Origin: Thermoflexales bacterium
Lineage (GTDB): Bacteria > Chloroflexota > Anaerolineae > J036 > Brachytrichaceae
Direction of reading: 5' to 3'
Length of the DNA: 61,710 nt
NCBI GenBank assembly: GCA_019694215.1
Contig: JAIBCK010000006.1
Coordinates: 1 to 61,710 of the forward strand
Part shown: piece by piece, positions 1 through 61,710 of the stretch
How the letters are laid out: the number at the start of each line of letters is the position of its first letter
How positions within the stretch are numbered: the stretch's first letter is position 1
Position numbers and translations under genes: made by a program
Notes under the pieces: model-generated
What the model was told of the DNA's origin: nothing
Database searches by the model: none
The model's input: only the letters and a program-made list of their open reading frames with translations

Positions 1-3567
<3,567 letters not shown>

Positions 3568-3728
3568 GGCGTCAACGACGTTTGTATTCACGCGCGCCAA
3601 GACGCGCGCCCGGTGCCCCAAACACCCGGCCCACGCTTGTCGCGCACTCAGAGGGATAGTTGGGGGCATTGTAGTCCCGGTTTACGCCGGGTGGAGGAGC
3701 GGAGCGCTCTCGCCGCCGCACTCTCCCG

Positions 3729-3734
3729 TAGAAT
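3729..3734 (+). promoter_or_regulatory. -10 box TAGAAT for nurA, leaderless type
   Basis: TAGAAT ends 7 bases before the GTG at 3742, so transcription would start at or next to the start codon. No convincing -35 element is visible. The same arrangement recurs across the window. Confidence 0.55.
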
Positions 3735-3741
3735 CACCGCT

Positions 3742-4950
3742 GTGCCTTTCGTTATCAGCCAACTCAAGGACGAGATCGAACTGGCCGCCGAGCGCGCCGC
3801 CGTTTCCCGACCCCTCCGCGAGTCCCTGCTCGGCCAACTCGCCCGCGCCCTTGCCCGAGATGCCGACCTGACTGTGCTCTCGCAGCGGCTCGAGGCCGTC
3901 CTCGCGAGGGGAGATGCCGCTCACTACCGCGGTGCACGTTTCCAGGTCGGCGCGGGCGCCGAGCCCGCCAATGCTGTCATTGACCTGGGCACCGTGATGC
4001 CGGAGCAGTACGCGCTGATCGGCGTGGATGGCTCGCAGGCCCTCCCCGACCGCCACGCCTCGGTGCCGTGGGGGTTGGCCAAGGCCGATGCGGTGTGCAT
4101 CGTGTACGGTCACCCCGATGGACTGACCCTCAGCGGCGCGATCCAGGGCCGCAGCTTTGCCCGCTTCTGGGACGAAAGCGCGCTCGCGGCCAACGGTCGC
4201 GAGGGGGAACCGATGACGCCGGCCGACATCAGCGCGGAGCGCGATCTGATGGAGCGTGAGCACATGGCGACCTGCGCCGAGATGGCGCGCGCAGCAGGAC
4301 TTCCAGCGTTTGTCATCGCGGATGGCTCGCTCATGCCTTTCGCCCTTTTGAACGACGCGGCCTGGCGCGGCCCCGGCGACAGGCGGGCCTGGGAGATGCT
4401 CGGGCGCCTGAGCCGCGCGCTTTCGCGGATCAAGGTGGCGGGTGCAATTCCGGTCGGGTTGATCGATCGACCAAACAGCAACGCCGTGCTGCGCGCCTGC
4501 GCGGTCGGGATCGGGATGAGTCACGACGCCCTCCCCCCGGGCCTCGTCGATCGGGCGCTCTACGCGCAGCTGCTGGCCCCGGGGCAACGCGGGGCGCTGT
4601 TCGACCCCAACTGGAGGGTCAATGACCGGGAGCACATCGGGCGCGACGAGCACGACCTGTGCGCCTTCTACGCGCGCATGGACGGCGCCGATCCCCATGC
4701 CAACGTGGTTCGGGTAGAAGTGCCACGTTGGGCAACAGATCCGACCACCCTCGACGCGCTCACCGCTGTGCTGGCCCGGCAGACCCGCATCGGTGCGGGT
4801 TACCCCTTCATCCTCAAGGCCGCGCACGAGCAGGCCGTCTTCACGCGCGATGAGCAAGCGCAGGTCCAACGAACCATTGAGGCCGCCTTCCTGCGCCGCG
4901 GCATGACGCTGACGCCCTCCGCCAAACTGAGCGCCAAGGAGCTTCGATGA
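3742..4950 (+). CDS. nurA: NurA-family nuclease
   Basis: A 402-residue protein with the NurA domain. The VDGSQ segment (about residue 94) supplies the first metal-binding Asp, and the GYPFILKAAHEQA segment near the end is typical of the family's C-terminal motif. NurA is a Mn-dependent 5'-3' exonuclease that works with the HerA hexamer to resect double-strand ends; HerA is encoded 0.6 kb downstream. I chose GTG 3742 because a TAGAAT box lies just upstream and the family N-terminus fits; an in-frame open stretch extends further up but resembles nothing. The stop overlaps the next start (ATGA), which indicates translational coupling. Confidence 0.85.
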   Translation: MPFVISQLKDEIELAAERAAVSRPLRESLLGQLARALARDADLTVLSQRLEAVLARGDAAHYRGARFQVGAGAEPANAVIDLGTVMPEQYALIGVDGSQALPDRHASVPWGLAKADAVCIVYGHPDGLTLSGAIQGRSFARFWDESALAANGREGEPMTPADISAERDLMEREHMATCAEMARAAGLPAFVIADGSLMPFALLNDAAWRGPGDRRAWEMLGRLSRALSRIKVAGAIPVGLIDRPNSNAVLRACAVGIGMSHDALPPGLVDRALYAQLLAPGQRGALFDPNWRVNDREHIGRDEHDLCAFYARMDGADPHANVVRVEVPRWATDPTTLDALTAVLARQTRIGAGYPFILKAAHEQAVFTRDEQAQVQRTIEAAFLRRGMTLTPSAKLSAKELR

Positions 4951-5549
4951 CGCAATCCCCCCCACCCTCGCTGATCGGCCGCGTGCGTGTCGCGCGCGTC
5001 GCCCAGTTCGTCTTCGGCACCCGCCAACTGGCCGGGGCCGTGCCCCACTTCGGTTCGTTGGTCAAGACGACCCTGAGCGCGCTCGGCGTCACGGTCTACG
5101 GGCTGATCTACGACATCGCCGTGAACAGCGATGATGCCGGCACGACGCGGCTGCTGTCGGTTGCCGAGAACGTCGCCGCCGAGGACATCGCGTGGGAGCG
5201 CGATCGGCTGATTCCCCTGGACGTCAGCGTGCTGTGCGTGGGCACGCGCGACGCGGCCGGGGCGTTGCGCCAGGTCCTCCCGCCCCAGCCCCCAATCGCG
5301 CTCGATCACATCGAGGTCTGCGAGTCCGCCGAGGTGCAGGCCTTTCACGCCCGGCTGGACTACTTCCGGCTGATTCTCGGCGCGCGCGACGTGCCGGCCG
5401 ACGAATTGCTCGCGGCGTCGATCCGCAACGCCCTGCCCGAGAACCCGGGCGAGGCGCGATCCTTCACCCTGCGCTGCGCGCGCGAACTCTCACGCCTGCT
5501 CGCCGACGACAGTGCCCGGCTCGAGCAGATCCTGCGGAGGCTGCAATGA
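4947..5549 (+). CDS. Small protein between NurA and HerA, possible HAS-barrel partner
   Basis: A 200-residue protein coupled to both neighbours by ATGA overlaps (start inside the nurA stop, stop inside the herA start). Residues 8-60 form a beta-rich, Gly/Val-rich segment (IGRVRVARVAQFVFG onwards, then GLIYDI) that resembles the HAS-barrel fold found at the N-terminus of HerA-type ATPases. The remainder is helical and ends Arg/Leu-rich. No catalytic motif is visible. The strict overlap with both genes implies that all three products act together, perhaps with this one as an adaptor. The HAS-barrel assignment is by eye from short motifs and is uncertain. Confidence 0.55.
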   Translation: MTQSPPPSLIGRVRVARVAQFVFGTRQLAGAVPHFGSLVKTTLSALGVTVYGLIYDIAVNSDDAGTTRLLSVAENVAAEDIAWERDRLIPLDVSVLCVGTRDAAGALRQVLPPQPPIALDHIEVCESAEVQAFHARLDYFRLILGARDVPADELLAASIRNALPENPGEARSFTLRCARELSRLLADDSARLEQILRRLQ

Positions 5550-7240
5550 CCCGACTCGATGACGTCCTCGATCCGCGCAACCCGTTTGCGCCCAGCGCGC
5601 GCATGACTGAGCGACGCGAGCCCGACCGCCTCGGCGTCGTGATCGGCGGGTCGCTCGCGGACGGTGTGCGGGTGCGCCTCGACCGCGACACGTTCATTGA
5701 AGGCCTGGCGGTCGGCAGCTATGTCACGATCCTGGGCCAGACCGACTGTCGCTTCTTCGGGTTGATCACCGACCTGGCCCTCGACGCCACGGACCCGCGC
5801 CTGGCGCGCAACCCGCCCGAGGATGAGCTCAGCCGCGAGGTCTTCCGCGGCACGGCCGCCTTTGGCGTGATCACGGTCAAGCCCATGCTCAAGCTCGACG
5901 CAGGCAGCGACGAGGCACGCCCGGTCAAGACCGTCCCCACCCACTTCACCGTGGTGCGGCGGGCCAGCCCGGAGGAGGTCGCTCAGATCTTCGAGTCGGG
6001 CGGCGCGGGCGAGGCCAAGCCCTACCAGATCGGCGCCTCGCTGGACGACAAGGATGTCAAGATCACGTTGGACCTGGAGCGGCTGGTCGAGCGGTCGAGC
6101 GCCGTGTTTGGCCGCAGCGGCACGGGCAAGACCTTCCTCACCCTGCCCCTGCTGGCCAGCATCATCCACCAGCAGGCGGCCTCGGCGCTGATCTTTGACA
6201 TGCACAACGATTACGGCTGGACGTTGAAGGGCGACCGAAACCGCAAGCTCAAGGGCCTCAAGCGCCTGGATGCCATCTCGGAGCGCATCACCATCGTCAG
6301 CCTGGATGACGCCTCCTCGCGCGCCCGCAACGCGACCTTCGAGTTCCTCCTCCGCATCGGCTACGGCCAGGTCGAGCCCGAGGACATCGAGATGCTCAAG
6401 CAGACGCTGAGCCTGAGCGAGGTGCAGGTCAACACCCTCTTCATGCTTCAGCGGCGCTTCCCGCATGACTGGTTCGCCCGGCTGCTGAGCGATGAGGAGG
6501 ATGCCGAGGTCGCCGACCTGATCGAGAACGACAAGATCGTGAGCGGCACCTACGCCGCGCTGCAGCGCAAGCTCGGCCGCATGCGCAAGTTTGGCTTCCT
6601 CGGTGAAAGCCTGCCGGAGGGGCAGGATCCCGTCACGCGCATCGTCACGGACCTGATTGCCGGACGCAGCGTGGTGATCGAGTTTGGGCGTTATGGCAAC
6701 GACCTGCCGGCCTATCTTTTCGTCGCCAACTACCTGACCCGTCGCATCCACAAGCGCTATGTCGAGCTCAAGGAGGCGGCCGAGGCCGGCGGCCCGGAAC
6801 CCACGCGCCTGGTCATCGCGATCGAGGAGGCGCACAAGTTCCTCGAACCCGAGATCGCCTCGCACACCATCTTCGGGACGATCGCGCGGGAGATGCGCAA
6901 GTACAACGTCACGCTGCTCATCATCGACCAGCGCCCGAGCCAGATCGAGCCCGAAGTCCTGTCTCAGATCGGCACGCGCATCACCTGCGCGCTGAGTGAC
7001 GAGAAGGACATCGGCGCGGTGTTCAGCGGCGTGAGCGGTGCCAGCCAGCTGCGCGGCGTGCTGGCCGGGCTCGAGAGCAAGCAGCAGGCGCTCATCTTCG
7101 GGCATGCCGTGCCGATGCCGGTGGTGGTGCGCACAACGACCTATGACGAGGAGGCAACGCGCGCCTACGTCGTCGAGCCGGCCTCCCCCGCCGTGCAGCG
7201 CGCCCGTGCCCGCGTGACCAACCGCGAGGAGGAGCTGTAG
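5546..7240 (+). CDS. herA: HerA-type DNA translocase ATPase
   Basis: A 564-residue protein. The N-terminal part (about 25-75) is the expected HAS barrel, followed by a DUF87/FtsK-like RecA fold with Walker A GRSGTGKT at residues 189-196, Walker B with IEEAHKF near 425-432, and a downstream IDQRP sensor segment. HerA forms a hexameric ring that pumps DNA and stimulates NurA in end resection. The start is ATG 5546, not an upstream codon in the same frame, because GGAGG lies 5 bases before it and it overlaps the previous stop as ATGA. The C-terminus ends in an acidic NREEEL tail. The sirtuin gene starts 2 bases after the stop. Confidence 0.88.
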   Translation: MTRLDDVLDPRNPFAPSARMTERREPDRLGVVIGGSLADGVRVRLDRDTFIEGLAVGSYVTILGQTDCRFFGLITDLALDATDPRLARNPPEDELSREVFRGTAAFGVITVKPMLKLDAGSDEARPVKTVPTHFTVVRRASPEEVAQIFESGGAGEAKPYQIGASLDDKDVKITLDLERLVERSSAVFGRSGTGKTFLTLPLLASIIHQQAASALIFDMHNDYGWTLKGDRNRKLKGLKRLDAISERITIVSLDDASSRARNATFEFLLRIGYGQVEPEDIEMLKQTLSLSEVQVNTLFMLQRRFPHDWFARLLSDEEDAEVADLIENDKIVSGTYAALQRKLGRMRKFGFLGESLPEGQDPVTRIVTDLIAGRSVVIEFGRYGNDLPAYLFVANYLTRRIHKRYVELKEAAEAGGPEPTRLVIAIEEAHKFLEPEIASHTIFGTIAREMRKYNVTLLIIDQRPSQIEPEVLSQIGTRITCALSDEKDIGAVFSGVSGASQLRGVLAGLESKQQALIFGHAVPMPVVVRTTTYDEEATRAYVVEPASPAVQRARARVTNREEEL

Positions 7241-7242
7241 CC

Positions 7243-8013
7243 GTGGCATCGACGACACCTGCCCCCGATGCGCGCCTGATCGCGGCGCTGCGCGCGGCGC
7301 GCGACGTCATGGTCCTGACCGGCGCCGGCATCTCGGCCGAAAGCGGCCTGCCCACCTTCCGCGATGCGTTGACTGGCTACTGGGCGACCTTCCGGCCGGA
7401 GGACCTGGCCACGCCCGAGGCCTTTGAGCGCAACCCTGCCACCGTGTGGGCGTGGTATGCCGAGCGCCGCCTGAAGGCGCGTTCGGCCCTGCCAAACCCC
7501 GGACATCTGGCGCTGGTGACGCTCGAGCGCTGGCTGAGCGTGCGCGACCGGCGCTTCACCCTCGTCACCCAGAACGTGGACGGCCTGCATGTCACTGCGG
7601 GCCAGGCCAACGTGATCGAGCTGCATGGCTCACTTCAGAAGGTGAAGTGCTTTCGCTGTGCGGAGCCGGCCCCAACCTGGGACGAAACGGGGAAACCCCC
7701 GCGTTGCGCGCACTGTGGCGGTCCGCTACGGCCGGACGTGGTGTGGTTCGGGGAGATGCTCCCCGTCGCCGCCCTGAACGCCGCCCGTGCCGCGGCCGAG
7801 CGTTGCGACGTGTGCTTGTCCATCGGGACTTCGGGCATGGTTGAGCCGGCGGCGTCTCTGCCGCGCATCGCAGCCCAACGCGGCGCGACGACGCTGACCC
7901 TCAACCTCGACGTGACCGACCGTGCGACACCGCCCCGCTTTGAGGTGCGCGCACGGGCTGGCGCGTTTCTTCCGGCGCTCGTGGACGCCGTGTGCGGCAT
8001 TGGCGCCGCCTGA
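7243..8013 (+). CDS. cobB: Sirtuin, NAD-dependent protein deacylase (CobB type)
   Basis: A 256-residue SIR2 protein. It has the NAD-binding GAGISAESGLPTFRD motif, the TQNVDGLH motif, the catalytic His in ELHGS, and a four-Cys zinc module (CFRC and CAHC, about residues 137-163), so it is the deacylase class with a zinc knuckle. Sirtuins remove acyl groups from protein lysines using NAD. GTG 7243 follows the herA stop by two bases with GAGGAG upstream, so it is in the nurA-herA operon. Anti-phage HerA-SIR2 systems use a different, longer SIR2 without this zinc module, so the link here may be only genomic. Confidence 0.85.
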   Translation: MASTTPAPDARLIAALRAARDVMVLTGAGISAESGLPTFRDALTGYWATFRPEDLATPEAFERNPATVWAWYAERRLKARSALPNPGHLALVTLERWLSVRDRRFTLVTQNVDGLHVTAGQANVIELHGSLQKVKCFRCAEPAPTWDETGKPPRCAHCGGPLRPDVVWFGEMLPVAALNAARAAAERCDVCLSIGTSGMVEPAASLPRIAAQRGATTLTLNLDVTDRATPPRFEVRARAGAFLPALVDAVCGIGAA

Positions 8014-8017
8014 CGGT

Positions 8018-8725
8018 CTAAAGCAACCCGGCCTGTCCGCCCTCGGGCGCGATCAACGCGGCATCGTCGTTGCGGGGGGTGTTCACGCGCTTCGACACGG
8101 CATGAAACGTCATCGCCTCGGCGGGATACGGCGTCAGCAGGGACATCAGCGCGTCAGCGGGTGCATCGCCATCCAGCCAGATCGCGCGCGCAGCCGGCGG
8201 CAGGATGACGGGCATGCGGTTGTGCACGCTGGCCAGCAGCGGGTTGGGCTCGGTCGTGATGATCGTGCAGGTCCGGCGCGGCTCGCCGTCCGGCGGCGTC
8301 CACATCTCCCACAGGCCGGCCATCGCAAACGGGCGCTGGTCCTTGAGGTGGATGAAGAGCGGGGTCTTGACCTTGCCGGCCGGATCCTCCTTGCGCCACT
8401 CGTAGAACCCGGAGGCGTAGATCAGACAGCGACGGCGCTTGAAGGCGGCCCGGAAGGCCGGCTTCTCCGGCAGGGTCTCGCTGCGCGCGTTGATCAGATT
8501 TGACGCGATCGACTCATCCTTGGCCCAGGAGGGGATCAGCCCCCAGCGCGCGGTCGACAACGCGTCGGGGGATTCGTTCAAGGTCACGGCCACGCGCTGC
8601 GTCGGTGCGATGTTGTAGCGCGGCAGGCGCAGGCTCTCGGCCGTCTCCGGCGTCTCGTAGCGCCCGAGCTCGAACGCCTCGATCAGCGCGTCAGGAAGGA
8701 TGGAGATGACATAACGTCCGCACAT
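8018..8725 (-). CDS. yedK: SRAP (HMCES/YedK) abasic-site-binding protein
   Basis: A 235-residue SOS-response-associated peptidase family protein. It begins MCGRY, so Cys2 is exposed after Met removal and can form the thiazolidine crosslink with abasic DNA. Further family motifs are the NARSE segment and CLIYASGFYEW (catalytic Glu), with a conserved HxRMP histidine (NRMPVI region). YedK shields abasic sites in single-stranded DNA. It begins 9 bases after the stop of the lipoprotein gene on the same strand, so the two may be co-transcribed. It converges with the sirtuin gene with only 4 bases between them. Confidence 0.92.
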   Translation of the reverse strand: MCGRYVISILPDALIEAFELGRYETPETAESLRLPRYNIAPTQRVAVTLNESPDALSTARWGLIPSWAKDESIASNLINARSETLPEKPAFRAAFKRRRCLIYASGFYEWRKEDPAGKVKTPLFIHLKDQRPFAMAGLWEMWTPPDGEPRRTCTIITTEPNPLLASVHNRMPVILPPAARAIWLDGDAPADALMSLLTPYPAEAMTFHAVSKRVNTPRNDDAALIAPEGGQAGLL

Positions 8726-8734
8726 CGGATGCGA

Positions 8735-9988
8735 TCAGGGCTTGACCAACGTGACCAGAAGCGGCGAGACGTGGCTGTTGATCGAGGCGATCTCGACGTC
8801 CTCCTGGATGAGCGACACCCACACGTAGAAGGGGTTGCGCGAGGGGATGCGGTTCAGGCGCACACAACCGTGGATCTCAACCTGCCGGCCAGGATCGAGG
8901 TAGTACAGCTTGCCCCCCTCGTGGTCGACGACGCGCAGCTCGGCCAGCGTCCCGACGCCCCAGCGGAAGGGATGGTCCATCCCGGTGTTTGATTCGAAGT
9001 CGACGCCGATCCGGAAGGCGCCGGACTCCTGGGTGAAGCCTTTGGTGAAGCGGTTCTGATCGAGGGTGTAGCAGTCGGCCGGGTCAAACGGGCCGCCGGT
9101 GCGGATCGCGACCAGGCCGGTGTTGCGCACCGTGGTCGTGAAGAACAGCGTGGCGCCAACCTGCAGCGTGGTCTGCGGGCGCGGGCGCGACCACTGCGCG
9201 CCGTCGCCGTTGGGCTGCACGGCGATCTCGGCCATGGGGCGTCCGCTCTCCTTGAGCGTCAGCGTCGCGGTGCGCATGTCGCGCTGGCCCATCGCGTCGG
9301 TGGCTTCGACGGTGAGGGTGTAGACGCCATCCGGGGGCGGATCCGCGCCCAGGTCGATGCCGCCATCGTATTCGTAGGTGTAGCGGCCGGGCTCGCTCAC
9401 CCCATCGACCGAGGGCTTGAGCACCACGCCCTCGCGGCGCGGCACATCGTAGCGAAAGCCGTTCGGCCCGGTGACGTAGACGTTCAAGGTGGCCTTCTGA
9501 TCAATATACACATTGATGTAGGCGCGGTCTCCCACCCCGTCGCGGTTCGGCGTGATCGTCGTCGGTGCGACGGTGAAATCGGCGATGCGCGGCGGCGAGG
9601 CCTTGGCGTTCTCGATCCGCAGCGGCGCGCTGGCGCGCTGAGTGCCGCCCCCGGCACTGAACTCGACCTGAACCTGGTAGTCGCCGTTGGGGAGCATGCG
9701 CCCATCCACGATGCCATTGAACAGGCGCTCATATTGAAGCGGTCGGGCCGGGCGCGGGTCGGCGTCGACGAGCGCGTAGCGACGGCCGGCGGCGTCAACC
9801 AGGCCGATGCTGACCGTCGTCGCGGCGTTGACCCGGTAGCTGATGCGGGCCAGATCGGCGTTGCCGTCGGCGTTGGGGCTGATCACGGCGGGCTGGACAG
9901 TCAGGTCGCTGACCGCCTGCCGGTTGGCGCAGCCTGCCAGCGTGGCCAGGAGGACGGAAAGGCCCAACAGGGCGCGTCGAAGGCGCAT
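8735..9988 (-). CDS. Lipoprotein with two FlgD-type Ig-like repeats
   Basis: A 417-residue protein with a lipoprotein signal (lipobox LAGC, Cys20). Two Ig-like modules (about 25-110 and 135-245) each begin with a xISPNxDGxxD or ITPNRDGVGD sequence, the hallmark of FlgD/fn3-like domains, and contain the LPNGDY or PPDGVY turn typical of this fold. The last 165 residues show no motif I know. It is probably a surface-exposed binding or structural lipoprotein. It starts 8 bases after a TATACT -10 box, consistent with a leaderless mRNA, and diverges from radA. Confidence 0.8.
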   Translation of the reverse strand: MRLRRALLGLSVLLATLAGCANRQAVSDLTVQPAVISPNADGNADLARISYRVNAATTVSIGLVDAAGRRYALVDADPRPARPLQYERLFNGIVDGRMLPNGDYQVQVEFSAGGGTQRASAPLRIENAKASPPRIADFTVAPTTITPNRDGVGDRAYINVYIDQKATLNVYVTGPNGFRYDVPRREGVVLKPSVDGVSEPGRYTYEYDGGIDLGADPPPDGVYTLTVEATDAMGQRDMRTATLTLKESGRPMAEIAVQPNGDGAQWSRPRPQTTLQVGATLFFTTTVRNTGLVAIRTGGPFDPADCYTLDQNRFTKGFTQESGAFRIGVDFESNTGMDHPFRWGVGTLAELRVVDHEGGKLYYLDPGRQVEIHGCVRLNRIPSRNPFYVWVSLIQEDVEIASINSHVSPLLVTLVKP

Positions 9989-9996
9989 GAAAAATC

Positions 9997-10002
9997 AGTA
10001 TA
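9997..10002 (-). promoter_or_regulatory. -10 box TATACT for the lipoprotein gene
   Basis: On the minus strand TATACT lies 8 bases before ATG 9988. It is separated by only 5 bases from the radA -10 box on the other strand, so RNA polymerase binding to the two would compete. Confidence 0.55.
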
Positions 10003-10007
10003 TCAGG

Positions 10008-10013
10008 TAGAAT
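10008..10013 (+). promoter_or_regulatory. -10 box TAGAAT for radA
   Basis: TAGAAT lies 11 bases before ATG 10025 in a short AT-rich stretch, giving a leader of a few bases at most. It is back to back with the divergent lipoprotein promoter. Confidence 0.5.
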
Positions 10014-10024
10014 ATTTGTTCTAT

Positions 10025-11407
10025 ATGCCGCGTCCACCTGCCTCCCCCCGCTTGAAGACCCGCTACGTGTGCACCGCGTGTGGCCACGACTTCGCCAAAT
10101 GGGCCGGGAAATGCCCGGACTGCGGCGAGTGGAACACGCTGCAGGAGGAGGTCGTCGAGGAGCGCTCGGCCGGGCGCGGGATGGCGCCTCGGACCGGGTT
10201 TGCGCAACCGCAGAAGCTGTCGGAGATCCGCGCCGACGCCCTGCCCCGCCTGCCGCTCGAGATCGGCGAGTTTGCGCGCGTGCTGGGCGGCGGCATCGTG
10301 CCCGGCTCACTCGTGCTGGTCGGGGGCGATCCGGGCATCGGCAAGAGCACCCTGCTCATGCAGGCCGCGGTGCTGACGGCGCGCAACGTTGGGCCTACCT
10401 TGTATGTCAGTGGCGAGGAGAGCGCGCACCAGCTCAAGATGCGCGCGGAGCGGCTCGGGGTCGGTGAGAGCGAGCTGTATCTGCTCACCGACACGAATCT
10501 CGATGACGTCGTCGCGGCGATCGAGCAGATGCGGCCGAAGCTGGCGATCATCGACTCGATCCAGACCATGTATCTTGACTCCCTGACCTCCAGCGCGGGG
10601 ACGGTCACCCAGGTGCGCGAGTGCGCCTCGCGGCTGCAAGCGATGGCGAAGTCGCTCAACACCGCCTGCTTCATCGTCGGCCATGTCACCAAGGAGGGGT
10701 CGATCGCCGGCCCCAAGGTGCTCGAACACATCGTCGACACGGTGCTGCAACTCGAAGGCGACCGCTTCCACGCCTTTCGCCTGTTGCGTTCGATCAAGAA
10801 CCGCTTTGGCGCGACGAGCGAGGTCGGCGTCTTCGAGATGGCCGGCAGCGGGATGAAGGAAGTGTTGAACCCGTCCGAGTCCTTTCTCGCCGAGCGGATG
10901 ATGCACGCCCCCGGCAGCGCTGTTGCTGTCACGATGGAAGGCACGCGCCCGCTGCTGGTCGAGGTGCAGGCGCTGACCTCCCCAACGCAAAATCCCATGC
11001 CGCGCCGGACGGCCAATGGCTTCGATTACAACCGGCTGTTTATTCTGATCGCAGTGCTGGCCAAGCGCGTGGGCGTGCGCGTGCATGATCAGGACGTGTT
11101 TGTCAACGTGGTCGGTGGGATGAGCATCGACGAGCCGGCGGCCGACCTCGCCGCCGCGGTGGCGATCGCCAGCGCCGCCAAGGGCGTGGCCATCGCGCCG
11201 GACCTCGCCATCATCGGGGAGATCGGGTTGAGCGGCGAGCTGCGCACGGTCGGCCAGCTTCCGGCGCGCCTGAACGAAGCCGCAAAGCTGGGCTTCAAGC
11301 GTTGTCTCTTGCCAAAGACGACGCGGCCGCTCGAGAATCCTCCACCTGGTCTGACCCTGATCCATGCCCGCAGCCTCGGCGAGGCGCTGGATGCGGTGAT
11401 GAAGTAG
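10025..11407 (+). CDS. radA: DNA repair protein RadA (Sms)
   Basis: A 460-residue protein of normal family length. It has the N-terminal zinc finger (Cys16, 19, 30, 33), a RecA-like core with Walker A GDPGIGKST near residue 100, the RadA-specific KNRFG motif, and a C-terminal Lon-protease-like domain. RadA is a DnaB-like helicase that extends D-loops during homologous recombination. I chose ATG 10025 because it gives the usual N-terminus and sits just after a -10 box; the open frame continues far upstream but only as the antisense of the lipoprotein gene. The repeat block follows immediately. Confidence 0.95.
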   Translation: MPRPPASPRLKTRYVCTACGHDFAKWAGKCPDCGEWNTLQEEVVEERSAGRGMAPRTGFAQPQKLSEIRADALPRLPLEIGEFARVLGGGIVPGSLVLVGGDPGIGKSTLLMQAAVLTARNVGPTLYVSGEESAHQLKMRAERLGVGESELYLLTDTNLDDVVAAIEQMRPKLAIIDSIQTMYLDSLTSSAGTVTQVRECASRLQAMAKSLNTACFIVGHVTKEGSIAGPKVLEHIVDTVLQLEGDRFHAFRLLRSIKNRFGATSEVGVFEMAGSGMKEVLNPSESFLAERMMHAPGSAVAVTMEGTRPLLVEVQALTSPTQNPMPRRTANGFDYNRLFILIAVLAKRVGVRVHDQDVFVNVVGGMSIDEPAADLAAAVAIASAAKGVAIAPDLAIIGEIGLSGELRTVGQLPARLNEAAKLGFKRCLLPKTTRPLENPPPGLTLIHARSLGEALDAVMK

Positions 11408-11434
11408 GCGGACGGCGGGCCGCGGACCGAAGGC

Positions 11435-11795
11435 GGCGGACGGCGGACCGAGGACGGAAGACCGAAGATGACTCGTTCGGGCTTCCTCCAGCACGCCCTT
11501 CGTTGACCTTCGGCCCTTCGTTCTTCTGTTGGAACGACGGCGGACGGCGGACCGAGGACCGAGGACGGAAGACGGAGGACCGAAGATGACTCGTTCGGGC
11601 TTCCTACAGCACGCCCTTCGTTGACCTTCGGCCCTTCGTTCTTCTGTTGGAACGACGGCAGACGGCGGACCGAGGACGGAAGACCGAAGATGACTCGTTC
11701 GGGCTTCCTACAGCACGCCCTTCGTTGACCCTCGGCCCTTCGTTCTTCTGTTGGAACGACGGCAGACGGCGGACGGCAGACGGCGGTCGACGGTC
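11435..11795. repeat. Degenerate heptamer arrays with interspersed 18-base core
   Basis: Units are exactly 7 bases and mostly end in GAC (GGCGGAC, CGAGGAC, GGAAGAC, then CGAAGAT). Arrays: 11435-11476 (6 units), 11539-11594 (8 units), 11657-11698 (6 units), 11761-11795 (5 units). Between arrays lies a nearly constant stretch with the core CCCTTCGTTCTTCTGTTG at 11514, 11632 and 11736. The core spacings are 118 and 104 bases; the 14-base difference is exactly two heptamers, so copies differ by whole units. Related sequence occurs at 52275-52578. Confidence 0.85.
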
Positions 11796-11824
11796 AGCAA
11801 TGGCACGCCACACAGACACCCCTA

Positions 11825-11894
11825 ACGCATGACGCATGACGCATGACGTTCAACGCATGACGCATAACGGATGACGTTCAACGCATGACGTCCA
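11825..11894. repeat. Ten tandem heptamers, consensus ACGCATG
   Basis: Ten contiguous 7-base units: ACGCATG five times plus ACGTTCA twice, ACGCATA, ACGGATG and ACGTCCA once each. They end 10 bases before the stop codon of the minus-strand CNNM gene. No promoter or T-run is visible inside. Confidence 0.85.
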
Positions 11895-11904
11895 ACGCCC
11901 GCCC

Positions 11905-13209
11905 TCAAGCCTTCCGCACCATCCGCACCTTGGCTACGCGCAGGCGGTCCATCTCCTCGACGCGTAACGCCACCTTCATCCCCGGAACGTCGATCTCGTC
12001 GCCGGCATGCGCAACGCGACCGAGCCGGCCCATGATGTAGCCGGCAATCGTGTCGTAATTGGGATCGACCAGCCCCAGGTCAAACGCATCATTGACATCT
12101 CCAATCGTCGTCATGCCGTTGAGCAGCGCGCTGCCATCCGGGTTGGCCTGGATGTCCGGCTGGGTCTCTGCGGAGTCGCTGACCTCGCCCACGATGCGCG
12201 AGACCAGGTCGCCCAACGTTGCAAGCCCTGCCGTGCCGCCATATTCGTCCAGCACCACTGCCATGTACTCGTGGCGCGTGCGGAGCTGGGCGAGCAGCTC
12301 ATCGGCGCGCTGAGTATCCGGGACGAAGAGCGCCTCCCGCATGAGCTGGCGCACGGAAAGTGGGCGGGTGTTGGGCAGCAATGCCCGGATCAGGTCCTTG
12401 ACGTGCAGCACACCGACGATGCGATCCAGGTTGTCCTCGAACACCGGCATCCTGTCAAAGGCGTGCGCCGCCATGAGGTGGGCGACCTCGTGCAACGTCG
12501 AGTCGGCATCGACGCAGATCATCTCCGTGCGGGGAACCATCACCTCGCGCACGGACAGGTCGCCGAAGCTGAACACCTTGCTGATCATCTCGCCGGCACC
12601 GGACTCCAGCGTGCCGCCCTTCTGGCTCTCCTCGACCAGCATCTCCAGCTCGGTGGCCGAATACACGCGCGACGCGTGCCCGCTCATCTTGATCCCGAGC
12701 AGGCGGAGCACGCTGCGCGATGAGAAATTGAGCAACCAGATAAAGGGCCGCAGCACCTGGTTCATCGCATGCAGCGGCGGAACCACGACGCAGGCGACGT
12801 TCTCGACAGCCCGCAGTGCGATCGAGCGCGGCACGATTTCGCCCAGCACAAGATGGATATACGTCGCCAGCAGCAGGCCGAGGATGCCTCCAAGCGCCAG
12901 CACCGCGTCGTTCGGGAGGGGCAGATGCAACGCTTCGAGCGCATGTTCGAAGGCGCCCGAGATCGGCGGCTCGGCCAGGATACCCACCGCAATCGAGATG
13001 ATGGTGATGCCCGTCTGTGCGCCCGCGAGGAACCGCTCCATGTCGCCCATCACGAGCAGCGTCGTGCGCGCGCCGGCGCGGCCCTGTTCGGCAAGCTCGG
13101 TCAGGCGCGTGCGGCGCGAGGCAACCAGGCTGTACTCGGCCATGATGAATACCGAGGACAGCGCCGCGAGGACGATGAGGGTGAGGATTCCGGTGAGAAG
13201 CAGGGACAT
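11905..13209 (-). CDS. CNNM/CBS/CorC-domain membrane protein (hemolysin C family)
   Basis: A 434-residue protein. The N-terminal CNNM domain has four hydrophobic segments (about 1-25, 60-80, 95-125, 130-160), followed by a CBS pair beginning near the VMVPRTEM motif (about residue 215) and a C-terminal CorC_HlyC domain (about 345-430, with the DPNYDTIAGYI motif). CNNM/CorC proteins are linked to Mg2+ or other cation export, with CBS domains sensing nucleotides. ATG 13209 gives the usual MSLLLTG start; longer in-frame starts would add 93 unrelated residues. A CATACT -10-like box lies 12 bases upstream. It diverges from the 13249 gene. Confidence 0.9.
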   Translation of the reverse strand: MSLLLTGILTLIVLAALSSVFIMAEYSLVASRRTRLTELAEQGRAGARTTLLVMGDMERFLAGAQTGITIISIAVGILAEPPISGAFEHALEALHLPLPNDAVLALGGILGLLLATYIHLVLGEIVPRSIALRAVENVACVVVPPLHAMNQVLRPFIWLLNFSSRSVLRLLGIKMSGHASRVYSATELEMLVEESQKGGTLESGAGEMISKVFSFGDLSVREVMVPRTEMICVDADSTLHEVAHLMAAHAFDRMPVFEDNLDRIVGVLHVKDLIRALLPNTRPLSVRQLMREALFVPDTQRADELLAQLRTRHEYMAVVLDEYGGTAGLATLGDLVSRIVGEVSDSAETQPDIQANPDGSALLNGMTTIGDVNDAFDLGLVDPNYDTIAGYIMGRLGRVAHAGDEIDVPGMKVALRVEEMDRLRVAKVRMVRKA

Positions 13210-13221
13210 GAATGTTGTGGC

Positions 13222-13227
13222 AGTATG
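13222..13227 (-). promoter_or_regulatory. -10-like box CATACT for the CNNM gene
   Basis: CATACT on the minus strand, 12 bases before ATG 13209. Only 39 bases separate the two divergent start codons here, so the promoter of the plus-strand gene must overlap it. Confidence 0.4.
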
Positions 13228-13248
13228 GGGGCCGCGCGGCACGCCACC

Positions 13249-13917
13249 ATGACGGATCCGAATCCTAACCTGATTTCCAGACCCCGGAAGGGGATCTACA
13301 GCCACTTCAACGCGGCGGGCGAGCATGTCGCCGATGAGCGCTGGCAGCTCTTCCGCGACCAGGATTGGATGCGCGCCGACAGCGAGATCACCCGACCTCC
13401 CGCGTTCGGAGAGGCGCGCACCGAGTCGCACAGTGTGGAATGGCAGGCAGATCGCGCCGGCTGGTCGCTCAGTTCGCTCGTCATCCACACGGCTCGCAAC
13501 GCCCTGCGGCGAGAAGCGCGCTACAACGTGATCGGCGTGGGCGAGACCGCCGAGCTCGACGCGTGCTGGCAGGCGGGCGGCCAGGTCGGGCGCCTGCGCA
13601 TGGCCTGGTCGAGGACGACGGCGCCGCTCACCGCCTCACCGCTCTCGCTCATCGCCCCGCTGCGCGCCGAATCCCAGCAACACTTGACGGCCCTGACACT
13701 CGGCGCGCTCGGCTTCGAACCCCACTGGGACGCCCTCGGCCGGCACTCGCTGGGCCAGAAGAACCGAGCCACGCCCCTTGGCATGCGAAGTGCATTTGGC
13801 TACGCCTTGCGCGGTGCCGTCGACGCCGAGGTGTGGGTGGACGCGACGGATCTGCCCCTGACCTGCGAATACCGGGACGGCAGCCGGGTGCTCCTGACCG
13901 GCGTGTCGGCGGGCTAG
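13249..13917 (+). CDS. Conserved-looking protein of unknown function
   Basis: A 222-residue soluble protein with no signal peptide or membrane segment. Residues 65-115 (VEWQADRAGWSLSSLVIH onward) alternate as beta strands; the C-terminal quarter contains EVWVDATDLPLTCEYRDG, reminiscent of putative glycolipid-binding or beta-barrel proteins, but I cannot assign a family. ATG 13249 was chosen because upstream sequence is the divergent gene's promoter. GC content and codon pattern match the neighbours, so I believe it is a real gene. It is followed by a convergent AcpH-like gene. Confidence 0.6.
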   Translation: MTDPNPNLISRPRKGIYSHFNAAGEHVADERWQLFRDQDWMRADSEITRPPAFGEARTESHSVEWQADRAGWSLSSLVIHTARNALRREARYNVIGVGETAELDACWQAGGQVGRLRMAWSRTTAPLTASPLSLIAPLRAESQQHLTALTLGALGFEPHWDALGRHSLGQKNRATPLGMRSAFGYALRGAVDAEVWVDATDLPLTCEYRDGSRVLLTGVSAG

Positions 13918-13930
13918 GCGCGCACAACGG

Positions 13931-14518
13931 TCACTTCTGCCCGTCCACCCACCCCGCCACCGCGGCCCGAAGCGCGGGATAGAACGCCGTAAAATCCTCG
14001 CGCAGCCCGGTGAGGTTGGTGGTGAGCTCGTCGATCATCGGCACGAGCAGGCCCGGCCGGTGCAGCCGTCGCGACACCCGGGCCAACGTGCGCTCGATGC
14101 CCGCAACGCTGATGTAGTCGCCCAGCCAGTCCTGTGCGAGCATGTGCTCGACAAACGGCCGCGCCTCGGGCAGGCGTTCCCGGCTGAGCGCGTCAAACTG
14201 CCCATACACCTCACGGATGAACACCATCCGCGGCTGCTCGTGGAAGTGATCCCAGGCCAGCGACAGACAGTGATCGAAGAACAGGTCGACCAGGATCGAG
14301 GCAAAGCGGCGGCGCGGCGGGCTGATGCGTGCCCGGCTGCGCAGAAAGACGGGGTGCGCGTCGGTAAATGCGTCCACGAAGAGATGGCAGTCGGTCCCGC
14401 GTCGGATGGCCGGCGGCAGCCCCAGCCGCTTTTCGCCTTTGATCAAGTCGGCGAGCACATTGCCGAGGCGTATCTCGGGATCCGGCTCCGAGAGCGCGAC
14501 ATGGGCGAGCCAGTTCAT
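13931..14518 (-). CDS. acpH: ACP phosphodiesterase-like protein (DUF479)
   Basis: A 195-residue protein with the family start MNWLAHVALSE, a GNVLADLIKG motif, an all-helical HD-like core with RGTDCHLFVDAFTDAHP and ILVDLFFDHCLS metal-ligand segments. Members remove the 4'-phosphopantetheine arm from acyl carrier protein; some homologues may have other phosphodiesterase roles. No membrane segment. A TACACT box 7 bases before the start codon suggests a leaderless transcript, divergent from the solute-binding gene whose start lies 37 bases away. Confidence 0.82.
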   Translation of the reverse strand: MNWLAHVALSEPDPEIRLGNVLADLIKGEKRLGLPPAIRRGTDCHLFVDAFTDAHPVFLRSRARISPPRRRFASILVDLFFDHCLSLAWDHFHEQPRMVFIREVYGQFDALSRERLPEARPFVEHMLAQDWLGDYISVAGIERTLARVSRRLHRPGLLVPMIDELTTNLTGLREDFTAFYPALRAAVAGWVDGQK

Positions 14519-14525
14519 GCATGCG

Positions 14526-14531
14526 AGTGTA
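14526..14531 (-). promoter_or_regulatory. -10 box TACACT for the acpH-like gene
   Basis: Minus-strand TACACT with 7 bases to ATG 14518. The opposing TATACT box begins 9 bases away. Confidence 0.45.
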
Positions 14532-14539
14532 CCCGTCGA

Positions 14540-14545
14540 TATACT
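14540..14545 (+). promoter_or_regulatory. -10 box TATACT for the solute-binding lipoprotein
   Basis: TATACT with 9 bases to ATG 14555, so the predicted transcript starts within a base or two of the start codon. Confidence 0.55.
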
Positions 14546-14554
14546 GGCCCGCAC

Positions 14555-16477
14555 ATGAAAGCGACACGGATCCTGGCCGGGTGCGCCGCAGCGCTGGTGC
14601 TTGCAACCAGCGGCTGTGCGCCGCTCGTCATCAATTTCGGCCCAACGCCCACAGCCGACCCAGCGTTGCTGTACTCCCCCACCCCCGCGCCGAGCACGAC
14701 GGGCGTCTTCACGCCAACCCCGGCACCAACCGCGACACAGGTCCCGACGCCCGCACCGACGGCGACGCCGCTGCCGCCACCACCCATCACCGTGGCCCTG
14801 GCCGGCGAGCCCGAGACGCTGCATCCCTTTTACGCCGCAAGCGCATCGGCCCAGACCGTGCTGGGCGCGCTGTTTGTCGGTTGCATTGCGCCGGATGAGA
14901 ACGGCCGGCCCATCGCGCTCGGGTGCGAACGCGTGCCCACCGAGGCCAACGGAGATGCCCGATACACCGGCAACGGCCTCGACCGCGCGCTGGAAGTCAC
15001 GTTCACGATCCGCGCTGACTGGCGCTGGACGGATGGCAAACCCGTCACGGCCGCGGATGCCGTGTTCGCCTGGAAGCTGATGATGACGCCCCAGGCACTG
15101 GTGCGTGATGCCCTGACCCAGAAGGTGTGGTCGGTGCGCGCGGCTGGCCCGCGCGTGGCCGTTGTGCGCTTCCTGAGCGCGCGACAGGCCCAGGCCGCCG
15201 CCGCCGGCACCCTCAAGGGCGATGTCCCTTTTGACTACTTCTCGGACCGCGGCGACTATGCTGCCTATGCGAAGATCGACCAGCCGCTGTCGGACCCGCA
15301 GTACTGGGCCGTGTTGCGCTGGCTGCCCGCCCACGCCCTCGAGGACGTCAAGGCCGCGGATCAAGCCAAGTCCGCCTTCGCCCGCAAACCGCTCGGCGAC
15401 GGCGCTTTCGAGTTGGCCGAGTGGGTGCCCGGCAAGCAAATCATCCTGCAACGCACGGCCGCCCCCTTCCCCCTCACCCCCGCGGCGCGAACAGAGCGTC
15501 TGATCTTCAATTTCTACGCGAGCCCCGGCGCGGCCGTCGCCGCCGTCTCGAGCGGCGACGCCCAGCTCGGCCCGGCCATTCCCGCAACCGGCGCGACGGC
15601 GCCAACCACGACCGTGCCCTTGGCGCCGGCCCTCGTCGAAGTGTTGACCCTGAACACCAGCCGCGCCCCGTTCGACGAGCCGGCCGTGCGACGCGCCATC
15701 GCCCTCGCCCTCTCCGACCTGCCCGGGCTGAAGGAGGCGGTCGGCGAGCCGCCAGCCGAACCGGGCGCCCTCTTCGCCCTCGATGGCGGCACGACCGTAA
15801 CCCTGACCCGGGCGACCGGCGCGGATGCCCTGGCCGCCGCCCGCGACACCTTGCGCGTTGCCGGATGGCGTTGCGAGGGGGCCGGCGCGCCCTGCCAGCG
15901 CACGATTACGACGACCAACCGCGCAGGCACCGTCACAGGCACGACGCGCCAGACGCTGAGCTTCACCCTCACGACCAACCAGCGCGAGCCGCGCACGGCG
16001 CTGACCCAGCTCATCCAGAAGCGGCTCGGCGAGATCGGAATCGGCGTCGATGTCTCCATCGTATACGGACTGGGCGCGCAGAGCCGGCTCTTTGCGCCCG
16101 CCGAGCAGGGCGGCCTGCTCGCCCGTCGCGACTTTGACGCCGTGCTGTATCAGCGCGCCCCGGTCACCCGCCTCGCCAGCAGCTTCTCCTGCGCGGCCAT
16201 CCCGAACCCGGACAAGGGCTTGGGCGGCGACAACCTTTCGGGCCTGTGCGACGCCGCCCTCGATGCGCGCATCCGGGCGGCCGAACTGGGTCCCAATCTG
16301 ATCGGGGCCGATGGCGGCAGCGCCGACGCTCAGGCCGCGGCCACCGCGATCGCACAGGCCAGCGTCGTGATCCCCCTCTACACGCCGCGACAGGTGCTGC
16401 CCGTGCGCGGGGTGAGGGGCCTGCGACCCGGTCCCGCCGCCCCCGTCACCTGGAACGCCTGGGCGTGGGAGCGGTGA
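14555..16477 (+). CDS. ABC transporter solute-binding lipoprotein, family 5
   Basis: A 640-residue lipoprotein (ATSGC lipobox, Cys21) with a TP-rich spacer at about 30-75 and then a peptide/nickel-type binding domain: ITVALAGEPETLHPF at its start and WRWTDGKPVTAADAVFAWK near residue 155, both diagnostic of family 5 (DppA/OppA). The protein binds oligopeptides or similar solutes outside the membrane and hands them to a permease. No permease or ATPase gene is adjacent, so it is an orphan binding protein here. A paralogue with a membrane anchor instead of a lipobox lies at 55596-57254. Confidence 0.88.
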   Translation: MKATRILAGCAAALVLATSGCAPLVINFGPTPTADPALLYSPTPAPSTTGVFTPTPAPTATQVPTPAPTATPLPPPPITVALAGEPETLHPFYAASASAQTVLGALFVGCIAPDENGRPIALGCERVPTEANGDARYTGNGLDRALEVTFTIRADWRWTDGKPVTAADAVFAWKLMMTPQALVRDALTQKVWSVRAAGPRVAVVRFLSARQAQAAAAGTLKGDVPFDYFSDRGDYAAYAKIDQPLSDPQYWAVLRWLPAHALEDVKAADQAKSAFARKPLGDGAFELAEWVPGKQIILQRTAAPFPLTPAARTERLIFNFYASPGAAVAAVSSGDAQLGPAIPATGATAPTTTVPLAPALVEVLTLNTSRAPFDEPAVRRAIALALSDLPGLKEAVGEPPAEPGALFALDGGTTVTLTRATGADALAAARDTLRVAGWRCEGAGAPCQRTITTTNRAGTVTGTTRQTLSFTLTTNQREPRTALTQLIQKRLGEIGIGVDVSIVYGLGAQSRLFAPAEQGGLLARRDFDAVLYQRAPVTRLASSFSCAAIPNPDKGLGGDNLSGLCDAALDARIRAAELGPNLIGADGGSADAQAAATAIAQASVVIPLYTPRQVLPVRGVRGLRPGPAAPVTWNAWAWER

Positions 16478-16480
16478 TGG

Positions 16481-16486
16481 TAAAAT
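16481..16486 (+). promoter_or_regulatory. -10 box TAAAAT for the nusA operon
   Basis: TAAAAT lies just past the preceding stop codon and about 30 bases before the leader hairpin, so the transcript would begin near 16493 and include the whole hairpin. Confidence 0.5.
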
Positions 16487-16515
16487 AGGCGCAACCGACC
16501 TCCGGACGTGATTGA

Positions 16516-16546
16516 CAAGAGTGGGCTCAACCCGCTCTTGTTTTGT
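16516..16546 (+). terminator. Leader hairpin with T-run before nusA (rimP-leader-like attenuator)
   Basis: A 10-base-pair stem, 16516-16525 with 16531-16540 (one G-T pair), a 5-base loop and then TTTTGT. It lies downstream of the TAAAAT box and 39 bases before the nusA ATG. The stem sequence (AAGAGTGGG and its partner) looks like the terminator-type leaders known in front of rimP-nusA operons. It could end the upstream transcript, attenuate nusA in response to NusA level, or both. Confidence 0.7.
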
Positions 16547-16584
16547 CTACGGACCCGGAAAATGCCGGCCGAAAACGAGCAATC

Positions 16585-18465
16585 ATGAAAAGTGAATTCG
16601 CGCTTGCCCTCAATCAAGTCATGTCCGAGCGGAACCTGCCGCGCGACGTGATCACGAACGTGCTGGAAACTGCCCTGGTTCAGTCGTACCGCAAGAACGC
16701 CAACGTCATGAACAGTCAGAACGTGGCGGCCAAGGTCGATGTGGACAGCGGCGACATGCGCATCTTCGTCGAGAAAGAGGTCGTCGATGCCGTGATGGAC
16801 GACCGGACCGAGGTGACACGCGACGAGGCCCGCAAGGACCAGCCCGATGCCGAGGTCGGAGATGTCGTGTTGATCGACGTCACGAGCAAGGATTTCGGCC
16901 GCATTGCGGCGCAGAACGCCAAGCAGATGATCGTGCAGAAGCTGCGCGAAGCGGAGCGCGATTTTCAGTTCAGCCAGTTTGCCGAGCGCGAGAACGAAAT
17001 CGTCAACGGCATCATCACCAGCGTCACACCCAGCAGCGTGGTGGTCAACCTCGGCCGCGCCGAGGGCATCCTGCTGCGCAAGGAATGGATCCCGGGCGAG
17101 AAGTACGAACCGCAGATGCGCATCCGCGCCTTCGTCACCGAAGTCAAGCGCAGCATCCGCGGCCCGCAGATCCTGCTCAGCCGCGCCAACAAGAACATGC
17201 TGCGGCGGCTGCTCGAGATCGAAGTCCCGGAAATCGCCAAGGCGCAGGTGGAAATCAAGGCCATCGCGCGCGAGGCAGGCTCGCGCTCCAAGGTCGCCGT
17301 GGCCGCGCTTCAGGCCGGCATCGACCCGGTCGGTGCCTGCGTGGGCCAGCGCGGCACGCGCATCCAGCAGATCGTCACCGAGCTCAAGAACGAGAAGATC
17401 GACGTGATCGAGTGGAATGCCGATCCGACCGTTTTCATCACAAAGGCGCTCAGCCCGGCAAAGGCGCTCTCGGTTCATCCCGACCTGCAGGCCGAAGGGA
17501 AGGACGCCCACGCCGCGACCGTCATCGTGCCCGACGACCAGCTTTCGCTGGCCATCGGCCGCGAGGGTCAGAACGCCCGGCTGGCCGCGCGCCTGACGCT
17601 GTGGCACATCGACATCAAGAGCACGACCGAGGCGCTGAGCGACGCGCTGGGTAAACTCGACGCGAACGCCGACATGCAGGCCTGGGTCGGTCCCGATGTC
17701 GTGGCACTGTCCGCGCCCTGCCAGGAGCTGTTGCTCCGCCAGCGGGCCGTCGCCTCACCGCTCACGGCGGATGATGCGCTGATGGTCAAGCGCGTGATCG
17801 ATGCCGTGTATGCCTATCAGGCCGCCACCCGGGATGCCTCCGGCGCGGCACCGGCCAGCATGGAGCAGCGCCCGAACACGGAGGCCCTGGCCGCCCGACG
17901 CGAAGCGCGCCAGGCCGCGCTGGCCGCCATTCCGCGCGAGGCGTTTGGCATCCCGATTGCGACCCTGGAACTGTCCCCGCGCGTGATGGAGCACATCCAG
18001 CGCGCCGGAGCTCTGTCCGTTGGACAACTCATGGAGTATCGCGTCCGCGGTGACGAGGGTCTGCTCTCGATCGAGGGCATCGGCCCAAAGGCACTGACGG
18101 AGATCAAGCTTGCGTTGGACAAGGTGATGGGTTCCCTGCCCGCGCCCAAGCCTGCGGTGGAGGCCGAAGCGACGCCGGTGGCCTCGCCCGAAGGCGGAGC
18201 GGCTGTCGCCAAACCCGCCGAGCCGGAGGACCCGCGCAGCGCCGAGCAGATCTTCAAGGATGCGATCCTGGCCGAAACGGAGGAAAGCGAGGACGAGGAG
18301 GATACGCCTGCCCGCCCCGCCACGCCTGCCGCAAAGGGCAAGAAGAAGGACGTCAAGAAGAAGGGCGGCAAGCCCGGCCGGGAGCGCGTGTTAATATTCG
18401 ACGAGGAGCTGGGTCGAATGGTTCCGGCGCGCCCGAACCGCGGCGACGACGACTTCGACGATTAG
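16585..18465 (+). CDS. nusA: Transcription factor NusA
   Basis: A 626-residue protein, longer than the usual 350-500. Order: NusA N-terminal RNA polymerase-binding domain (1-130), S1 domain (about 135-200), two KH domains (about 205-345, with VGQRGTRIQQI and LAIGREGQNARLA), a linker, an RpoA-C-terminus-like helix-hairpin-helix domain (about 450-515), and a charged, Lys/Glu-rich tail. NusA controls pausing, termination and antitermination. ATG 16585 fits the family start (MKSEFALAL); an in-frame TTG at 16543 lies inside the leader hairpin's T-run. Downstream genes ylxR and infB follow in the usual order, but rimP is missing upstream. Confidence 0.95.
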   Translation: MKSEFALALNQVMSERNLPRDVITNVLETALVQSYRKNANVMNSQNVAAKVDVDSGDMRIFVEKEVVDAVMDDRTEVTRDEARKDQPDAEVGDVVLIDVTSKDFGRIAAQNAKQMIVQKLREAERDFQFSQFAERENEIVNGIITSVTPSSVVVNLGRAEGILLRKEWIPGEKYEPQMRIRAFVTEVKRSIRGPQILLSRANKNMLRRLLEIEVPEIAKAQVEIKAIAREAGSRSKVAVAALQAGIDPVGACVGQRGTRIQQIVTELKNEKIDVIEWNADPTVFITKALSPAKALSVHPDLQAEGKDAHAATVIVPDDQLSLAIGREGQNARLAARLTLWHIDIKSTTEALSDALGKLDANADMQAWVGPDVVALSAPCQELLLRQRAVASPLTADDALMVKRVIDAVYAYQAATRDASGAAPASMEQRPNTEALAARREARQAALAAIPREAFGIPIATLELSPRVMEHIQRAGALSVGQLMEYRVRGDEGLLSIEGIGPKALTEIKLALDKVMGSLPAPKPAVEAEATPVASPEGGAAVAKPAEPEDPRSAEQIFKDAILAETEESEDEEDTPARPATPAAKGKKKDVKKKGGKPGRERVLIFDEELGRMVPARPNRGDDDFDD

Positions 18466-18486
18466 TCGAGCAAGAGGGTATCGCCG

Positions 18487-18774
18487 ATGGCCGGTCCGAA
18501 GGGGCCAAAGCCCAAACATGTGCCGTTGCGGACGTGCATCGGCACTGGAGAGAGACATCCCAAGCGCGACATGGCGCGCCTGGTCAAAACAGAGGAAGGG
18601 CATATCGTCGTGGATCCCACGGGCAAACGTTCGGGCAGCCGCGGGGCGTATATCGTCAAGCGACTGGACGCCCTCGAACAGGCCATCAAGCGCAAGGCGC
18701 TGGAAGCCGAGTTTGAGGGGCCGATCCCACCCGGGGACCTCGACGTCCTGCGAACGTACTTCAGTCAGTTCTAA
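18487..18774 (+). CDS. ylxR: YlxR/RnpM (DUF448) RNA-binding protein
   Basis: A 95-residue basic protein in its standard place between nusA and infB. It has the PLRTCIG start and the RGAYI(V) motif of the family; YlxR/RnpM binds RNA and modulates RNase P. The second Cys of the usual RxCxxC element is Thr here (CIGTGE). The start follows AGAGGG-like sequence (caagaggg) by a few bases. The C-terminal region is less typical than the first 60 residues. Confidence 0.85.
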   Translation: MAGPKGPKPKHVPLRTCIGTGERHPKRDMARLVKTEEGHIVVDPTGKRSGSRGAYIVKRLDALEQAIKRKALEAEFEGPIPPGDLDVLRTYFSQF

Positions 18775-18968
18775 CACAGCCGTGTCACAGCAACGTTGTT
18801 TCCGACTGTCCGGAGCGAGCTTCTCGATGAACAGGAATCGATAGGCTGGCGCACTGGCCCGCATGGGCGGGTCCGGGCATGGCGAACGGCGCAGGCTGAC
18901 AACGGCCTGCGTTTTTTGTTGTCCGCGCATCGCGCATGTGCGCAAGCGGACCGTGTGGAGGTGGACTT
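18775..18968 (+). other. Structured intergenic region between ylxR and infB
   Basis: 194 bases without a gene, unusual inside this normally tight operon. It contains a GC-rich potential hairpin around 18856-18873 (GGCCCGC with GCGGGTC) and then a perfect terminator-like hairpin at 18890-18917. The rest shows nothing I can identify. It may be an attenuator leader for infB or an internal small RNA. Confidence 0.55.
18890..18917 (+). terminator. Intrinsic terminator or attenuator before infB
   Basis: Perfect 7-base-pair stem CGCAGGC (18890-18896) with GCCTGCG (18905-18911), an 8-base loop, then six T. It would stop transcripts coming from nusA-ylxR about 50 bases before the infB start. Confidence 0.75.
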
Positions 18969-21107
18969 ATGGCTACGACAACGAACCCGCCCCGGCCGAA
19001 CAGCGGCGGGGCGTCATCTGCGGGTGCAAGCAGGCCGAACAGCGGACCGAGCAACCCGCCCCGCCCGGCGACACAGAGCCCACCCCCTGCCCCGCCCCGC
19101 GCGCCGATCAACCCGTCCTCGGGGCAATCACAACGAGACAACACCCGTCCGTTGGGCGGTTCGCGTCCGGCACCGCGCATGAGCGGTGGCGCGCGCAGCG
19201 GCCCACCGCCGAGCGCGCGCGACCGCCAGGGCGGGCGGTCCAACCAGCCTCCCGCGCCGCGCGAGAAGCGCGAGATCGAGCTGCCGGATTCGATCACCGT
19301 GCGCGAGCTCGGTCTGGCGATCAACGCCTCACCGGTGAACATCATCCGCGAGTTGATGAACAACGGCGTGATGGCGACCATCAATCAGCAGCTCGACTTC
19401 GACTCAGCGGCCATTGTTGCGGACGCCTTCGGCTATGTCGCAAAGGCCAAGGCCGTCGTCGTCCATTCCATCGTTGAGGAACTGGCCGGCGGTGAAGGTG
19501 GCGCGGCTCCCACCGCCAATGGCAAGCCCGCGCCCGCGCGCGCCGCGACCCTGCGCCTGCGCCTGCTGCAGAAAGAGGGCGATCAGATGAAGGATGCCCG
19601 CGCGCCCGTGGTCACCATCATGGGCCACGTCGACCATGGCAAGACCTCGCTGCTCGACGCCATCCGCAGCTCGGACGTGGCGGCGGGAGAGGCCGGTGGC
19701 ATCACCCAGCACATCGGCGCCTATCAGGTCGAACACGAGAACCGCCGCATCACGTTCCTTGACACGCCGGGCCACGAGGCTTTCACCGCGATGCGCGCGC
19801 GTGGCGCGCAGACCACCGATGTCGCCATCATCGTGGTCGCTGCCGATGACGGCGTGATGCCGCAGACCAAGGAGGCCATCGCGCACGCGCGGGCCGCCCA
19901 GGTGCCGATCATCGTCGCCCTCAACAAGATCGACCGGCCAAATGCCAACCCGGAGCTGGTAAAGAAGGAGCTCATGGAATCGGGGCTGACTCCCGATGAC
20001 TGGGGCGGCGACACGATGGTCGTGCCGGTCTCAGCCAAGCAGCGCACCGGCATCCAGGATTTGCTGGAGGCCATCCTGTTGACGGCCGAATCACTTGACA
20101 CCATCCGCGCCAACGCCGAGCGGGCCGCGGTGGGGACGATCATTGAATCCTCGTTGGACAAGCAGCAGGGCGCCCGCGCGACTGTACTGGTGCAGAACGG
20201 CACGCTGAACCTCGGCGACGCCTTCGTGGCCGGCAAGATCCACGGGCGTGTGCGCGCGATGTTCGACTTCCGCGGGCACCGCGTCAAGAAGGCGGCCCCC
20301 TCGACGCCGGTCAGCATTACCGGTCTGTCCGATGTGCCGGTGGCTGGCGACGTGTTTGAAGTGGTCGCCGATGACCGCGCCGCGCGCGCATTGGCGGCGC
20401 AGCGCGCGCTCAACGACAAGGCCGGCTCCGCGCGTGGACCGCAGCGCGCGACGACGCTGGACCAGTACTTCGCGCGCGCCAAGGAAGGCAAGTCCAAGAA
20501 GCTGTATCTGATCGTCAAAGCCGACAACCAGGGCTCACTGCCTCCCATCGTCGAATCCCTCAACAAGATCGAGTCTGGTGAAGAGGAAGTGCGGTTGGAC
20601 GTCATCCAGTCCGGCACGGGCGCCGTCACCGAGAGCGACGTTGATCTGGCCATTGCGTCGGGCGCGGTGATCCTCGGCTTCGAGGTCGGGATGGACAGCG
20701 CGGCGCGCAAGAAGGCGGAAGCCAACGGCGTCGACACGCGCTTCTACACCGTCATCTACAAGCTGATCGAGGACATCGAGCTGGCCTTGAAGGGCATGCT
20801 CGCTCCGAAGGTCGTCGAGAAGGTGGTCGGCACGGCCGAGGTCAAGCAGCTCTTCAAGATCCCCAAGGTCGGCAACATTGCCGGCAGCATCGTCCGCACC
20901 GGCGTGGCGCAGCGCAACGCGCGCGCACGCGTGATCCGCGGCGGTGCCCCCATCCATGCCGGCCCGGTCGGGTCGCTCAAACGCCTGACCGACGACGTCA
21001 AGGAAGTGCGCGCCGGCCTCGAGTGCGGCATCATGGTTGAGGGCTTCAGCGAGTTCAAGCCCGGTGACCTGATCGAGTTCGTCGTGGAGGAGACCGAGGC
21101 GCGCTGA
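18969..21107 (+). CDS. infB: Translation initiation factor IF-2
   Basis: A 712-residue GTPase. Residues 1-100 are a disordered Pro/Ser/Arg/Asn-rich tail. The IF-2 N-terminal motif domain covers about 105-160. The G domain begins at GHVDHGKTS (about 216) with DTPGH and NKID motifs, followed by the beta-barrel, the IF-2 domain 3 and the fMet-tRNA-binding C-terminal domain. ATG 18969 is preceded by GGAGG with 7-base spacing, a strong and decisive ribosome binding site; an in-frame codon 33 bases upstream lacks one. The gene is followed 22 bases later by rbfA. Confidence 0.97.
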
Positions 21108-21129
21108 TCGGGCGCCAAAGGGGTGCGTG

Positions 21130-21504
21130 ATGAGCAAGAAGTACGAAGCCCGGATCAGCGAACTGGTCCGCGTCCGGCTCGCGACGCTGTTGGAATCGCG
21201 CGTCAGTGACCCCCGCGTGGCGGGGATCACGATTACGGATGTCGAGGTGACCTCCGACACGCGCTATGCGCGCGTGTACTACAGCCTGATCGGCAGCGCC
21301 GAGGAGAAGGAGGCGGCCGGGCGCGGGCTGGAGAGTGCGGCCGGTTTCCTGCGCCATGAGCTGGGGCAAAGCTTGCGCACCAAACGCATCCCCGAGCTGG
21401 CCTTCATCTATGACGACTCCCTGGAGCGCGGCGAGCGAATGTCCCGCGTGTTGGACGACGTCAAGGTGCGGGATGCGCAGAGGCCGGTGAGCGGCAATGA
21501 ATAA
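21130..21504 (+). CDS. rbfA: Ribosome-binding factor A
   Basis: A 124-residue single KH-type protein with the family features (RVxxLL near the start, VEVTSDTRYARVYYS, and a conserved Phe-Ile-Tyr-Asp-Asp-Ser segment near residue 95). RbfA helps mature the 16S rRNA 5' end in the 30S subunit. ATG 21130 is preferred over the adjacent in-frame GTG. Its last 8 bases overlap the start of nrnA, indicating coupled translation. Confidence 0.93.
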   Translation: MSKKYEARISELVRVRLATLLESRVSDPRVAGITITDVEVTSDTRYARVYYSLIGSAEEKEAAGRGLESAAGFLRHELGQSLRTKRIPELAFIYDDSLERGERMSRVLDDVKVRDAQRPVSGNE

Positions 21505-22477
21505 CCCGACCAGCATCGAGACCTGGCGCGAAGCCGAGGGGCTGCTCCGTCGCGCCCAACGTATTCTTGCCATCACGCACGTCAACCCGGACGGGGACGC
21601 CATCGGCAGCCTGCTCGGGTTCACCCTGGCCATGCGTCAGCTGGGCAAGGAAGTCAGCCCGACTTGCCAGGATTCCGCGCCACAACGCAACAACTACATC
21701 GCCGGCTTCCCCGACATCCGCAATGAGGGACGCGGCACGTATGACCTGATTGTGTCGATCGATGCGAGCGACCTGCAGCGGCTTGGGGACGTTTACAAGC
21801 CCGCACAACACGCGCGCACCCCGATGCTGGTCTTCGACCACCACATCACCAACACCGAGTTTGGGGCCGTCAATGTCGTCGAGCCTGAGACCTCCTCATC
21901 GGCGGAGATCATCCTCAAGCTCATCCAGCGGATGAACATCCGGCTGACGGGGGACATCGCCACCGCCCTGCTCACCGGGCTGATCACCGACACCCTGGCC
22001 TTCCGGACCTCGAACACCTCCGCGGACACGCTGGCTGCCGCGACGACGCTGATGCGGGCGGGCGCGAACATGCTGGAAATCACCCAACGCGCGCTGGTGA
22101 TCAAGCCCTTCGAATCGATCCGTTTCATGGCCGCGGGCGTGCTTCAGGCGAAGGTGGAGGACGAGGTGATCTGGGCGACCCTGCCGCGCAAGATGCGCAG
22201 CGAGGTCGGCTATCACGAGCCGCGGGGTGACGCCGGGCTGGTGAGCATGCTGGCCTCCGCGCAGGAAGCGCGCATCGCCGTCGTGTTTGTCGAAAACGCC
22301 GATGGCAACGTCGAGATTGGATTTCGCGCGCAGCCGGGCTACGACGTTTCGCAGGTGGCGATGGAATTCGGCGGCGGCGGTCATCCGGCGGCGGCGGGGT
22401 GCACCCTGCCCGGGCCGATGCGCGATGCCGTCAACCGGGTCCTGCCGCGCGTCAAGCGCGCGATTCGCGAGCGTTAG
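21497..22477 (+). CDS. nrnA: DHH-family nanoRNase/pAp phosphatase NrnA
   Basis: A 326-residue protein. DHH domain motifs: HVNPDGDAIGS (about 29-39), a VSIDASD motif and FDHHITN (about 113-119). The C-terminal DHHA1 domain ends with FGGGGHPAAAGC, the RNA/substrate-binding glycine-rich motif. NrnA degrades 2-5-mer RNA and dephosphorylates 3',5'-pAp. Its place between rbfA and truB is the common arrangement in many bacteria. All Mn-binding Asp/His motifs look intact. Confidence 0.93.
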   Translation: MNNPTSIETWREAEGLLRRAQRILAITHVNPDGDAIGSLLGFTLAMRQLGKEVSPTCQDSAPQRNNYIAGFPDIRNEGRGTYDLIVSIDASDLQRLGDVYKPAQHARTPMLVFDHHITNTEFGAVNVVEPETSSSAEIILKLIQRMNIRLTGDIATALLTGLITDTLAFRTSNTSADTLAAATTLMRAGANMLEITQRALVIKPFESIRFMAAGVLQAKVEDEVIWATLPRKMRSEVGYHEPRGDAGLVSMLASAQEARIAVVFVENADGNVEIGFRAQPGYDVSQVAMEFGGGGHPAAAGCTLPGPMRDAVNRVLPRVKRAIRER

Positions 22478-22489
22478 GCAGAACCGGGC

Positions 22490-23413
22490 ATGGACGGCCT
22501 CGTCATCGTCGACAAGCCCACCGGGTTGACCTCGCACGATGTCGTCGCGCGGGCGCGCCGCGTGACGCGCATCCGCGCCATCGGCCACGCAGGCACGCTT
22601 GACCCGATGGCCACCGGGGTGCTGGTGCTGTGCATCGGCCAGGCCACCCGGCTCTCGGAATACTTGCTGGGCGAGGACAAGACCTATCTCGCACAAGTGC
22701 GACTTGGCGCGCGCAGCAACACCGACGACGCCGAGGGCGAGATTACGCCTGGCGTGGCCCCCGACTTCAGCCCCGCCCGCCTGCGCGAGGGCCTGACCGC
22801 GCTGACCGGCCCACAGATGCAGGTGCCACCCCAGTTCTCCGCAATCCAGCGGGACGGCCAACGCGCCTATGCCCTGGCGCGCAAGGGCGAGCACATCGAG
22901 CTTGCCGCGCGCCCCGTCCACGTCCACGCCCTGAGCTGGGTGGACGCGCAGGCGCTGGTCGCTTCAGATGACCGTTGGGCTGGCGATGGGCCGCCGGAGT
23001 CGATCACGCTGCGCATGCGCGTGTCGTCGGGCACCTATGTGCGATCCCTGGCCCGCGACCTCGGCGAGGCGCTGGGATGCGGCGGCCTGCTGAGCGGGCT
23101 GCGGCGCGAGGCCGCCGGCGCCTTCACGCTCGCCGAGAGCGTTCCGCTGGACGATTTCCTGGCGGCCGGTGCTGACTGGCCACGCCACCTCCTGCCCATG
23201 ACGCGCGCCGTGCCGGCGCTCGCCCGCCGCGACCTGGATGCCGACGAGGCGCGCCGCATCGCGCAGGGGCAGTTCCTCGCCTCCCGCGACGCTGACGGGC
23301 CGGCCGAGGGCACGCTGCTGCGGCTGCATGCGCCAGGCGGGGCGCTGCTGGCCATCGGGCGCGTCAGCGCCGGCCAGGTGCGCCCCGACAAGGTCTTTAC
23401 CATCACCGCCTGA
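22490..23413 (+). CDS. truB: tRNA pseudouridine-55 synthase TruB
   Basis: A 307-residue protein. The catalytic Asp lies in GHAGTLDPMATGVL (about residue 39), with the N-terminal LVIVDKPTGLTSHDV motif and a later SSGTYVRSLARDLG motif. TruB makes pseudouridine 55 in the T-loop of tRNAs. The C-terminal part (about 240-307) resembles a short PUA-like domain. The gene starts 12 bases after nrnA. Confidence 0.95.
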   Translation: MDGLVIVDKPTGLTSHDVVARARRVTRIRAIGHAGTLDPMATGVLVLCIGQATRLSEYLLGEDKTYLAQVRLGARSNTDDAEGEITPGVAPDFSPARLREGLTALTGPQMQVPPQFSAIQRDGQRAYALARKGEHIELAARPVHVHALSWVDAQALVASDDRWAGDGPPESITLRMRVSSGTYVRSLARDLGEALGCGGLLSGLRREAAGAFTLAESVPLDDFLAAGADWPRHLLPMTRAVPALARRDLDADEARRIAQGQFLASRDADGPAEGTLLRLHAPGGALLAIGRVSAGQVRPDKVFTITA

Positions 23414-23429
23414 CGCAAGAAAGACACCC

Positions 23430-24206
23430 ATGCACCGCCTCACCTCGTTTGATGCGCTGTCCTGCCCTGCCGCCCTGTGCGCGGTGGGCACCTTTGACGG
23501 CATCCACCTTGGCCATGCGGCGCTGCTGGGGGGCATGGTGCGCGAAGCGCGCGAGCAGGGCCTCGCCGCCGTCGTGGTGACTTTCTTTCCCCACCCCAAA
23601 GTCGTCTTCGGGCGCGCGCCGGACCGCTATTTGACCCTGCCGGACGCCAAAGCAGATCGACTGGCGGCGATGGGCATCGATGCTTTGATCACCCTGCCCT
23701 TTGACGCGGAGACCATCGCCACGCCGGCGGCGACCTTTTTGGCGCGGATGCGCGCGCACTGCGGCCTGCGCGGGCTGTGGATGGGTGAGGATTTTGCGTT
23801 GGGCAATCGGCGCGAGGGCGACGCCGCCTGGCTGCGCGCCCGTGGCGCGGTCGAGGGCTTTGACGTGCGCATCGTCGCGCCGCTCATCCTCGATGGACGA
23901 CCGGTCTCCGCCACGCGGGTGCGCGAGGCCCTCCAGCGCGGCGATGTGGCAGAGGCCGCACACTGCCTCGGTCGCCCATACGCCATCCCCGTCACAGTGC
24001 TGAGCGCGCGGGCGCTGCGTGCGAGAGAGCGGCAGGCGCTGCCAATGACCGGCGACTACGCCGGCGAGCTGGACGGGCGACCGGTCCACCTGCACGTGCA
24101 CGATGGCTGGCCCGGGGCCATCGCACTCGCCGTCGGGGAACGGGCCGAACGCACGTCCGAAGAAACAACGCTTATCATTCATCACCGTCATGACATCGCT
24201 TCGTAG
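23430..24206 (+). CDS. ribF: RibF-like FAD synthetase that lacks a recognisable riboflavin kinase domain
   Basis: A 258-residue protein; bifunctional RibF is usually near 310. The N-terminal FMN adenylyltransferase domain is intact: GTFDGIHLGHAALL, FFPHPKVVF, GEDFALGNRREGD and VSATRVREALQRGDV. After the LGRPY sequence the expected riboflavin kinase motif with GFPTAN is absent; only about 85 poorly conserved residues remain, ending in a His-rich tail. It may make FAD from FMN only, with the kinase elsewhere. ATG 23430 gives the family N-terminus. The 3' end overlaps sppA by 17 bases. Confidence 0.85.
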   Translation: MHRLTSFDALSCPAALCAVGTFDGIHLGHAALLGGMVREAREQGLAAVVVTFFPHPKVVFGRAPDRYLTLPDAKADRLAAMGIDALITLPFDAETIATPAATFLARMRAHCGLRGLWMGEDFALGNRREGDAAWLRARGAVEGFDVRIVAPLILDGRPVSATRVREALQRGDVAEAAHCLGRPYAIPVTVLSARALRARERQALPMTGDYAGELDGRPVHLHVHDGWPGAIALAVGERAERTSEETTLIIHHRHDIAS

Positions 24207-26016
24207 CCGAATTCGCCACCTGCTCGATCGCGTGGACAACGCGCGCAGACGCCGCCGCATCGCGCCGCGCTGGGTGCGCTACAACCTGCGCAACGTGCTG
24301 GCGGACTTCAGCCCTGCCACGCCCTTCGACGATCTGCCCGGACCGGTGCGGCGGGCAATCGGCAGACTGATCCCGGATCCTCCCCAGACCTTGCGCGGGA
24401 TCGAGTTTGACTTCGAGCGCATCGCCGCCGACCCGCGGATCGAGGGCGTCGTGCTCGACCTGCATCACGGCGCCAGCCTGGCCGGGCAGCAGGCCCTCCA
24501 GCGGGAGATCGCCAAACTGCGCGCAGCCGGCAAACGGGTGGTGGGGTATGCCACCACGTTTGGCGCCCTGCGCTACTTCACGGCCTGCGCCTGCGAGCGC
24601 ATCGCCATGCCGCCCAACGGCGAATGGTCGGTCCTGGGTTTCTCCAGCGAGACTGTCTTCTTCAGGGAAGCGCTGGACTGGCTGGGCGTGGAGGTGGAGA
24701 CCACCCGCGTCTCGGACTACAAGTCGGCGACCGAGCCGTTCACGCGGACCGATTACAGCACCGCTGCGCGCGAACAGGCCGAGCGCCTGCTGGACGCGCG
24801 CTTTGATGCCGTATGCGCGGCCATCGCGGCAAGTCGTGGCATCCCGCCGGCGCGCGTGCGCGAGCTGATCGATGGTGCGCCGTATACCGCCGAACAGGCG
24901 CTCGCGTTTGGGCTGATCGATGCCGTGGCCCACGAGGATGAGCTGCAGGAGCTACTTGTAGAGGGTTCATCGCAACCCGCGGAGGACGCCGGCTGGAGCC
25001 GCTGGCGTCGCGTGCGCGAAGCCATCCTGCATCCGCGCAGGGCGTGGGCGCGCGCCAGAAAACGCCCAGCGCTGCTTGACTACGGCGACGCACGGCGAAG
25101 CCTGTTGGTGCCCTTGCCGGACTACTCGCAGACCTGGGTGGCCGTGGTCCGTATCGAGGGGACCCTCATTCAGGGGACGTCGTCGCCGGCCTCCCCGCTG
25201 CCCCTGCCCTTCGCCGGCGACCAGTTGTGCGGGCATCGCAGTATGATTGCCGCGCTGCGCAGGGCGGAACGCGACGACGACACCGGCGCCATAATCCTTG
25301 CCATCGACTCCCCCGGCGGTGACGCGCTGGCCAGCGAGCTGATCGCGCGCGAAGTGCAGCGTATCAAACGCAGGAAGCCCATCATCGCCTGCATGACCAG
25401 CGTGGCGGCCAGCGGCGGCTACATGGTCGCCGCCCATGCCAACCACATCATCGCGGAGCCCTTGACCGTGACCGGCAGCATCGGCGTCTTTGGCACCAAG
25501 TTCATCGACCAGGGGCTGTATGACCGGCTGCGCCTGCACCGCACCACGCTTCGCCGCGGTGCCCGGGCCGGGATGTATGACTCGGATGCGCCCTCCAGCC
25601 CAGAGGTCCGCGAGGCGCTCCAGCACGGCACCGAACAGGTCTATCAGCGCTTCAAGGCCATTGTGGCGGAGGGGCGCGGGATCACGGACGACAACCTGGA
25701 ACCGTTGTGCGGTGGACGGGTGTGGACCGGCGAGGAGGCCCACGCGCGCGGGCTGGTTGATGCGCCGGGCGGCTTCCCGCAGGCGATGGCATGGGCGCAG
25801 GAAAACGTGCGGCCGTCCGACGGCAAACGGCTGGACTGGTGGGTGGTACCGCAGGACACGCCCTACCGTCTGCCGAAGCCGTTCCCGGCTGGCGCAGCAG
25901 GTCTGTCCGCATGGCTGCGCTCGACCTGGCTTCCGCAGGAAGATGGTGCGGCACACGAGCGGTCGGCGGTGCCAGTCCTGGCGCGCCTGCCCTTCGATCC
26001 AGCCGTGTACGATTGA
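24190..26016 (+). CDS. sppA: Signal peptide peptidase SppA, long form
   Basis: A 608-residue protein with two tandem ClpP-like domains as in the 67 kDa class of SppA. The N-terminal half holds the lysine general base in DYKSATEPF (about 178-182); the C-terminal half holds the catalytic serine in SVAASGGYM (about 408). SppA degrades cleaved signal peptides at the membrane. There is no clear N-terminal transmembrane anchor, only a basic Arg-rich stretch, unlike E. coli SppA. ATG 24190 lies inside the ribF 3' end. Confidence 0.88.
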   Translation: MTSLRSRIRHLLDRVDNARRRRRIAPRWVRYNLRNVLADFSPATPFDDLPGPVRRAIGRLIPDPPQTLRGIEFDFERIAADPRIEGVVLDLHHGASLAGQQALQREIAKLRAAGKRVVGYATTFGALRYFTACACERIAMPPNGEWSVLGFSSETVFFREALDWLGVEVETTRVSDYKSATEPFTRTDYSTAAREQAERLLDARFDAVCAAIAASRGIPPARVRELIDGAPYTAEQALAFGLIDAVAHEDELQELLVEGSSQPAEDAGWSRWRRVREAILHPRRAWARARKRPALLDYGDARRSLLVPLPDYSQTWVAVVRIEGTLIQGTSSPASPLPLPFAGDQLCGHRSMIAALRRAERDDDTGAIILAIDSPGGDALASELIAREVQRIKRRKPIIACMTSVAASGGYMVAAHANHIIAEPLTVTGSIGVFGTKFIDQGLYDRLRLHRTTLRRGARAGMYDSDAPSSPEVREALQHGTEQVYQRFKAIVAEGRGITDDNLEPLCGGRVWTGEEAHARGLVDAPGGFPQAMAWAQENVRPSDGKRLDWWVVPQDTPYRLPKPFPAGAAGLSAWLRSTWLPQEDGAAHERSAVPVLARLPFDPAVYD

Positions 26017-26025
26017 CGGCACGCC

Positions 26026-27219
26026 ATGCGCATCCAGCATCTTTCCCTGACCAATTTCCGTTTGTATGCGCGACTCGAACAGGATTTCGGCCCGGGCCTG
26101 ACGATCATCCAGGGCGACAACGCGCAGGGCAAGACCTCTCTGCTGGAGGCCGTTCATCTGCTCGCCACCGGTCGCTCGCCGCATACGAATGTTGACCGTC
26201 AGGTGATTCGCTGGGGGGCGGCCGAGGAGGCACCCTACCCGTATGCGCTGCTCAAGGGCGAGCTCATGCGACGTGACGGGGCACGGCTGCTCGAACTGGG
26301 CCTTCAGGTCGGTGAAAACGGCCGGCTGCGCAAGGACATCCGCATCGACCATGCCGCCCGCCGGAGCATCGATCTGGTCGGGCAATTGGCCGTTGTGCTT
26401 TTCCTGCCCGGAGACGTCGACCTCGTGGCCGGCGCCCCTGCCCTGCGGCGCGACTTTCTGGATGGCGCCATCGCGCAGGTGGACGCAGACTATGTGCGCG
26501 CGCTCGATCAGTATGCGCGGGCGATGGCGCAACGCAACGCCCTGCTCAAACAGGCCCAGGAACGCGCGCTGGATCCCGACGAACTCGCGATCTGGGACGC
26601 TCAGCTCATCCCGTCGGGCGTGCTGATCGCGCTCCGCCGCCGCGAAGTGACCGCCGAGCTCAGCGCGTTGGCGCTGCCGATCCACCGCGAGCTGTCCGGC
26701 GGTCTGGAGTTTCTCCAGACCCGCTATGTGCCCAGTTTTGACGTTGCTGCACCGCACCTCGAGGATGCCTATCAGCTCGGCCTGGCGCAGGCCGGCCCGC
26801 CACCCGGGCTGAGCGCGGCAGCGCTCGAGGAGTCCTTTGCGCGCGCCCTCGCGACCCGCCGGCGCGAGGAGATCGCCCGCGGCGTCACGCTGACCGGGCC
26901 GCACCGCGATGACCTGCGGCTCATCGCCAACGCCATCGACCTGGGTGAGTTTGGCTCGCGCGGGCAACAGCGCACGGCGGTGCTGGCGCTCAAGCTGGCC
27001 GAGGCAGCCTGGCTCGAACAGAAGCTGGGCGAGGAGCCAGTCATCCTGCTCGATGAAGTGCTGGCCGAGCTCGACCCGCGGCGGCGACACAGCCTGCTTG
27101 CGCGGATCGGAAACGGGCATCAGACCCTGATCACGACGACCGACACCTCGCGCTTCGATGCCGCCTTTGTGCAGCAGGCGCGCGTGCTCGACGTGCGCGG
27201 CGGGATCGTGCAGCGCTAG
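26026..27219 (+). CDS. recF: Recombination protein RecF
   Basis: A 397-residue SMC-like ATPase. It starts MRIQHLSLTNFR, with Walker A GDNAQGKTS near residue 35, the signature-type GSRGQQRTAVLALKLAE segment, and Walker B/D-loop ILLDEVLAELDPRR near residue 345. RecF with RecO and RecR loads RecA at gaps. It is not beside dnaN or gyrB as in many bacteria. It starts 9 bases after sppA. Confidence 0.95.
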   Translation: MRIQHLSLTNFRLYARLEQDFGPGLTIIQGDNAQGKTSLLEAVHLLATGRSPHTNVDRQVIRWGAAEEAPYPYALLKGELMRRDGARLLELGLQVGENGRLRKDIRIDHAARRSIDLVGQLAVVLFLPGDVDLVAGAPALRRDFLDGAIAQVDADYVRALDQYARAMAQRNALLKQAQERALDPDELAIWDAQLIPSGVLIALRRREVTAELSALALPIHRELSGGLEFLQTRYVPSFDVAAPHLEDAYQLGLAQAGPPPGLSAAALEESFARALATRRREEIARGVTLTGPHRDDLRLIANAIDLGEFGSRGQQRTAVLALKLAEAAWLEQKLGEEPVILLDEVLAELDPRRRHSLLARIGNGHQTLITTTDTSRFDAAFVQQARVLDVRGGIVQR

Positions 27220-27246
27220 CGGCGCTTCGACTGTCCACCCGACCAG

Positions 27247-27273
27247 CCTCGTCGGCCCACCCGGCCGATGAGG
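27247..27273 (+). terminator. Hairpin after recF
   Basis: An 11-base-pair stem (27247-27257 with 27263-27273, one G-T pair) and a 5-base loop, 28 bases past the recF stop. There is no T-run, so it may protect the mRNA end or aid termination. Confidence 0.55.
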
Positions 27274-27290
27274 GGCCACACCCGACGGGA

Positions 27291-27296
27291 TATACT
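27291..27296 (+). promoter_or_regulatory. -10 box TATACT for the sdhCDAB operon
   Basis: TATACT lies 67 bases before the sdhC ATG, so unlike most promoters in this window it would give a transcript with a leader of about 60 bases. Nothing recognisable as a riboswitch is present in that leader. Confidence 0.5.
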
Positions 27297-27363
27297 GCCC
27301 AAATCGACCGGCACCCCGTCGGGCACCGGCCCCAATTTCATTCGATTGTTCAAGACTTCCACC

Positions 27364-27780
27364 ATGCAGAAATTACTTTCTCCACTTTCGCTCGTGGTAC
27401 GAGAAGGCCTGCGATACCGGGGAGGCGCCAACCACTTGATGTGGATCGCCCACCGGCTGAGCGGTCTGGGCGTGCTGCTCTTTTTGATCCTTCACATATT
27501 TGGCATGAGCATGGCCTTCTTCAATCCGCCCCTGCACGAGGCGATGCTCAACCTCTACAAGTCGCCGCCCTTCGCAGTGGGTGAGTTGATCCTGGCCGTG
27601 TGCATGCTCTATCACGCGATCAACGGCACCCGCATCGCGCTGCTCGAGCTCAAGCCCGAGTGGTGGACGCAGCAGCAGAAGGCGACCCGGGTGACCCTGA
27701 TCATCACTGCCATCGTCACCCTGCCCTGGCTATTGGTCATGATTGGCTACACCCTTCAGGGTCTGGCAAAGGCACACTAG
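27364..27780 (+). CDS. sdhC: Succinate dehydrogenase cytochrome b subunit SdhC
   Basis: A 138-residue membrane protein with three hydrophobic helices (about 38-58, 75-97, 110-132). Conserved His residues occur in the HRLSG motif and in the ILHIFGMSM and YHAINGTR segments, candidates for the heme b ligands. It anchors the SdhAB enzyme and passes electrons to quinone. ATG 27364 is the first start giving the MQKLLSPLS N-terminus; no clear ribosome binding site precedes it. The stop is followed by a single base before the next ATG. Confidence 0.9.
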   Translation: MQKLLSPLSLVVREGLRYRGGANHLMWIAHRLSGLGVLLFLILHIFGMSMAFFNPPLHEAMLNLYKSPPFAVGELILAVCMLYHAINGTRIALLELKPEWWTQQQKATRVTLIITAIVTLPWLLVMIGYTLQGLAKAH

Positions 27781-27781
27781 G

Positions 27782-28228
27782 ATGACCACACAAACCGCGC
27801 CCGTGAGTGGGCGCACCGTCCGCACCCTCAAGCCCTTCCCCGCCGCGCGCAACAACTTCGAGCGCGGGCTCTGGATCTTCATGCGCTACAGCGGGATTGC
27901 GCTGCTGTTCCTGGCAATCTCGCACTTCGGCCTGCAGCACCTGCTGGTCGGCACGCACAATCTGTCCGTCGGAGACACCGAGCTGCGCTGGGGGTTGACC
28001 GGGCAGAACGTCACCGTCGAGCAGTTCCTGTGGCGCGTGTATTACCTCATCCTGCTGGTCCTGGCGATGGGGCACGGCCTCAACGGCTTCCGCCAGGTCG
28101 CGTATGACTATCTCAACCAGCGCGGGATCTACCGCGGAACGTTGCTCGTGGTCGGCGTCCTCGTCATCGTCATGACGATCCTGGGCACGATTGCGTTGTT
28201 CATGGGCGCCACGCCGATGAAGCGCTAG
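27782..28228 (+). CDS. sdhD: Succinate dehydrogenase membrane anchor SdhD
   Basis: A 148-residue protein with three hydrophobic segments (about 32-55, 80-105, 118-140). The SHFGLQHLLVG and MGHGLNGFRQ segments contain His residues typical of the second anchor, and GHGLNG matches family sequence around the quinone site. It pairs with SdhC. It is tightly packed between sdhC and sdhA. Confidence 0.87.
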   Translation: MTTQTAPVSGRTVRTLKPFPAARNNFERGLWIFMRYSGIALLFLAISHFGLQHLLVGTHNLSVGDTELRWGLTGQNVTVEQFLWRVYYLILLVLAMGHGLNGFRQVAYDYLNQRGIYRGTLLVVGVLVIVMTILGTIALFMGATPMKR

Positions 28229-28243
28229 AAAGGACACACAGTC

Positions 28244-30022
28244 ATGGTTCACCATCATCAATTTGACGCCCTGGTCGTTGGCGGGGGTGGCGCGGGCCTG
28301 ATGGCCGCCCTGCACGCCAGCAAGCGGGTCAAGACCGCGGTCATCTCCAAGCTCTACCCCACCCGCTCACATACGGGCACCGCGCAGGGTGGCATCGGCG
28401 CGGCGCTGGGCAACATGGAGCCCGACAAGTGGGAGTGGCACGCCTACGACACCGTGAAGGGCGGCGACTTCCTGAGCGATCAGGATGCCGTCGACATCAT
28501 GTGCAAAGAGGCCATCGATGCCGTGATCGACCTCGAGCACCTTGGCCTGCCCTTTGACCGCACGCCGGATGGCAAGATCAGCCAGCGGCGCTTTGGCGGC
28601 CACACGAACAACGAAACGAAGAAACCCGTCATGCGCGCCTGCCATGCGGCTGACCGCACCGGGCACATGATCCTGCAGACGCTGTATCAGAACTGCATCA
28701 AGAACAAGGTCACCTTCTTCGACGAGTTCCAGGTCATCGACCTGTTGATCGACGATGGCAAGTGCAACGGCGTCGTGGCGGTCTGCCTGGCCACCGGCGA
28801 GCTGCACGTCTTCCACAGCAAGGGCACCCTGCTGGCCACCGGCGGCTTCGGCAAGATGTGGAAGGTGACGTCCAACGCACACTCGCTCACCGGCGACCTG
28901 CCGGCCGCGATCCTACGCCGCCAGCTCCCGCTGGAGGACATGGAGTTCTTCCAGTTCCATCCGACTGGCGTCTACAAGCTCGGCATCCTGCTCTCCGAGG
29001 CTGCCCGCGGCGAAGGCGCCGTCTTCATCAACGACAAGGGCGAGCGCTTCATGGCCCGCTACATGCCGACGATGAAGGACCTGGCCCCGCGCGACATCTG
29101 CAGCCGCTACATCTACAAGGAAGTGCGCGAAGGGCGCGGCATCGGCGGCAAGGACTACGTGTATCTGGACTTCCGGCCCGATCAGATCAACAAATACTTT
29201 GAGGAGGATGGCAACACCAAGCGCATCACCGCGGAGTATCTGGAGACCCGCCTCCCGGACATCATCGAGTTCAGCCGCGTGTATCAGGGCGTCGACCCGA
29301 TCACGCAGCCGGTGCCGATTCAGCCCACCGCGCACTACGCGATGGGCGGCATCCCGACCAACGTCGACACGGAAGTGCTGGCCGATGCCAGCGGCAAGAC
29401 CATCGAGGGCCTGTATGCGGCCGGCGAAGTGGCCTGCGTGAGCGTGCACGGCGCGAACCGCCTTGGCACCAACTCGCTGGTCGACCTGGTCGTGTTTGGC
29501 AAGATCGGCGGCATCAAGATGGCCGACTACTGCGAACGGGCCAGCTTCCGCGCGATCAAGAAGGAGACGGCCGCCGACTTCGCGCAGAGCCAGATCGACG
29601 TGCTGCGCAATGGCAAGGGCGGCGAGGACGCGGCCAAGATCCGCAAGTCGCTGCAGGTGATGATGGACGACAACGTCGGCGTCTATCGCACCGGCCCGGG
29701 GCTCGAGGCGGCGATCACGCACATCCGCGAGCTTCAGGCGCGCTACAAGAACGTGGCAGCCAAGGACAAGGGCATGCTGTGGAACACCGACCTGATGGAA
29801 GCCTGGGAGCTGGGCGCGCTGCTCGACCTGGCCGAGGTCACGGCGGTCTCGGCGCTGGCGCGCCAGGAAAGCCGCGGCGGGCACTTCCGCGAGGACTTCC
29901 CCACCCGCAACGACGCCGACTTCCTCAAGCATACGTTTGTCACGGTCAAGAACGGCAAGATCGAGCTGAGCAGCAAGCCGGTGACAATCACCCGCTACAA
30001 GCCCGAAGAGCGCAAGTACTAG
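28244..30022 (+). CDS. sdhA: Succinate dehydrogenase flavoprotein subunit SdhA
   Basis: A 592-residue protein. FAD-binding GGGGAGLMAA near residue 13, the RSHTGTAQGGIGAALG motif with the flavinylated region, the catalytic QFHPTG segment, EAARGEGA, and HGANRLGTNSLVDLVVFG near residue 403. It oxidises succinate to fumarate and passes electrons to SdhB. Length and motifs are complete. An AAAGGA sequence lies 12 bases upstream. Confidence 0.97.
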   Translation: MVHHHQFDALVVGGGGAGLMAALHASKRVKTAVISKLYPTRSHTGTAQGGIGAALGNMEPDKWEWHAYDTVKGGDFLSDQDAVDIMCKEAIDAVIDLEHLGLPFDRTPDGKISQRRFGGHTNNETKKPVMRACHAADRTGHMILQTLYQNCIKNKVTFFDEFQVIDLLIDDGKCNGVVAVCLATGELHVFHSKGTLLATGGFGKMWKVTSNAHSLTGDLPAAILRRQLPLEDMEFFQFHPTGVYKLGILLSEAARGEGAVFINDKGERFMARYMPTMKDLAPRDICSRYIYKEVREGRGIGGKDYVYLDFRPDQINKYFEEDGNTKRITAEYLETRLPDIIEFSRVYQGVDPITQPVPIQPTAHYAMGGIPTNVDTEVLADASGKTIEGLYAAGEVACVSVHGANRLGTNSLVDLVVFGKIGGIKMADYCERASFRAIKKETAADFAQSQIDVLRNGKGGEDAAKIRKSLQVMMDDNVGVYRTGPGLEAAITHIRELQARYKNVAAKDKGMLWNTDLMEAWELGALLDLAEVTAVSALARQESRGGHFREDFPTRNDADFLKHTFVTVKNGKIELSSKPVTITRYKPEERKY

Positions 30023-30037
30023 CGCAAGGCCATCACC

Positions 30038-30751
30038 ATGAAAGTCTGCCTCAAAATCAAACGGTTCAATCCAGAGACCGACAAGAAGCCCTACTGGAAG
30101 TCCTACGAGCTCGACCTCGAGCCGAAGGACCGCATTCTGGACGCCCTGCACGAGGTGAAGTGGACGCTGGACGGAACACTGTCGATCCGGCGCAGCTGCG
30201 CCCACGGCGTATGCGGCTCGGACGCCATGCGCATCAACGGGCGCAATCGGCTGGCCTGCAAGGTGTTCGTGGATGATGAAATGGCGTTTGGCAAGGGCGT
30301 CATCACCGTCGAGCCCATTCTCGGGCTGCCGGTGATCAAGGACATGATCGTCGACATGGAGCCCTTCTTCGCGCACTATCGCTCGATCATGCCCTTCCTG
30401 GTCAACGACACCGACCCCGGCCCGCGCGAGCGTCTGCAGTCGTCCGAGGATCGCGTGCGCTTCGATGACACCACCAAGTGCATCCTGTGCGCGTGTTGCA
30501 CGACCAGCTGCCCGTCCTTCTGGGCGCGCGGCGACTACGTCGGCCCGGCGGCGATCGTGCAGGCCCACCGCTTCATCTTCGACACGCGCGACCACGCGGC
30601 CGAGGAGCGCCTGCAGGTGCTGAGCGACCCGAACGGGCTGTGGCGCTGCCGCACCGTGTTCAACTGCACCGAGGCCTGCCCGCGCGGCATTCAGGTGACC
30701 AAGGCCATCGGCGAGGTCAAGGACGCGCTGCGCACGGGCGTGATCGCCTAG
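30038..30751 (+). CDS. sdhB: Succinate dehydrogenase iron-sulfur subunit SdhB
   Basis: A 237-residue protein. The 2Fe-2S ligands are in SCAHGVCGSDAMRING (about 52-67) plus a downstream Cys; the ferredoxin-like half has CILCACCTTSCPS (about 148-160) and NCTEACPRGI (about 213-222) for the 4Fe-4S and 3Fe-4S centres. It completes sdhCDAB. A strong hairpin follows the stop. Confidence 0.97.
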   Translation: MKVCLKIKRFNPETDKKPYWKSYELDLEPKDRILDALHEVKWTLDGTLSIRRSCAHGVCGSDAMRINGRNRLACKVFVDDEMAFGKGVITVEPILGLPVIKDMIVDMEPFFAHYRSIMPFLVNDTDPGPRERLQSSEDRVRFDDTTKCILCACCTTSCPSFWARGDYVGPAAIVQAHRFIFDTRDHAAEERLQVLSDPNGLWRCRTVFNCTEACPRGIQVTKAIGEVKDALRTGVIA

Positions 30752-30771
30752 GCGCGCTTCATCGTCACATC

Positions 30772-30809
30772 GCGGCGTGCTGGCCCGTTCGCGCGGGTTG
30801 GCACGCCGC
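30772..30809 (+). terminator. Hairpin ending the sdh operon
   Basis: Perfect 9-base-pair outer stem (30772-30780 with 30801-30809) enclosing a 4-base-pair inner stem, followed by a pyrimidine-rich CTTCGTTTCCC. It lies 20 bases after sdhB and 17 before the next gene. Confidence 0.65.
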
Positions 30810-30826
30810 CTTCGTTTCCCGAACGG

Positions 30827-31945
30827 ATGTACCCCTCTCAGGGTTGGCCACAGCTTCTGCGTCGCAAGCGGGCGCCCGAGCTCTTGCTGTACGTGCTGAT
30901 CAGCTTCGGGGCCTCAGTGATCGTCACACGGGTGCTGCTCAGCCTGTTGAACTACCCCCGCCTCGGCACAAGCAGCCTGCACATCGCGCACCTGCTGTGG
31001 GGTGGCCTGCTCCTGAGTGCCGCGGCGCTGCTCATGCTGGTCTTTGCGTCGCCGTCGGTGAATCGCATCGGCGCGATTCTGACGGGTCTGGGAATCGGGC
31101 TCTTCATCGATGAAGTCGGCAAGTTCATCACGGTCAACAACGACTATTTCTACCGCGCCGCCGCGCCGATCATCTATCTGGTCTTTCTGCTGATCGCCCT
31201 GCTCTACCACCAGCTCCAACGCCGCAGCCGGACGCTAACCAACGCCGAGCTGCTGTGCGCGGCGCTGGAGGATGCCGAGTCCTTTCTGGAGAGCAATCCT
31301 TATGAGCACCAGAAGGCCGACCTGGTGGCAACCGTCGCCACCCTCGAAACCCAGGACATCAATGCCGACCATGTCGCGTTGGCCCGCGCCCTGCTGCGCT
31401 TTGTCGAGAGCGAGGCGGTTCGGCCGGGCAAGCACTGGTGGGACCGCAGCATCGAGCGGATCGAGCAGGGTCTTCAGTCCCTGTTTGAGCGGCACGAGCG
31501 CTTCTTCACCGCGCTGCTGTTGTTCCTGCTGGCGGACCGGGCACTGTCTTCGCTGATCGGCCAGCTCGCAAACGCCCTGTTCGTGCTCCTCGCCACGGTC
31601 GAGGCCGAGGGCGTGCGGGTCTGGCTCGGCCAGCTTGACTTGTATCTAGATTTACCGTTGGCCGTGGACTGGCCCCTGCTCATCCTGAACGTTGTCACGA
31701 GCGGGATCATGTTGATCGGCGTCGCGCTGTTCGTGTTTCGGCGGCGCGAGCGCGGGCTGTACTGGATGCAAACCTCACTGCTGCTCTCGCTGTGCGTCGT
31801 CAACGTCTTCGCCTTCTACGAGCAGCAGTTCATTGCCGTGCTGTATTGCCTGGTCGACCTGGTGATCATGCTTTATGTGCGGGCCTATCTGTATCGCCGA
31901 CAACAGCAGCAGACCGGCCCGGCATCCCTATCTCTTCTCCAATGA
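30827..31945 (+). CDS. Integral membrane protein of unknown function
   Basis: A 372-residue protein with three hydrophobic helices in the N-terminal third (about 20-40, 50-75, 80-100, plus 110-125), a helical soluble middle of about 110 residues, and four more hydrophobic segments in the C-terminal half. A short conserved-looking sequence, FIDEVGKFITVNNDYFYRAA, sits at the end of helix three. No transport or enzyme motif is recognised. The stop overlaps the start of the dehydrogenase (ATGA), so the two are translated together. Its role is unknown. Confidence 0.65.
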   Translation: MYPSQGWPQLLRRKRAPELLLYVLISFGASVIVTRVLLSLLNYPRLGTSSLHIAHLLWGGLLLSAAALLMLVFASPSVNRIGAILTGLGIGLFIDEVGKFITVNNDYFYRAAAPIIYLVFLLIALLYHQLQRRSRTLTNAELLCAALEDAESFLESNPYEHQKADLVATVATLETQDINADHVALARALLRFVESEAVRPGKHWWDRSIERIEQGLQSLFERHERFFTALLLFLLADRALSSLIGQLANALFVLLATVEAEGVRVWLGQLDLYLDLPLAVDWPLLILNVVTSGIMLIGVALFVFRRRERGLYWMQTSLLLSLCVVNVFAFYEQQFIAVLYCLVDLVIMLYVRAYLYRRQQQQTGPASLSLLQ

Positions 31946-32982
31946 CCCTCAAACTCTGTGTCATCCCGGGCGACGGCGTCGGTGCCGAAGTCATCCCGTC
32001 CGCCGTCGAAGTGCTGCGCGCTGTCGCGCAGGACCTCGCGATCATCTCCGCCGAGGCGGGCTGGGCGTGCTTCGAGCGCTGCGGCGATTCGTTCCCCACC
32101 GCGACGCGCGACGCCATCCGTGAGTGTGGCGCGGCGCTGTTTGGCGCCACCTCGTCACCCAGCCGCAAGGTCGAGGGCTATCGCAGCCCGATACTCGGCA
32201 TGCGGCGCGCCTTCGACCTGTATGCCAACCTGCGCCCGACCCGCGACACGGGCCTGCGTCCCGCCGCGAGCGCGGTCGCAGCGTCGCTGCCAGACGGCAT
32301 CGCACGCGCGGACCTGCTGATCGTGCGTGAGAACACCGAAGGCCTGTATGTCCAACGGGAATACATGAGGGGCGAGGAGGCCATCGCCGAACGCGCGATC
32401 ACCGCCGCCGCCTCGGCGCGCATCGGCCGGGTCGCGCTCGAACATGCGCGGGCGCGCCGCAAGGCGCTAACCATCGTGCACAAGGCGAACGTGCTGCCAC
32501 TCACCGACGGCGTCTTCCGCGATGCCGTGCGCGCCGAGGCCAAAGCCTTCCCCGACGTGGCCGTCAACGAGCTGCTGGTCGACACGGCGGCGCTGCAGAT
32601 TGCGGCCCGGCCGCAGCAATTCGATGTCATCGTGACGACCAACCTGTTTGGTGACATCCTCAGCGACCTGGCCAGCCTGTGGGGCGGCGGGATGGGCGTG
32701 GCCCCCGCGCTCAACCTCGGGACTGGCGTCGCCATCGCCGAGCCCGTGCATGGCAGTGCGCCGGACATCGCCGGCAAGGGCATCGCCAACCCGGCCGGTG
32801 CCATGCTCAGCGCGGCGCTGCTCCTTCGCCATCACTGGGGCCGAACCGAGGCCGCCGATCGGCTGGAGGCGGCCGTCCATGCCGCGCTGGGGGCTGGCGT
32901 TCGCACGCCCGACCTCGGCGGGAGCGCGCGCACGCAAGAGGTCACGGCGGCCGTGCTCACACAGCTAGGCATCCATCGTTAG
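31942..32982 (+). CDS. Isocitrate/homoisocitrate dehydrogenase-type NAD(P) enzyme
   Basis: A 346-residue beta-decarboxylating dehydrogenase. It has the GDGVGAEV start, the RKVEGYRSPI substrate-loop region, the VRENTEGLYV motif (isocitrate and homoisocitrate type, not the isopropylmalate type), TNLFGDILSDLASL and EPVHGSAPDIAGKGIANP. In general layout it is closer to homoisocitrate and NAD-type isocitrate dehydrogenases than to LeuB. Next to sdh, a TCA-cycle role is plausible, but substrate choice cannot be settled here. The start overlaps the membrane protein stop. Confidence 0.85.
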   Translation: MTLKLCVIPGDGVGAEVIPSAVEVLRAVAQDLAIISAEAGWACFERCGDSFPTATRDAIRECGAALFGATSSPSRKVEGYRSPILGMRRAFDLYANLRPTRDTGLRPAASAVAASLPDGIARADLLIVRENTEGLYVQREYMRGEEAIAERAITAAASARIGRVALEHARARRKALTIVHKANVLPLTDGVFRDAVRAEAKAFPDVAVNELLVDTAALQIAARPQQFDVIVTTNLFGDILSDLASLWGGGMGVAPALNLGTGVAIAEPVHGSAPDIAGKGIANPAGAMLSAALLLRHHWGRTEAADRLEAAVHAALGAGVRTPDLGGSARTQEVTAAVLTQLGIHR

Positions 32983-32995
32983 GCGGTAGCGACCC

Positions 32996-33844
32996 CTATC
33001 GCTGCGCCAGCAGCGCCGATGGGCCGGGCTGGCTGATGATGCGCGCTGCAAGCCGCACGCCCACCTCGGCGGCATCAGCCGCGCTCTCGCCGCACACGCG
33101 CGCGAGCAAGGCCGCACCGCAAAACGCGTCGCCGGCCCCGGTCGGATCAACCTCGACGGCGGCGCTTGCAGGCACTGACCAGACCCGTCCTTCAGAAAAC
33201 GCCAGCGCCCCCCGCTCGCCCCGAGTGATGAAGGTCGTACGCCTGGCAAGGCCGGCGCGGGTGACCACCCTCTCGGGCGTCGCCTCGCCAAACAACAGCC
33301 GCGCCTCGTTCTCGTTCATGAAAGCGTCGTCCGCGGCGGCGACGAGTCCAAGCACCGTGCTGCGCTCGGCCTGACATACCCGCGCATAGGTCCCGACCGA
33401 GAGGCGCCGTGCGCCGCGGGCGCGGCAGGCCGCGAGACATGTCGCCTGCCGCGTGGCCGAGGACAGGGCCGCAATGTGAATCGCCGCGAAGCGTCCGAGG
33501 TCGGCGGGCAGGTCATCGGGATGCAGCTGCGCCTCGCCGCCCCAGCTCGCGCCCAGCAGCGTGGCGCGGCCGCCACCGTGGTGGGCGATCTCCAGCCGCG
33601 GCACGGCCGCCGCGGGGACGACCGGGCCCACCCAGGTGAGCGATGCCGCCGTGGCGGCCAGGGCAGGGACAAAGGCGTCGGGCAGTGGCGCGGGTCGCGG
33701 CGCAAACAGCGTCGCACGGCCACCCGCCGCGGCAATGGCGAGCGCGGTATACAGCCCTGCCCCGCCCACGGTCTCGAGCGCCGGCCGGCCCGGGAGATGC
33801 AGGCGGTCCAACGAAGCAAGCCCTATCACCAAGATTCCCGACAT
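32996..33844 (-). CDS. PfkB-family sugar kinase
   Basis: A 282-residue ribokinase-like protein. VGGAGLYTALAIAAAGG near residue 26 is the N-terminal glycine motif, and DPTGAGDAFCGA near residue 233 is the C-terminal signature with the catalytic Asp. The substrate is unknown; there is no sugar operon nearby. It converges with the dehydrogenase (13-base gap) and diverges from the glycosylase, sharing an overlapping -10 region. Confidence 0.85.
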   Translation of the reverse strand: MSGILVIGLASLDRLHLPGRPALETVGGAGLYTALAIAAAGGRATLFAPRPAPLPDAFVPALAATAASLTWVGPVVPAAAVPRLEIAHHGGGRATLLGASWGGEAQLHPDDLPADLGRFAAIHIAALSSATRQATCLAACRARGARRLSVGTYARVCQAERSTVLGLVAAADDAFMNENEARLLFGEATPERVVTRAGLARRTTFITRGERGALAFSEGRVWSVPASAAVEVDPTGAGDAFCGAALLARVCGESAADAAEVGVRLAARIISQPGPSALLAQR

Positions 33845-33849
33845 GCAGC

Positions 33850-33856
33850 CATAATA
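33850..33856. promoter_or_regulatory. Overlapping divergent -10 boxes of the PfkB kinase and glycosylase genes
   Basis: The sequence CATAATA reads as CATAAT toward the glycosylase (6 bases before ATG 33862) and as TATTAT on the other strand toward the kinase (6 bases before ATG 33844). The two start codons are 17 bases apart, so both -10 boxes occupy the same bases and the two transcripts must be leaderless. Confidence 0.6.
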
Positions 33857-33861
33857 GCCGC

Positions 33862-34458
33862 ATGTCCCGCCTGCCCCGTTCCTTCTTCGCCCGGGATGCC
33901 GTCACGGTCGCGCGCGCGCTGATCGGCGCGCGCCTGTTTGTGCGGGGACCGGACGGTCACCCGACGGGCGGCATCATCACTGAGTGCGAGGCGTATCGTC
34001 AGGACGACACCGCCTCACACAGCCACCGCGGGTTGACGGCGCGCAACGCTGCGATGTTCGGACCGCCGGGACATGCGTATGTCTACTTCATCTACGGCAT
34101 GCACTTCTGCCTGAACGTGGTGACGGGTGCACCCGGCGTGGGCGAGGCCGTGCTGCTGCGCGCGCTGCGCCCCACCCACGGGCTCGCGGTGATGCGCGCC
34201 CGGCGTGGCAATCGGGTCGCCGATGCGTCGTTGTGCGACGGTCCAGGTAAGCTGTGCCAGGCGCTCGGGATCGACCGTGCGTTGAACGGCATCGACCTGT
34301 GCGCGCGCGCGGCGCCGCTGCGCGTGCATGCAGCGCTCGACGGACTTCACCATACGGCCACGCCGCGGATTGGGATCTCCGGTGATGCGGTCGCCCGATC
34401 GGCGCTGTGGCGTTTTGTCGCAACCGATCCAGCGCCTCGGTATGATGGGGCGCGATGA
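33862..34458 (+). CDS. 3-methyladenine DNA glycosylase (AAG/MPG family)
   Basis: A 198-residue protein. ITECEAYRQDDTASHSHRG contains the catalytic Glu and family motif, followed by GPPGHAYVYFIYGMHFCLNVVTG and GPGKLCQALGI. AAG glycosylases remove alkylated and deaminated purines. The last four bases overlap the next start (ATGA), and TATGAT inside the gene may serve the next gene as a promoter. Confidence 0.93.
   Translation: MSRLPRSFFARDAVTVARALIGARLFVRGPDGHPTGGIITECEAYRQDDTASHSHRGLTARNAAMFGPPGHAYVYFIYGMHFCLNVVTGAPGVGEAVLLRALRPTHGLAVMRARRGNRVADASLCDGPGKLCQALGIDRALNGIDLCARAAPLRVHAALDGLHHTATPRIGISGDAVARSALWRFVATDPAPRYDGAR
34441..34446 (+). promoter_or_regulatory. Internal -10 box TATGAT for the GNAT gene
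   Basis: TATGAT ends 8 bases before ATG 34455 and lies within the end of the glycosylase gene, so the acetyltransferase may also be transcribed on its own as a leaderless mRNA. Confidence 0.4.
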
Positions 34459-35066
34459 GCGCCATGGACATCCAACCCGTCACCCTGCAGGGCCAGCACG
34501 TCCGGCTGGTTCCCCTGCGAATCGATCATGCCGCTGGCTTGCTCCCGCATGCCCGCGAGCCCGAAATCTGGCAATACATGCCCTATGGCGTGATCGACTC
34601 ACTCGAACGGATGCACTGGTTGATCGATGAGATGCACCGCCGCCGGGACAAGGGTAGTGACCTGCCCTTTGCCATCACGAAGACAACGCCAGATGGCAGC
34701 GAGGGCGAACCCATCGGGATGACGCGCTACATGTTCATCGACCGAGCGAACCGGGGCACGGAAATTGGGGGCACCTGGCTGGGGGCCGCACACCGCCGCT
34801 CGGCGTGCAACACCGAGACCAAGCTGCTGATGTTCCAGCACGCCTTTGAGGCCTGGCAGTGCGTGCGCATTCAGCTCCGCACGGACACACGTAATACGCG
34901 CTCGCAGCGCGCCATCGAGCGCATCGGCGCCGTGCGCGAAGGCGTCTTCCGCAAGAACATGATCATGCCCGATGGCTACGTCCGCTCGTCGATCTTCTAC
35001 TCAATCATCGACGAGGAGTGGCCGGCCGTGCGCGCGCGGCTGCAGGAAATGCTGACCGCGCACTGA
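34455..35066 (+). CDS. GNAT acetyltransferase, RimJ/RimL-like
   Basis: A 203-residue protein. The N-terminal region LQGQHVRLVPLRIDHAAGL is typical of the Acetyltransf_3 class, GIGMTRYMFID-like strand and TWLGAAHRRSACNTETKLLMFQHAFE form the acetyl-CoA-binding region, and RNTRSQRAIERIGAVREGVFRK is the family C-terminal motif. Probable protein N-terminal or small-molecule acetylation; the target is unknown. It is coupled to the glycosylase gene by an ATGA overlap. Confidence 0.85.
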   Translation: MSAMDIQPVTLQGQHVRLVPLRIDHAAGLLPHAREPEIWQYMPYGVIDSLERMHWLIDEMHRRRDKGSDLPFAITKTTPDGSEGEPIGMTRYMFIDRANRGTEIGGTWLGAAHRRSACNTETKLLMFQHAFEAWQCVRIQLRTDTRNTRSQRAIERIGAVREGVFRKNMIMPDGYVRSSIFYSIIDEEWPAVRARLQEMLTAH

Positions 35067-35075
35067 AAAAGCAAA

Positions 35076-35106
35076 GGCGGGGACGGCCGCGCTGGCCGCC
35101 CCCGCC
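35076..35106. terminator. Bidirectional terminator between convergent genes
   Basis: A 13-base-pair stem (35076-35088 with 35094-35106, one A-C mismatch) with a 5-base loop. On the minus strand it is followed by a T-rich run (TTTGCTTTTTC), so it fits best as the terminator of the lipoprotein gene and may also stop the GNAT transcript. Confidence 0.75.
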
Positions 35107-35129
35107 CTGCATCGATTGGCGCGCCGCTA

Positions 35130-35621
35130 CTACTTGACCGGTGTCGGCGTTCGGTCATCCTCGGCCCGTGCGTAGAAGATGTTCGTGTCCTTGGTCGCAT
35201 CCTCGCGGCTGACAAAGATCACCAGCACACTGCTCTTGGTTCCAACCTTCTTGTTGAACACGCACAGCGCGCCGGTCGTGGCGTTGTTGCTCGAGACGCC
35301 CTGGCAGCCCGGCGAGTCGGTGCCCCAACCCTGAGCCTGCATCCGCTCCTTGGTGTAGAAGGCGGAGAAATCGCCCGGTGCCGACTTGCTGGTGTAGGCG
35401 ATGAAATTGAATTTGCCCTGCATCACTGCATTGATCGCCAACTGCGCGGCGACGGGCAATTGCAGGTTGGCCTTGGTGGCACCGGCAAACGGCGGCACAT
35501 CCGACCACAGATCATTGACGGTCCCCGAGGCACCGCCACCCAACAGGCCACTGACCACGCTGCATGACATCGTCAGGACCATCGACGCGGCAAGTGCGAG
35601 CGTTATGAGTCTTCGCTTCAT
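35130..35621 (-). CDS. Small lipoprotein of unknown function
   Basis: A 163-residue protein with a lipoprotein signal (MVLTMSC, Cys20). The mature part begins SVVSGLLGGGASG and then a soluble domain of mixed alpha and beta structure with two further Cys that could form a disulfide (CQGV and CVFN). An AGGGG ribosome binding site lies 7-8 bases before ATG 35621. No relative is recognised. It is divergent from the HAD gene. Confidence 0.7.
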   Translation of the reverse strand: MKRRLITLALAASMVLTMSCSVVSGLLGGGASGTVNDLWSDVPPFAGATKANLQLPVAAQLAINAVMQGKFNFIAYTSKSAPGDFSAFYTKERMQAQGWGTDSPGCQGVSSNNATTGALCVFNKKVGTKSSVLVIFVSREDATKDTNIFYARAEDDRTPTPVK

Positions 35622-35674
35622 GGTTTCACCCCTCTGCCAGCGGGGCCAAAGGCCTCACCGGAAAATGTTGCGGC

Positions 35675-35685
35675 TATGGTAACAT
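35675..35685 (+). promoter_or_regulatory. -10 region TATGGTAACAT for the HAD gene
   Basis: Two overlapping candidates, TATGGT and TAACAT, lie 22-27 bases before ATG 35708 in the only AT-rich stretch of the interval. Confidence 0.4.
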
Positions 35686-35707
35686 CTTTGCGAAATTTGG
35701 AGTTTCC

Positions 35708-36412
35708 ATGCCGAAATACACTGCTATTCTCTTTGATTTGGACGGCACGCTGAGGGCGAGCCAACCGGAGGGCTTCGAGGCATTTGCGCAGTATTGTGGT
35801 CGCGTTGGCATTCAGCTCAGCCAGCCACAGATCGAGCTGATCGAGCGCGAGGCGCTGCGCTACTGGTCGAGCGGGCTGGTCGATGAGCACCTGGCCCGCT
35901 ATGACAAGCGCGAGTTCTGGCTCAACTACGACAAGATCCTGCTCACTGCGATTGGTGTGCAGGACCCGCCCAGCTATGCCTCCCGCATCCAGGAGCTGTA
36001 CGACCTGTACTACGACCCCATCGACGTGCTCTACGCAGATGCCTTCATGGTGCTCGATGAGCTGCGCAAGGACGGCTACACGCTGGGCCTGGTGACCAAC
36101 CGCGACAGCGACATCGAGCCGATGCTGAACCGCTACCGGGTGCGCGAGTACTTCAATTTCGTCGTCACGGGCGGCCAGGCCGGCTTCTTCAAGCCGCATC
36201 CGGAGATTTTCCGTCAGGCGCTCGCATTGTCCAAGTCGCGCCCTGAGGAGACCCTGTATGTCGGCGACAACTACTTCGCCGATGTGGTCGGTGCGCTCAA
36301 CGTGGGCATGAACGCCGTTCTGATCGATGCCCGAAACGTTTTCCGCGGCTTCTACGTGCATCGCATCAAGCACCTGCGCCAGGTCCTGGAGTTCATCAAG
36401 GCCGCCGGCTAG
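35708..36412 (+). CDS. HAD-superfamily hydrolase
   Basis: A 234-residue protein. Motif I FDLDGTL (nucleophile Asp10, Asp12), motif II LVTNRDSD near residue 137, motif III with the Lys in FFKPHPEIF near residue 162, and motif IV YVGDNYFADVVGA near residue 185. The cap domain is the helical C1 type (about 20-105). It is a phosphoglycolate-phosphatase-like phosphatase of unknown substrate. Confidence 0.88.
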   Translation: MPKYTAILFDLDGTLRASQPEGFEAFAQYCGRVGIQLSQPQIELIEREALRYWSSGLVDEHLARYDKREFWLNYDKILLTAIGVQDPPSYASRIQELYDLYYDPIDVLYADAFMVLDELRKDGYTLGLVTNRDSDIEPMLNRYRVREYFNFVVTGGQAGFFKPHPEIFRQALALSKSRPEETLYVGDNYFADVVGALNVGMNAVLIDARNVFRGFYVHRIKHLRQVLEFIKAAG

Positions 36413-36422
36413 GCGCGCTTCG

Positions 36423-37796
36423 ATGCCTTTGCGCCCGACCCCCCGCCCCGCCCGAAGGTTGGCCGTCGGCCTGGCGCTGGTCGTCGCGCTGACTGGCTGC
36501 AAGGACCAGACCGTCACCATCAACCTGCCGCCGTGGGAGCGTCCTCCCACGGCCGAGGTGGCGCCCACGCCAACGCCGCGCCCGGAACGCCCGCCCTCCG
36601 CGGCGGAGCCGCACGCCCCGAATGTAAGTGGGTTGCGCGCGCCGGGCCAGGACGGTCAGATGGCGCTCGTGCTGGAGGCGTGGACCCTCGTGAGGGACCG
36701 CTACGTCGATGGCGGCTTCAATGGCGCGGATTGGGCCGCGGCCTACACCCGCACGATGCAAGCCGTTCGCGCCGGCCTGGATGACGAAGGCTTCCACGAG
36801 CAGATGCTCAGCCTGCTCGACACGCTGGCAGACGGGCAATCGCAATACGTGCCCCAACCGCTCGTCGCCGCCCCCCCGCTGACCGATACGGCGCCGTATG
36901 TCGGCCTCGGGTTCGGATTCAGCTACGACGTCACCGACGACTTTGACGCCGCCACGATCGTGCAGGTGCAGCGCGGCAGCCCGGCGGAGCGCGCGGGGTT
37001 GCGTCCGCACGATCGGGTGCTGGAGATCAACGGCGAGCCCTCGATCGACCCGGCTCTGGCTGATCTGAGCGACGCCTTCTTTGACAAGGGTGTGCTGAGT
37101 GCAACGCTGAAAGTGCAGACGCCTGGCGCGGCCGTGCGCACCATCACCCTGAGCAAAGCGCGCATCACCGACACCCTGCAGATCGACGCCCGGTTGCTGG
37201 GCGGCCGAAAGCGCGTGGGCTATCTTTTCCTCCCCGGGCTGGCCGACCCGAGCGCGCTGCCGAAACTGCGCGAGGCACTGCGCGGCCTGATGAGCGGGGG
37301 TGCGCTGGACGGGCTGATCATCGATCTGCGCTACGCCGGCGGGGCTGAACGCGGTGCCGATCTCGCGGCGCTTCCCGCCATGGTGGGCCTGTTCTCGGCG
37401 GGCCCGTATGGCCGATTTGCCGACCGCGCTGGCAAGGGCGAGCTCCTGACCGCCCTGGCGGAGAACCTGGGGAACAGTCAGAAGGTGCCGCTGGTCTTTC
37501 TTACCGGTTGGCGGACCGGAGGCGCGATCGAGATCGCGGCGGGTGTCCTGCGGGCGCAGAAGCGCGCCCGCATCGTCGGACAACGCACGGAAGGCAGCAA
37601 CGAGCGTGTCGTTGTGCACACCCTGTCGGACGGATCACAGGTGTGGCTGGCCGAGCAGCGTTTCGTGCTGCCCGATGGGCGCAGCTGGGCGCGGGACGGG
37701 CTGGCTCCAGACATCGACGTCGACGCGCCCTGGGAGGGCTTCAGCGAGGCCGACGACCCGTATCTCAGGGCGGCGCTCGACCTGCTGGGGCGATAA
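36423..37796 (+). CDS. S41-like PDZ lipoprotein, catalytic serine lost
   Basis: A 457-residue lipoprotein (lipobox LTGC, Cys26) with a Pro-rich spacer, an S41 N-terminal helical region (about 75-150), a PDZ domain (about 165-255) with SPAERAGLRPHDRVLEINGE, and an S41 protease fold. At the position of the nucleophile, where its downstream paralogue has SVSAAE with Ser399, this protein reads TGGAIE with Gly367, and the second active-site region is also changed (RTEGSNER). It is probably an inactive homologue, perhaps a scaffold or regulator. Starts 10 bases after the HAD gene. Confidence 0.8.
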   Translation: MPLRPTPRPARRLAVGLALVVALTGCKDQTVTINLPPWERPPTAEVAPTPTPRPERPPSAAEPHAPNVSGLRAPGQDGQMALVLEAWTLVRDRYVDGGFNGADWAAAYTRTMQAVRAGLDDEGFHEQMLSLLDTLADGQSQYVPQPLVAAPPLTDTAPYVGLGFGFSYDVTDDFDAATIVQVQRGSPAERAGLRPHDRVLEINGEPSIDPALADLSDAFFDKGVLSATLKVQTPGAAVRTITLSKARITDTLQIDARLLGGRKRVGYLFLPGLADPSALPKLREALRGLMSGGALDGLIIDLRYAGGAERGADLAALPAMVGLFSAGPYGRFADRAGKGELLTALAENLGNSQKVPLVFLTGWRTGGAIEIAAGVLRAQKRARIVGQRTEGSNERVVVHTLSDGSQVWLAEQRFVLPDGRSWARDGLAPDIDVDAPWEGFSEADDPYLRAALDLLGR

Positions 37797-37847
37797 TCCG
37801 CAGGCTCTAAGCTTCCACTAGCCTGAATCGTGTGTAATGAGGCAACC

Positions 37848-39320
37848 TTGAACAAACTCGCCCTGCATCGCGCCCTGGTCTCTGGTCTACTTGCGCTCGC
37901 CATCGGTGGTTGCGGCTACGTCACCGAAGGAGCGCGCATCATCGCCCGCGAGGCGAGCTCGATCCTCGCGCCCAAGACACCGACCGCCGCGCCGCGCCCG
38001 ACCGCGCCGCGCCCGACCGCGCCGCCCTCCGCGACGCCGGCGCCGACCCAGGTAGCAACCGTTGGACCGCGCGGCACCACCGCCGCGGGAACGGCGACCC
38101 CGCAGGCGCGCAACACCCCCACCCCCGTGCCCGGGGCGACTGTTGAGCCCACGCCCAACGCCCGCCAGCGAGACACGCAGCTCAAAGTGTTTCAGGATCT
38201 GTGGGCGACCGTCAACGACAACTACATCTACGAGGACTTCAATGGCGTGGACTGGGCCGGGCTGAAGGCACCGACCGAGGCCAAGATCCGCGCCGGCCTG
38301 ACCGACTCTGCATTTCAGAAGCTGATGTACGAGATCGTGGACAGCCTCAAGGACGATCATTCGCGCTACCAGAGCCCGACCGAGGTCAAGGAAGAGCAGG
38401 CCCGCTTCAAGGGTGAGCAGAGCTATACCGGGATCGGCATCCAGTGGGACTTCAGCGTCGAGAAGCGCTATGTCTTTGTGCTGGTGGTGTACCCCGACAG
38501 CCCGGCCGAGCGGGCCGGCATTCGCCCGCACGATCACATCCTTGCCGTCGAAGGGGAGCCCGCGGTCAACGCCGACGGAGAGCCCATCGTCTCCAAGGTG
38601 CGCGGACCGGAAGGCAGCCAGGTCACCATCACGGTGCAGACCCCGGGCGGCGCGCCGCGCGACCTCACGCTTACCCGGGCCAAGGTGCTGGCCAAGAGCA
38701 ACATCGAGCGCCGCATCCTGGGCGCGGACATGGCCGGCAACAAGCGCATCGGGTACATCCTCATGCCGACCTTTTACGAAGCCGGCATCGCCGATCAGTT
38801 CCGCTCAGCCCTGAGCGAGCTGATGAAGAACGGCAACCTGGACGGGCTCATCATCGACGTGCGCAACAACGGCGGCGGCTCGCTCGCTGAGCTCGAGAAG
38901 ACGCTGAGCGTGCTGGCCAACGGCACCATGGGCAGCGAGACGACGCGGGCCGGGAGCCAGCAAATGCTGCGCGCGCGTGGTGAAAAGATCGGCAATTCGC
39001 AAAGCGTGCCGCTCGCGATCCTCACATCGAAGTCGTCCGTGTCAGCCGCGGAAATTTTCGCCGGCACGCTTCAGTACGCCAAGCGCGCCCGCACCGTGGG
39101 CCAGGACACGGCCGGCAACATCGAGGTGCTCTACACCTACAAGTTCGCCGACGGCTCGCAGGCCCTGATCGCCTCCGAGACCTTCCGGCTGCCCAACGGA
39201 AGCAACTGGGAGGGCAAGGGCGTCAAGGTCGATGTGCCTGTGCCGAACTCCGGCTGGGATGAGTTCACCGAGGAGACCGACCCCGGCATCCGCGCGGCAG
39301 CGGCCCTGCTCGCCAAGTAG
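37848..39320 (+). CDS. S41-family PDZ peptidase, lipoprotein
   Basis: A 490-residue lipoprotein with a Cys in AIGGCGYV at about residue 23, a TP-rich spacer (about 45-105), an N-terminal helical region, a PDZ domain (about 190-275; DSPAERAGIRPHDHI) and the S41 catalytic domain with Ser399 in SVSAAEIFAG. The Ctp-type lysine is replaced by Asn (DTAGNIE), which fits the Ser-only-motif subgroup related to tricorn and IRBP proteases. Likely a processing protease on the outer face of the membrane. I chose TTG 37848 (GAGG 5 bases upstream); an in-frame GTG at 37830 is possible. Confidence 0.8.
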   Translation: MNKLALHRALVSGLLALAIGGCGYVTEGARIIAREASSILAPKTPTAAPRPTAPRPTAPPSATPAPTQVATVGPRGTTAAGTATPQARNTPTPVPGATVEPTPNARQRDTQLKVFQDLWATVNDNYIYEDFNGVDWAGLKAPTEAKIRAGLTDSAFQKLMYEIVDSLKDDHSRYQSPTEVKEEQARFKGEQSYTGIGIQWDFSVEKRYVFVLVVYPDSPAERAGIRPHDHILAVEGEPAVNADGEPIVSKVRGPEGSQVTITVQTPGGAPRDLTLTRAKVLAKSNIERRILGADMAGNKRIGYILMPTFYEAGIADQFRSALSELMKNGNLDGLIIDVRNNGGGSLAELEKTLSVLANGTMGSETTRAGSQQMLRARGEKIGNSQSVPLAILTSKSSVSAAEIFAGTLQYAKRARTVGQDTAGNIEVLYTYKFADGSQALIASETFRLPNGSNWEGKGVKVDVPVPNSGWDEFTEETDPGIRAAAALLAK

Positions 39321-39334
39321 CACCATCGCTCGGA

Positions 39335-39340
39335 TAGAAT
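39335..39340 (+). promoter_or_regulatory. -10 box TAGAAT for the tyrosine phosphatase-like gene
   Basis: TAGAAT lies 10 bases before ATG 39351. Confidence 0.55.
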
Positions 39341-39350
39341 CGCGGCCAGC

Positions 39351-40385
39351 ATGCCGCCGCTTCGCAGACACATCCCGCTCGACAAGACCTTCAACACCCG
39401 CGACGTGGGCGGCTATCGTGCCCGCGACGGTCGATATACGCGCTGGGGGGCGCTCTTGCGCAGCGACTGCCCCTACGCGCTGAGCGCGGAGAGCCTGCGC
39501 ACGCTGGCCGGCCTCGACCTGCGCACTGCCCTCGACCTGCGCAACGGCCAGGAGATCCGCGATGAGGACACGCGCAACGCGCTCAGTCGATCCGGTTCGG
39601 TGTGCTACATCAATGAGCCCCTGATGACCCGTTTCGGGCCGGATACGCTGACGGATTGGCTGGGCGAGGCGTACGTGCTGTATCTCGACCGCTGCCGCGA
39701 CCGCATCCGGGTGCTGCTGGGCGTGCTGGCGCGAGAGCCCTGGCCGGCGATGATCAACTGCCAGGCCGGGAAGGACCGCACCGGCGTGCTCGTCGCCCTG
39801 GTGCTGGCGCTGGCCGGCGTCTCAGACGATGACATCATCGCCGACTACGCGCTGACCGAGCATTACGGCCGCGACCTGATACCCCTTCTGATCGATGAGG
39901 CCATCCGCCTGAACTTCGACTCGCCACGCTACCGCCGCATGCTCGAGACCCGGCCGGATGGGCTGCGCTTTGCCCTGGACTGGGCGCGCCGCAATTTCGG
40001 CAGTCTCGAGGGCTACGCCCATTCGATCGGCGTGACCGACGCTGAGATTAAAGCGTTGTGCGACAAGTTGTTGGTTGAACGCACCGAAGTGGCCTTTGGC
40101 TGGCGACTACCCGACGAGCGCCGCGCCCGGACGCCCTTTGTCGCCGAGGTGCACGTATACGAGGCCTCGCTGGACCGCTGGCTGATGCGGCTGGTGGCGC
40201 CCGCCGAACCCGTCGACCCCGCCCTGCCGGAGGAGTTCCGCGCGCGAATCGAGGCGCTGGGCGGTGCCTGGGTGCGCGTGCCCGGGGAGGCGCGCGCGAA
40301 CAGACTGACGCTGCCGATGAAATACGAGACGCTGCTTGGCAGCATCGCCTACTTTCACGAGACGCGGCCGGCGATTGCGCCATGA
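39351..40385 (+). CDS. Tyrosine-protein phosphatase-like protein with long C-terminal extension
   Basis: A 344-residue protein. The first 235 residues match the bacterial tyrosine/dual-specificity phosphatase group (Y_phosphatase3): FNTRDVGGYRARDGRYTRWGALLRSD near the start and the P-loop NCQAGKDRTG (catalytic Cys near 137). The last 100 residues (VYEASLDRWLMRLVAP onward) are extra and unassigned. It removes phosphate from Tyr, Ser/Thr or inositide substrates; the substrate is unknown. The stop overlaps the next start. Confidence 0.82.
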   Translation: MPPLRRHIPLDKTFNTRDVGGYRARDGRYTRWGALLRSDCPYALSAESLRTLAGLDLRTALDLRNGQEIRDEDTRNALSRSGSVCYINEPLMTRFGPDTLTDWLGEAYVLYLDRCRDRIRVLLGVLAREPWPAMINCQAGKDRTGVLVALVLALAGVSDDDIIADYALTEHYGRDLIPLLIDEAIRLNFDSPRYRRMLETRPDGLRFALDWARRNFGSLEGYAHSIGVTDAEIKALCDKLLVERTEVAFGWRLPDERRARTPFVAEVHVYEASLDRWLMRLVAPAEPVDPALPEEFRARIEALGGAWVRVPGEARANRLTLPMKYETLLGSIAYFHETRPAIAP

Positions 40386-41170
40386 TCGAGACGCGGCACA
40401 ACGGTCTGTTCTCCCTCCGGTTCGAGCGCCTGACTGCGGTAGGGCTGCGCCATGGCGTCTTCTCGCGCCTGGGCGGCGTGAGCGAAGGCATCTACGCCTC
40501 GCTCAACCTCAGCCGCAGCACGGGCGATGCCGCCGAGCCGGTGCGCGAAAACCGCCGCCGCATGTTCGAGGCTTTGGGCACCACGCCCGAGCTCTCCCTG
40601 ACCTCATGGCTCACCCACAGCAACCGCGTTCGGGTGATTGCCTCCGGCGCGCTGCGCGACAAACCGCACAGCGATGACACCCATGCCGACGCCATGATCA
40701 CGCGCGCGCGGGGGCTGGCGCTCACCCTGCGTTTCGCCGATTGCGTTCCCATCCTGCTGTATGACCCGGCCCGCGGCGTCATCGGCATTACGCACGCGGG
40801 CTGGCTGGGGATCGAGAACGGCGTGCTGGGCGAGACCGTCCGGGCGATGCGTGAGGCCTTTGACTGCGCGCCGCAGGATGTGCTGGCCGGCATCGGGCCC
40901 TCGATTGGGCCAACGCGTTTTGAGGTCGGGGAGGACGTCGCGGCGCGCATCCAGGCCGCCGTGCCAGAGCCCGTCGTGTTGCGGCACGAAGGCGCGCCCC
41001 GTCCGCATGTCGATCTGTGGCGTGCCGCGGCGGCGCAGCTGCGGGCGAGCGGCGTGCGAGAGATCGAGACGGCCGCCGTCTGCACCGCTTCGGACACGGC
41101 CCGCTGGTTCTCGCACCGCGCCGAGAAGGGTCGCACCGGACGGTTTGGCGTGGCCGTTGTCCTGGACTGA
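40382..41170 (+). CDS. pgeF: Laccase-domain protein (YfiH/PgeF, purine nucleoside phosphorylase-like)
   Basis: A 262-residue protein. It has RHGVFSRLGGVSEGIYASLNLS near the start, HADAMITRARGLALTLRFADCVPILLYDP and ITHAGWLG, giving the metal-ligand His-Cys-His set, and GIGPSIG near residue 175. YfiH-type proteins have been shown to be purine nucleoside phosphorylase/hydrolase enzymes. The usual neighbours in other bacteria are cell-division or pyridoxal genes, none present here. It is translationally coupled to the phosphatase gene. Confidence 0.9.
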   Translation: MIETRHNGLFSLRFERLTAVGLRHGVFSRLGGVSEGIYASLNLSRSTGDAAEPVRENRRRMFEALGTTPELSLTSWLTHSNRVRVIASGALRDKPHSDDTHADAMITRARGLALTLRFADCVPILLYDPARGVIGITHAGWLGIENGVLGETVRAMREAFDCAPQDVLAGIGPSIGPTRFEVGEDVAARIQAAVPEPVVLRHEGAPRPHVDLWRAAAAQLRASGVREIETAAVCTASDTARWFSHRAEKGRTGRFGVAVVLD

Positions 41171-41250
41171 AGCGTTCACGGCGGGCGGGCGTCGGGCAAG
41201 CGTAGGGTGCGCGTCAGGATTCGGTTGCCGGACAGGTCGAAGATGGCACC

Positions 41251-42096
41251 ATGCTGCGACCCCGCCTCACCCGCGCCAACTTCTTCCTGCTCGCCCTCGC
41301 CTCCCTTCTGGCCATCGCGCTGTTGCTGACGCGCCTGATCATCACGGGACAAATCAGCTACCGGTTCATGGCGTGGAACCTCTTCCTGGCCTGGATCCCG
41401 CTCGCCCTCGCCTATGCCGCGCAACAGCTGGCCCGGCCCCGGCTGGCCCGCGTTCAGGCGATGCTGCGGGCGCTGGCGTTGTTTGCCACCGCCGTGAGCT
41501 GGCTGCTCTTCTTCCCGAACGCGCCATATGTCGTGACGGATCTCATCCACTTCCGTTACACGGGAAACGATCAGATGTTGTGGTTTGACAATGCCCTGCT
41601 GGGCTCGTATGCCGTGCTCGGCGTGGCGCTGGGATGCCTGTCACTGCGCGTGATGCAGGACATCGTCGAGACCGGACTGAAGGGCCTGCTCCAGCGGCGC
41701 GTCCCGCAAACCGCACGACAACTGCTGTCACGCGCGGGCGGTTGGCTATTTGCGTTGCTCGTGCTCGGGCTCGGCGCGTACGGCATCTATCTCGGGCGCG
41801 TGATGCGTTTCAACAGCTGGGACGCGCTGCTCAACCTGGATGACCTTCTGATGGGCATTGTGCGCGCCTTCGTCGACCGCCCATCCGCCCCCGGGATGTT
41901 CAAGATCACCGCGGTGTTTCTGGCCTTCCTGCTGATCACGTATCTCGCGCTCTCCGCGCTGGCCATCACGCCGGGTGGCACGGCACCCGCCTGGGCAGAA
42001 GCGGATACTGAGCCATCAGCAGCGGTTGAAGCGCGGCGTCAGGCCGGGGGTCAGTTGTCGGCCGCGAGCGTGGCCAGGGCGCGGAAAGCGCGGTAG
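41251..42096 (+). CDS. DUF1361 membrane protein
   Basis: A 281-residue protein with six or so hydrophobic helices. Family motifs: RFMAWNLFLAWIPLALAY near residue 37 and WLLFFPNAPYVVTDLIHF near residue 85. Function unknown. The final 45 residues are polar and Ala/Glu-rich and overlap by 46 bases the end of the convergent M55 gene, so both 3' ends share sequence. No clear promoter or ribosome binding site in the 80 bases upstream. Confidence 0.85.
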   Translation: MLRPRLTRANFFLLALASLLAIALLLTRLIITGQISYRFMAWNLFLAWIPLALAYAAQQLARPRLARVQAMLRALALFATAVSWLLFFPNAPYVVTDLIHFRYTGNDQMLWFDNALLGSYAVLGVALGCLSLRVMQDIVETGLKGLLQRRVPQTARQLLSRAGGWLFALLVLGLGAYGIYLGRVMRFNSWDALLNLDDLLMGIVRAFVDRPSAPGMFKITAVFLAFLLITYLALSALAITPGGTAPAWAEADTEPSAAVEARRQAGGQLSAASVARARKAR

Positions 42097-42884
42097 GTCT
42101 GCAGCATGTCGGCGAGCACGACCTCAACGCGCGTCCCGCTGACGCGCACGGTGCCCGGAAACAGCAGCGCGCGATCGGCCTGCCGGCTGAGAATGAACTC
42201 CACGGCCAGCCGCGTCGGCGCGCCGATTTGCAGCGGCGCAGCGGCCAGGCCCTTCCATAGCGCGCGGGTGGCATCCGCTGCGGCCTCGCGGATGCGCCGC
42301 CGTGACTCGACCAACGGAAGAAGCTCCGCTGCGAACTGACTGGTTGCCGTCTTGACGATGGCGGTGCGCAGGCCCGCGCCCCCGAAGGCGAGGCCCTCGG
42401 CACAGGCATTCTGATCACCCGTGACCAGGAGGGGCGGTACGCCAAAGTAGCCGGCCACGCCCATGTTCAGCCCGATCTCTCCAGTGCGGCGGTCATTGAT
42501 GTAGACGGCGGCGATGCTGCTGTTGCTCCAGGTGTGGTCGAGGATGGCCTCAGCGGTCCCGGCCATGGCGTGGTAGCCCACCAGCATCAACCCGGAGACG
42601 CCCTGGTCGATGCCCTGGACCATCGACATCGGCGAGGGAGAACCGTAGTTCAGGCGCGCGCGCGGATCGAGCTGCTCGATGGGGGCGTTGCGACCCGCCC
42701 AGTGACCATCGCTCACCACGACTTCGGACGCGCCACCCTCAAAGGCGCCTTCGATCGCGGCATTCAGGTCGCCGGTGTAGAGCGCGCGGCCGCGATTCAA
42801 ATACTCGCCATGCGTGGGGGTCACCTGCTCCCACTGGGTGATGCCGGACACGCCTTCCATGTCGCCGGCGATGAGGATCTTCAT
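42051..42884 (-). CDS. dppA: M55-family D-aminopeptidase (DppA-like)
   Basis: A 277-residue protein. The start MKILIAGDMEGVSG carries zinc ligands Asp8 and Glu10, followed by VVSDGHW and GYHAMAGT with further ligands and ENACAEG-like GDQNACAEG. M55 enzymes release D-amino acids from short peptides, useful in peptidoglycan recycling. GGAG lies 7 bases before ATG 42884. It is third in a minus-strand set behind the sortase and MFS genes. Confidence 0.9.
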   Translation of the reverse strand: MKILIAGDMEGVSGITQWEQVTPTHGEYLNRGRALYTGDLNAAIEGAFEGGASEVVVSDGHWAGRNAPIEQLDPRARLNYGSPSPMSMVQGIDQGVSGLMLVGYHAMAGTAEAILDHTWSNSSIAAVYINDRRTGEIGLNMGVAGYFGVPPLLVTGDQNACAEGLAFGGAGLRTAIVKTATSQFAAELLPLVESRRRIREAAADATRALWKGLAAAPLQIGAPTRLAVEFILSRQADRALLFPGTVRVSGTRVEVVLADMLQTYRAFRALATLAADN

Positions 42885-42905
42885 GGATACTCCCGCGCGC
42901 CGCGC

Positions 42906-43610
42906 TCAGCCCGGCCGCGCAATGACGATCAGACGATGCGTGTTGTTGTTGCGCGGCCAGCACGAAACGATGGTCAGCCGCGCGTCCTCGGTGGGCAGAA
43001 TGTAGGACGCGTTCTGGATCCGCACCGAATCCGGTTGGCCCGCTTCGAGCAGGAAGAGCACATCCTCGATCACGTATTTGAACACTTCGGTGCCCGCATA
43101 CAGCACAACGGTGTCACCCTTTTTCACGTCCACCAGGTCGAGAAAGACGAGGCCAAGAATATTGTTGTGGCCGTTCAGAACCGTGTTGCCCTTCTGACCG
43201 AGTCCCGCGGAGTCATTGTGCCAGCCCGCCGCCTTGTAGTCGGGGATGTCATACGTCCAGAAGCCGGTCTTGGGTTCGCGGACCAGCCCGACGGCCTTGA
43301 CCGGCGCATCGAGTTTGATCGATGAGATCACGATGCGCGTGGGGGCCTTGACGGGGATGGGCGTTGGCGTCGGCGGAATGGATGTCGCCGTTGGGCGCGT
43401 CGTCGCCGTGGGTGGCACCGTCGGCGTCGGCGGCGGGGGTGTCATCGTAGCGGGGACGTTGGTCGCGGTGGGCTGGGCGGTGTCGGTGGGCCGCACGGGC
43501 GTCGGGTAGTAGGTCACAGCGCCAGGCGCCAGTGGTGCTGCCGGAGCGCCGCCGCAGGCCACGAGCAAGCCGGCAACGCAGGCCAGCAGGAGAACGGGTC
43601 GAAAACTCAC
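42906..43610 (-). CDS. Lipobox-bearing sortase
   Basis: A 234-residue protein with a lipoprotein signal (LLVAC, Cys19), a Pro/Thr-rich spacer (about 36-90) and a sortase domain. The catalytic set is present: His148 in LNGHNN, Cys217 in IVSCWP and Arg226 in HRLIVI. Sortases join surface proteins to the wall or to each other; here the enzyme would be tethered by a lipid rather than a helix. No LPXTG-type substrate was recognised in the window. GTG 43610 lies 7 bases after a TAGAAT box, giving a leaderless start. Confidence 0.87.
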   Translation of the reverse strand: MSFRPVLLLACVAGLLVACGGAPAAPLAPGAVTYYPTPVRPTDTAQPTATNVPATMTPPPPTPTVPPTATTRPTATSIPPTPTPIPVKAPTRIVISSIKLDAPVKAVGLVREPKTGFWTYDIPDYKAAGWHNDSAGLGQKGNTVLNGHNNILGLVFLDLVDVKKGDTVVLYAGTEVFKYVIEDVLFLLEAGQPDSVRIQNASYILPTEDARLTIVSCWPRNNNTHRLIVIARPG

Positions 43611-43617
43611 AGGCCGT

Positions 43618-43623
43618 ATTCTA
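43618..43623 (-). promoter_or_regulatory. -10 box TAGAAT for the sortase gene
   Basis: Minus-strand TAGAAT, 7 bases before GTG 43610. It gives the sortase its own promoter although the MFS gene lies upstream on the same strand. Confidence 0.5.
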
Positions 43624-43661
43624 TGCGCGTCGACGGCGGGAAACCGGCCATCTTCGGCGGG

Positions 43662-44921
43662 CTAGCGCTCGCGGACGCGCGAGAGCAGCAGCAGCAGGGC
43701 CAGCAGCAGACCCATCTCGACGAAGAAGAAAACGCCGTAGCGATTGATGCCGGCCATGCCCATCCTGTCCAACGCGGCCCCCCACACGATCGGCGACAGG
43801 CTGGTCGCGATGTTCGCACCCGTCTGATACACCGCGAAGTAGTGCGCGCTGCCCAGGCGATCGCCGCCCAGGTTCATCAGCATGCGGGTGTGCGCCAGGT
43901 CGAACAGCGCGCCCCCTGCCCCGTTCATCGCGATCAGCAGCGGGGTGACCACCAGCAGCGGCGCTGCGCCGAGCGCCATCGCCAACCACAGCCCGAAATA
44001 CAACAGCCACCACACCAGCGTGCCATTGAGATAGCGCTTGCTGCCAAGCGCTTCAAGGCCGCGCCGCGCGCGCCACAACGCGAGCGCGCCGAGCAGCTGG
44101 GCCGCGGCGCTGATCAGGATCAGGGTGCCATCCTGCAACCCGGAGTTGTCGCGTGCGAAGACGATGACGAAGGTATTGGCCGCGGCCGTGGTGAACTGCG
44201 CGCCAATGCCAAACAGGGCATAGGCCATGTAGGGGCGATCGACAAGCACCGCGCGCCATTGCGCCATGCGGCCGGCCCGCTCGGCACCAGCCGGCTCCGG
44301 GGTGGCCGGGATGCGGCTGACGAAGTACAGGCTTCCGGCACCGGCGATGAAGCTCAGACCGAACATGGCCGAGTAGCCCAACGGTGTATGTTCCCCCGTC
44401 AGAATGGCGCCCGAGACGCCCAGCGCGAGCACGCTGGCGATTGCCACGAGGGTGCGATCGCGCGAGAGAAAACGCGCCCGCGACTGGCGTGGGACCAGAG
44501 ACGTCGTCCAGGGCAACCAGCTGCCGGCCGCAAAGCCGCGCAACAAGTTGAAGATGAACATGCTCAGCACCACGCCGGCGATGGCAACCTCGTGCGACAC
44601 CAATGGCGCGACAAAGGGCATCGCCACGAGCAGGATGAGCGAGACCACGCGGCCGCCCCACCCACGGATCACCACAGGGCGATACCCCACGCGCGCGGAG
44701 TACGGGGCCACGGCGACCTGAAGCAGCGCCAACGCCGGGGTAAAGGCGGCGATCAACCCGATGATGGTTGCGCTCGCGCCCAGCTCGCGCGTGAACAACG
44801 TCAGCGGGCTGCCCAGCGCAATCGTGTATGACATCGCGTTGAGCACCTGGAAGCTGTGAATGTTGATGTAGGTCTGACGACTGGGTTCGGGCGCAATCGG
44901 CGGCGCGGCGGTGCTGCTCAT
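43662..44921 (-). CDS. MFS transporter
   Basis: A 419-residue protein with about 12 hydrophobic helices and the usual cytoplasmic loop between helices 6 and 7 (basic segment RIPATPEPAGAERAG). A GYRPVVIRGWGGR segment after helix 2 is consistent with MFS motif A. The substrate is unknown. A TAGAAT box lies 15 bases before ATG 44921, divergent from the glycyl-tRNA synthetase gene. Confidence 0.82.
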   Translation of the reverse strand: MSSTAAPPIAPEPSRQTYINIHSFQVLNAMSYTIALGSPLTLFTRELGASATIIGLIAAFTPALALLQVAVAPYSARVGYRPVVIRGWGGRVVSLILLVAMPFVAPLVSHEVAIAGVVLSMFIFNLLRGFAAGSWLPWTTSLVPRQSRARFLSRDRTLVAIASVLALGVSGAILTGEHTPLGYSAMFGLSFIAGAGSLYFVSRIPATPEPAGAERAGRMAQWRAVLVDRPYMAYALFGIGAQFTTAAANTFVIVFARDNSGLQDGTLILISAAAQLLGALALWRARRGLEALGSKRYLNGTLVWWLLYFGLWLAMALGAAPLLVVTPLLIAMNGAGGALFDLAHTRMLMNLGGDRLGSAHYFAVYQTGANIATSLSPIVWGAALDRMGMAGINRYGVFFFVEMGLLLALLLLLSRVRER

Positions 44922-44936
44922 GGCTGACGAAGGGTC

Positions 44937-44942
44937 ATTCTA
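44937..44942 (-). promoter_or_regulatory. -10 box TAGAAT for the MFS gene
   Basis: Minus-strand TAGAAT, 15 bases from ATG 44921. Confidence 0.45.
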
Positions 44943-44984
44943 CGGTCATTGCCGGCCGCGGCGCGTCGGTGCGTATCCGCCAAG

Positions 44985-44990
44985 TAGAAT
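44985..44990 (+). promoter_or_regulatory. -10 box TAGAAT for glycyl-tRNA synthetase
   Basis: TAGAAT, 15 bases before ATG 45006. No T-box-like leader fits in such a short leader. Confidence 0.5.
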
Positions 44991-45005
44991 CGGCATTTCG
45001 AAACC

Positions 45006-47996
45006 ATGCTGACCTTTCAAGATCTCATCCTGACGTTGCACAAGTTCTGGGCCTCGCGCGGCTGCCTGATCTGGCAGCCGCACAACCAGGTGGTGGGTGC
45101 GGGCACACTGAACCCGGCAACCTTCCTGCGCGTGCTGGGTCCCGAACCCTGGAACGTGGCGTATGCCGAACCCTCGGTGCGCCCGGACGACGGCCGCTTC
45201 GGCGAGAACCCGAACCGGATGTACACGCACACGCAGTATCAGGTGATCCTAAAGCCCTCGCCGGCCAATTCGCAGGAGATCTACCTGGAGAGCCTGGCCG
45301 CGATCGGCATCGACCGCGCGCATCATGACATCCGCTTCGTCGAGGACAACTGGGAGTCGCCGGCGCTCGGCGCCTGGGGGCTGGGTTGGGAGGTCTGGCT
45401 GGACGGACTCGAGATCACGCAATACACGTACTTCCAGCAGGCCGGCGGCTTTGACCTGAAGCCGGTCTCGCTGGAACTGACCTATGGCCTGGAGCGCATC
45501 GCGATGTATCTGCAGAATGTGCGCTCGGTGTGGGACCTGCAATACGACGCGTATCGCACCTACGGCGATGTGATGAAGGACACCGAAGTCGAGCGCTGCG
45601 AGTATGCGTTCAACGAGGCCGACGTCGAGATCCTGAATGAGACCTTCGCCAATGCCGAGACGGAATGCAAACGCGCGTTGGACAAGGGTCTGGTCATCCC
45701 CGCCCATGATCTTGTGCTCAACATGTCGCACACCTACAACCTGCTCGACACGCGCGGAGCCGTCGGGGTGACCGAGCGCGCGCGCTACTTCGGGCGGATG
45801 CGCGATCTGGCCCGCCAGGTCGCCGCCCGCTACGTCGAGCAGCGCGAACAGCGCGGGCATCCCTGGCTTGCGAAACCCGCGCCCATGGTGCAGGCCTCGC
45901 CGCGCCCGGCCCGCGCCGCGATCGAGGTCGCCTCCCGCGCCATCGAGACTCCGGCCGAGCTGCTGTTTGAGATCGGGACCGAGGAACTGCCCGCCCGGGA
46001 TGTCCCCCTCGCGCAGGCGCAGCTGGGCAGGGCGCTCACGGCCGCGCTCGACGACGCGCGCATCGATCACGGCGCCGTCACGCTGTTTGCCACCCCGCGC
46101 CGTATCGCCGCGCGCGTGGCCGCGGTGGCCCCTCGTCAGCGTCCGTTGGACGAACTGGTCAAGGGCCCCGGCGCAAAGGGGGCCTTTGATGCAAAGGGGG
46201 CCCCCACCCCGGCCGCAATTGGCTTTGCTCGCCGCTTTGGGCTCGAACCCTCCGCACTGATCGTCAAGGAGGAGAAGGGCGGCAGCTATGTCTTCGCGCC
46301 ACGGCACGAGGACGGGCGCCCGACCGCCGAGGTGCTGCGCGAGGCGCTGCCCAGGGTCGTGGCCGCGATCACCTTCGAGAACACCATGCGCTGGAACGCG
46401 AGCAATGTCGCCTTCAGCCGGCCCCTGGCCTGGTTTGTGGCCCTGCTCGATGATCAAGTGCTGCCATTTGAATACGCGGGAGTGACGAGCGGGCGGACCA
46501 GCCAGGGCCCCCGCGGCGCAGGCAGCCCGGCCTTTGACCTGCGCAGCGCCGCAGACTACGAGACCGCGCTCTCGGCGCAGGGCATTCATGGGCAGATCGA
46601 CGCGCGCCGAAATGAGATCCGCCGCCAGATCGATGCCGTCGCGGCGGGCCTGAACGCCCGCGTGCGCGACGACGCAGGCCTGCTCGACGAGGTGACCAAC
46701 CTGGTCGAGACGCCGACAGCCGTGCTGGGAGATTTTGACAGGGATGCCCTGCGCATCCCGGCGCCGGTGCTGACGACGGTGATGCGCAAGCATCAGCGCT
46801 ACTTCTCGCTGCTCGACGCGGCGAGTGGCGCGCTGCTTCCGCACTTCATCGCCGTGCGCAACGGTGATGCACAACACGTCGATGAAGTACGCGCCGGCAA
46901 TGAAGGCGTGCTACGCGCGCGCTTCGCCGATGCCGGCTACTTCTTCAAGAATGATACGCGCCGCCCGCTCGCGGACTACCTGCCCCGGCTGGCGACGCTG
47001 ACCTTCCAGGCAAAGCTCGGCTCGGTGCTGGACAAGACCCAACGCCTGGTTGCGCTGGTCCCGCGCGTGGCTGCGCTGCTGGGCGCAAGCGCAGCCGACA
47101 CCGAGGTCGCGGTCAAGGCGGCCGGGCTGTGTAAGGCCGACCTTGCGACCAGCATGGTCGTCGATTTCACCTCGCTGCAGGGCGTGATGGGCCGCGAGTA
47201 TCTGCTGCGCGAGGGCGGTGACCCGGCCGTTGCGCAGGCAGTGTATGAGCATTACCTGCCTCAGGGTGCCGGTGACCCCGCGCCAAGCACGATGCCCGGC
47301 CTGATCGTCGGCCTCGCCGACCGGCTCGACAGCCTGGCGGGTCTGTTCGCGGTGGGCCTGGCGCCCAAGGGCTCGTCGGATCCCTTCGCCCTGCGCCGCG
47401 CGGCGATCGGCGCCGCCACGAACTTGGTCAGCGCCGGCAAGTCGTTCAGCCTGCGCGCCGGGCTCGAAGCCGCCGCGTCGTTGCTGCCCGTCAAGGCCAC
47501 GCCAGAGGCGCTGGCGGCCGCGCGTGCCTTCCTCATCGAGCGCCAGCGCGCGGCGCTGCAGGATGGCGGGTATCGCTACGATGTCGTCGACGCGGTGCTG
47601 GCCGAACAGGGCGATGACCCGTGGGCGGCGCAGCAGGCGGTGGAGCAGTTGAGCGCCGTGGTCGGCGCCGGGGACTGGGGCGTGCTGTTGCCGGCTTTCT
47701 CACGTTGTGCGCGGATCGTCAAGTCGGCGACGGGCGCGGGCGTCGCGCCAACACCGGATCCCGATCCCGCCTCGCAGACGCTGGCTGCGGCCCTGGATGG
47801 CACAACCAAACCTGCTGACCTGCTCGGATTCGCGCAGGCGCTGCGCGGGCTGGTGCCGGCCATCAACGCCTTCTTCGACAAGGTGATGGTGATGGCCGAG
47901 GACCCGGGGTTGCGCTCGGCGCGCCTGGGCCTGGTCGGGCGCGTGGCCGCCCTGCCCGCCGGCCTGGCTGACCTGAGCCGGTTGGAAGGGTTTTAG
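45006..47996 (+). CDS. glyQS: Glycyl-tRNA synthetase, alpha and beta subunits fused
   Basis: A 996-residue single chain. Residues 1-292 are the GlyQ catalytic domain ([73 protein letters not shown]). After a short linker, residues about 315-996 are GlyS ([12 protein letters not shown], and a C-terminal helical region). Fused chains are known from some Chloroflexota, Chlamydia and others. It charges tRNA-Gly. Divergent from the MFS gene; convergent with pyrG. Confidence 0.95.
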
Positions 47997-48068
47997 GCTG
48001 AGCTGCCCGCGGGCCGCCGTTGTGCGACGCGGTGCGCGGCTCAATATGCGGTCTGCGGTCGGCCGGCG

Positions 48069-49673
48069 TTACGTCGCTTTCTCCACGCACGCCTCGATAA
48101 AGGCGTTGAACATGGGGTGCGGGCGATTCGGCCGGCTCTTGAACTCCGGGTGAAATTGGCTGCCCATCATGAAGATGTGATCGCGCAACTCGCTGATCTC
48201 GACCAGCTTGTCATCCGGTGACACGCCGCTAAACGTCATGCCCGCCTCGGAGAACGCTTTGCGGAAGGCGTTGTTGAACTCCCAGCGGTGGCGATGGCGC
48301 TCCTGAACGATCTCCTGTCCGTACGCCGCGCGCGCCTTGCTGCCTTCCTTGAGGTGACACGGATACACGCCCAGGCGCATTGTGCCGCCCATGTCCGAGA
48401 TGTCACGCTGGTCGACCATCAGGTCGATGATGGGATACGGCGTGCTGTGGTTGAACTCGGTGCTGTTTGCGCCGGGCATCTTCAGCACGTTGCGGGCATA
48501 TTCGATGCACATCACCTGCATGCCCAGGCACAGCCCGAGATACGGCACGTCATGCTCGCGCGCGAACTGCGCGGCGCGGATCTTGCCCTCGATGCCGCGA
48601 TAGCCAAAGCCACCCGGGACGACGATCCCGCCGACCCCTGCGAGCAGGGCATCGCCCTCGCCGTGTTCGAGCGCCTCCGAGTTGACCCAGCGCACTTCGA
48701 CGTTGCGGTCGTTGGCGATCCCGGCGTGAAACAGCGCCTCACGCACGCTGATGTAGGCGTCGTGCAGCTCGACATACTTGCCGACGATCGCAACCTCGAG
48801 CGAGGGCTTCGGCGCATTGACGCGGTCGACCAGCGCCGACCACTCGGACAGATCGGAAGCGGCCGGGCCGTTCAGGTGCAGGCGCGCGCAGATCAGGTCG
48901 CCAAAGCCAAGCCGCTCCAGCGCCAGCGGCACTTCGTACAGGTTTGACACCGTCGGCATGGGCAGCACAGCCTCGTTGTCGACGTCGCAGAACATCGCCA
49001 CCTTCTCACGAATGTCATCGTCGATGGGCATGTCCGAGCGCAGGATGATCGCGTCCGGCCGGATGCCCAACCCGCGCAGGTCGCGCACGCTGTGCTGGGT
49101 GGGCTTTGTCTTGACTTCACCGGTTGCTCCGACCAGAGGCAGGAAGGTGACGTGACAGTAGAAGGAGTTGTCGCGGCCGACATCCTTGCGCATCTGGCGG
49201 ATGGCTTCGAGATGGGGCATGGCCTCGATGTCGCCCACGGTGCCCCCCACCTCGACGATGACGACATCGGCGCCGCTGTTCTTCGCCACCAGCCCGATCC
49301 GGCGCTTGATCTCATTGGTCACATGGGGGACCACCTGGATGGTCTTGCCCAGAAAGTCGCCGCGCCGCTCGCGGGTGAGGATCTCGTTGTAGACCTGCCC
49401 CGTTGTGACGTTGCAGGCGCGGACCATGTTCTCGTCCGTGAAGCGCTCGTAGTGGCCGAGGTCGAGGTCGGTCTCGGCGCCATCCTCGGTCACGAAGACC
49501 TCGCCATGCTCGTAGGGCGACATCGTGCCTGGATCAACGTTGAGATAGGGGTCGAGTTTCTGGATCGAGACGCGCAGACCGCGCGCCTTGAGGACGCGCC
49601 CGATGGCGGCGGCGGTCACGCCCTTGCCCACCGAACTCACGACGCCGCCGGTGCAGAAGATGTATTTGGTCAT
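48069..49673 (-). CDS. pyrG: CTP synthase
   Basis: A 534-residue protein. The amidoligase domain begins MTKYIFCTGGVVSSVGKGVTAA with ATP-binding residues, and the C-terminal glutamine amidotransferase domain has the catalytic Cys in GLCLGMQ (near 383) and the His-Glu pair in QFHPEFKS (near 508). It makes CTP from UTP and glutamine. It begins 24 bases after the P-type ATPase stop on the same strand and shows no promoter of its own. Confidence 0.97.
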   Translation of the reverse strand: MTKYIFCTGGVVSSVGKGVTAAAIGRVLKARGLRVSIQKLDPYLNVDPGTMSPYEHGEVFVTEDGAETDLDLGHYERFTDENMVRACNVTTGQVYNEILTRERRGDFLGKTIQVVPHVTNEIKRRIGLVAKNSGADVVIVEVGGTVGDIEAMPHLEAIRQMRKDVGRDNSFYCHVTFLPLVGATGEVKTKPTQHSVRDLRGLGIRPDAIILRSDMPIDDDIREKVAMFCDVDNEAVLPMPTVSNLYEVPLALERLGFGDLICARLHLNGPAASDLSEWSALVDRVNAPKPSLEVAIVGKYVELHDAYISVREALFHAGIANDRNVEVRWVNSEALEHGEGDALLAGVGGIVVPGGFGYRGIEGKIRAAQFAREHDVPYLGLCLGMQVMCIEYARNVLKMPGANSTEFNHSTPYPIIDLMVDQRDISDMGGTMRLGVYPCHLKEGSKARAAYGQEIVQERHRHRWEFNNAFRKAFSEAGMTFSGVSPDDKLVEISELRDHIFMMGSQFHPEFKSRPNRPHPMFNAFIEACVEKAT

Positions 49674-49697
49674 GGTGTGTTGTCTTGTAGGAAAGGG

Positions 49698-52196
49698 TCA
49701 ATCGTGTTGCAGCGCGCGGAAGATGCGCCGCGCATAGGCGCCATACAACAGCGCGCGCATGGCCAGAGCGCCGAGCAGCGGCAGCCCGACCACGAGCACC
49801 CACTGCCAGGGCGTGAGCAGCTCGATATTGAAGAGGTTCAGCCGATCAAAGGCCTCCGGAAGCGGCAAACCGAGAATGGCCCGGCCCGAGAACGGGATCA
49901 CAAACGGGAAGCCCAGACCAACGATCAATAGCAGGGTGCCCGCCAGGACCGCGCGTGGGTGTTTGCGGATCGAACCGAACGAGAAGAAGTTGACGCCCAT
50001 CGTGTCGAGCATGACATGCAGGGCGTAGTGCAAGTTGGTCAGCGCAAAGACGGTCCGAGAGGCGCGCAGGGGATCGCCCATCTGGGCCGAGATGATGTAC
50101 GCGGCCGCACATACCACCGCGCCAACGGCCCCGACACCGATGCTGTAGCCAAGCACGCCGCGCGAGAACCCTCGCGTGTAGTTCGGGATGAGCCAGCCAA
50201 AGGCCAGCGCCAGACAGGGGATGCCAACTGTCACCGTGGTGATCCAGCTGATCTGGCGGGGGTCGGCGGGAAAGGGCAGGCTGACAAACTCGGCAAACAG
50301 GATCGCCAGAATCGTCAGCGCGTTCTTGGTCAGATACAGCTTGGCCGAAGCCATCACCTTCTGGATGATGTCCTGCCCTTCCGCCAGCGCGCGCGGCAAG
50401 GCGCTCATCGTGTTCTTGAGCAGGATGAGCTCACTGACATCGCGGGCGATGGGCGCGCCGTCGTTCATCGCAATGGCGAGGCGGGAGGCTTTCAGCGCCG
50501 GCACATCGTTGACGCCGTCGCCGACCATGGCCACGTATTCGCCGTGGCGGGTAAGCGTCTCGATGATGCGCCGCTTGGTCTCGGGCGTGATGCGGGCGAA
50601 GAGGGCGTGCTCGCGCACCGCCGTATCGAAGTGGGCGGGATCGACATCGCCGAGCTCGCGTTCCGTGATGACCCGGTCGCTCGTCAACCCGGCCTGTCCG
50701 GCAATGGCACGCACCGTACCCGCGTTGTCGCCCGAGATCACGATGACGCGGACTCCGGCCTGCGCGAAGGCCTTCATCGTTGCGACGATGTCCGGCCGAA
50801 TCTCATCGCGGATGACCGCCAACGCCAACGGTTCGAGGGCGCGGCGGTGCTCGAGCACCAGCGTCGGATCGTCGCCTTCATCACGCACCGCGACGACGAC
50901 CCGGAGGCCCTCGGCGGTGAGCGCTGCGACGCGGTCGAGGGCGTCACGGTGCGCGTCACTGCTGCGGTCCAGCAGCACATCGGGCGCACCCAACGCAAGA
51001 ACATGGCATCCAGCGGGTGCGCTTTCAAAGGCCAGGGCGCCATACTTGCGCGCAGAGCTGAAAGCGACCTCATGGCATGCGCGGGCCGCGTTGACAGGTG
51101 CCCCCACCCCCTCGGAGATGGCCTGGGCGGTGCTGTTGCGATACGCCACCCCTGCCGCGTATTGCGCCAGGGCCTGGCGAGCGTCCTCGACGCTGTGCCT
51201 GCCAAGCGGGATGACGTCTACCAGCCGCAGGTGATTCTGTGTGAGGGTGCCAGTCTTATCCACGCACACAGTCGTGACATTGCCCATGCTCTCGACGGCG
51301 TTGATGCGTTGAACGAGGGTGTCGAAGCGGGCCATACGGACGGCCCCAACGCTGAGCGATACCGTGATGGCCAGGATCAGCCCGGCTGGCACGAAGCTAG
51401 TGATGATGACGGTGACGTGACGCAGGGTGTCGATGAGCGGCTCGTGCCGGTTCTGGCCGGAGATCAGCTGCAGCGCGGCGATGACGGCCATGACGACGAC
51501 GAGCACTTCGATGACGGCGTTGACGCGGATCTGGAGCGGCGTGCGCGTCTCGCGGCTGCCGCGCGCGGTGAGCGTCAGGGCATTCGCATAACTGTTTTTG
51601 CCAACCTTCTCGGCTATCATGACGCCGTTGCCGGCGGCCACGAAGGTGCCGCTGCGGAGGTCATCGCCCAGCGCCTTGGGGGCCAGGTCGCTTTCGCCGG
51701 TCAGCAGGCTCTCGTCCAGCTCGAGCGCGGTGCCCTGGACGACGGGGCCATCAACCGGCACGCGGTCGCCCGGTGCCAGCACAACGAGGTCGTCCTGCAC
51801 GATCTGGTCAGCGTCCAACGTGCGGGACACACCCTCGCGAATCACGGTGGCCTTGCGCACGGCAAGCGCGGCAAGCCGGTCGAGTGCGCGCTTTGCGCGC
51901 AGCTCTTGAAAGACGCCGACAAGGATGTTGACCGCCACCGTGCCGCCGGAGAACAGCGCATCCCCAAGGACGCTGCGTCGCACGGCGGACGGCGCACTCA
52001 GGCTGATGGCGTAGAGGGCGGCCAGCGTGATGAAGAGTACGACGTTAAAGACCGTGAAAACGTTCTCGCGCAGGATGTCCCACACGGAGCGGGCGCTCTT
52101 GACGGTGAAGGTGTTGCGCTGACCGCTCGCGGCGCGCTGCTGGGCGTCCGCTTCGGTCAGGCCGGTCAATGGGGAGACAACTGGCGCGATAGTCAT
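49698..52196 (-). CDS. P-type cation-transporting ATPase
   Basis: An 832-residue protein. Order: two N-terminal helices, actuator domain with LTGES (about 167), TM4 with the ion-site sequence SFVPAGLIL (about 268), phosphorylation site DKTGTLTQN (about 315), nucleotide-binding domain, hinge MVGDGVNDVPALK (about 560) and six C-terminal helices. The short length and lack of a heavy-metal-binding head place it near the CtpE/P2-like group; the usual PEGL in TM4 is PAGL here, so ion choice is uncertain. A TATAAT box is 23 bases upstream. Confidence 0.88.
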   Translation of the reverse strand: MTIAPVVSPLTGLTEADAQQRAASGQRNTFTVKSARSVWDILRENVFTVFNVVLFITLAALYAISLSAPSAVRRSVLGDALFSGGTVAVNILVGVFQELRAKRALDRLAALAVRKATVIREGVSRTLDADQIVQDDLVVLAPGDRVPVDGPVVQGTALELDESLLTGESDLAPKALGDDLRSGTFVAAGNGVMIAEKVGKNSYANALTLTARGSRETRTPLQIRVNAVIEVLVVVMAVIAALQLISGQNRHEPLIDTLRHVTVIITSFVPAGLILAITVSLSVGAVRMARFDTLVQRINAVESMGNVTTVCVDKTGTLTQNHLRLVDVIPLGRHSVEDARQALAQYAAGVAYRNSTAQAISEGVGAPVNAARACHEVAFSSARKYGALAFESAPAGCHVLALGAPDVLLDRSSDAHRDALDRVAALTAEGLRVVVAVRDEGDDPTLVLEHRRALEPLALAVIRDEIRPDIVATMKAFAQAGVRVIVISGDNAGTVRAIAGQAGLTSDRVITERELGDVDPAHFDTAVREHALFARITPETKRRIIETLTRHGEYVAMVGDGVNDVPALKASRLAIAMNDGAPIARDVSELILLKNTMSALPRALAEGQDIIQKVMASAKLYLTKNALTILAILFAEFVSLPFPADPRQISWITTVTVGIPCLALAFGWLIPNYTRGFSRGVLGYSIGVGAVGAVVCAAAYIISAQMGDPLRASRTVFALTNLHYALHVMLDTMGVNFFSFGSIRKHPRAVLAGTLLLIVGLGFPFVIPFSGRAILGLPLPEAFDRLNLFNIELLTPWQWVLVVGLPLLGALAMRALLYGAYARRIFRALQHD

Positions 52197-52219
52197 GTCG
52201 CGTCCCGTTGGGACAAGGG

Positions 52220-52225
52220 ATTATA
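52220..52225 (-). promoter_or_regulatory. -10 box TATAAT for the P-type ATPase gene
   Basis: Perfect TATAAT on the minus strand, 23 bases from ATG 52196, giving a leader of about 15 bases. It probably also drives pyrG. Confidence 0.55.
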
Positions 52226-52274
52226 CGGGAGTCGGCGTTGGGGTACGCAGCGTCATGCGTTTGGGGCGTGCACG

Positions 52275-52578
52275 GTCTGCCGTCCGCCGTCCGCGGTCCC
52301 TATCAACAGAAGAACGAAGGGACGATGCGGAACGAAGGGGAGATGTTGGCCGTTCGCTCCCCACCGGCTCGTATCTGCTTCGGTCTTCCGTCGCCCGTCT
52401 TCGGTCAACCGCCATCTGCCGTCCGCCGTCCGCGGTCCCTATCAACAGAAGAACGAAGGCACGCTGTTCCTCCGAACCGTCGTCCCTTCGTTCTTCTCTT
52501 GAAAGCCGGAAACTGCGCTCAGCGATCCCAGCCCGGCTGTACCTGCTTCGGTCTTCGGTCGACCGTCCTCGGTCTCTC
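52275..52578. repeat. Heptamer repeat copies, opposite orientation to the left block
   Basis: 7-base units beginning GTC or GCC: 52275-52302 (4 units), 52383-52438 (8 units) and 52551-52578 (4 units). The core CAACAGAAGAACGAAGG, the complement of the left-block core, occurs at 52304-52321 and 52443-52459. A third core copy at 52484-52501 faces the other way, making a 17-base inverted repeat (one mismatch) with the 52443 copy. Confidence 0.8.
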
Positions 52579-52589
52579 GCCAGCCTGCG

Positions 52590-55406
<2,817 letters not shown>

Positions 55407-55448
55407 GTTTTTGTTCGCTCCTGAACAGAATTGCGAGGAAACCTCGTC

Positions 55449-55454
55449 ATTTTA
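55449..55454 (-). promoter_or_regulatory. -10 box TAAAAT for ppdK
   Basis: Minus-strand TAAAAT, 42 bases from ATG 55406; together with the AGGAG site this gives a conventional leader, unlike most genes here. Confidence 0.45.
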
Positions 55455-55595
55455 ACTGCGTGGCCGTGGCATCCGGGCCAGCGGCGAGGGTGGCTTGTCT
55501 TACGCACAGGACCCGCCTCGTGGTGGGCCAATGCAACATCATACGCGTCCAGCACACGCCCGTCCACAGCCAGGTGGCCGGCCAACCGGTCAGAA

Positions 55596-57254
55596 TCAGC
55601 GCGCCGGTGTCGGGACCGCGCTGCGCTCCACCCAGTCGCCGACGTTGCGCAGTCGGTCGGACGGGTAGCTCATCACACCGACCTGTGCGCCGGAGATGCG
55701 GCTCGAGACCCCAAACGAATACGTCGGGTAGTAGAGCAGCAACGCGGGCAGGTCCTCCGCAAATGCTTCCTGGAATTTGCGATACAGATCAAAGCGACGG
55801 GCGCGATCGCTCGTGCTGCGGGCGGCATCGAGCCAGTCACTGACATCCTTGTTGTCGTAGCCGGTGTAGTTCTGGCCGCGCACCGCCTGGCTGCTGTGCC
55901 AGAAGGTGTACTGGTCCGGGTCGCCCTCCAGCGGGACCTCGACCAGGGCCACTTGAAACTGGCGCGTGGCAAGGTAGTCGCGCTCGAGGTTGCGGCCGAC
56001 CGGCTGCGCGGCCACCTGGATGCCCAACGCACGCCACTGCTCCACGACGGCATCCGCGACGGCCTTGCGGGCGGGATCATCGGCATGCAGCAGGGTGAAG
56101 GCGATGGCTTCACCGTCCTTCAGCCAGAAGGGCTGATTCGAGCGCGGGTCGGTGGCCAGCTCATAGCCGGCATTGCGCAGGAGCTGACGGGCCAGCTCGG
56201 GGTCATAGCCATACTTGCGCACGCCGCTGGCATACGCCCAGGTGTCCGGGATGAAGGGCGTGTCCGCCACGACGCCCTGCCGACCCAGCGCGTCACGCAC
56301 GATGCGCTCACGATCGAGGGCGTACATCAGCGCCTGCCGCACGGACTTGTCGGCCAGCGCGACGGTGCCACTGTCCTTGCGCGTGTTGAGCAGCAAGGCC
56401 GTGTAGCGCGTCATCTTGGCGGTGTAGAGCGTCAGCCCGGGCATGCCCGTCGCACGCGCCTGATCTTCGAGCGTGAGGCGGGCGACACCTTCCACTTCGC
56501 CACTGCGAAAGGCGTCCAAAGCGGCGGCGGTGTTGGCGTAGTAGCGGAACGTCAGCCGCGTAAGCGCGGGCTTCGCGCCGTAGTAGCCGCGATACGGCTC
56601 CAGTGTCACGGCCGAGACGCGGCTGCCGGCCGTCTGCGCTTCCACCAACCGCCAAGGGCCGCTGCCAATGGGCTGCAGATTGAACTGCGCCTGCGGCAGT
56701 GCACGCGCCGCCGTCCCGGTCAGGATGTGGCGCGGCAGGATGCCAACGGTGAGGTAGTCCAGGAAGCCGGCATAGGGCTGCCCGAGCACAAAGCGCAGGG
56801 TGTTGTCGTCCAAAATGGTCGCGGAGACCGTCCCCCACGCGGCGCCCTGATCGGCCCGCCCGGGGAACTCCGGCGATTGCAGCATGCCGACGGTGAAGAG
56901 CACGTCATCGACCGTGACCGGTTTGCCGTCATGCCAGGTGGCATCCGTACGAAGCTTGATCGTGTACGTTATGCCATCCTCAGAGATCGACCAGGTCGAG
57001 GCCAGATCCGGCACGACATCGCCGGCCTCGTTCATCCGCCCCAGCCCGCTGAAGATCAGCGCACACAGGTCGCGGTCGGCCTCGTTCAGCGCGCACAGCA
57101 GAGGGTTGATGGCCTGCGGTGCGCCCGCGACGCCCTCGGTGTAGGTGGCTCCGGTGGGGCGCGCGATGCGCGGTGCGACGAGCTGGAGGACGATCAGCGC
57201 GATTGCCACAATGCCCACGATGAGGAGCAAGAGCGGCAAGCGAAAGGATCGCAC
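55596..57254 (-). CDS. ABC transporter solute-binding protein, family 5, membrane-anchored
   Basis: A 552-residue protein with one N-terminal hydrophobic helix (about 5-28) and no lipobox. TYTIKLRTDATWHDGKPVTVDDVLFTVGM (near 100-130) is the family signature. It binds peptides or similar solutes. No transporter partner genes are near; a lipoprotein paralogue is at 14555-16477. The start is GTG 57254, without an obvious ribosome binding site; secG is 54 bases upstream and on the same strand. Confidence 0.85.
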   Translation of the reverse strand: MRSFRLPLLLLIVGIVAIALIVLQLVAPRIARPTGATYTEGVAGAPQAINPLLCALNEADRDLCALIFSGLGRMNEAGDVVPDLASTWSISEDGITYTIKLRTDATWHDGKPVTVDDVLFTVGMLQSPEFPGRADQGAAWGTVSATILDDNTLRFVLGQPYAGFLDYLTVGILPRHILTGTAARALPQAQFNLQPIGSGPWRLVEAQTAGSRVSAVTLEPYRGYYGAKPALTRLTFRYYANTAAALDAFRSGEVEGVARLTLEDQARATGMPGLTLYTAKMTRYTALLLNTRKDSGTVALADKSVRQALMYALDRERIVRDALGRQGVVADTPFIPDTWAYASGVRKYGYDPELARQLLRNAGYELATDPRSNQPFWLKDGEAIAFTLLHADDPARKAVADAVVEQWRALGIQVAAQPVGRNLERDYLATRQFQVALVEVPLEGDPDQYTFWHSSQAVRGQNYTGYDNKDVSDWLDAARSTSDRARRFDLYRKFQEAFAEDLPALLLYYPTYSFGVSSRISGAQVGVMSYPSDRLRNVGDWVERSAVPTPAR

Positions 57255-57308
57255 GGGGAAGAGGCGAGCCCGCCCACGGCGGGGCGGGATCGAGAAGCGC
57301 GCTCGGGA

Positions 57309-57548
57309 CTAGGCCGCCGGCGGCGTCGAGATGACGACGTTGACGATGCAGAGGATGAAGAACGCGATGGCCATGAAGACGGTGATGGTGAAAAGCAGGC
57401 GATCGACCCCGCGCCGGGTCTGATAGACCGACTGGGCACCGCCGAAGACACCGCCCAACTCCTCGCCCTTGCTCTGCAGCAGCACGGCCCCGATCAGTGC
57501 AATGGCCAGCACGATCTGCGCAATGGCCAGAAAGGTGTTCATGATCAT
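57309..57548 (-). CDS. secG: Protein translocase subunit SecG
   Basis: A 79-residue protein with two hydrophobic helices (about 4-24 and 53-74) and the loop LQSKGEELGGVFGGAQSVYQTRRG, characteristic of SecG. It assists SecYE in export. ATG 57548 is followed at codon 3 by another ATG; the first sits 9 bases after a perfect TATAAT, suggesting a leaderless message. Confidence 0.92.
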   Translation of the reverse strand: MIMNTFLAIAQIVLAIALIGAVLLQSKGEELGGVFGGAQSVYQTRRGVDRLLFTITVFMAIAFFILCIVNVVISTPPAA

Positions 57549-57557
57549 AGTCCGCCG

Positions 57558-57563
57558 ATTATA
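57558..57563 (-). promoter_or_regulatory. -10 box TATAAT for secG
   Basis: Minus-strand TATAAT, 9 bases before ATG 57548, in the 29-base gap after the CAP-domain gene. Confidence 0.6.
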
Positions 57564-57577
57564 CCGGTCGCGACCGC

Positions 57578-58729
57578 TCAGCGCGCGCCAAAGTCGGTGA
57601 TGTAGTAGTAGCCGCCGTTCGATGCAACGACGCCGATGCCGACCTCGCGGTAGCGCGCCGACAGAATGTTATCGCGGTGCGGGCCGCTGGGGGCCTCCTC
57701 GATGAACCACATCTGCCAGGCTTCCGCCGTTGTGTGTGCCCAGGCCCAGTTCTCGCCCCAGGCCAGCGGGCTGAGATACCCCGCCCGCAGGATGCGCGTC
57801 TTTGTGTCGCTGCCATCTGATCCGACATGGCTGCCGTAGCCGCGCGCGGCGCAGTCCTGCGCGTGTGCGCGCGCGGCGGCGCTCAGGGCCGGGCTGAGGG
57901 TGAGGGGTGGCACGCCTGCGGCGGCCCGTGCTTCGTTGTAGGCAGCCAGCACCTGCGCCTCCTGCGCAGCGACGCTGCCGTCCACCGCGGCTGGCGTGCG
58001 CGTCGGGGCCGGCGACGGTGCGACGGTTGGTGCGACGGTTGGCAGTGGTGTGCGGGTGGCCGGCGGAACGGTTGGCGGGAGCACCGTCGCTGCGCGCGTG
58101 ACGGGCGGGCTGGTCGGCGCAGGCTGCGGCACGTTGATGGGCAGGATCAGCGTGCTACCGAGGCGAATCACGCTGGAACCCTGCAGGGCGTTGACGCGGT
58201 CGAGCTCGGCGACGGAGACGCCGGCTTCGGCTGCCAGGGAGGACAGCGTATCGCCGGCCCGAACCACGCGCGCGCGCCAGTAGGCGCTCTCGCCGCTGAT
58301 GGAGGCCGGGATGATCAGCGTCTGCCCCACCCGTACGGTCTGGTTGTCGCCAAGATCGTTGGCGATCTGAATGCGCGCCATCGACACGTCGTATTTCAGC
58401 GCGATGCCCAGCAGGGTCTCACCCGCTTGCACGGTGTGGCTCCCCTGCGGTGGAAGCGTCGGGGCCGGCGTTTGGGTGGCAGTTGGGCGCGCCGTCGGCG
58501 CTGATGTCGGGACCTCGGTCGGCGGGGCATCGGTGTCCGAGGACACGCTGGGCCGCCGCAGGGTGGCGGTGGCCTCGGGCGTTGGCGACGGTGCGGACAG
58601 CGCGCGCAGGCTGAGCGCGCCGATCACGAGCCCCACGACGACCAGGCCCAGCGCAAACGCGTAAGGGAGGCGTGAGCGTCCCTTCGGGCGGCGCGCGGGT
58701 TGAGCCGGGGTTCGCTGGTATGGGGGCAC
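57578..58729 (-). CDS. Membrane-anchored LysM and CAP-domain protein
   Basis: A 383-residue protein. A basic N-terminus and one hydrophobic helix (about 25-45) anchor it; two TP-rich spacers (about 50-95 and 205-250) flank two LysM repeats (about 97-142, starting HTVQAGETLLGIAL, and about 155-198). The C-terminal CAP/SCP domain (about 262-383) carries a LLAYNEARAA-like start, CGHYT-equivalent WGENWAWAHTTAEAWQMW and GPHRDNIL. LysM binds peptidoglycan. GTG 58729 follows a TAGAAT box by 6 bases. Confidence 0.88.
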   Translation of the reverse strand: MPPYQRTPAQPARRPKGRSRLPYAFALGLVVVGLVIGALSLRALSAPSPTPEATATLRRPSVSSDTDAPPTEVPTSAPTARPTATQTPAPTLPPQGSHTVQAGETLLGIALKYDVSMARIQIANDLGDNQTVRVGQTLIIPASISGESAYWRARVVRAGDTLSSLAAEAGVSVAELDRVNALQGSSVIRLGSTLILPINVPQPAPTSPPVTRAATVLPPTVPPATRTPLPTVAPTVAPSPAPTRTPAAVDGSVAAQEAQVLAAYNEARAAAGVPPLTLSPALSAAARAHAQDCAARGYGSHVGSDGSDTKTRILRAGYLSPLAWGENWAWAHTTAEAWQMWFIEEAPSGPHRDNILSARYREVGIGVVASNGGYYYITDFGAR

Positions 58730-58735
58730 GCAGCG

Positions 58736-58741
58736 ATTCTA
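58736..58741 (-). promoter_or_regulatory. -10 box TAGAAT for the LysM/CAP gene
   Basis: Minus-strand TAGAAT, 6 bases before GTG 58729; the opposite-strand NamZ start codon is only 24 bases to the right. Confidence 0.5.
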
Positions 58742-58753
58742 GCCAGATGCGTG

Positions 58754-58759
58754 TCTAAT
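58754..58759 (+). promoter_or_regulatory. -10-like box TCTAAT for namZ
   Basis: TCTAAT, 6 bases before ATG 58766. Its first base is a mismatch to TAnnnT, so this is a weaker call than the others. Confidence 0.35.
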
Positions 58760-58765
58760 GGGCCC

Positions 58766-59941
58766 ATGTCAACGAACACGCTCAGTTTTGGAATCGACCG
58801 CCTTCTCGCCGACCCGGCCCCTGTCCTCGGCAAGCGCATCGGCATCGTCACCAACCCGACCGGATTCACCAGCGATCTGCGCTGGAGCGTCGTTGATGCG
58901 CTGGCCTCCCTGCCGGGCGTCACGATTGGCGCGCTGTTTGGCCCGGAGCACGGCGTGCGCGGCGAGGTGCAGGATGGCCTGCAGGTTGGGAACTCGATCG
59001 ATCCGCAGACCGGTGCGCCCGTTTATTCGTTGTACGGGGAGACGGTTCGCCCCCGCCCGGCCTGGCTGGATGGCCTCGACCTGATCGTGTATGACATCCA
59101 GGACGTCGGATGCCGCTACTACACCTACCTCAACACGCTGGCCTTCATGATGGAGGCGGCTGCGGAGAAGGGCATCCCGGTGCTCGTGCTGGACCGACCG
59201 GATCCGATCAACGGCATCGACATCGATGGCCCGCTGCTCCAGCCAGGCGTGCGCTCCTTCGTTGGCAATTATCCGGTTCCCGTGCGTTATGCGCTCACCA
59301 TCGGCGAGTTCGCCCGCTATCTCAAGGACACCGCCATCCCGGCCTGCGATGTGCGCGTCGTCACCTGCGGCAACTGGCGCCGCCACGAGTACTACGACGA
59401 GACCAACCTGCCGTGGATGACGCCCTCCCCCAACCTGCCGACCATCGACTGCGCGGTGATTTACCCCGGGATGTGTCTGTTCGAGGGGACCAACCTGAGC
59501 GAGGGCCGCGGCACGACGCACCCCTTCGAGTGGGTCGGCGCGCCGTGGCTGGATGCGGAGGGCATCGCGCGCGAGCTCAACCGGCGCGACCTGCCGGCGG
59601 CGCGCTTCCGCCCGGTCTACTTTGAACCGTTGTACAGCAAGCACAAGGGCGTGCGCTGCGCGGGCCTGCAGATCCACGTCACGGACCGTTCCCGCTTCCG
59701 CGCGTTCACCAGCGGCCTGCATGTGCTGGACGCGATTCTGCGCCGGCATCCCGGTGAGTTCAAGTTCCTCGAATCCAGTTGGGAGGGCCACCGCCCGCAC
59801 TTCGACCTGCTCACGGGCGATCCGCGCATCCGCGAGTCGCTGCTGGCCGGCACGCCAGTGCGCGAGATGGAAGGGCTGTGGGCCGATGAGCTTCGCGCGT
59901 GGGGCAAGCTGCGGCGCAACTGGGTGCTGCCGGCTGCCTGA
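58766..59941 (+). CDS. namZ: NamZ-type exo-N-acetylmuramidase (DUF1343)
   Basis: A 391-residue protein with GIVTNPTGF near residue 28, LFGPEHGVRGEVQDG, IVYDIQDVGCRYYTYL and the LFEGTNLSEGRGTTHPFEWVGAPW motif that identifies the DUF1343/NamZ family. NamZ cleaves terminal N-acetylmuramic acid from peptidoglycan fragments. No signal peptide is visible, so it is probably cytoplasmic recycling. It is divergent from the LysM/CAP gene. Confidence 0.93.
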   Translation: MSTNTLSFGIDRLLADPAPVLGKRIGIVTNPTGFTSDLRWSVVDALASLPGVTIGALFGPEHGVRGEVQDGLQVGNSIDPQTGAPVYSLYGETVRPRPAWLDGLDLIVYDIQDVGCRYYTYLNTLAFMMEAAAEKGIPVLVLDRPDPINGIDIDGPLLQPGVRSFVGNYPVPVRYALTIGEFARYLKDTAIPACDVRVVTCGNWRRHEYYDETNLPWMTPSPNLPTIDCAVIYPGMCLFEGTNLSEGRGTTHPFEWVGAPWLDAEGIARELNRRDLPAARFRPVYFEPLYSKHKGVRCAGLQIHVTDRSRFRAFTSGLHVLDAILRRHPGEFKFLESSWEGHRPHFDLLTGDPRIRESLLAGTPVREMEGLWADELRAWGKLRRNWVLPAA

Positions 59942-59952
59942 GCGCGCCGCCG

Positions 59953-60912
59953 TCAGGCCGGGACGTATTCGGCTTCGATCAGGCGGGGTTCGAGATCATC
60001 GGCACCCTGCACCTTGATGAAGCGACCCTGTGAGGTGGCAAACGCGGCCGGCGTCCCGGCTCGATCGATGGCGATGATGCGCACCCAATCGACGTGGGTG
60101 CGGGTGCTGCCCGAGGGGGCCAGCATCTCGGCCATCTCACGGGTGACGATGCGCCCGGCCTCGTTCATGCTGAGGCCACCCTGCATGAGGCTGACCAGCT
60201 TGAGCGAGGTGCCGAGGCGGATGGTGACTTCGCCCAGGCCCATGCAAGCCGCCGCCCCGAAACGATCATCGGCATACAGGCCCGCGCCGACAATGGGCGA
60301 ATCCCCCACCCGCCCGGGATATTTCCAGGAGATGCCCGACGTCGTGACGGCGACGCACAGCCGACCGGCGGTGTCGCGCACCATGACGTTCATCGTGTCG
60401 GTGCCATCGCGCCAGTTCATCGCGGCGTTGGCCAATCCGATCACATCGGCCGGCGGATGTCCGCACTCCAGGTCGTGGATTTGGGCATCGGTGAGGCCGA
60501 TCTCGCGCAGGCGCCCGTGCCACAGCGCGCGCGCCTCGATGGAGAGCATGTTGCGACGCTCGGCACCGATCTCCGCGGCGAAGCGCATGGCCCCCTCGCC
60601 CGCAAGCAGAACGTGCGGCGTGCGCTGCATGACCTGGCGCGCGACGGAGATGGGGTGCCGAAAGCCGCGCAGGGCCGCGACGGCGCCGGCCTTGCGGGTC
60701 GCGCCCACCATGAAGCAGGCATCGCACTCGACCTGACCCAGGATGTTGGGCTTGCCGCTGAATCCCACGCTGTGATCATCGGCATCGTCCTCGACGTCAC
60801 GCGCGACTTGCTCGGCGACGTCGGCGGCCATCGCCCCGGCCCGCAGCGCGGCTGCGCCGCGCAGAATAATCTCGTCTTTGACTTCGCCGTTGGCGATGAT
60901 CATCGATTGCAT
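59953..60912 (-). CDS. Asparaginase/isoaspartyl peptidase-type Ntn hydrolase
   Basis: A 319-residue protein of the T2 family. The nucleophile Thr is in GTDTMNVMV near residue 170, followed by a SGISWKYPGRVGDSPIVGAGLYAD segment typical of N4-(beta-N-acetylglucosaminyl)-L-asparaginase and isoaspartyl peptidases. The usual HDT at the cleavage site is TDT here. It autoprocesses into two chains and hydrolyses Asn-linked or isoAsp substrates. The tRNA-Glu terminator lies just upstream, and it converges with namZ. Confidence 0.85.
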   Translation of the reverse strand: MQSMIIANGEVKDEIILRGAAALRAGAMAADVAEQVARDVEDDADDHSVGFSGKPNILGQVECDACFMVGATRKAGAVAALRGFRHPISVARQVMQRTPHVLLAGEGAMRFAAEIGAERRNMLSIEARALWHGRLREIGLTDAQIHDLECGHPPADVIGLANAAMNWRDGTDTMNVMVRDTAGRLCVAVTTSGISWKYPGRVGDSPIVGAGLYADDRFGAAACMGLGEVTIRLGTSLKLVSLMQGGLSMNEAGRIVTREMAEMLAPSGSTRTHVDWVRIIAIDRAGTPAAFATSQGRFIKVQGADDLEPRLIEAEYVPA

Positions 60913-60929
60913 GGAGCACCCCGGGACAT

Positions 60930-60962
60930 AAAAAACGCCCGGCCCCTGTCGGGACGCGGGCG
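60930..60962 (-). terminator. Intrinsic terminator for tRNA-Glu
   Basis: On the minus strand, a long stem (CGCCCG at 60962-60957 with CGGGCG at 60941-60936, extended by an inner 5-base-pair stem) followed by six T (60935-60930). It lies 8 bases after the tRNA 3' end. Confidence 0.85.
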
Positions 60963-60969
60963 GCGGAGA

Positions 60970-61042
60970 TGACCCCTACGGGATTCGAACCCGTGTTTAA
61001 GCCTTGAGAGGGCTTCGTCCTAGGCCACTAGACGAAGGGGCC
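60970..61042 (-). tRNA. tRNA-Glu (anticodon CTC)
   Basis: 73 bases including the discriminator A. The acceptor stem GGCCCCT pairs with AGGGGTC (one G-T), the anticodon stem AAGCC/GGCTT encloses the loop CTCTCAA with anticodon CTC, and the T-arm GGGTTCGAATCCC region is standard. The CCA end is not encoded, so it must be added. A TAAAAT box is upstream. Confidence 0.95.
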
Positions 61043-61054
61043 GCGCGAAAAAGA

Positions 61055-61060
61055 ATTTTA
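61055..61060 (-). promoter_or_regulatory. -10 box TAAAAT for tRNA-Glu
   Basis: Minus-strand TAAAAT, 12 bases before the tRNA 5' end, within an AT-rich gap. Confidence 0.5.
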
Positions 61061-61083
61061 TCACACCTGGGTCGCGGCCCGCC

Positions 61084-61548
61084 CTATCGTCCGGTGAGGC
61101 GCCCACGGTCTTCGCCGGGTTCCCATCCCCACGTGGAGTAACTGCGATGGTTGGGCAGGTGTTCGACCAGCACAGCGCGGACGAAGGGGGTCAGGTTTGG
61201 CGGCAGCTCGGTCAGTGGGAACCAACGCAGGTCATCGCACTTGCGGGGCTCGTTGTTGCGGAGTTCGCCCGTCCAGCGCCGGGCCGTGAAGTACAGGTCG
61301 AAGTAGATGCGCGCGTCGTGGCTGTGCCGATGCTGGGTGTGGACGTGTTCGATGTCGGCCACGTCGAGCGTGATCCCGACTTCCTCGGCCGCCTCTCGGA
61401 GCATGGCGACGTGCGCGCTCTCGCCGGGCTCGACGTGGCCGGCGACGAGGCTGTAGTTGCCATCCTCGAACCCGGTGTTGCTGCGGCGCAGGAGCAGGAC
61501 CTGGTCGTCGGATCTGAGGATGAGGTAGACGGCGCCGAAGAATCGCAT
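61084..61548 (-). CDS. Nudix hydrolase
   Basis: A 154-residue protein with a complete Nudix box starting GHVEPGE and ending REAAEEVGI (about 41-63), which binds the catalytic Mg2+. Nudix proteins cleave nucleoside diphosphates linked to other groups; the substrate is unknown. I chose ATG 61548 (MRFFGAVYLILR); a longer in-frame start at 61623 would add 25 Pro-rich residues. A GACAAT box lies 7 bases upstream of 61548. Confidence 0.85.
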   Translation of the reverse strand: MRFFGAVYLILRSDDQVLLLRRSNTGFEDGNYSLVAGHVEPGESAHVAMLREAAEEVGITLDVADIEHVHTQHRHSHDARIYFDLYFTARRWTGELRNNEPRKCDDLRWFPLTELPPNLTPFVRAVLVEHLPNHRSYSTWGWEPGEDRGRLTGR

Positions 61549-61555
61549 GCGGGGG

Positions 61556-61561
61556 ATTGTC
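61556..61561 (-). promoter_or_regulatory. -10-like box GACAAT for the Nudix gene
   Basis: Minus-strand GACAAT, 7 bases before ATG 61548. A weak match to TAnnnT, supported mainly by its position. Confidence 0.3.
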
Positions 61562-61710
61562 GCAGAAGGGGGGAGACCGAGGCCGGAAGCAGGCTCAGGC
61601 GGCCGGCGATTGGGCAGGTTCACAGAAGAACGAAGAAACGAAGTTCGCCGAAGGGGGATTGGGTTGTGGGTCGGTTCTGTAGGGGCGAAGCGTCCGACAC
61701 CGCCCCTGCG

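What the first reader, a model, noticed from the sequence alone, without database searches (positions are those of the whole stretch)
3742..8013. NurA - small protein - HerA - sirtuin operon
Seen: four genes packed head to tail, the first three joined by ATGA overlaps and the fourth starting 2 bases after herA with a GAGGAG site. Known: NurA and HerA form an end-resection machine; HerA also occurs with SIR2 in anti-phage systems, but that SIR2 type differs from the zinc-containing deacylase here. Inference: the 200-residue middle protein, perhaps a second HAS barrel, may be an adaptor between nuclease and translocase, and the sirtuin could regulate the complex through NAD level or deacylation. 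This is the best candidate in the window for an undescribed complex.
Basis: partly seen in the sequence, partly recalled or inferred. Interest (0 to 1): 0.65.

Follow-up and report, generated by a model that had tools for sequence, protein, structure and literature searches.

The report
NurA-HerA operon with extra HAS-barrel protein
This bacterium's DNA-end-processing genes (the nuclease NurA and the DNA pump HerA) travel with a small third protein, kept across much of the phylum Chloroflexota, that copies the part of HerA to which the nuclease binds but lacks the motor, so it is probably an undescribed adaptor or regulator of the machine; the neighbouring sirtuin gene is there by local chance.

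Summary
The four genes are real and packed as described: nurA, a 200-aa ORF, herA, sirtuin. Comparative data split the finding in two.

(1) nurA-small-herA is a real, phylum-wide unit. In 251 Chloroflexota genomes the small gene occurs in 99, strong nurA in 100, herA in 102; 97 have all three. In 89 of those 97 the small gene lies directly beside nurA or herA in the same order. The trio also co-occurs where the operon has broken up, and the order persists in lineages with very divergent NurA and HerA. The small protein is predicted with high confidence (pLDDT 92.8) as a HAS barrel plus an alpha-helical cap. It matches the N-terminal HAS domain of HerA by fold (Z about 13) and by collinear profile alignment. 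HerA keeps its own HAS barrel, so this is an additional one, without an ATPase. In solved HerA-NurA complexes NurA docks on the HAS domain, so an adaptor or regulator of that contact is the best reading; interaction itself is untested.

(2) The sirtuin is not part of the unit. Relatives' sirtuins lie elsewhere, and none of about 100 other loci has one nearby. It is an ordinary CobB/SIRT5-like deacylase.

New variant of a known kind; no held paper describes the third protein.

The parts
3742..4950 (+). nurA: NurA-family nuclease, 402 aa, GTG start. Conserved acidic residues D96 (DGS motif), E171 and D270 are invariant and D194 near-invariant among 44 relatives.
   Evidence: Pfam NurA 9.5e-13; alignment A3
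4947..4950 (+). ATGA stop/start overlap nurA/small gene
   Evidence: sequence
4947..5549 (+). Small gene: 200-aa stand-alone HAS-barrel protein (barrel about residues 9-124, including two helices at 63-86; C-terminal five-helix cap 127-199)
   Evidence: AlphaFold2 model pLDDT 92.8, pTM 0.87; Foldseek and VIA matches to HerA HAS domains; hhalign; Pfam HAS-barrel in 17/61 members
5546..5549 (+). ATGA stop/start overlap small gene/herA
   Evidence: sequence
5546..7240 (+). herA: HerA hexameric DNA translocase, 564 aa, with its own N-terminal HAS barrel (about residues 23-150) and RecA-like ATPase (GRSGTGKT Walker A at 189-196)
   Evidence: Pfam DUF87 3e-24, HerA_C, HAS-barrel; PDB relatives 8wiv, 9x1l, 4d2i
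7227..7232 (+). AGGAGG ribosome-binding site for the sirtuin gene, inside the herA 3' end
   Evidence: sequence
7243..8013 (+). Sirtuin (CobB/SIRT5-like NAD-dependent deacylase with Zn cysteines and a YxxR motif); probably cotranscribed here, but not part of the conserved unit
   Evidence: NCBIfam NF001753 264.7 bits over cut-off 243; PDB matches Sir2-Af1, SIRT5, CobB; not linked in relatives

Best explanation
The window carries a three-component version of the NurA-HerA DNA-end-processing machine. HerA is the hexameric dsDNA translocase and NurA the nuclease. The 200-aa middle protein is a HAS barrel without an ATPase domain, derived from or sister to the HAS domain of HerA, with a helical cap. 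SHOWN computationally: its fold, its homology to the NurA-docking domain of HerA, that HerA keeps its own HAS barrel, and that the three genes are inherited together across Chloroflexota. INFERRED: it physically joins the machine at the HAS/NurA interface, as an adaptor or clamp that uses its HAS alpha1/acidic-loop surface towards NurA, and so sets coupling or activity of the nuclease. The sirtuin is a lineage-specific neighbour, probably cotranscribed here only.
For: Co-occurrence in 251 genomes: small 99, nurA 100, herA 102, all three 97; small and nurA together in 98, small alone in 1, nurA alone in 2. The small gene is directly downstream of nurA in 71 of 97 and directly upstream of herA in 45; it is adjacent to at least one in 89. 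In several genomes of the same family the three genes co-occur though dispersed, so linkage is more than operon inheritance. Divergent lineages (NurA E about 1e-29 to 1e-46, HerA about 1e-21 to 1e-29 against our profiles) keep nurA, a ~200-aa HAS protein and, in six loci, herA in that order. Fold: model pLDDT 92.8; the top PDB matches are all HerA-type proteins; VIA Z 13.2 to HerA residues 1-126 (9c1m_M, rmsd 2.4, 110 residues), Deinococcus HerA Z 11.2 at 18-20% identity. hhalign is collinear over the whole HAS domain, E 7e-4. HerA keeps its own HAS barrel in 33 of 34 relatives. In solved complexes the HAS domain binds NurA: PMC9960219 (acidic D78/E80/D81; HerA:NurA 6:2) and PMC12977600 (alpha1 and preceding loop). 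The small protein has helices 63-72 and 78-86 at the corresponding place and a loop position 63 that is acidic in all 36 members that have it.
Against: No interaction data; complex prediction could not be run. The window protein itself does not reach Pfam's HAS-barrel threshold. Genome counts are not phylogenetically independent. In part of the phylum the small gene sits only with nurA or only with herA, and Ktedonobacteria-like genomes have nurA with neither nearby. The residue-level match of the docking loop was not tested by structure superposition.
Confidence: 0.6

Rival explanations
1. HAS mimic as regulator: the small protein binds NurA on the surface otherwise used by HerA and keeps the free nuclease inactive or stable until HerA displaces it, so it is not part of the active machine.
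For: nurA-small adjacency (71/97) outlasts small-herA adjacency (45/97), and when herA moves away the small gene usually stays with nurA (loci L104, L105, L148, L149). It shares the NurA-docking domain of HerA.
Against: In some lineages it stays with herA while nurA moves; it is nearly always present with herA, although a pure NurA inhibitor would need only nurA.
Confidence: 0.2
2. Ring or assembly factor of HerA: the small protein interleaves with HerA HAS barrels, as alternating HAS crowns do in F1-ATPase, to load or open the hexamer, without touching NurA.
For: HAS barrels form the N-terminal crown of HerA and F1 rings; the model also matches F1 HAS barrels at Z about 11.
Against: Closer genomic tie to nurA than to herA; HerA hexamers elsewhere assemble without such a factor.
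Confidence: 0.12
3. Four-protein complex in which the sirtuin deacylates or NAD-gates NurA/HerA.
For: 2-nt spacing and a strong ribosome-binding site suggest cotranscription in this genome.
Against: Not linked in any of 60 relatives nor in about 100 other loci; in the complete genome G021 the sirtuin (60% identity) lies 2.8 Mb from the small gene; genes inserted into these operons elsewhere are heterogeneous (ABC transporters, flavodoxin-like and others).
Confidence: 0.03
4. The small protein is an operon passenger with an unrelated role (for example independent DNA binding by a small barrel).
For: HAS-like barrels are also reported as DNA-binding modules, e.g. in BrxHI (PMC12839542).
Against: Near-perfect co-occurrence with nurA and herA, including genomes where the genes are dispersed.
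Confidence: 0.05

Closest known systems
NurA-HerA end-resection complex of Deinococcus radiodurans (PMC9960219) and of archaea (Sulfolobus, Thermococcus; PMC12977600)
   Same: NurA nuclease with HerA translocase encoded together; HerA with N-terminal HAS barrel; conserved acidic residues in NurA.
   Different: Those papers treat a two-protein machine (HerA6:NurA2, nurA and herA deleted together as an operon); here a third, stand-alone HAS-barrel protein is kept with them.
HAS domain of HerA and N-terminal barrel of F1-ATPase (Pfam PF09378 HAS-barrel and the F1 crown)
   Same: Same fold (VIA Z about 13 and about 11) and collinear profile alignment with HerA's HAS domain.
   Different: No ATPase domain attached; carries a 75-aa five-helix C-terminal cap with no recognised relative.
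SIR2-HerA (Nezha) and DUF4297-HerA anti-phage systems
   Same: HerA ATPase; the small protein's best fold hits are HAS domains of these HerAs.
   Different: No defence-type SIR2 or DUF4297; HerA is far below the NCBIfam equivalog cut-offs for antiphage HerA (88 vs 800 bits); the sirtuin is a deacylase; the genes are single-copy and no relative of the small protein was found in the plasmid or phage collections.
CobB / Sir2-Af1 / SIRT5 class of sirtuins
   Same: The fourth gene: Zn-containing deacylase with the YxxR motif typical of desuccinylases (motif meaning from general knowledge).
   Different: Only the local position behind herA.

Membership tests
NurA nuclease (PF09376) | Profile match over the full NurA domain | tested here: met
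   48.6 bits vs cut-off 21, residues 92-366, profile 3-253/254
NurA nuclease (PF09376) | Conserved acidic metal-binding residues | tested here: met
   D96, E171, D270 invariant and D194 at 90% or more in 44 relatives; that the acidic set binds metal is general knowledge
HerA translocase | HAS barrel + RecA-like DUF87 + HerA_C | tested here: met
   DUF87 86.7 and HerA_C 25.8 bits, both over cut-off; HAS-barrel 21.6-23.9 bits, just under cut-off in the window protein but matched in 33/34 relatives
HAS-barrel domain (small protein) | HAS beta-barrel fold | tested here: met
   AlphaFold2 pLDDT 92.8; VIA Z 13.2 to HerA 1-126
HAS-barrel domain (small protein) | Pfam PF09378 sequence match | tested here: inconclusive
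   Window protein no match; 17 of 61 family members match at E up to 0.1, best 6.2e-7; hhalign vs HerA HAS E 7e-4
HerA (small protein as a HerA) | ATPase domain with Walker motifs | tested here: not met
   No ATPase profile hit; 200 aa of barrel and helices only
NurA-HerA end-resection machine | nurA and herA co-inherited | tested here: met
   of 100 genomes with strong nurA and 102 with herA, 99 have both
NurA-HerA end-resection machine | DNA end resection activity; HerA hexamer with NurA dimer | not testable with these tools
   needs biochemistry
SIR2-HerA (Nezha) defence | SIR2 of the defence (NADase) type next to HerA | tested here: not met
   Sirtuin meets NAD-dependent protein deacylase NF001753 and hits no PADLOC model
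SIR2-HerA (Nezha) defence | Antiphage-type HerA | tested here: not met
   NF042943 88 bits vs cut-off 800; NF042944 67 vs 850
CobB-like class III sirtuin (gene 4) | Sir2 core, Zn cysteines, deacylase subfamily score | tested here: met
   SIR2 163 bits; NF001753 264.7 over 243; Sir2-Af1 E 1e-59, SIRT5 E 1e-53; CxxC...CxxC seen in the sequence

The most novel reading that the evidence does not exclude
Much of one bacterial phylum uses a three-subunit NurA-HAS-HerA machine in which a motor-less copy of the translocase's docking domain forms an adaptor (possibly its own ring) between pump and nuclease, a layer absent from the described two-subunit machines of archaea and Deinococcus.
Probability: 0.4. 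Interest if true: 0.7.

Novelty: new variant of a known kind. Interest (0 to 1): 0.52.

Why it matters
How NurA is switched on only when HerA feeds it DNA is an open mechanistic question, and published complexes have only two proteins. A third protein that copies the NurA-docking domain of HerA, kept in about 40% of sampled Chloroflexota genomes including Dehalococcoides relatives, gives a testable handle on nuclease coupling, and it points to a family with no Pfam or NCBIfam model of its own. It also clears up the sirtuin as a bystander.

Tried and rejected
Sirtuin as a fourth member: rejected. SRAP and RadA/Sms neighbours as part of the unit: not conserved near the trio (one SRAP hit in L085, one RadA fragment in L131). 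Genes inserted between nurA/small or small/herA elsewhere: heterogeneous, no recurrent extra partner except an ABC transporter pair in four loci. Natural fusions of the small protein to NurA or HerA: none among 100 loci. C-terminal helical cap alone: confident model but no convincing structural relative (best Z 6.0, Rev1 C-terminal domain, within the noise for helical bundles). BFVD viral structures: nothing at E below 0.001. PDB sequence search with the small-protein profile: nothing. PF12705 as a proxy for AddAB/RecBCD, to see whether the trio replaces them: it mixes short Cas4-like and long AddB-like ORFs and the list was cut, so inconclusive. First HerA frame guess (5547) was off by one and corrected. 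Charge comparison of small barrel, HerA HAS and NurA gave no clear electrostatic complementarity. Iyer 2004 on the FtsK-HerA superfamily is not held, so an earlier mention of stand-alone HAS proteins cannot be excluded.

Full report
What is there. Pfam gives NurA 48.6 bits, DUF87 86.7 and HerA_C 25.8 bits, SIR2 163 bits; the 200-aa protein hits no family and has no PDB sequence relative. The genome is a 3.4 Mb assembly in 184 contigs, 96% complete.

Does the unit recur? The small protein is found in 49 of 60 relatives. In a sample of 251 genomes of the phylum, herA was found in 102, the small gene in 99 (strong hits) and nurA in 100 (strong hits). All three are in 97 genomes; the exceptions are few, some of them incomplete genomes or genes near a contig end (G193, G232) or with a stop in the reading frame (G198). 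Among the 97, the small gene is directly downstream of nurA in 71 and directly upstream of herA in 45; 27 have the strict three-gene order and 89 have at least one direct neighbour. In the window's own family three arrangements exist: nurA-small-herA together, small-herA with nurA elsewhere, and all three dispersed, yet all three genes stay in most genomes. Genomes with a distantly related NurA and HerA also have a ~200-aa weak relative of the small protein just after nurA (L249, L254-L257, L259, L261, L262), and six of these eight have herA after it. Counting genomes overstates significance because relatives are not independent, but persistence through operon break-up and deep divergence is hard to explain without a shared function.

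Is the sirtuin part of it? No. 36 of 60 relatives have a sirtuin, always away from the small gene (the nearest case is about 14 kb in G031). In the complete genome G021 they are 2.8 Mb apart. A profile search of 100 herA/small/nurA loci found a sirtuin only in the window. The same-genus genome (67% complete) lacks all of these genes, so conservation within the genus cannot be tested. By itself the sirtuin is an ordinary NAD-dependent deacylase, not a defence SIR2.

What is the small protein? A model from 61 relatives has pLDDT 92.8 and pTM 0.87: beta strands 9-16, 20-25, 38-43, 48-59, 91-101, 121-124 with two helices (63-72, 78-86) inserted, then five helices from 127 to 199. The 50 best Foldseek PDB hits are all HerA-type proteins. 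VIA-align gives Z 13.2 to HerA residues 1-126 (9c1m_M, rmsd 2.4 A over 110 residues), 13.1 to Sulfolobus HerA, 11.2 to Deinococcus HerA (18-20% identity) and about 11 to F1-ATPase barrels. Profile-profile alignment with the HerA family aligns small 3-133 with HerA 12-144, collinear over the whole HAS domain, E 7e-4 (against full-length HerA only this region aligns). 17 of 61 members hit Pfam HAS-barrel on their own. HerA keeps its own HAS barrel in 33 of 34 relatives, so the small protein does not replace a lost domain: it is an extra HAS barrel without a motor. The helical cap alone has no convincing structural relative.

How it probably works. In the Deinococcus complex HerA:NurA is 6:2, and three acidic residues of the HAS domain (D78, E80, D81) are needed for NurA binding (PMC9960219). 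In Thermococcus the HAS alpha1 helices and preceding loops make the NurA contacts (PMC12977600). The small protein has helices at the corresponding place and an acidic loop position (D63; D or E in all 36 members that have the position). The simplest inference is that it sits at, or competes for, the HAS/NurA interface. I favour an adaptor or clamp in the working machine because all three genes are kept together; a HAS-mimic regulator of NurA is the main rival, because nurA-small is the tighter pair. No step beyond fold, homology and co-inheritance is shown.

Relation to the known. NurA and HerA are members of their families. The small protein belongs to the HAS-barrel fold but is not a HerA (no ATPase). 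The papers read describe a two-protein machine, and searches for a stand-alone HAS barrel in nurA-herA operons found none; PMC12977600 mentions the bacterial operon for Deinococcus-Thermus. Iyer et al. 2004 could not be read, so prior mention is possible. I rate it a new variant of a known kind.

Noticed in passing
window 8018-8725 (-): SRAP (HMCES/YedK-like) abasic-site protein gene convergent with the sirtuin; not conserved next to the trio (one relative, L085, has an SRAP gene about 3 kb from the small gene).
   Followed up: partly
window about 9929-11407 (+): RadA/Sms recombination protein gene close to the nurA-herA operon: a local cluster of repair genes, not conserved in relatives.
   Followed up: partly
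window 11434-11783 and 11824-11898: Intergenic tandem repeats behind radA: a 104-bp unit (3.2 copies, 86% match) followed by 14/28-bp ACGCATG-type repeats.
   Followed up: no
window 3191-3278: 36-bp and 18-bp GTCGCCGT-type tandem repeats upstream of nurA, read in one frame as a Val/Gly-rich stretch.
   Followed up: no
L247, L250, L251: In some Chloroflexota with distant NurA, nurA has no HAS or herA neighbour and is instead followed by the same run of genes: a CpXC-like Cys-rich protein, a MogA-like protein and a WD40 protein (assigned by eye).
   Followed up: partly
L119, L121, L133, L134: A two-gene ABC transporter (ATPase and permease) is inserted between the small gene and herA in four related loci.
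   Followed up: partly
L104, L105, L148, L149 and Chloroflexales-like loci such as L264: nurA and the small gene stay paired while herA lies elsewhere in the genome or was not found next to them.
   Followed up: yes

Follow-up and report, generated by a model that had tools for sequence, protein, structure and literature searches.

Lineage-specific loss of catalytic residues in the first of two tandem S41/PDZ lipoprotein genes of a Thermoflexales bacterium

The window, a stretch of 61,710 nucleotides from a Thermoflexales bacterium, carries two intact and adjacent open reading frames on the forward strand, designated here gene A and gene B (Table 1). Both belong to the S41 family by homology, with Peptidase_S41 scores of 71.1 bits for A and 110.6 bits for B against a Pfam cut-off of 24, and each has a PDZ domain scoring over its own Pfam cut-off. 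Lipoprotein signals read by eye (...LVVALTGC26 in A; ...LALAIGGC, with lipobox IGGC, in B) make both of them predicted lipoproteins. Gene B encodes 496 residues if read from the GTG start and 490 from the TTG, leaving 33 or 51 bases, respectively, after gene A. The TTG is the likelier start because it gives a shorter N-terminus, resembling the start chosen for gene B of the sister species. The nucleophile of B is thus residue 405 or 399 according to the start, so that the Ser399 of an earlier note on this DNA reflects a choice of start codon and no mistake; numbering from the GTG is used throughout. A HAD-like hydrolase gene ends 10 bases before gene A, and gene B is followed by a tyrosine-phosphatase-family gene and then a laccase-family gene. 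Counts of promoter-like sites (1, versus 0.5 in shuffled sequence) and terminator-like sites (2, versus 2.4) were uninformative. A small lipoprotein-like gene without a Pfam match, at 35130-35621 on the minus strand, runs divergently from the HAD gene in this genome; a gene of this kind is also found near the HAD gene in several relatives.

Table 1. Coordinates of genes and residues at the tandem S41 locus; positions are those of the window.
Feature	Position	Strand	Remark
HAD-like hydrolase	35708..36412	+	Pfam HAD_2; in the family, typically precedes the S41 gene
Gene A, S41/PDZ lipoprotein lacking the catalytic residues	36423..37796	+	457 aa
Lipobox LTGC of A (Cys26)	36489..36500	+	read by eye; putative lipidation
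Gln139 of A, position of putative catalytic His	36837..36839	+	codon CAA
PDZ domain of A, approximate bounds	36897..37172	+	Pfam PDZ_6 over cut-off; strands in predicted model
Altered oxyanion loop of A	37335..37361	+	Ala305, Ala308, four-residue insert RGAD 310-313; B has RNNGGGS
Gly367 of A, nucleophile position	37521..37523	+	codon GGC
Ser392 of A	37596..37598	+	Asn in active-looking relatives; Lys position of Ser-Lys C-terminal processing proteases
Ala423 of A	37689..37691	+	Glu (WEGxG) in active-looking relatives
Gene B, S41/PDZ lipoprotein, active-looking	37830..39320	+	start GTG 37830 or, likelier, TTG 37848
His177 of B	38358..38360	+	codon CAT; numbered from GTG 37830
Ser405 of B, nucleophile	39042..39044	+	codon TCA
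Glu461 of B	39210..39212	+	codon GAG

A set of 54 homologues was compiled from 52 places matched at E<=1e-40 in 28 genomes of the family, plus a further adjacent pair from this genome (C26). The nucleophile position is Ser in 36 of these and Gly in 18. Among the Ser-types, 34 carry the His of a DxHS motif and lack Lys at Ser+25; the remaining two are the C26 proteins, with Lys at Ser+25 and no His. Glu461 is retained in all but one of the 34 Ser-His types, the exception being a distant copy at locus L053. By alignment, Ser405 and His177 of B are its predicted nucleophile and general base, and B is predicted to be active; at Ser+25 it has Asn430 and no Lys, unlike proteases of the Ser-Lys(-Gln) type. 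Because the Lys position is Asn and the His is present, B probably relies on Ser and His as its catalytic pair, assisted by Glu and Asn, rather than on a Ser-Lys dyad, and we propose B as the working enzyme of the pair. Lys at Ser+25 also occurs in one Gly-type, L087, so the position is no perfect marker.

Several characterized systems provide a frame for these two proteins. The catalytic triad of tricorn protease is Ser-His-Glu, and its structure 1k32 matches the predicted model of B with Z 14.5. Modules of IRBP/RBP3 are S41 relatives used as carriers; the S41 fold is held in common (profile match to 9frx, E 1.3e-51 summed over four stretches), but IRBP/RBP3 is an animal retinoid carrier built of four repeats. 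The C-terminal processing proteases, among them the D1 protease, CtpB, and Pseudomonas aeruginosa CtpA, combine a PDZ domain with an S41 core as A and B do. D1 protease (1fc7) is the best sequence match of the family profile, with E 3.7e-53, and the best chains of this group match B at Z 26.7-28.8 and A at Z 22.5-23.9. In contrast to them, however, B has Asn at the place of the catalytic Lys and His at the DxHS position, and A is without the nucleophile and other catalytic positions. The triad of CtpA is given as Ser302-Lys327-Gln331 (PMC8764530). The nisin resistance protein NSR, an S41 protein with a Ser236-His98 dyad, has Ser-His chemistry like that proposed for B and a similar fold (4y68, Z 22.2 to B), but it is described as a helical bundle, cap, and core, the available portion of its description mentioning no PDZ domain (PMC4698656); A lacks the dyad.

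In the family alignment, Gly367 of A falls opposite the nucleophile Ser of B, as the earlier note had it, and the replacements prove wider than that note saw: in B numbering, A shows H177Q, N347A, G350A, S405G, N430S, and E461A. The same six positions are intact in the orthologue of A in the sister species (Thermoflexales bacterium isolate Go_SlAct_bin_491, JAGOCU010000172.1; genome G001, locus L037). A is the sole protein without the nucleophile Ser among 23 in the B-like clade of the tree. Since its GGC codon requires at least two base changes from any TCN (TCG in the orthologue, TCA in B), and since other residues are replaced as well, a sequencing error is argued against.

The losses are concentrated at the active site. 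We defined 73 family-conserved columns, in which at most one sequence differs and at most one lacks the column among 21 relatives (B, the B of the sister species, and 19 further Ser-types, including both copies of another pair in this genome, C38, and the distant copy L053). A keeps 57 of the 73 and its orthologue 66. Ten losses are peculiar to A, and they take 6 of 7 catalytic or oxyanion-loop columns versus 4 of 66 others (Fisher p 8e-6), the seven columns having been named post hoc, after the alignment was viewed. A test free of that choice points the same way: A has lost 9 of 23 columns conserved in Ser-types only versus 6 of 44 shared with Gly-types (p 0.03), and the orthologue 2 of 23 versus 3 of 44 (p 1). 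It is very improbable that A remains a protease with relocated catalytic residues. We saw no feature in support: Thr365 lies near the site, but its column is Thr in most active-looking relatives, and the Ser, His, Asn347, Asn430, and Glu positions have all changed together. With Gly367 at the nucleophile and Ser392 and Gln139 at the general-base positions, A is, by sequence criteria, dead as a protease and inactivated in this lineage, and the earlier label of probable pseudoenzyme is supported and strengthened for this species.

Gene A has no stop in its 457 codons and no frameshift, and its GC3 of 0.838 compares with 0.838-0.872 in the HAD gene, gene B, and the next two genes. In the AlphaFold2 model of A (pLDDT 82.9, pTM 0.79), confidence drops only for the N-terminal spacer and a stretch near residues 151-160. 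The best structural match of the model is 3k50 (Z 26.7, rmsd 4.1, 337 aligned), and the S41 structures matched by B are mostly matched by A too, at somewhat lower Z. Between A and its orthologue, dN is 0.416, dS 1.28, and dN/dS about 0.33 (NG86, 383 codons), and between the two B genes dN is 0.157 and dS 1.19 (380 codons), with dS near saturation in both pairs. Neutral copies of the orthologue were simulated, the real pair being 50% identical: at about 63% protein identity these carried a mean of 4.9 stops, with 1% of 200 stop-free, and at about 52% a mean of 6.5, with 0 of 200 stop-free, figures that load all divergence onto one copy where the tree assigns A about four fifths. By these measures, A was under constraint for much of its history.

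The tree adds a qualification. Trees were deliberately built without the catalytic columns, and the N-terminal/PDZ tree without the His column. A and its orthologue are sisters (100/100), with end branches of 0.74 for A, 0.16 for the orthologue, and 0.16 and 0.12 for the two B genes; in a larger tree of 71 rows the values are 0.67, 0.17, 0.15, and 0.12. An end branch some 4 to 4.5 times that of the orthologue makes partial relaxation clear. The parts of this branch before and after the loss of Ser are inseparable, and a long end branch is also expected under early decay. The previous description of A as maintained rather than decayed is therefore moderately upheld by the intact frame, GC3, dN/dS, and predicted fold, and is weakened by the relaxation.

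Decay itself, in which A would be a dispensable paralogue at an early stage, its active site lost and the rest drifting without function, we regard as rather unlikely. A has evolved faster than both its orthologue and B, relatives outside the genus have one S41 gene at the locus, and the 18-residue stretch past the lost His has fallen to 11% identity with the orthologue, versus 89% in the B pair. Against this, the frame is unbroken with dN/dS well under 1, most conserved columns are kept while the losses of A's own cluster at the active site, and identity to the orthologue is 54% in the PDZ region and 73% in region 441-470.

We judge it moderately probable that A is instead a non-cutting PDZ lipoprotein, a tandem paralogue of B whose catalysis was lost in the lineage of this species. 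The catalytic residues have gone from the sequence, and the open reading frame retains the signal, lipobox, and PDZ domain together with a predicted S41 fold. The PDZ domain, anchor, and fold suggest binding without cutting: A would most likely bind peptide tails through its PDZ domain and S41 cleft, could act on the cell surface as a holder or decoy, and possibly contacts B, the product of the neighboring gene.

A dedicated partnership with B was the proposal of the earlier note, in which A was a regulator or substrate-presenting partner of the active copy, and in the form of a conserved active/inactive pair it is not borne out; we consider it improbable. The genes are adjacent on one strand and both products are predicted PDZ lipoproteins, and P. 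aeruginosa CtpA forms a hexamer and depends on a lipoprotein partner, albeit a TPR protein (PMC8764530). However, at 15 loci in other genera, where the HAD gene is adjacent to an S41 gene as it also is in the sister species, there is one S41 gene each, closer to B than to A; at two of the 15 (L049 and L054) the contig stops at the S41 gene, so that a second copy could lie downstream there. Of two further S41 loci, one (L052) has no HAD match and the other (L053) has its gene unlinked to HAD. The tandem pair was found in both genomes of the genus, this one and that of the sister species, and at none of the other loci examined. Nor is Gly fixed in the first copy: the sole known orthologue carries Ser, along with His, Asn, and Glu, and looks active. 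Read from these alignments, the catalytic loss is lineage-specific.

Outside the genus, the trees place the gene at L053 (7176-8693, minus strand; G009:C19) nearest to A; it keeps Ser and His, with Glu461 replaced by Ala and Asn430 by Leu, which may be an intermediate state. This genome has a second tandem S41 pair (C38; L055 7142-10341, minus strand), with Ser, His, and Glu intact in both copies, and a third (C26; L056 4464-6985, plus strand), of Ser-Lys type without the His. In many other genomes, too, S41 genes that match A weakly lie in adjacent pairs. At L078 (837-3275, plus strand; G015:C262), an 813-residue open frame with a full S41 match is followed by a second S41-like match with one TAG inside.

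Seventeen of the 18 Gly-types among the 54 homologues form one clade (100/100), which is older; A is the eighteenth and lies outside it. PDZ and S41 domains were found in all 17 when scanned, the Pfam label being plain Peptidase S41. Their Gly at the nucleophile and their lipobox Cys are invariant (alignment A4), and their His, Asn, and Glu are replaced. The clade thus resembles A in its PDZ domain, S41 fold, nucleophile Gly, and loss of His, Asn, and Glu, but differs in its separate origin, in having no B-like neighbor, and in its other replacements (e.g. Asp/Glu, Ile/Met, Arg/Tyr). Among the matches listed from a search of titles and abstract openings of open-licence PMC articles, none describes a Gly-type S41 lipoprotein, and those listed for S41 pseudoproteases all concern other protease families.

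A class-wide search of 298 genomes drawn from a larger group, with five candidates scored per genome, added at least 17 distinct S41 proteins, at least five with Ser and at least 12 with Gly. Among the matches listed, the added Gly-types comprise seven from the family, four from other families of the class, and one groundwater Chloroflexi record (L066). Members of the older clade are found in part of L080-L098 and in L128-L136, L138, L141, and L066; L025 and L135 are the same gene, and L025 was left out of the 71-row tree. In that tree (41 Ser, 30 Gly), every Gly-type except A belongs to one group of 29 (98/97), and A is placed elsewhere. The Gly-types from other class families and the groundwater record (L135, L136, L138, L141, L066) form the sister group of the family clade and have Gly also at the Glu position. 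Placing A inside the 17-member clade is rejected by the AU test (p 0.0002), and placing A together with its orthologue with that clade is a borderline case (p 0.049). Because the 71-row tree needs two changes, and given these tests, Ser to Gly arose at least twice.

Resemblance of A to the older clade beyond the active site is slight. The comparison set 21 Ser-types against 24 family Gly-types; of the five columns in which the two groups are fixed for different residues at 90%, three carry the Gly-type residue in A and one in its orthologue, and the columns by which A exceeds its orthologue amount to no more than the nucleophile and an Asp-to-Glu change. At looser thresholds the signal fades (4 versus 2 of 10 columns at 80%, and 5 of 40 each at 60%). 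Older genes were not beside a B-like S41 gene in any of 17 contexts examined. At four g7 loci, three g8 loci, and in the sister species the older gene is divergent beside a NUDIX/GNAT gene; other examined loci with the older gene had no NUDIX match, g6 loci share a different set of neighbors, and we saw no partner gene common to all genera.

The older clade occurs in 26 of the 28 family genomes, with the Gly seen in 24 and N-terminal fragments in two. Both fragments end before the nucleophile, one at a contig end (G018) and the other, in the sister species (G001:C438), at a scaffold gap of 100 N that hides the catalytic half. From N-terminal and PDZ columns, both fall within the family clade (26 rows, 100/99), although the wider group with Gly-types of other families reaches only 94/76. 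The two genomes without an older gene are G024, which is 75% complete, and the genome described here, at 96%. When only genomes at least 90% complete and at most 5% contaminated are counted, 20 of 21 have the clade, this genome being the exception. Searched with the clade profile, this genome yields six S41 genes, all from outside the older clade, and a search with the fragment from the sister species returns the same six. At the orthologous locus here, in a stretch free of N, the NUDIX gene (78% identical) has as its next neighbor, within 30 bases, a relative of the beta-lactamase-like gene that in the sister species lies beyond the older gene. The older gene is cleanly absent from this genome, as represented by one metagenome assembly.

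The only near-complete genome without an older dead S41 protein is thus the one with a newly dead one, which suggests a replacement: as a special case of A being a non-cutting lipoprotein, A may have taken the place of the older Gly-type lipoprotein lost here. We put this forward tentatively, as a minority possibility. The older clade is nearly family-wide, the orthologous locus without it is free of gaps, the sister species has the older gene together with an active-looking A, and the Ser to Gly change happened twice independently, with the 90% columns leaning toward the Gly-type in A. Nevertheless, this is a single case noticed post hoc; convergence weakens at the looser thresholds, the older genes do not adjoin B-like genes, in the sister species an assembly gap conceals the catalytic portion of the older gene, and the absence here comes from one metagenome assembly. 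Equally tentative is the wider notion of pseudoprotease turnover, by which the job of the older lipoprotein lost in this lineage would pass to a tandem copy of an active protease, freshly inactivated by the same Ser to Gly change.

As a rule, pseudoenzymes come to notice only long after they arose. In this genus, two species carry at the same locus orthologues of which one looks active and the other dead, making the step from protease to non-protease directly testable. The older Gly-type S41 lipoproteins, for their part, would represent a family of dead proteases in these Chloroflexota, for which the name peptidase would mislead, and if the turnover is true, a dead S41 protein at the cell surface would be something that these bacteria need.
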